DNA of 17,080 nt, from assembly GCA_028708195.1 (NCBI GenBank), contig JAQVZK010000010.1:1-17080 (forward strand), written 5' to 3'. Below are positions 1-17,080 of the stretch, piece after piece. Positions within the stretch are counted from its first letter, which is position 1. Each line of letters begins with the position of its first letter. The notes under the pieces were generated by a model that saw only the letters and a list, made by a program, of their open reading frames with translations, had not been told where the DNA came from and searched no databases. This DNA comes from Desulfovibrio sp. GTDB taxonomy: Bacteria; Desulfobacterota; Desulfovibrionia; Desulfovibrionales; Desulfovibrionaceae. A program made the translations under genes and the position numbers.

Positions 1-1
1 T

Positions 2-169
2 GTTTCCAGCTCGGCCGCCAGCATCGGGCAAAAGGTCTTTGCCAGCCTGACCCCCGGCGCGGCCAGCACCGCAGCCGCCGGGGCCACAGTTGCGGGCAGT
101 GTTGAAACCGATTTTACCGTCCGCACTTCCGCGGCGGCGGGCGTGCCCTTTGTGGCGACCCGCGACTAG
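2..169 (+). CDS. Capsid decoration / structural cement-like protein, C-terminal fragment
   Basis: An open frame enters from the left edge and stops at TAG 167-169, giving 55 visible residues ending in PFVATRD. The fragment is rich in Ala, Gly, Ser and Thr (for example SLTPGAASTAAAGATVAG) and alternates small and beta-forming residues, which is typical of the small decoration or cement proteins coded just upstream of DUF2184-type capsid genes. The identification rests on position and residue style; no diagnostic motif is visible in the fragment. The following capsid gene begins 11 bases after the stop, and its Shine-Dalgarno sequence overlaps this stop codon. It could instead be another head-associated protein. 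Confidence 0.55.
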   Translation, partial: VSSSAASIGQKVFASLTPGAASTAAAGATVAGSVETDFTVRTSAAAGVPFVATRD

Positions 170-179
170 GAGCACTCTT

Positions 180-1205
180 ATGCCCATGAATTTGCAGAAA
201 CTGCGCGAATACGGCTTTATGGTGGACGGAGCCACCAGAATATTCGACCCCAACAAAGCTTATGACGCGGCCCCCGTTACCGCGCCCAATGCTGGTGTTC
301 CCACGGAGTTCACCACTTTTTTCAACCCGCAGGTGGTCGAAATTCTGACCAGTCCGCGGCGGGCACGCGCCGTCTATCCCGAAGTTATCAAGGGCGATGC
401 CACCACCAGCTCCGTCAAGTTTCCGCTTGCCGAGGCCGTGGGCCATACCGTCCCGTATGACGATTTCAGCAACGGCGGCAGCGCGGATGTCAACAACAAC
501 TGGGCCACGCGCGACACTTATCTTTATCAGACCATCCGCCGCGTCGGCGACCTGGAAGAAGAAATGTCGGGGCTTGCCCGCGTGAGCCTCGGTACAGGCA
601 CGCAGCGTTCCGCAGCTCTGGTCATTGATGTTGACGCCAACCGCTTCGCCCTTCAGGGGGTGGCTGGTCGCCGCATCTATGGCCTTATGAATGATCCCAA
701 CCTCAACGCCAACATCACGCCCAACAGCGTCACGCCCGAAGGCGGCGGCGCTGCCGTCACCGCCTGGGACAAGAAAACCAGCCGCCAGATCTATGACGAT
801 GTGCGCAAACTCTATGCCGCCCTGGTGAACCAGATGGGCGGCAACGACAACGTGACGGCCGATGGCGTTGACGATCGCCTTGTGCTTGTGTGCTCGCCGA
901 GCGTCTACGCTGTTATGGGCGCGGCTACGGACTTCAATGTGTCCGCCCTGGACATGATCAAGAAGTTCCTGCCCAAGCTTGAAATCGTCACCGTGCCTGA
1001 ATTCTCTACGGCCAGCGGCGAACTGGTACAGCTTATTCTGCCGGAATACCAGGGGCAGGTGACGGCGGAACTTGGCGCTACTGAAAAGTTCCACGCCTTC
1101 CCTGTTGTGCGCGGGCTTTCCAGTTACGCGCAAAAGTTCCGCGCTGGCACTTGCGGCGCCCTTATTTATCGCCCGGCGGCCATCGCTGGCATGATCGGCG
1201 TGTAG
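180..1205 (+). CDS. Major capsid protein (DUF2184-like)
   Basis: This 341-residue protein builds the icosahedral head shell. The start is ATG 180, preceded by TAGGAG at 167-172. The frame is open back to an ATG at 90, but the extra 30 residues are Arg/Pro-rich, overlap the preceding gene and look unlike phage protein. The sequence has the features of the DUF2184-type capsid family: an N-terminal segment ending in TEFTTFFNPQVVEILTSP, a central ARAVYPEV/SVKFPLAEAVG region, a DDRLVLVCSPSVYAVMG strand-helix, and a C-terminal KFRAGTCGALIYRPAAIAGMIG end. The family assignment is by recognition of this pattern and by its place between a decoration-like protein and a connector gene. Capsid function is well supported; the exact family less so. 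Confidence 0.85.
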   Translation: MPMNLQKLREYGFMVDGATRIFDPNKAYDAAPVTAPNAGVPTEFTTFFNPQVVEILTSPRRARAVYPEVIKGDATTSSVKFPLAEAVGHTVPYDDFSNGGSADVNNNWATRDTYLYQTIRRVGDLEEEMSGLARVSLGTGTQRSAALVIDVDANRFALQGVAGRRIYGLMNDPNLNANITPNSVTPEGGGAAVTAWDKKTSRQIYDDVRKLYAALVNQMGGNDNVTADGVDDRLVLVCSPSVYAVMGAATDFNVSALDMIKKFLPKLEIVTVPEFSTASGELVQLILPEYQGQVTAELGATEKFHAFPVVRGLSSYAQKFRAGTCGALIYRPAAIAGMIGV

Positions 1206-1214
1206 GAGACACTC

Positions 1215-1592
1215 ATGGCCAAGAATACCAAATCCGCTATCGTGTATTGCAAACTGCCCAATGGCGTCTGCTTTGACCTCAAGGGCGGCCACCGCGTTAC
1301 GCTCAAGGGCAAGCCGTTGTCGTCGCTGGTTGACTCTAACGGCAATCCTGCCCATGGCACGGCCTATGGCACGACCACCATCCCCACGGAACAGTGGGAA
1401 GAAATTCAGGCCAGCTACGGCCATATGGACATGTTTGGCGGTGATGCCCCCGTCATCTTTGCCGCTGTCACTCCCAAGGCCGGAGAAGCTCAAGCCAGCG
1501 AACAAGCCGAGGCCAAAACTGGTTTTGAGCAGGTGCAGGTAGATGGCGACAACGTTGACAAAAGCCTGAAAACCCAGCCGGAGAAAGCGTAA
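1215..1592 (+). CDS. Small head-region protein of unknown function
   Basis: A 125-residue protein starting at ATG 1215 with TAGGAG overlapping the capsid stop. The N-terminal half, IVYCKLPNGVCFDLKGGHRV followed by VTLKGKPLSS, reads as a compact beta domain. It contains an HGTAYGTTTIPTEQWEEIQ segment seen in small head-module proteins coded next to capsid genes. The last 30 residues are Gln/Glu/Lys-rich and probably disordered. Its stop codon overlaps the start of the next gene (TAATG), so the two are translationally coupled. I do not recognise a named function; a minor capsid or head-completion role is inferred from position only. Confidence 0.7.
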   Translation: MAKNTKSAIVYCKLPNGVCFDLKGGHRVTLKGKPLSSLVDSNGNPAHGTAYGTTTIPTEQWEEIQASYGHMDMFGGDAPVIFAAVTPKAGEAQASEQAEAKTGFEQVQVDGDNVDKSLKTQPEKA

Positions 1593-1969
1593 TGGCACGG
1601 GTATCCCTGGATATTGCCGAGTGGCGCGGCATGTTTCCGCAGTTCGGAGATGAGGCGATTACGCCTGATTCTCTGCTGACGGCCCAATGGCCAGTGGCAG
1701 AGCATTTGATTGGTAATTCCGACCGCTCGCGTACTCCAGAGGATACCCGCGCAATGGCGCTCTATTACACGCTGTGTCACCTGATCACCTTGCAAGGGCG
1801 AGGCGATGTGGTGGGCAATGTCACCAGTGCGGCCCAGGGCAGTGTTAACGCCGGGCTTGCGTTCATGCAGCGGGCCAACAGTCGATGGTGGGAGCAGACC
1901 CCCTGCGGCCTCACCGCATGGGAGCTATTGCGCCCCTGGCGCACGGGAGGCTGTTATGTCCGGGGGTAA
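1592..1969 (+). CDS. Head-tail connector protein, DUF4054-like
   Basis: A 125-residue protein whose ATG overlaps the preceding TAA. The pattern FPQFGDEAITPDSLLTAQW at the N-terminus, a helix DTRAMALYYTLCHLITLQG in the middle, AAQGSVNAGLAF, and the end WWEQTPCGLTAWELLRP match the small connector proteins grouped as DUF4054. Those are alpha-helical and attach below the portal, forming the first ring of the head-tail interface. Length agrees with the family. It sits in the usual place, between capsid and the HK97-gp10-like completion gene, and overlaps that gene by 14 bases. Confidence 0.75.
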   Translation: MARVSLDIAEWRGMFPQFGDEAITPDSLLTAQWPVAEHLIGNSDRSRTPEDTRAMALYYTLCHLITLQGRGDVVGNVTSAAQGSVNAGLAFMQRANSRWWEQTPCGLTAWELLRPWRTGGCYVRG

Positions 1970-2411
1970 CTTGCGGCTTGATGATGCCATCCCGGGCCTT
2001 GAAGCGCTTGATGGCGTGTTTGAGCTGAAGGTGGGCGTTATGGAGGCAGCCACTAACGGCAAGGGGCAGAATGTGGCCGAATATGCCGCCGCCAACGAGT
2101 TTGGCGTGCCGGGTAAAATCCCGTCCCGCCCGGCCATGGGAGAAACCCTGGATGCCAACGAAAGCAAATATGCCGAAGGCCTGGGCGATCTGCTCATGGC
2201 CGGTATGAACCCGGAAGAGGCACTGGGACAGCTGGGCGAAAAGGTTACAGCGGATATGGTGAAGTCCATAAGCAGATGGGAAACGCCACCCAACAAACAG
2301 TCTACTGTCAAGGCCAAGTTGCGCAAAACAGGCGGCCGTGTAGGCAATGCCCCCTTGTACGAAACCGGGGCTTACGTTGGCAGCATCTCTAGCGAGGTGA
2401 ACAAAGTATGA
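1956..2411 (+). CDS. HK97-gp10-like head-tail / tail completion protein
   Basis: A 151-residue protein starting at ATG 1956, preceded by GGGAGG at 1945-1950. The frame is open further upstream to 1806, but that part overlaps the connector gene and the internal ATG has the ribosome site. Residues 25-60 carry the signature of this family: KVGVMEAA, then VAEYAAANEFGVPGKIPSRPAM (YAxxNEFG followed by IPxRP). A helical middle section and a Lys-rich segment (NKQSTVKAKLRKTG) follow. Members complete the tail terminus or neck and are needed to join heads and tails. Its TGA overlaps the next ATG (ATGA). Confidence 0.8.
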   Translation: MSGGNLRLDDAIPGLEALDGVFELKVGVMEAATNGKGQNVAEYAAANEFGVPGKIPSRPAMGETLDANESKYAEGLGDLLMAGMNPEEALGQLGEKVTADMVKSISRWETPPNKQSTVKAKLRKTGGRVGNAPLYETGAYVGSISSEVNKV

Positions 2412-2899
2412 ACCTGCATGCTCTCACGCGTACTGTCATCACTGCTGTGCATCCTGATCGCCATGTACGGGTATTGGGCAGCGCCGGGCAGACCATAGGC
2501 CCGGACTATGTGCAACGCCCTGTGTGGCGGCCGTGTGTTGAAGTGGCAGCCCAGGTGCAGCCCGTGCCGGATAAGACCCTGCAATGGCTCTTGCAGACGC
2601 GCGGCAACAGCACCTGGCGTGATGTTTACGTCTACGGCGCATTGTGCGGCCTTGACCGCGCCAGAGAACGCGGTGGCGATCTGCTCTATTTTGACGGCTA
2701 TGAGTGGCAGGTAGATCAGGTGCTGGAAGATTTCGCCACGGGAGCCGGGTGGACCAAGGTGCGCGTCATTCGTCTGCGGTTCTGCCCACCGCCGGATGTG
2801 GATGCAATACAGCCCCCACCCATGGATGATGCTCTGCCGGATGAAGGCGCATGGCCGGATAACCATGCCCCTGAAGTTGTTCAGGAGGAAGGACAATAA
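2408..2899 (+). CDS. Neck / head-closure-like phage protein
   Basis: A 163-residue protein starting in an ATGA overlap with the previous gene. It contains a beta-rich core (DVYVYGALCGLDRARERGGD, then LLYFDGYEWQVDQVLEDF) typical of small proteins that cap the connector and measure a single ring in the neck. The C-terminal 40 residues are Pro/Asp/Glu-rich and probably flexible. Its position between the gp10-like gene and the neck terminator-like gene suggests a stopper or collar role. That is inference; no catalytic motif is present. Confidence 0.65.
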   Translation: MNLHALTRTVITAVHPDRHVRVLGSAGQTIGPDYVQRPVWRPCVEVAAQVQPVPDKTLQWLLQTRGNSTWRDVYVYGALCGLDRARERGGDLLYFDGYEWQVDQVLEDFATGAGWTKVRVIRLRFCPPPDVDAIQPPPMDDALPDEGAWPDNHAPEVVQEEGQ

Positions 2900-3420
2900 T
2901 GGCCAGTGTTACAGGCAATCCTCTTGATGCTGCCCTCGTGCAGGCTTTGGGCGATACGCTGACCGTGTGGCTCGGCCCCGTAACCATTGTGCGGGGCTGG
3001 ACAAATCGGGTCAGCACTCCCAGCACAAGATATTTTGTGCAAATCACGCCATCGGGCAGTACGCCGCACGGCACAACCGGGCATGTGTATACCGGGCCAG
3101 ATGGTAGCGATCAGGGGCAGGCCCAGGTGGTCCGGCCACAAAGCCGCAGGGTACAACTGGATTTCGTGGGGCCCAATGCCGAAGAACAGGCCCGCACCAC
3201 CTCAACGCTGCTGCAAGACATAGTGGGCTGTGATGCCCTGGCCCCCTACGGGTTTGCGCCGCTCTCCGTCAGTGAGCCTCAAGACCTTACGGCGGCTGAT
3301 GGCAGCGAGCAGGCTGAATCCCGTTTTATGATCGCCGTTGAAGTCCAGGCCAACAGCAAAGTCACCGTGCCCATGGATTACTTCAATAACGTTAACTTGC
3401 ACCTGCACCCGCAGGCCTAG
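2899..3420 (+). CDS. Phage neck / tail terminator-like protein (LIC_12616-like)
   Basis: A 173-residue protein whose ATG overlaps the upstream TAA (TAATG) after a strong AGGAGGAAGG ribosome site at 2883-2892. The pattern RRVQLDFVGPNAEEQARTTSTLLQD, followed by a Cys-Asp-Ala step and a long beta region, resembles proteins annotated as neck terminator or LIC_12616 family in contractile phages. Those lie just before the sheath gene and close the head-proximal end of the tail. The order here is the same. The role is from family pattern and position. Confidence 0.7.
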   Translation: MASVTGNPLDAALVQALGDTLTVWLGPVTIVRGWTNRVSTPSTRYFVQITPSGSTPHGTTGHVYTGPDGSDQGQAQVVRPQSRRVQLDFVGPNAEEQARTTSTLLQDIVGCDALAPYGFAPLSVSEPQDLTAADGSEQAESRFMIAVEVQANSKVTVPMDYFNNVNLHLHPQA

Positions 3421-3429
3421 GAGCATATA

Positions 3430-4920
3430 ATGAGCGTCAATGCCGACAAGCTCGTACAAGTAGTACCCCGCGTCATGGACAGCGGCACCCAGGGCCTGAC
3501 CTTTGCCGGCCTGGTGCTCACCAAGTCCACCTTGCCGCCTTCGGCCAGGGTTCTGCAATTTTCTTCCGCTACCGCCGTGGCTGCCTACTTTGGCGACACT
3601 TCGCCGGAGGCCGCCATGGCCGTCCAATATTTCAAGGGCTATACCAATACCGACTATCTGCCCGGCAAGATATTTTTTGCGCCCTGGCGGGACGCGCCCG
3701 CCGCAGGTTGGCTGCGCGGCGCTGCTTATGGCGGCGACCTTGCCACACTCAAGGCTGTTACCAACGGCACATTGACCGTCAGTATTGACGGAACAGATCA
3801 AAGCCTTGTGGGCATAAATCTTTCCACCGCCACGAGCTTCAGCGAGGCAGCGCAGATACTTGAAACCGTTTTTGATGGCGCAGCAACCGTTGCCTACAGC
3901 AGCCAGACAACGGCGTTCCAGATCACCAGCTCCGCTAGCGGCGTTGCATCGTCCGTCAGCTATGCCGCCCCGGGAGAAATCCCCGGGCTTGCCGAATTGC
4001 TTAATCTTACCGAGCAGGCTGGGGCCGTGCAGTCGCCTGGCATTGACGCCCAAAGCCTCACTACCTGCTGCAAGAACGTGCTCGACTATGCCCGTGACTG
4101 GGTAAGCTTTTCCACCACGTGGGAACCTCCGCTTGACGACAAGCTGGAGCTGGCCACGTGGTGCGCAGGCTATGACACCAGATTTGTTTATGCCATGTGG
4201 GATACGGATAATGCCGCCCAAGTACAGGGTTCCAAGGCTTCAGCCGGGTACCGCATTGACTCCGAACTTGAGCTTAGCGGCACCATACCCGTGTTCAACA
4301 CCCCCCAGCTTGCCGCCTGGGTCATGGGGACAATCGCCAGTATCAACTTTGACCAGTACAACGGCCGTCTCACCCTGGCTTTCAAACAAGGGGAGGGGCT
4401 GGTTGTCACCTGCGGCAATGATGAAAAGTATGATGCCCTGCTGGAGAACGGCTACAACTGTTATGCTGACTTTGCCACGGCTTCCGCCCAGTTCAAATTC
4501 TTTCAGCCCGGGCAAGTTTCCGGCAAGTGGGACTGGGCAGACACCTATGTCAACGCCATTGCCCTCAAGGATGCCTTGCAGCTTAACCTGCTTGACCTGT
4601 TCAAGGCCGTAAAATCCTTGCCATACAACGAAGACGGTTACGGATCTGTGCGCACTGCCTGCCTTGATACCATCAACCGTTTCAAGAATTTTGGGGCAAT
4701 CCGCGCTGGCATCACTCTTTCGCAGACCCAGAAGGTGCAACTGCTGTCTGAGATCGGCACGGATGTGTCTAAAACCATTGAAAGCCAAGGCTGGTACATG
4801 CAGGTCAAAGACCCCGGCGCTATCATCCGAGGTAAGCGCGGAACGCCCGATTGCCGCTTTTATTACACCGATGGCGGCAGCATCCAGAAGATCGTGCTGC
4901 CTGCCACCGCCATTCAGTAA
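3430..4920 (+). CDS. Contractile tail sheath protein, DUF3383-like
   Basis: A 496-residue protein, the longest structural protein here after the tape measure, with TAGGAG overlapping the previous stop. DUF3383 proteins are sheath-like subunits of contractile tails. Visible family features are the N-terminal VQVVPRVMDSGTQGLTFAGLVL, a Gly/Ser/Thr-rich inserted domain at about residues 110-185 (GTLTVSIDGTDQSLVGINLS), a central NVLDYARDWVSFSTTWEPP, and a C-terminal NFGAIRAGITLS...GWYMQVKDPG...GTPDCRFYYTDGGSIQKI that would form the conserved sheath core. Length is normal for the family. The tube gene follows 9 bases later, as expected for a sheath-tube pair. Confidence 0.88.
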   Translation: MSVNADKLVQVVPRVMDSGTQGLTFAGLVLTKSTLPPSARVLQFSSATAVAAYFGDTSPEAAMAVQYFKGYTNTDYLPGKIFFAPWRDAPAAGWLRGAAYGGDLATLKAVTNGTLTVSIDGTDQSLVGINLSTATSFSEAAQILETVFDGAATVAYSSQTTAFQITSSASGVASSVSYAAPGEIPGLAELLNLTEQAGAVQSPGIDAQSLTTCCKNVLDYARDWVSFSTTWEPPLDDKLELATWCAGYDTRFVYAMWDTDNAAQVQGSKASAGYRIDSELELSGTIPVFNTPQLAAWVMGTIASINFDQYNGRLTLAFKQGEGLVVTCGNDEKYDALLENGYNCYADFATASAQFKFFQPGQVSGKWDWADTYVNAIALKDALQLNLLDLFKAVKSLPYNEDGYGSVRTACLDTINRFKNFGAIRAGITLSQTQKVQLLSEIGTDVSKTIESQGWYMQVKDPGAIIRGKRGTPDCRFYYTDGGSIQKIVLPATAIQ

Positions 4921-4929
4921 GGAGCCACC

Positions 4930-5376
4930 ATGGACAACCAGAACAACCAGACCATAACCAGCGCTAATGCCTCGCTGTTCCTCACGGTTCCGGGCCTGTA
5001 TGACTCGCCTGTCAAAATCGAGAATTTCAGCAGTGACGCCATGGTCAGCGCAGCCCAGGTCAATCCTGTGGTGGCTGAAATGGGCGTGGATGGTCACTTG
5101 AGCGTAGGCTATACCCCTACCCCAAAGGAAATCACCATAACGCTGGCCGCTGACAGTAAAAGCCGCCCCGTATTTGACGATTGGCAGGCGTATCAGGACG
5201 CCGCCAAGGAAGTGTACGTCTGCTCGGCACAGTTCATCGTGCCGGGCATCGGCAAAACATTTACTGGTCTGCGCGGTGTGCTTACGGCTGCACAGCCCAT
5301 GCCCAACGCCGCCAAAACCTTGCAGGCCCCTGCATATAACATCACTTTTGAAAGCTGGACGCCCAGCAGCCTCTAG
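4930..5376 (+). CDS. Tail tube protein
   Basis: A 148-residue protein beginning at ATG 4930 after AAGGAG built on the sheath stop codon. The sequence is beta-rich, with segments NASLFLTVPGLYDSPVKIENF, VAEMGVDGHLSVGYTPTPKEI and LQAPAYNITFESWTPSSL, which suit the single-domain beta-barrel tube subunits of contractile phages. These stack in hexameric rings inside the sheath. Size and its place right after the sheath and before the tail assembly chaperone support the call. Some databases label this family tail fibre, which does not fit the position. Confidence 0.78.
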   Translation: MDNQNNQTITSANASLFLTVPGLYDSPVKIENFSSDAMVSAAQVNPVVAEMGVDGHLSVGYTPTPKEITITLAADSKSRPVFDDWQAYQDAAKEVYVCSAQFIVPGIGKTFTGLRGVLTAAQPMPNAAKTLQAPAYNITFESWTPSSL

Positions 5377-5384
5377 GAGCCGAC

Positions 5385-5864
5385 ATGCGTAAGGAAGTTA
5401 TCATCACAATTGATTCCGGGCGCGATGAGGGAAAAACCTTTCACGTCACGGAAATGAGTGCCAGCCATATGGAAAAATGGGCAGCCCGCGCCCTGCTTGT
5501 TGTCCTGGGCGGTAACGGCCATGTGGACAAATCCCAAGTGAAAGACCTGGCCAAAACGTCCAATGCCTCGGCCCTGGTATCTGTGGGGCTGGGCGCATTG
5601 TCCAGCGTGAGCTGGGATAAGGTGGAACCTCTTTATGACGAACTGCTGCCCCAGGTGGCCATTGTGCCTGATGCGGACAAGCCCAATGCCAAAGTACCTC
5701 TGCGCCCGGCCAATGTGGACAACCACATTGAGGACGTCACAACCCTGGTGCGCTTGCGCGGCGAGGTGCTGAAACTCTCTCTGGATTTTTTCGGCACAGG
5801 CGGGGGCTTTGCCTCCCGCCTGTCAGAACTCCTTGCCCCCCTGATGGACTCGCAGACTACGTAA
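5385..5864 (+). CDS. Tail assembly chaperone, short form
   Basis: A 159-residue protein with TAGGAG overlapping the tube stop. It sits between tube and tape measure, the conserved slot for the tail assembly chaperones that coat the tape measure while the tube polymerises. The protein has a beta N-terminus (EVIITIDSGRDEGKTFHVTEM), then SHMEKWAARALL helices and a late helix RLRGEVLKLSLDFF. Its end, PLMDSQTT, is followed directly by a second open frame in the -1 register, as expected when a long form is made by ribosomal frameshifting. The short form is the main product in known examples. Confidence 0.8.
   Translation: MRKEVIITIDSGRDEGKTFHVTEMSASHMEKWAARALLVVLGGNGHVDKSQVKDLAKTSNASALVSVGLGALSSVSWDKVEPLYDELLPQVAIVPDADKPNAKVPLRPANVDNHIEDVTTLVRLRGEVLKLSLDFFGTGGGFASRLSELLAPLMDSQTT
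5786..5792 (+). promoter_or_regulatory. Candidate -1 frameshift slippery heptamer
   Basis: The bases TTTTTTC are read in the zero frame as T-TTT-TTC (codons 5787-5789 and 5790-5792), which fits the X-XXY-YYZ rule for tandem -1 slippage. The -1 frame is open from here to 6025. A second candidate is the run of six C at 5836-5841 (zero-frame GCC-CCC-CTG), closer to the zero-frame stop, where a P-site CCC could slip back one base. Either site would give the same 213-residue length. No clear stimulatory structure was worked out. Confidence 0.45.
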
Positions 5865-6025
5865 ACCTGCCGGGGTGTCTGGCCGTGCCTATCAGCCGGG
5901 GTTTGGCCAGCCTGGATAAGTTTCAGACCGTGTACGGCCTTGAAGACGCTTTTTTACTGCTGGAGATAGCCGCCGTGGATACTCATAACGCCAACTGCTG
6001 GAGCAATCATGGCAACCGCCCGTGA
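5786..6025 (+). CDS. Frameshift extension of the tail assembly chaperone (long form)
   Basis: In the -1 frame relative to the chaperone gene, an open stretch runs past its TAA (5862-5864) and stops at TGA 6023-6025. From about 5855 it encodes DYVNLPGCLAVPISRGLASL and then a YGLEDAFLLLEIAAVDTHNA helix, with the conserved look of the second tail assembly chaperone domain that binds the tape measure. It has no ATG and no convincing ribosome site. A GTG at 5885 lacks a good Shine-Dalgarno and would cut the conserved part. Expression by -1 frameshift, giving a 213-residue fusion, is the best explanation. The last 17 bases overlap the tape measure start at 6009. Confidence 0.65.
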   Translation, partial: FFRHRRGLCLPPVRTPCPPDGLADYVNLPGCLAVPISRGLASLDKFQTVYGLEDAFLLLEIAAVDTHNANCWSNHGNRP

Positions 6026-7613
6026 GCTTGTCGTCAAGCTGCTACTCAATGCCGCAGGCTTCAAGAATGAAGTCCGCGCCGCCCAGGGCGAACTGGATAA
6101 AACCAGCAGCGCCGCCGACAAGACAGCCAAGGCCACGGATGGCGTTGGCAAGTCAGCCGGAAAAGCTGGCAAGGAACTCAAGGGGGCGGCAGAAAAAGGC
6201 GGCCAGGCTTTTGAGGGACTATACGGCATCCTTGGCAAGGTAGCTGTCTTTCTTGGCGGTATGGCGCTGATCAAAAGCACGGCGTCAAACTATCTTGAAA
6301 GTGCGACCGCAATAGAGCGCACCGCCGATTCCCTGGGAATGAGCATGGAAGCGCTGCAAGCATGGGAAGGCGTTGCGGCAATCACGGGTGGTTCTGCGGA
6401 AGAAATGGGCGATCGTTTTCGAGACCTTAACGATTACATACAGGATCTGGCCCTGCACGATTCCGGGCCGCTCAAAGACATCACTAAAGATCTGGGACTC
6501 AACATCAAGGCGGCCAATGGCCAGTTGAAGGATACAGAAACCTTTATGCTGGAATTGTCGGACGCCATGCACAAGGCTGGAAACCAGAAGGCTGTAGGAC
6601 TTGGCAAACAGCTATCGTTTGATAATGCCACCATTGCGCTACTGCAAAAAGGCCGGGGAGAGCTTGAAGCGTACCTCAAACAGCAAAAAGCCATGGCCGT
6701 CTATTCCAAGCAGGATGCAGAGATGGCGCAGAAGGTCAATGTTGCTCTGTATCGCTTGAACAAGGGCTTTGAATCTTTGGGAGCCATGGCTATGCGGGTT
6801 CTTGGTCCGTCACTGGAATGGCTGGTGCAAAAATTCGGTGATGTGGTGATCTGGATGCGTGAAAACCAGACCTCACTTACCGTTTTTCTGACAGCCCTGG
6901 CCACCATAGTTGCAGTGGCAGTTACCCCGGCCCTGTGGGCTATGGCCACCGCGGCCTGGGCGGCCATAGCCCCCTTCGCGCCAATTATTGCCCTTGTGGC
7001 TGGTTTGGCCTTCATCGTTGAAGATTTGGTGGTCTACATTGAAGGTGGCGAATCTGCTCTTGAGGGATTCTGGTCAATGTTTGGCACTGGAGAGGAAATA
7101 GGCAACCGCCTGAAAACCGTATGGGCAGGTATTAAGGACACTTTTTCCGCGCTATTTAACCTCCTTGGCGGACTTAGCCAGCTTCTTGGGGCCATATTCA
7201 CTGGTGGGCAACTCTATAGTTACAAGGACGCTGTGGCAGCCATCAGCGCCGCATTTCAAAACCTTGGCAAGATAGCCGAGTCGGTTTTGGGGTACATCAA
7301 GGACAAGCTAAAAAATATTTTGCCTGGCTGGGCCATGGATCTTCTGGGGTGGAGCAAGGACAGCAGTGCGGACGCCAGCGGCAGCGTAACCCCGACGTCA
7401 ACTGCGGCAGCAGCAGCGACCCCCCGTGTCAGCCCAGGTGATGCGCAACGCCCTGCGGGCATGGTTGATAATTCCCGTAAGGTGGAAAGCACCACCACTA
7501 TCCAGCAACTTACGGTGCAAAGCCAGTCCACAGACGCGGACGGCATTGCACGAGACATTACTGAAAGCCTGCCCAACCGTGTGGCCCAGGCCGATGGTGC
7601 GTACGGTTTGTAA
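6009..7613 (+). CDS. Tail tape measure protein
   Basis: A 534-residue protein that sets tail length and is injected ahead of the DNA. The start ATG 6009 follows GGAG at 6000-6003. The N-terminus (residues 5-85) is a Lys/Ala/Gly-rich helical segment with coiled-coil character (GELDKTSSAADKTAKATDG). A helical domain with ERTADSLGMSMEALQAWEG follows, typical of tape measures. A long hydrophobic stretch at about 289-338 (TVFLTALATIVAVAVTPALW and beyond) may serve in membrane passage. The C-terminus from about 453 is Ser/Thr/Ala-rich linker and then SLPNRVAQADGAYGL. At roughly 0.15 nm per residue the predicted tail is about 80 nm, short for a myovirus. Confidence 0.88.
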   Translation: MATARELVVKLLLNAAGFKNEVRAAQGELDKTSSAADKTAKATDGVGKSAGKAGKELKGAAEKGGQAFEGLYGILGKVAVFLGGMALIKSTASNYLESATAIERTADSLGMSMEALQAWEGVAAITGGSAEEMGDRFRDLNDYIQDLALHDSGPLKDITKDLGLNIKAANGQLKDTETFMLELSDAMHKAGNQKAVGLGKQLSFDNATIALLQKGRGELEAYLKQQKAMAVYSKQDAEMAQKVNVALYRLNKGFESLGAMAMRVLGPSLEWLVQKFGDVVIWMRENQTSLTVFLTALATIVAVAVTPALWAMATAAWAAIAPFAPIIALVAGLAFIVEDLVVYIEGGESALEGFWSMFGTGEEIGNRLKTVWAGIKDTFSALFNLLGGLSQLLGAIFTGGQLYSYKDAVAAISAAFQNLGKIAESVLGYIKDKLKNILPGWAMDLLGWSKDSSADASGSVTPTSTAAAAATPRVSPGDAQRPAGMVDNSRKVESTTTIQQLTVQSQSTDADGIARDITESLPNRVAQADGAYGL

Positions 7614-7624
7614 GGGGGGAAAGC

Positions 7625-8197
7625 ATGTTTGCAGCCTTGCCGCCGGGCACACCCGGCAACTGGAGTCTCTTTGATGCCGACGGCAATATTGCCGTGCCCT
7701 TTGACACCTTTTTTTCCTGCACGCCCAAGGCCGATTCCAAGGTAGCCTCAAGCACAGTCGAAAAGCGCGATGGCCAAAGCGGCTTTGTCGTATACAACAA
7801 AGCTCTTGCCCCAACTGCCGTTGGCGTGATCCTGGCTCAAACGGGCAAAAGCGATGTGCTGAAGGCAATGCTTGATGCGTTGATCAAGCTTCATGAAGGC
7901 ACTGACCTGGTCAGTATAGTTACACCAGAACGCACATTCATTGATTATACCCTTGTGGGTTTTGACTATGACCGCAAGGGGGACAACGGCGTTGATCGCC
8001 TGCTGGTGAGCCTGTCATTACAGGAAGTTCGGCAGATAACCCCTGAATATACAAATGAGCAAGTAAAAAAGGCCGGGGACGGTTCGGACAAAAGTGCAGG
8101 CAAACAACAGGCTAACACCGCCGATGATGCCACAAAAAATAGAGCGTCCCAAAAGAGCAGAGCCAAGGCCGTAGCAGACTGGTTGGGGGGCAATTGA
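7625..8197 (+). CDS. Baseplate protein, Dit-like
   Basis: A 190-residue protein starting at ATG 7625 behind a purine-rich GGGGGGAAAG site. Residues 1-150 read as a beta-rich domain (GNWSLFDADGNIAVPFDTFF, then TPERTFIDYTLVGFDYDRKG and LLVSLSLQEVRQI), as in baseplate proteins coded between tape measure and hub, several with a Dit-like N-terminal domain. The last 40 residues are Lys/Asp/Ala-rich, low complexity and likely flexible. Baseplate membership is well supported by context. The specific Dit-like label is a weaker inference from the SLQEVR(Q/x)I type ending of the beta domain. Confidence 0.65.
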   Translation: MFAALPPGTPGNWSLFDADGNIAVPFDTFFSCTPKADSKVASSTVEKRDGQSGFVVYNKALAPTAVGVILAQTGKSDVLKAMLDALIKLHEGTDLVSIVTPERTFIDYTLVGFDYDRKGDNGVDRLLVSLSLQEVRQITPEYTNEQVKKAGDGSDKSAGKQQANTADDATKNRASQKSRAKAVADWLGGN

Positions 8198-8553
8198 TGG
8201 ACACTATACCATTGCGGCCCACGGCAAATCAGACATTTCAGGTGGTTCTGGGCGGCCAGAATTGCAGTTTGCGCGTGTATACCCGCCAATCAGAGGCCGA
8301 AAGCATGGTGGCCGTGGGTGGCATATCTCTGTTTGTTGATCTTGCAGTTAATGAACAGGTCGTGGCCAGCGGGGTCATTGCCCGGGAGGGTACGCCTCTG
8401 TTGCGTTATCCGCGCCTGGGCTTTGATGGTGATTTACTGTTCATCGACATGCAAGGCGCGGCTGATCCGCAATGGTCGGGCTTGGGTGATCGCTGGCGGC
8501 TGCTCTGGCTTAGCGCGGATGAGATACAACGTTACGAGGCCGGGACATTATGA
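8197..8553 (+). CDS. Baseplate plug protein (Pam3 gp18-like)
   Basis: A 118-residue protein. ATG 8197 is chosen because it forms a TGATG overlap with the previous stop; a TTG one codon earlier is possible. The pattern MDTIPLRPTANQTFQVVLGG, a LRVYTRQ strand, FVDLAVNEQVVASGVIAREG, LLRYPRLGFDGDLLFID and a WRLLWLSADE end fits the small all-beta plug proteins at the centre of compact baseplates. It lies between the Dit-like and hub genes as expected. The stop overlaps the hub start in ATGA. Confidence 0.75.
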   Translation: MDTIPLRPTANQTFQVVLGGQNCSLRVYTRQSEAESMVAVGGISLFVDLAVNEQVVASGVIAREGTPLLRYPRLGFDGDLLFIDMQGAADPQWSGLGDRWRLLWLSADEIQRYEAGTL

Positions 8554-9458
8554 GCTCCAACACCTCTTACACAAAAAAGAAGCTGGAAGCCCGCATAACG
8601 CTGGCCAAGGGCGGCTTTAATCCCGGCACTGGACAGGCGGCCAACACCAAGATCATTCGCCTGGGTATGGATGTGGAAATTTCCAAGCCCGGCGGCAAAG
8701 AGAAAAACAAGGCCAAGGTACGCATATACAATCTGCCCCTTGAAGACATGGAAACCCTGACCACCTTGGCTTTCGCTCCGCTGAAAACGGATAAAAACCT
8801 GATCGCTGTCTATGCAGGGGATGAGCAAAACGGCATGACGCTGGCTTTTTCTGGCGACATAGTCAGTGCAGTGCCCAATTTCAACGCCGCTCCGGATCCT
8901 ACTTTTGACTGTGATTGCATTACCGGCTTTATTGCCTCGCTCACACCTGTGCCGCCGCTTACTACCCAAGGCGCACAGGATGTGGCCAATGCCCTACAAA
9001 GCCTTGCTGGCCAGATGGGGCTTACCTTCAATAACCGTGGCGTCAATGTCTCACTGCGCAATACATGCTGGGTCGGCGGCCCCATGGAGCAGGCTCGCCA
9101 GATTGCCGATGCCGCCCGTATAGCCCTGCTGGTTGATGATGGGGAAATGATCATCGCGCCCCCGGGCATGCTGCGTGAAGATGCCGGAGCATCAACCCCG
9201 GTGTGGCGCGGCGATACTGGCATGTTTGGCTATCCGTCTTTTGATAGCAACGGCATCAGCGTCAAGGGGCTTTATGAGCCCAAGTGCAAGATTGGCGGCC
9301 CAATCCGCATCGAATCCGTTGTGCCCAAGGCGTCCGGTCTGTGGCAGATTGCAAGCCTGTCGCACAAGCTACAGTCGGGGTATCCCGGGGCAACTGCATG
9401 GGAAACGGCAGTCAAGGCCACATACCCAGGGCAAAAAAAGAAAAAGGACGGGAAATAG
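8550..9458 (+). CDS. Baseplate hub protein (gpD/gp27-like)
   Basis: A 302-residue protein starting in an ATGA overlap. Early residues include the GMDVEISKPGGKEKNKAKVRIYNL core strand pair found in baseplate hub proteins. A DKNLIAVYAGDEQNGMTLAFSGDI barrel follows, then a central helix region (AQDVANALQSLAGQMGLTF) and a C-terminal GLYEPKCKIGGPIRIESVVPKASGLWQIASLSHKLQSG segment that closes the second barrel. It ends in a Lys-rich tail (KKKKDGK). The hub is the trimeric ring at the tail tip that holds the spike, and the spike gene comes next. Function is supported by both fold pattern and gene order. Confidence 0.75.
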   Translation: MSSNTSYTKKKLEARITLAKGGFNPGTGQAANTKIIRLGMDVEISKPGGKEKNKAKVRIYNLPLEDMETLTTLAFAPLKTDKNLIAVYAGDEQNGMTLAFSGDIVSAVPNFNAAPDPTFDCDCITGFIASLTPVPPLTTQGAQDVANALQSLAGQMGLTFNNRGVNVSLRNTCWVGGPMEQARQIADAARIALLVDDGEMIIAPPGMLREDAGASTPVWRGDTGMFGYPSFDSNGISVKGLYEPKCKIGGPIRIESVVPKASGLWQIASLSHKLQSGYPGATAWETAVKATYPGQKKKKDGK

Positions 9459-9460
9459 CC

Positions 9461-10183
9461 ATGAGTGCAGTACAGGGGCAGCGTGGTTCTTCCACATCGG
9501 CATCAGACCAAAATACCCTTGATTTTCTTGTGCAGCGGGCTTTGCAGGGTATCAACACCGCCGAGCCTGTGCGCGTTGTAGGGGTTGAAGCTGAAGGTGT
9601 GAATCCTGTGGGGTTTGTCAGTGTGCAGCCGCTGGTGAATCTTGTTGCCGGTGACGGCACTGGCCATGCGCAAGGCACGTTGTTCAGGCTGCCATATTTT
9701 CGCGCCCAGGGCGGTGAAAACGCTTTTATTGTCGATCCCAAGCCCGACGACATCGGGCTCGCCGTCTATGCCATGCGCGATACGGAGGCAGTGAAAGAAA
9801 AGCGGGACGGCACATCCACAAACCCCGGCAGCGCCCGCATGTGCAACAAGGGAGACGGGTTTTATCTCGGCGGTTTTTTGAATAAAGCGCCAAAGCGTTA
9901 TGTGATGATCAACGACGATGGCATCACCTGGGACGATGGCGCGGGCGGTAAAATGGAACTTAAGAGCGGCCAGCTGGTCATTACTGCCCCTGGGGGAATT
10001 ATCCGCAATGCACCAACCGATGTACAGAATGGAGAGGGGGCCACATCAACCCTCAACGGCAATTTGCAGGTCAATGGCGATATTTCTTCCACTGGCGACC
10101 AGACAGCCGGCGGCATATCGCAGAAGACTCACACCCACACTGGTGTGCAGCCTGGTGGGGGCAGCACAGGAAAACCGCAATGA
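9461..10183 (+). CDS. Baseplate spike protein with HxH tip (gpV/gp45-like)
   Basis: A 240-residue protein; ATG 9461 lies 2 bases after the hub stop. The frame is open upstream to 9284, but that stretch overlaps the hub gene and is not phage-like. Residues 15-125 form an OB-fold-like Gp138-type N-domain (NTAEPVRVVGVEAEGVNPVG, then DDIGLAVYAMRD). Then come short beta-helix repeats (GGKMELKSGQLVITAPGGI, LNGNLQVNGDISSTGDQTAG). The C-terminus is KTHTHTGVQPGGGSTGKPQ, whose His224-x-His226 pair matches the metal-binding needle tips of P2-like spikes. The spike pierces the outer membrane during contraction. Confidence 0.85.
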   Translation: MSAVQGQRGSSTSASDQNTLDFLVQRALQGINTAEPVRVVGVEAEGVNPVGFVSVQPLVNLVAGDGTGHAQGTLFRLPYFRAQGGENAFIVDPKPDDIGLAVYAMRDTEAVKEKRDGTSTNPGSARMCNKGDGFYLGGFLNKAPKRYVMINDDGITWDDGAGGKMELKSGQLVITAPGGIIRNAPTDVQNGEGATSTLNGNLQVNGDISSTGDQTAGGISQKTHTHTGVQPGGGSTGKPQ

Positions 10184-10527
10184 AAAGCCTGAAGCTGACG
10201 AACAGATGGGATCTCGCACTCACGCCCGGCGGCAGCCTTGCCACTGTTGACGGCACGGACCGCATAGAACAGGACGTGTCCACCTATGAACGGGTTTTTC
10301 AGGGTGAACAGTTTTATAATACCGCCGCCGGGGTGCCGTACCTCAATCGTGAACTCGCCAGTCTGCCACCTGTTGAACTGGTCAGGGAACGGGCACGCCG
10401 CCGCGCCCTGGAAGTTCCCGGGGTGAAGGATGCCAGTATTGAGATCACAGGCCTTGAACAGCGCGTGCTGACGGGGCGTATCATGGTAACAACATCCGAT
10501 GGGGAGAGCGTCAATGTCACAATCTAG
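10180..10527 (+). CDS. Baseplate wedge protein, gpW/gp25-like
   Basis: A 115-residue protein starting in an ATGA overlap with the spike. It has the family pattern NRWDLALTPGGSLATVDGTD, IEQDVSTYERVFQGEQFYNT, AGVPYLNREL, then VRERARRRALEVPGVKDAS and a closing beta pair ending VTTSDGESVNVTI. gpW/gp25-like proteins form the inner wedge that starts sheath assembly and are usually coded just before baseplate J, as here. Size is normal. Confidence 0.85.
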   Translation: MKSLKLTNRWDLALTPGGSLATVDGTDRIEQDVSTYERVFQGEQFYNTAAGVPYLNRELASLPPVELVRERARRRALEVPGVKDASIEITGLEQRVLTGRIMVTTSDGESVNVTI

Positions 10528-11758
10528 CCTCGAATTTACCGCACGTGGGGTTTTGGCTCCATCAACGGACACTGTGCTGCAAGACGTGACAAACGCTTGG
10601 CAGGCGGCGTTTGACAATACGCTCAATACCGATGCCGCTACACCCCAGGGGCAGTTGATCACCACACAGGCCGCCATCGTGCAGGACAAAAATGCCCAGT
10701 TGCTGCACCTGGCCAACCAGTTTGACCCTGCGCAAGCTGACGGTATTTTTCAAGACGCCCTGGCTGCCATCTACTTTATTACCCGCCACCCGGCCCGGGC
10801 AACGGTTGTGCAATGCCTTTGCACTGGCTTGGAGGGAACCGTCATCAACGGCAGTGATGACGGTGACAATCCCGACCAGGTCAAGGACGTAAACAGCAAT
10901 CTTTTTGCGTGCCAGACTTCCGGCGTCATCCCGGCCTCTGGATCCATAACGTTACCGTTTGCGGCTCTTAATGCCGGGGCTCTGGCCGTTGAGGCCCACA
11001 GTGTTACCCGCATTGTACAAGCCAAACCCGGATGGGATTCGGTTGATAACCCAGAAGCGGGTGTGGTCGGGCGTGAAGTTGAGCAGCGCCGGGAGTTTGA
11101 GCTACGCCGACAGTCCAGCGTGGCATTAAATTCACGGTCAATGCTGGCCAGCGTTTACGGGGCCGTGGCCAATCTTGAGGGTGTTATCGACGTTTTGGCC
11201 CTGCAAAACCGTGGTGATACCCCAAAAACCGAGGGAGGCGTAACTCTCACTCCGCACAGCGTCTATCTTGCCGTGTTGGGCGGCGAAGATGCCGCCATTG
11301 CCGAGGCCATGTATACCCATGTGTCCGGAGGCTGTGACTATAACGGTAATACTGCTGTTCCATATACAGACCCGGTCAGCGGAGCCAAGGAGACCGTGTT
11401 ATTCCAGCGCACTGCCGAGTTGGCTTTTAAAGTTAAGGTCACGCTGCGCCATTCTGACAGTCTGCCTGCCGATGTTGAAACCAAGATCCGTGATAACGTG
11501 CTGGCTGACTTTTATGGCCAGCCATACCCCAATTCAGACGGCACGGCCCATCAGTCCGAAGTTACGCGTATCAGGATCGGCGCAGGGGTGTACGCTTCGC
11601 GCTTTATCTGTCCTGTCATCAGTGCTGGCGCGGTAAATCTCATCGGGGTTGAAATCGCCGCTGGTGCGGGTGATTGGGGCAATTTTGTGCAGATCCTCAA
11701 CGATCAGCATCCAAGCCTGGTCAGGGATGCGGTTGAAATAATTGTGGAGGATGCGTGA
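10514..11758 (+). CDS. Baseplate assembly protein J (gp47-like)
   Basis: A 414-residue protein. ATG 10514 is chosen because GGGGAG at 10501-10506 has good spacing and the 14-base overlap with the gp25-like gene is typical; an ATG at 10499 would add five residues. Signature features are TARGVLAPSTDTVLQDVTNA at the N-terminus, DAATPQGQLITTQAAIVQD, GIFQDALAAIYFITRHPA, a central beta domain with SVTRIVQAKPGWDSVDNPEA, and GREVEQRREFELRRQSSVAL, the conserved ExxxxFRxR-like helix. Residues about 230-414 hold the C-terminal domain (SVYLAVLGGEDAAIAEAMY). Baseplate J is the outer part of the wedge that links the baseplate to the fibres. Confidence 0.9.
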   Translation: MSQSSLEFTARGVLAPSTDTVLQDVTNAWQAAFDNTLNTDAATPQGQLITTQAAIVQDKNAQLLHLANQFDPAQADGIFQDALAAIYFITRHPARATVVQCLCTGLEGTVINGSDDGDNPDQVKDVNSNLFACQTSGVIPASGSITLPFAALNAGALAVEAHSVTRIVQAKPGWDSVDNPEAGVVGREVEQRREFELRRQSSVALNSRSMLASVYGAVANLEGVIDVLALQNRGDTPKTEGGVTLTPHSVYLAVLGGEDAAIAEAMYTHVSGGCDYNGNTAVPYTDPVSGAKETVLFQRTAELAFKVKVTLRHSDSLPADVETKIRDNVLADFYGQPYPNSDGTAHQSEVTRIRIGAGVYASRFICPVISAGAVNLIGVEIAAGAGDWGNFVQILNDQHPSLVRDAVEIIVEDA

Positions 11759-12411
11759 AAAATTGGCGTGAAACCATCCTTTCGCAGTTCGACAACAGCC
11801 CGCGCCTGCTGGCTCTGCTGACAGCGTACAACGCCCAGGTAGATCCATCAGCGGACATCGCTGCACTGTACGAGCACGTGTTTGACCCCCGCACGGCCAC
11901 GGGCTGGGGACTGGATGTGTGGGGCCGTATTGTCGGCATCGGCCGCGTAATTCAGCTTGACGCCTCTGGGGCTGTTTTTGGCTTTGATCGCAGTGGGCTA
12001 CGCCCCTTTGGACAAGGCACGTTTTACCGCCGGGCCGTCAGCGCCAACTTTAGGCTGGCCGATGAAGCGTATCGGCTGCTCATATTTTTCAAGGCCGCAG
12101 TAAATATTACTGACGGCTCATTGCGCGATCTTAACCGCCTTCTGGCGTGGTTTTTTGAGTCGCGCGGCCCGGCCATGGTGCTGCATGTAGGCACCATGAA
12201 ATTGCGTTTCTATTTTGACTTCACACTCAAGCCTTTTGAGCGCGCCTTGCTCTCACGTGACGATGTGGCCCCAAAGCCTGCTGGCGTCGGGTGGGAGATA
12301 TACGATGTGCCCAGGGCAAAAACATTCGGTTTCGCTCGTAGTGGCTTGCAGCCTTTCGGGCGTGGAACCTTTGCCAGAAGGAGGCCTTATGGCAATACCT
12401 CAAATTCCTGA
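11755..12411 (+). CDS. Tail/baseplate protein, DUF2612-like
   Basis: A 218-residue protein starting with GTG 11755 in a GTGA overlap, four bases after GGAGG (11746-11750). The N-terminus (SQFDNSPRLLALLTAYNAQV, DVWGRIVGIGRVI) fits DUF2612, the gp48-like proteins that join baseplate J to fibres. A 20-residue segment occurs twice: residues 74-93 (VFGFDRSGLRPFGQGTFYRR) and 190-209 (TFGFARSGLQPFGRGTFARR). The second copy forms the C-terminal end. The last 23 bases overlap the tail fibre start. Confidence 0.8.
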   Translation: MKNWRETILSQFDNSPRLLALLTAYNAQVDPSADIAALYEHVFDPRTATGWGLDVWGRIVGIGRVIQLDASGAVFGFDRSGLRPFGQGTFYRRAVSANFRLADEAYRLLIFFKAAVNITDGSLRDLNRLLAWFFESRGPAMVLHVGTMKLRFYFDFTLKPFERALLSRDDVAPKPAGVGWEIYDVPRAKTFGFARSGLQPFGRGTFARRRPYGNTSNS

Positions 12412-13495
12412 CATTCTGCGAAACGTAATGGCCCATAGTGCTGACGTCGAATCTATCCCCGATGTTACGCCAACTGGCCAAGGTGTCTTTAGTCTTCGTG
12501 ATGGGTGGCCACTCATTACTGAAGTTGAGCTAGAAGCCGGTGGCATTGCCCCCGACCGTAAGTTCTTCAATGGAATTTACCGTCTGTTGTCTGGTCATAC
12601 CTTTTTCAGCCAGTCCGGCAATGTGTATCCGTGGGTTGGCGCGTCCGAAGCATTTCCTGGGCTGAACTATCTGCGTGGCGCACACGTGCTCGGTTCCGAC
12701 TATCAAGAGTATGTGGCCCAAAAGCCCTCTGGTCCGGAAATTCCGGCTGAAGGTGGTGGTTTTGTGGGGCCCGTGGATCCGGTTGGTGATGAAAGCGGCG
12801 TCTGGATGCCGGTATTTATTATTTCAACACTGGAAAAGAACGGCATTAACCGTCCCGACGGCACCACTATTACAATAGATGAGACAGGGAAGCTGACAGC
12901 CGCTGTGTCAAAGTATGAACTTGGTGAATTTTACTATTTCCGCCATCCCACGTTGAAGCCTGGCTTTCAGCCTGCGCAGGGGGGAGTGGTCGCTAACGCT
13001 GCCACAACATTTCCTGAAATTTGGGCCTACCTGCAAACCACTGAAGGGCAAAAGCTCTGCAAGACAGAAGCAGAATGGCAGGCCATGACCACCGCGACCT
13101 GGCACACTAACGCCGACGGTTCAAAAGTCGGCTGGGACGGCATCGGCGGAGCACCCTTTTACGTGCAAAATCTGGGGGCTGGAACTCTCCGCATGCCAGA
13201 CCTGCGCGGCATGTATGCCGAGGCTGCGGGATTCGACGCTCTCGGCGTGGGAGGCGTGCAGGGCGACCAGGGGCGCAATGCGGTGTGTCAATACCAGACG
13301 CTAACTAGTCGGCATCCTGCAGGCCTGCTCATACGTGCGATTGATGCGACAGCAGCCGTTGTTAGCGGCATGGCATCGGATTTTGCCCACCACAATTATG
13401 AGCTTAATCTGTCCCGTGCCATGCCTACCGGCTCGGTCTTTGCCCCCAAGCGTTGGGGCGCATTGGCATGCTGCTACCTCGGCGTACCCAGGTAA
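12389..13495 (+). CDS. Tail fibre protein, collar type, with invertible C-terminal tip
   Basis: A 368-residue fibre that should carry host binding. ATG 12389 follows AAGGAGG at 12378-12384; the frame is open upstream but overlaps the DUF2612-like gene. Residues 1-100 form an attachment region (GGIAPDRKFFNGIYRLLSGH). Residues about 205-295 are a collar-like domain: TTFPEIWAYLQTTEGQKL, NLGAGTLRMPDLRGMYAEAA, then GVGGVQGDQGR, the conserved turn before the tip. Residues 297-368 are the variable tip, ending VFAPKRWGALACCYLGVPR. The tip starts right after an inverted repeat (13237-13275), and the mirror repeat leads into an alternative tip on the - strand. The fibre is therefore likely made in two forms of 368 and 375 residues. 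Confidence 0.85.
   Translation: MAIPQIPDILRNVMAHSADVESIPDVTPTGQGVFSLRDGWPLITEVELEAGGIAPDRKFFNGIYRLLSGHTFFSQSGNVYPWVGASEAFPGLNYLRGAHVLGSDYQEYVAQKPSGPEIPAEGGGFVGPVDPVGDESGVWMPVFIISTLEKNGINRPDGTTITIDETGKLTAAVSKYELGEFYYFRHPTLKPGFQPAQGGVVANAATTFPEIWAYLQTTEGQKLCKTEAEWQAMTTATWHTNADGSKVGWDGIGGAPFYVQNLGAGTLRMPDLRGMYAEAAGFDALGVGGVQGDQGRNAVCQYQTLTSRHPAGLLIRAIDATAAVVSGMASDFAHHNYELNLSRAMPTGSVFAPKRWGALACCYLGVPR
13237..13275 (+). repeat. Left inverted repeat of the tail-fibre switch
   Basis: These 39 bases recur in inverted orientation at 13715-13753. The first 33 (13237-13269) are identical; the only mismatch is 13270 (G here, T in the mirror copy). The repeat encodes ALGVGGVQGDQGR of the fibre. It is GC-rich and contains no obvious AT-rich dyad like the sites of Gin or Hin invertases. 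Confidence 0.9.
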
Positions 13496-13753
13496 CAACA
13501 AGCAAGTGCCCCCCAGCGGCGCGGGGCAAATACGGTGCCGACGGGCGCAACGCGGCTGGCGACAAAACGAGCTGCAAGCATGTCGTGGGCGTTGTTAGCC
13601 ACCCCGCCGCCCAACGTTCCAAGCGACGGGGCGGTCAGCACCGTGGCCGCGCCTGTGTACGCCCCCACGACGTTACTCATGTGGCTAGGGCAGACCATCC
13701 CGCCCACAAGCTCTCGCCCATGGTCGCCCTGCACGCCTCCCACGCCGAGAGCG
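13474..13753 (-). CDS. Silent alternative C-terminal cassette of the tail fibre
   Basis: An open frame on the - strand, read through the right repeat and stopping at TAG 13474-13476. After the shared ALGVGGVQGDHGR it encodes 79 residues that start ELVGGMVCPSHMSNVVGAYT and end VFAPRRWGALACCYLGTPR. The last 19 residues match the expressed tip at 17 positions, while the 60 before them are largely different. There is no ribosome site or plausible start of its own (only a GTG inside the repeat at 13743), so it should be expressed only after inversion. The final 22 bases overlap the end of the fibre gene on the opposite strand. Confidence 0.85.
13715..13753 (-). repeat. Right inverted repeat of the tail-fibre switch
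   Basis: The mirror copy of 13237-13275, with 38 of 39 bases identical after reverse complementing. On the - strand it encodes ALGVGGVQGDHGR in the frame that continues into the silent cassette, so recombination between the copies keeps the reading frame. Confidence 0.9.
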
Positions 13754-13777
13754 GGGCAAAAATAAAAGGAAAAGACT

Positions 13778-14017
13778 ATGTGTCACATGCGAGAAATAAC
13801 AGGCGAAGTAGATATTCCTGCGGATTGGAATTTGCCCGAAGGCGCATATGTCAAAGACGGCCTAGTTTATGGAGGTAAACCCCTTGGCGTGGGTGGTGCC
13901 TATTGTGGCTGTCAGCGCGCGGGCCGTTACGGATTCATTTCTTTTGAGGATGCTGAGCTACTCAAATTGCCGGACCTCCAAACTATGTGTCTGGAGAAGG
14001 AGCCTGATAATGCCTAA
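13778..14017 (+). CDS. Small phage protein of unknown function next to the tail fibre
   Basis: A 79-residue protein with ATG 13778 and AAAGGA at 13765-13770. The sequence includes ITGEVDIPADWNLPEGAYVK, VYGGKPLGVGGAYCGCQRAG and LLKLPDLQTMC. It starts 24 bases beyond the right repeat, so it stays outside the switch and is expressed in either orientation. The stop overlaps the start of the fibre-assembly-like gene by 8 bases. I do not recognise the family; a role with the fibre is inferred only from position. Confidence 0.6.
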   Translation: MCHMREITGEVDIPADWNLPEGAYVKDGLVYGGKPLGVGGAYCGCQRAGRYGFISFEDAELLKLPDLQTMCLEKEPDNA

Positions 14018-14534
14018 ATGCTATCAATATACCGCAGACGGCTATTTTGCTGGAGAAGTCGAAGATTATGGTTTGTTGCCCAATAATGCCACGCGTACGG
14101 CTCCCACCGTCGTGGATGGCAAGGTGCCGCGTTGGACCGGAAAAAAATGGGAACAGGTCGAAGATCACAAAGGGAAAAGCGGCTATGTAAATGGCCAGCC
14201 GCACGAAATTAAAGGATATGGGCCTCTGCCGGATGGTTGGAGCGATACGCCACCACCGCCCGCTCTGGCCGATATGCAAGCCACCAAGCGCGCTGAAATA
14301 ACGATAGGTTTTACGGCAGCAATGGCAGCAAGCCTCGCAATGCCGAGCGCCACAATCCCCCCCGCTGCATATGAGGTGGCCACCGCTCTCTATGACTGGC
14401 GCATGGATGACCCCGAAGGTTATGCTGATTTGTTAGCTATTCACGAGGCCCGGCGTGACGCCTTGCTGACCGCTGTGAGCGATGCCGATTCCGACGAAGC
14501 CGTGCAGGCCATAGCGGTTAGTTACGCGGTATAG
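14010..14534 (+). CDS. Tail fibre assembly-like protein
   Basis: A 174-residue protein. ATG 14010 is preceded by AAGGAG at 13998-14003; the upstream open stretch overlaps the small gene in another frame. The N-terminus YQYTADGYFAGEVEDYGLLP, followed by NNATRTAPTVVDGKVPRWTG and KKWEQVEDHKG, matches proteins coded beside collar-type fibres that resemble Tfa assembly chaperones. The middle has GYGPLPDGWSDTPPPP. The C-terminal half (ATKRAEITIGFTAAMAASLA and after) is helical and resembles DUF4376. It lies outside the invertible segment, so it would have to serve both tips. Confidence 0.65.
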   Translation: MPKCYQYTADGYFAGEVEDYGLLPNNATRTAPTVVDGKVPRWTGKKWEQVEDHKGKSGYVNGQPHEIKGYGPLPDGWSDTPPPPALADMQATKRAEITIGFTAAMAASLAMPSATIPPAAYEVATALYDWRMDDPEGYADLLAIHEARRDALLTAVSDADSDEAVQAIAVSYAV

Positions 14535-14543
14535 GGAGTAGTT

Positions 14544-15347
14544 ATGATTTCTACAGCCCTGCCAACTGAATACCGGGGAGGCGTCTGTACTGGCCCGACA
14601 ACTCCGGAAGGAGATGGCATTGTTGCCTCTGGTCCAGGTCACGTTACGATTGTCAGTGATAAGGTTTTTGACTGGCGTGATGTGCCAACTTCTCAGCAAG
14701 ATGAGGTTGTCAGCAGCGCGGACGGCGCCACTGTGCGCATTCAACGCTGTATTATAATTGGGGGCATTAAGGCTCTCCTTGCGGGCAATGGTGACCACCC
14801 AGGCAATGATTCTCGCTATGCGCGTTGGGATCTGGAAGACTGCGTCATTATGGACGCTGGCCGCCGATGCCCGGAAGTGCAGGATGGGGTGGAACTGACC
14901 ATGCGCCGTTGCTGGATACATAACTGGGGCCGTAGGTTCGATGTGCGCGCCTTCGCAGGCTGGGCGCATCGGGGTGGGAAAATAGTTGCTGAGGATTGCC
15001 TGTTCACACAGGACGGCGGGCTATTTAGCCTGGGGTTGCGCGATACCGTGACTGACATGGCAAACCATATTGGCCAGGCCGTTAATGATCATGGGCTTGG
15101 TGCGTTGCTACGGATGCGTACATATCTTCCTGGTGTGTGCCGCGCGCTCACGGCAGATACTGGTGGGCTTGTCTTGGCAACCCGCTGTTTCCGCAATCGG
15201 GCCTGGATCCGCATTGATAACTGTGATCCGTTTATTTCTCGCCGAGATGCGATTGTCATCGCAGAACACATTGATGCGGCGATGCCCCTTCATGCTCATA
15301 ACTATTTGGGCCGTAGCGTCCTGGAGTTGTTTTATGCTCTAACGTGA
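14544..15347 (+). CDS. Parallel beta-helix protein, pectate-lyase (PL1)-like
   Basis: A 267-residue protein with ATG 14544 behind GGGAG. Repeated short strands fit a right-handed parallel beta-helix (GATVRIQRCIIIGGIKALLA, ARWDLEDCVIMDAGRRCPEV, GKIVAEDCLFTQ). The spacing resembles PL1 pectate lyases: a Lys in IKALLAG (K76) at the place of the conserved Lys, and R108-C-P-E-V-Q113 at the place of the RxPxxR motif, so the first Arg is kept and the second is Gln. The calcium-binding Asp residues are not obvious. As the last gene of the operon it may be a tail-associated depolymerase or a binding spike. The fold call is moderate; the activity is uncertain. Confidence 0.6.
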   Translation: MISTALPTEYRGGVCTGPTTPEGDGIVASGPGHVTIVSDKVFDWRDVPTSQQDEVVSSADGATVRIQRCIIIGGIKALLAGNGDHPGNDSRYARWDLEDCVIMDAGRRCPEVQDGVELTMRRCWIHNWGRRFDVRAFAGWAHRGGKIVAEDCLFTQDGGLFSLGLRDTVTDMANHIGQAVNDHGLGALLRMRTYLPGVCRALTADTGGLVLATRCFRNRAWIRIDNCDPFISRRDAIVIAEHIDAAMPLHAHNYLGRSVLELFYALT

Positions 15348-15370
15348 CGCCTTTGTGTTCATGCGCGAAA

Positions 15371-15396
15371 AAAAGCGGGGCTTAGGCTCCGCTTTT
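15371..15396 (+). terminator. Rho-independent terminator ending the phage late operon
   Basis: The 11-base arms AAAAGCGGGGC and GCTCCGCTTTT pair fully (one G-U) around a TTAG loop and end in a T run. It lies 24 bases after the beta-helix gene stop and faces the same way. Confidence 0.85.
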
Positions 15397-15492
15397 GTAA
15401 TTCTATTGCTCTATGTGTAATGTCATACTTGGAGAGTTATAACCGCCCGAGGGCGCAAATTTTCGCGCCGCGCATCACCCAAGAACTTTCAT
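15397..15492. other. Probable right prophage junction region
   Basis: This gap lies between the phage terminator and an open frame of host-like style. I see no tRNA end or long repeat that would mark an attachment site. The other prophage end is outside the window, so the exact att or target-duplication bases cannot be named. A 26-codon frame from ATG 15420 to TGA 15498-15500 is present but has no ribosome site. Confidence 0.4.
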
Positions 15493-15777
15493 GTGCTTGA
15501 AGCCCCTTCGCACAAAGGCCATGCCTGGACGCGAACCCTTGTGCTTCCCTGGCGCGAGGGCAATAACTACCCCGAGGTGGATGCCTCTTTTGAACTTTTG
15601 CGGCACGCTATGGAACAAGCGCTGCAAAATGCGTACAGCAGCGAACCCATGGACGTTACAGGCAGCGTGCGTACGTCATCTGGGGCCAAAACAAAAATTG
15701 CGCCCGGTATTCTGGGTGAAAAGTTTTTGCGCATTGCCGCCAGGGCTGCCGCACAAAGAGAGAGCGCAGCTATATAA
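15493..15777 (+). CDS. Hypothetical protein, possibly 5'-altered host gene
   Basis: An open frame ends at TAA 15775-15777. With GTG 15493 it gives 94 residues (SHKGHAWTRTLVLPWREGNN, FELLRHAMEQALQNAYSS, then a Lys/Arg/Ala-rich end). The same frame is open and coding-like upstream to 15421, reading TARGRKFSRRASPKNFH before the GTG. No ATG, GTG or TTG lies at a usable place there. An ATA at 15439 sits a few bases after GGAG (15431-15434), where an ATG would be expected. The gene may have lost its start by mutation or been cut by prophage insertion. I do not recognise the family. A - strand frame overlapping it (15567-15875) is less convincing. Confidence 0.4.
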   Translation: MLEAPSHKGHAWTRTLVLPWREGNNYPEVDASFELLRHAMEQALQNAYSSEPMDVTGSVRTSSGAKTKIAPGILGEKFLRIAARAAAQRESAAI

Positions 15778-16021
15778 GGGATTTTTTCGTTGAGACGGTA
15801 GCTTACGCCTGCGAGCAGCACCAAGCCAAGAACCGCCGGAACAAGAATGAAAAGGTCATCTTGGCAACAAACCAAGTCTCATGCGTGTTCCTCTGTTTTT
15901 ACGCCAGCCCAATAAGCTGTGGTTAAATGATATTTGATGTATATTTTTTTATGCGACTCTGGTTTAAACCGATTTCGAGTGTATTATACTGTTACATTTT
16001 TCATCTCAAAGGGTATAGCAA
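15778..16021. other. Non-coding gap between the hypothetical gene and the helicase terminator
   Basis: I find no convincing gene here. The part 15920-16010 is AT-rich, unlike the rest of the window. It contains TATACT at 15985-15990 on + and TATAAT at 15988-15983 on -, but neither has a good -35 box at the right distance, so no promoter is claimed. Confidence 0.5.
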
Positions 16022-16065
16022 AACAAAACCGTCCGCCCATTTCAATCTGGGCGGACGGTTTTGTT
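16022..16065 (-). terminator. Strong rho-independent terminator of the helicase gene
   Basis: A perfect 18-base stem (16022-16039 with 16048-16065) around an 8-base loop. The GC-rich core GTCCGCCC is flanked by AAAAC/GTTTT. Read on the - strand it follows the helicase stop by 26 bases and is trailed by a T-rich stretch. It could also work in the + direction. Confidence 0.9.
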
Positions 16066-16091
16066 ATAATGTATGCATGAAAAGGGTCATG

Positions 16092-17080
16092 CTAGTCGTC
16101 GTTATCTCCCAAGAAGCCGCGCGGTTTTTTGCCATATCTGGCAGGCGGCTGGCGGCGTGCGCCAGGGGCTGCGGGTTTGCGGGGGCGGGGGGTGCCGGGT
16201 CTGCCGCTATCCATTTTGGCGGCCACGCGTGTGCCTGCAATGAACACACCCCTGTTAAGCACAGACATCACATCTTCGGCCATGTCTTGAGCGATTTCAA
16301 CCAGGCAGAAGCCCTTCTGAATGCTGATGGCACCTATGTGGCGGCTGGAAATGCCGGTTTCGCCCGTGATGGCTCCAACCAGTTCGCGGGGGCTGACCTT
16401 GTGCATGTGTCCCACGTTGAGGTGCAGCTTTGACATGGGACCGTCGTTTTCATACCTTTGGGGCTTTGCGCCGGGCTTGCCCGCATCACGCCTGCCGGAG
16501 GGCTCGTTTGCCTGACGGCGGGGTACGGTCAGGGGGTCCTGTTCATAAGACTTGTCCTGATCGCCAAAGTCCCTCTGCATCAAAAGCTTGAGCAGGGCGG
16601 CCGAAATGTCTCGATTGGTTATTTCGCCATCGGGATACTGCGCCGCCAGAAATTCTTCCACCAGCACCAGCCAGCGTTCCAGCGTGCCGCTTTCGAGAGT
16701 CTGGCGTACTTCGTCCAGCAGGCGGGACGTGCGGATGCTGTCCACATCGCGCAGGCTCGGCAGGCGGCCTTCAGTGATACGCGCCTTGGTAAAGCGGATG
16801 ATGTCGCGCATTTTGTAGTGTTCGCGCATGGTCACAAAGGTGAAAGCGCTGCCAACGCGTCCGGCGCGTCCGGTGCGGCCAATGCGGTGCACATATTTTT
16901 CCACATCGTGGGGGATGTCATAGTTGACAACGGCGTCCACGTCGTCCACGTCCAGCCCGCGCGCTGCAACGTCTGTAGCCACAAGGACGTCCAGGCCGTC
17001 AGTACGGAAGCGCTGCATCACCCTGTCACGCTGCGATTGGGCCAGGTTGCCATGCAGGCCGTCAGCCTGATAGCCACGCT
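16092..17080 (-). CDS. deaD: DEAD-box ATP-dependent RNA helicase, C-terminal part (5' end beyond window)
   Basis: The last 329 residues of an RNA helicase read leftwards; the frame continues past the right edge, so the ATPase domain with the DEAD box is not seen. Visible are the helicase C-domain motifs: GYQADGLHGNLAQSQRDRV, VLVATDVAARGLDV (motif V), NYDIPHDVEKYVHRIGRTGR (motif VI). A helical linker follows, then a DbpA/CsdA-type RNA-binding domain (LHLNVGHMHKVSPRELVGAI, SSRHIGAISIQKGFCLVEIA). The end is a basic Pro/Arg/Gly tail finishing GFLGDNDD. Such proteins remodel structured RNA in ribosome assembly, RNA decay and cold adaptation. This is a host gene. The symbol is by overall architecture (helicase core plus DbpA domain) and could be a paralogue. 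Confidence 0.9.
   Translation of the reverse strand, partial: RGYQADGLHGNLAQSQRDRVMQRFRTDGLDVLVATDVAARGLDVDDVDAVVNYDIPHDVEKYVHRIGRTGRAGRVGSAFTFVTMREHYKMRDIIRFTKARITEGRLPSLRDVDSIRTSRLLDEVRQTLESGTLERWLVLVEEFLAAQYPDGEITNRDISAALLKLLMQRDFGDQDKSYEQDPLTVPRRQANEPSGRRDAGKPGAKPQRYENDGPMSKLHLNVGHMHKVSPRELVGAITGETGISSRHIGAISIQKGFCLVEIAQDMAEDVMSVLNRGVFIAGTRVAAKMDSGRPGTPRPRKPAAPGARRQPPARYGKKPRGFLGDNDD

Follow-up and report, generated by a model that had tools for sequence, protein, structure and literature searches.

Can a 517 bp segment at the end of a prophage tail-fibre gene exchange one fibre tip for another? The question comes from the initial annotation of a Desulfovibrio sp. contig, which proposed that inversion between two repeats replaces the C-terminal end of the fibre, by the logic of phages Mu and P1 and with only the tip exchanged. 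The window, i.e., the whole stretch of 17,080 bp analysed here, is one entire contig (C326) of a genome assembly that has 344 contigs and is 78% complete. It carries prophage late genes, with a baseplate protein gene (phrog_6) upstream of the fibre gene, and a host-like RNA helicase gene lies at its end. We argue that the segment is quite probably a tip-switch module, the member of a family found in Desulfovibrionaceae prophages that resembles a shufflon of one segment and is accompanied in relatives by a dedicated tyrosine recombinase.

Two Tip Cassettes between Inverted Arms

The inverted-repeat search of the window pairs two arms of 39 nt that are complementary at 38 of 39 positions and enclose the 517 bp, just as the initial annotation had described (Table 1). 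The runner-up pair listed for the window is 37 nt long, at only 70%. The longest exact inverted run is 33 nt, and in 100 dinucleotide shuffles this value averaged 13.6 and never exceeded 16. Each arm contains a copy of the core CTC(T/C)C-GGCGT-GGGAG, in inverted orientation; the window has two such sites, short of the three or more that define a shufflon. The left arm lies within the fibre gene at the GVGGVQGD motif, as had been noted.

Table 1. Features of the fibre-tip locus, in window coordinates.
Feature	Position	Strand	Basis or remark
Tail-fibre gene, present state (cassette A as tip)	12389..13495	+	368 aa; phrog_12796 match
Candidate invertible segment	13237..13753	.	517 bp; inverted arms and in-silico inversion
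Left arm	13237..13275	+	Inverted-repeat search
Right arm	13715..13753	-	Inverted-repeat search
Left crossover-site core (candidate), CTCTC-GGCGT-GGGAG	13239..13253	+	Putative role
Right crossover-site core (candidate), CTCTC-GGCGT-GGGAG	13737..13751	-	Putative role
Silent alternative tip, cassette B, read from right arm	13474..13743	-	Open frame; P0076 tip match
Overlap of convergent cassette ends	13474..13495	.	22 bp; YLGxPR and stop on each strand
79-aa ORF directly downstream of the segment	13778..14017	+	Family searches: no match
Tail-fibre-assembly-like gene, outside the segment	14010..14534	+	phrog_105, E 8e-7; best match phrog_1807, tail fiber protein
267-aa ORF, function unassigned	14544..15347	+	Also in L024, L055, L056, L059, L060 (58-70% identity)
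Junction without recombinase gene	15348..15477	.	Comparison with L059 (G057)

The start of the fibre gene (ATG at 12389) was chosen as giving MAIPQIPD, and the stop codon occupies 13493–13495. Residues 1–106 match the tail fiber protein family phrog_12796 with an E value of 3e-9 in the PHROGs search. From the right arm, a second C-terminal cassette can be read in frame on the minus strand; it has 90 open codons and the conserved end, and its stop codon ends at 13474. The window thus holds two intact convergent cassettes, one of them joined to the fibre. Tips A and B have 28 aligned residues in common and are identical at 17 of the last 19 positions, which bears out the claim of a nearly shared end. 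They differ throughout, unlike the scattered-position variation considered for a diversity-generating retroelement. Inversion in silico keeps the frame and gives a fibre of 375 aa. The replacement predicted at the outset holds, and its extent needs correction: rather than residues 297–368 giving way to 79 others, 75 residues are replaced by 82, from residue 294 on, where the single arm mismatch turns Q to H. The assembly-like gene, 90% identical to its counterpart in L056, lies outside the segment, so that no fibre-assembly gene is inside, again as first proposed. A structure prediction for the whole fibre was poor (pLDDT 48) and was dropped; the prediction used covers residues 170–368, with an alignment of 97 rows.

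Compared in its variable part, cassette B is 94% identical to the tip of a relative fibre, P0076; the present tip and the P0018 tip are 76% identical. On this comparison the hidden cassette is a real one: it serves as the tip of a full fibre, P0076. Searches with single tips gave one close carrier for each, namely these two proteins. P0076 and P0018, both full fibres with backbones identical at 206 of 220 positions, were considered as two states of the window locus and rejected, as their N-terminal part differs from that of the window's fibre. A comparison with related prophages had been suggested as a check for the opposite orientation; the other 78 genus genomes yielded the site and short tip matches only, with no further copy of the segment and hence no flipped state of this locus.

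Modules of the Same Layout in Relatives

Of 79 genus genomes searched with a fibre alignment, among them the window's own, 32 had a match. The loci studied comprise 14 regions from genus genomes and those from scans of virus and genome contigs. Counting the window, 13 loci contain 16 pairs of convergent cassettes, and L019 adds a lone site. These amount to 33 sites, 12 joined to a fibre of the window's kind and 21 not. All 21 unjoined cassettes are open and have the conserved motif at their end; random 85-codon frames from seven of the loci, real genes included, were open in 4737 of 21000 cases. Four of the 21 recur elsewhere on full fibres, as tips that are at least 94% identical to them in the variable part. 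Packing is tail to tail, with overlaps of 22 bp (four pairs) or 6 bp (eight), abutting ends (two) or a 6 bp gap (one); in the remaining pair, that of L013, the expressed tip is broken. A second, silent pair, making four sites, is present in L020, L055, and L056, and L017 shows a silent pair only.

L013 was counted although its fibre-joined cassette ends early (31 codons). Duplicates of one record were excluded (L008, L016, L021, L058, L136, L137, L139, and short loci of the same places), as were L062, the spacer variants L107 and L108, L151 and L152 with other tip families, and L135 and L138, cut at contig ends; no excluded row contributes to the 33 sites. In L061 (9700–10242, G004:C41), the outer site of the pair stands in frame behind a 562-residue ORF of a protein other than a fibre of the window's kind, and this minus-strand site was counted as unjoined.

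The multi-site arrangement at L063 (8433–13194, G007:C1) is a different one. Behind its fibre gene come three silent pairs of convergent cassettes, whose repeats are others (GCCTTTCCGAAATTGGGTGCTGGG and similar), as well as an assembly-like gene and the gene of a 352-aa tyrosine recombinase. In appearance it is another fibre shufflon of the genus, unrelated to the modules above.

The Putative Crossover Site

Partner sites are identical in all 16 pairs from position −1 to +9 (CGGCGTGGGAG), positions 0 to +7 being largely demanded by the search. From −5 to −3 they are identical in 14 to 15 of the 16. Position −2 is T in 12/12 fibre copies versus 7/21 other copies. Exchange probably takes place to the right of −2, because a C there would make the fibre read proline. 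On their left, the arms stop sharply at the core, despite a flank that codes on one side and is non-coding on the other, and the short core is preserved even at third codon positions. In 80.7 kb of sequence from five loci, the degenerate pattern CTCYC-N5-GGGAG has 12 occurrences; 11 coincide with known cassette sites, and the other is an arm close to the end of L062. Of the four sites each in L055 and L020, the pattern fails to pick up one and two, respectively. In a sub-clade represented by G026, the same arms enclose the spacer AGCAT. Such retention of arms around a changed spacer is as expected if a recombinase recognizes the arms and leaves the spacer free.

Three fibres have no partner cassette; their site is clearly different in L004 and L064 and one base off in L009. 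L004 (1264–2805, G000:C170) is the second fibre of the window's own genome, with a related collar and tip end, a changed site, and no inverted partner.

The site is also met in a host locus. L140 (7930–11918, G058:C1) is a CRISPR array of 65 exact repeats beside genes for Cas1f, Cas6f, and Cas7f. Its spacers include three in a row, identical and 32 nt long, that match the crossover site, with two mismatches to both window arms; other spacers match further loci of these prophages with 2–5 mismatches. Read from these matches, the three spacers would represent host immunity directed against the portion of the tip module that does not vary.

An Armless Tyrosine Recombinase Accompanies the Family

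In 7/7 loci measured, a gene for a tyrosine recombinase of ~305 aa begins at a distance of 49–55 bp from the outermost site, as counted from its core. The domain matches of three examples are to Phage_int_M and Phage_integrase. The P4-type NCBI model (PRK09692 / NF007246) matches below its cut-off, starting from model position 103–106 of 413. Judging from these alignments, the recombinase is a P4-type integrase without the N-terminal arm-binding domain. Beside 24 longer integrases, in which an arm domain was assumed mostly from the longer N-termini rather than from a domain search, the 11 armless recombinases are monophyletic with support of 100/100. The tree contains those enzymes for which loci are given, not all matches, and 5 of 40 frames were omitted as broken, cut, or fused.

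Cassettes do not adjoin all 11 clade members: in G057 the pair is 1.5 kb away, two members in G026 sit at contig ends with site-like sequence, and no cassettes were found beside the member in G076. L107 and L108 (starts of G026:C1 and G026:C7) begin less than 180 bp from an armless recombinase gene, at a site-like sequence with the AGCAT spacer, as if the assembly had broken at the module. In other genera, the recombinase accompanies other tips: in L151 its neighbours are convergent cassettes that belong to another tip family and have exact arms of 34 nt, and in L152 they are of yet another family, with 15-nt arms. A recombinase search of viral contigs gave only two distant integrases. L110 (283–1212 and upstream, G052:C89) has a recombinase piece that lacks its first part and is in frame with an unrelated long protein. 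IntDes, described in PMC8138268 as a Desulfovibrio-only integrase group of unknown function, was considered for the identity of the recombinase and set aside, as its altered catalytic residues are at odds with the HGFR motif by sequence reading rather than a profile test.

The Window Module Lacks a Neighbouring Recombinase Gene

The recombinase of the module clade has no match in the window even at E 10, and none was found in the window's 78%-complete genome assembly. A search of the same incomplete assembly for serine recombinases (PF00239) gave no match either. Three PF00589 matches in this genome were not accepted as the invertase; we take them to be XerD, XerC, and a molybdate-regulator-like protein.

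The gene order in L059 (G057) is fibre pair, assembly gene, 267-aa ORF, recombinase, and flank. In the window, bp 15363–15477, directly after the 267-aa ORF, are 81% identical to the DNA just behind the L059 recombinase gene. The 267-aa ORF itself has no match in Pfam, PHROGs, or NCBIfam. The enzyme is also absent beside L060 (G005) and L057 (G053), the arms of which match at 31/31 and 44/45 positions, and both genomes encode one on another contig. The virus records of L023, L024, and L019, which may be fragments, show no recombinase. Because neither the window nor the genome assembly yields a match to the enzyme, we regard the window as a recombinase-less module, driven in trans or frozen; the initial annotation does not mention this lack.

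Tips Shared between Unlike Fibres

A collar and a tip could be delimited in 119 of 130 fibres (11 were unsplittable, as were 9 of 120 proteins in an earlier set). Ten pairs have tips at least 90% identical on collars less than 80% identical, and in five of these the tip cores are 100% identical. The identity begins no more than one residue from the site in two of the five; in the other three, all of which involve P0002, it begins about 10 residues before the site, in a conserved stretch. The two silent facing tips of L055 are both found on full fibres, one on P0042, P0045, P0047, and P0002 and the other on P0038; the backbones of P0038 and P0045 are identical at 207 of 216 positions. Likewise, the G008 fibre and P0076 share 219 of 220 backbone positions and have unlike tips. 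Such sharing is comparative evidence for exchange at the site, and not a view of flipping itself.

Among the 119 fibres, 129 pairs, which are not independent, have collars at least 98% identical and tips less than 50% identical. The five pairs with like tips are no fair contrast to these because the database was clustered at 90% identity. For this reason the count carries less weight here, and our confidence in the module reading, good rather than complete, was set accordingly.

Proposed Mechanism and Alternatives

The anatomy and reading frame of the module, its recurrence and recombinase linkage in relatives, and the sharing of tips with breaks at or near the site are demonstrated by the comparisons above, and from them a mechanism may be proposed, as follows. 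Two inverted copies of the short site enclose two alternative tips, whose coding sequences meet tail to tail. An armless P4-type tyrosine recombinase would bind to the 5-bp arms, and strand exchange between these would flip the segment. The assembly gene and the constant portion of the fibre would not move, and the tip, plus the strand that returns to the collar, would be swapped, presumably altering the receptor bound. The three relatives with a second, silent pair could have up to four tips. In the window, the enzyme would need to come from elsewhere in the cell, or the locus would now be frozen; flipping there may occur, and the segment is a candidate for it.

The frozen state deserves serious weight. 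The module may have evolved as a switch and become immobile when the prophage lost its recombinase, to which we give somewhat less than an even chance; the enzyme is absent both from its syntenic place and from the genome assembly. Any such loss would be recent because the arms are still 38/39 and the silent cassette, with its 90 codons and conserved end, is fully open. The modules of L060 and L057, with well-matched arms and the enzyme on another contig, also speak against a relic. The reading touches present activity only, not the identity of the module. An origin without any site-specific recombinase, in which conserved coding ends would let cassettes trade tips by homologous exchange or gene conversion and the arms would stay alike for this reason only, is improbable. 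It could account for common tips on unlike fibres and for the second fibre of the window's genome, with its like motif and no inverted partner, and arms of up to 45–50 nt could serve homologous recombination. It does not fit arms that end sharply at the core where only one flank is coding, a dedicated recombinase at a fixed distance in relatives, a core kept at third codon positions, or the core differences of the three partnerless fibres, down to the single base of L009.

The biological logic, inversion that exchanges the 3′ end of a fibre gene, is also that of the serine invertases of the Gin/Cin/Min kind. Such a system is very unlikely here, given that PF00239 has no match in the (incomplete) genome and that the recombinase found with the family is of the tyrosine type. 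On these grounds, close kinship with Mu and P1, the phages of the initial annotation's comparison, is not supported, and the annotation's central idea of a tip-only inversion switch with no internal assembly gene is retained, backed by the architecture of the relatives, the 21/21 open cassettes, and the shared tips. Least credible is a repeat created or misplaced during assembly. The genome is a fragmented, metagenome-type assembly of 344 contigs; against an artefact, the layout recurs in many records, including the genomes G008, which is in one contig, and G091, which is in three, and the window genes downstream of the segment are collinear with L056.

Comparison with Known Inversion Systems

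A comparison with a shufflon segment is better than one with Mu or P1 because the family enzyme is a P4-type tyrosine recombinase and no serine recombinase was found in the incomplete genome assembly. The G segment of Mu, the C segment of P1, and Min of p15B switch fibre 3′ ends by means of serine invertases, and their segments are larger, with assembly genes inside. They are like the window module in its proposed switching of fibre 3′ ends and differ in the enzyme and in the larger segments that bear assembly genes.

These three systems are named alongside the Rin shufflon of Bifidobacterium prophages, the nearest published case found. Rin inverts C-termini of a receptor-binding protein, with short sites and an adjacent tyrosine recombinase that lacks an arm-binding domain, and a second locus of ~500 bp has no adjacent recombinase (PMC6109161). 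As described there, Rin is like the window family in the C-terminal switching proposed for the latter, in the armless tyrosine recombinase, and in the short sites, and its second locus is like the window. The likeness is one of description, and there are differences: the host phylum is another, the 11-bp site has another sequence, and the cassettes are in tandem rather than in tail-to-tail pairs.

In the R64 shufflon, segments with alternative C-terminal ends lie between inverted sites and specify the tip of a plasmid pilus. The alternative C-terminal ends between inverted sites and the armless tyrosine recombinase of the family are common ground; R64 differs in that it varies a pilus tip rather than a phage fibre, and the window has one segment only. 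Its recombinase, Rci, lacks an arm-binding domain and belongs to the IntP2 group according to PMC8138268, whereas the enzyme here is P4-type.

The Int1 module of haloviruses phiCh1, phiH1, and ChaoS9 is described as a tyrosine recombinase that inverts tail-fibre genes (PMC6471424). It differs from the family in that its recombinase gene is located within the inverted region, with a long fibre gene on either side, and in that these are archaeal viruses. P4-type integrases have the core-binding and catalytic domains in common with the family enzyme, which is without their N-terminal part. Enzymes used for inversion may have lost the arm domain repeatedly. A 2025 paper on D. piger prophages reports diversity-generating retroelements, and the word inversion is absent from its main text (PMC12724379). 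In the open-licence literature searched, we found no printed description of these tip-switch modules.

Implications for Prophages of the Desulfovibrionaceae

We put forward tentatively, as a possibility that we rate below an even chance by a clear margin, that the armless recombinase is a shared service. The enzyme of one prophage would then flip the modules of co-resident prophages and, as unlike fibres have the crossover site in common, would move tips between phages as well. Modules without a recombinase, such as that of the window, would draw as clients on one pool of tips, and the host CRISPR spacer would come from the one stretch that the clients share.

Inversion of fibre tips is known from few phages, mostly with serine invertases. 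The modules described here point to a compact version that is repeated among prophages of the Desulfovibrionaceae and that has a constant site, a recombinase that can be recognised, and tips found on unlike fibres. The site motif and the recombinase clade should make such switches easy to annotate. The family would offer a natural system for studying how an armless tyrosine recombinase favours inversion, for asking whether prophages share a recombinase in trans, and for learning how sulfate reducers and their phages track each other's surfaces.
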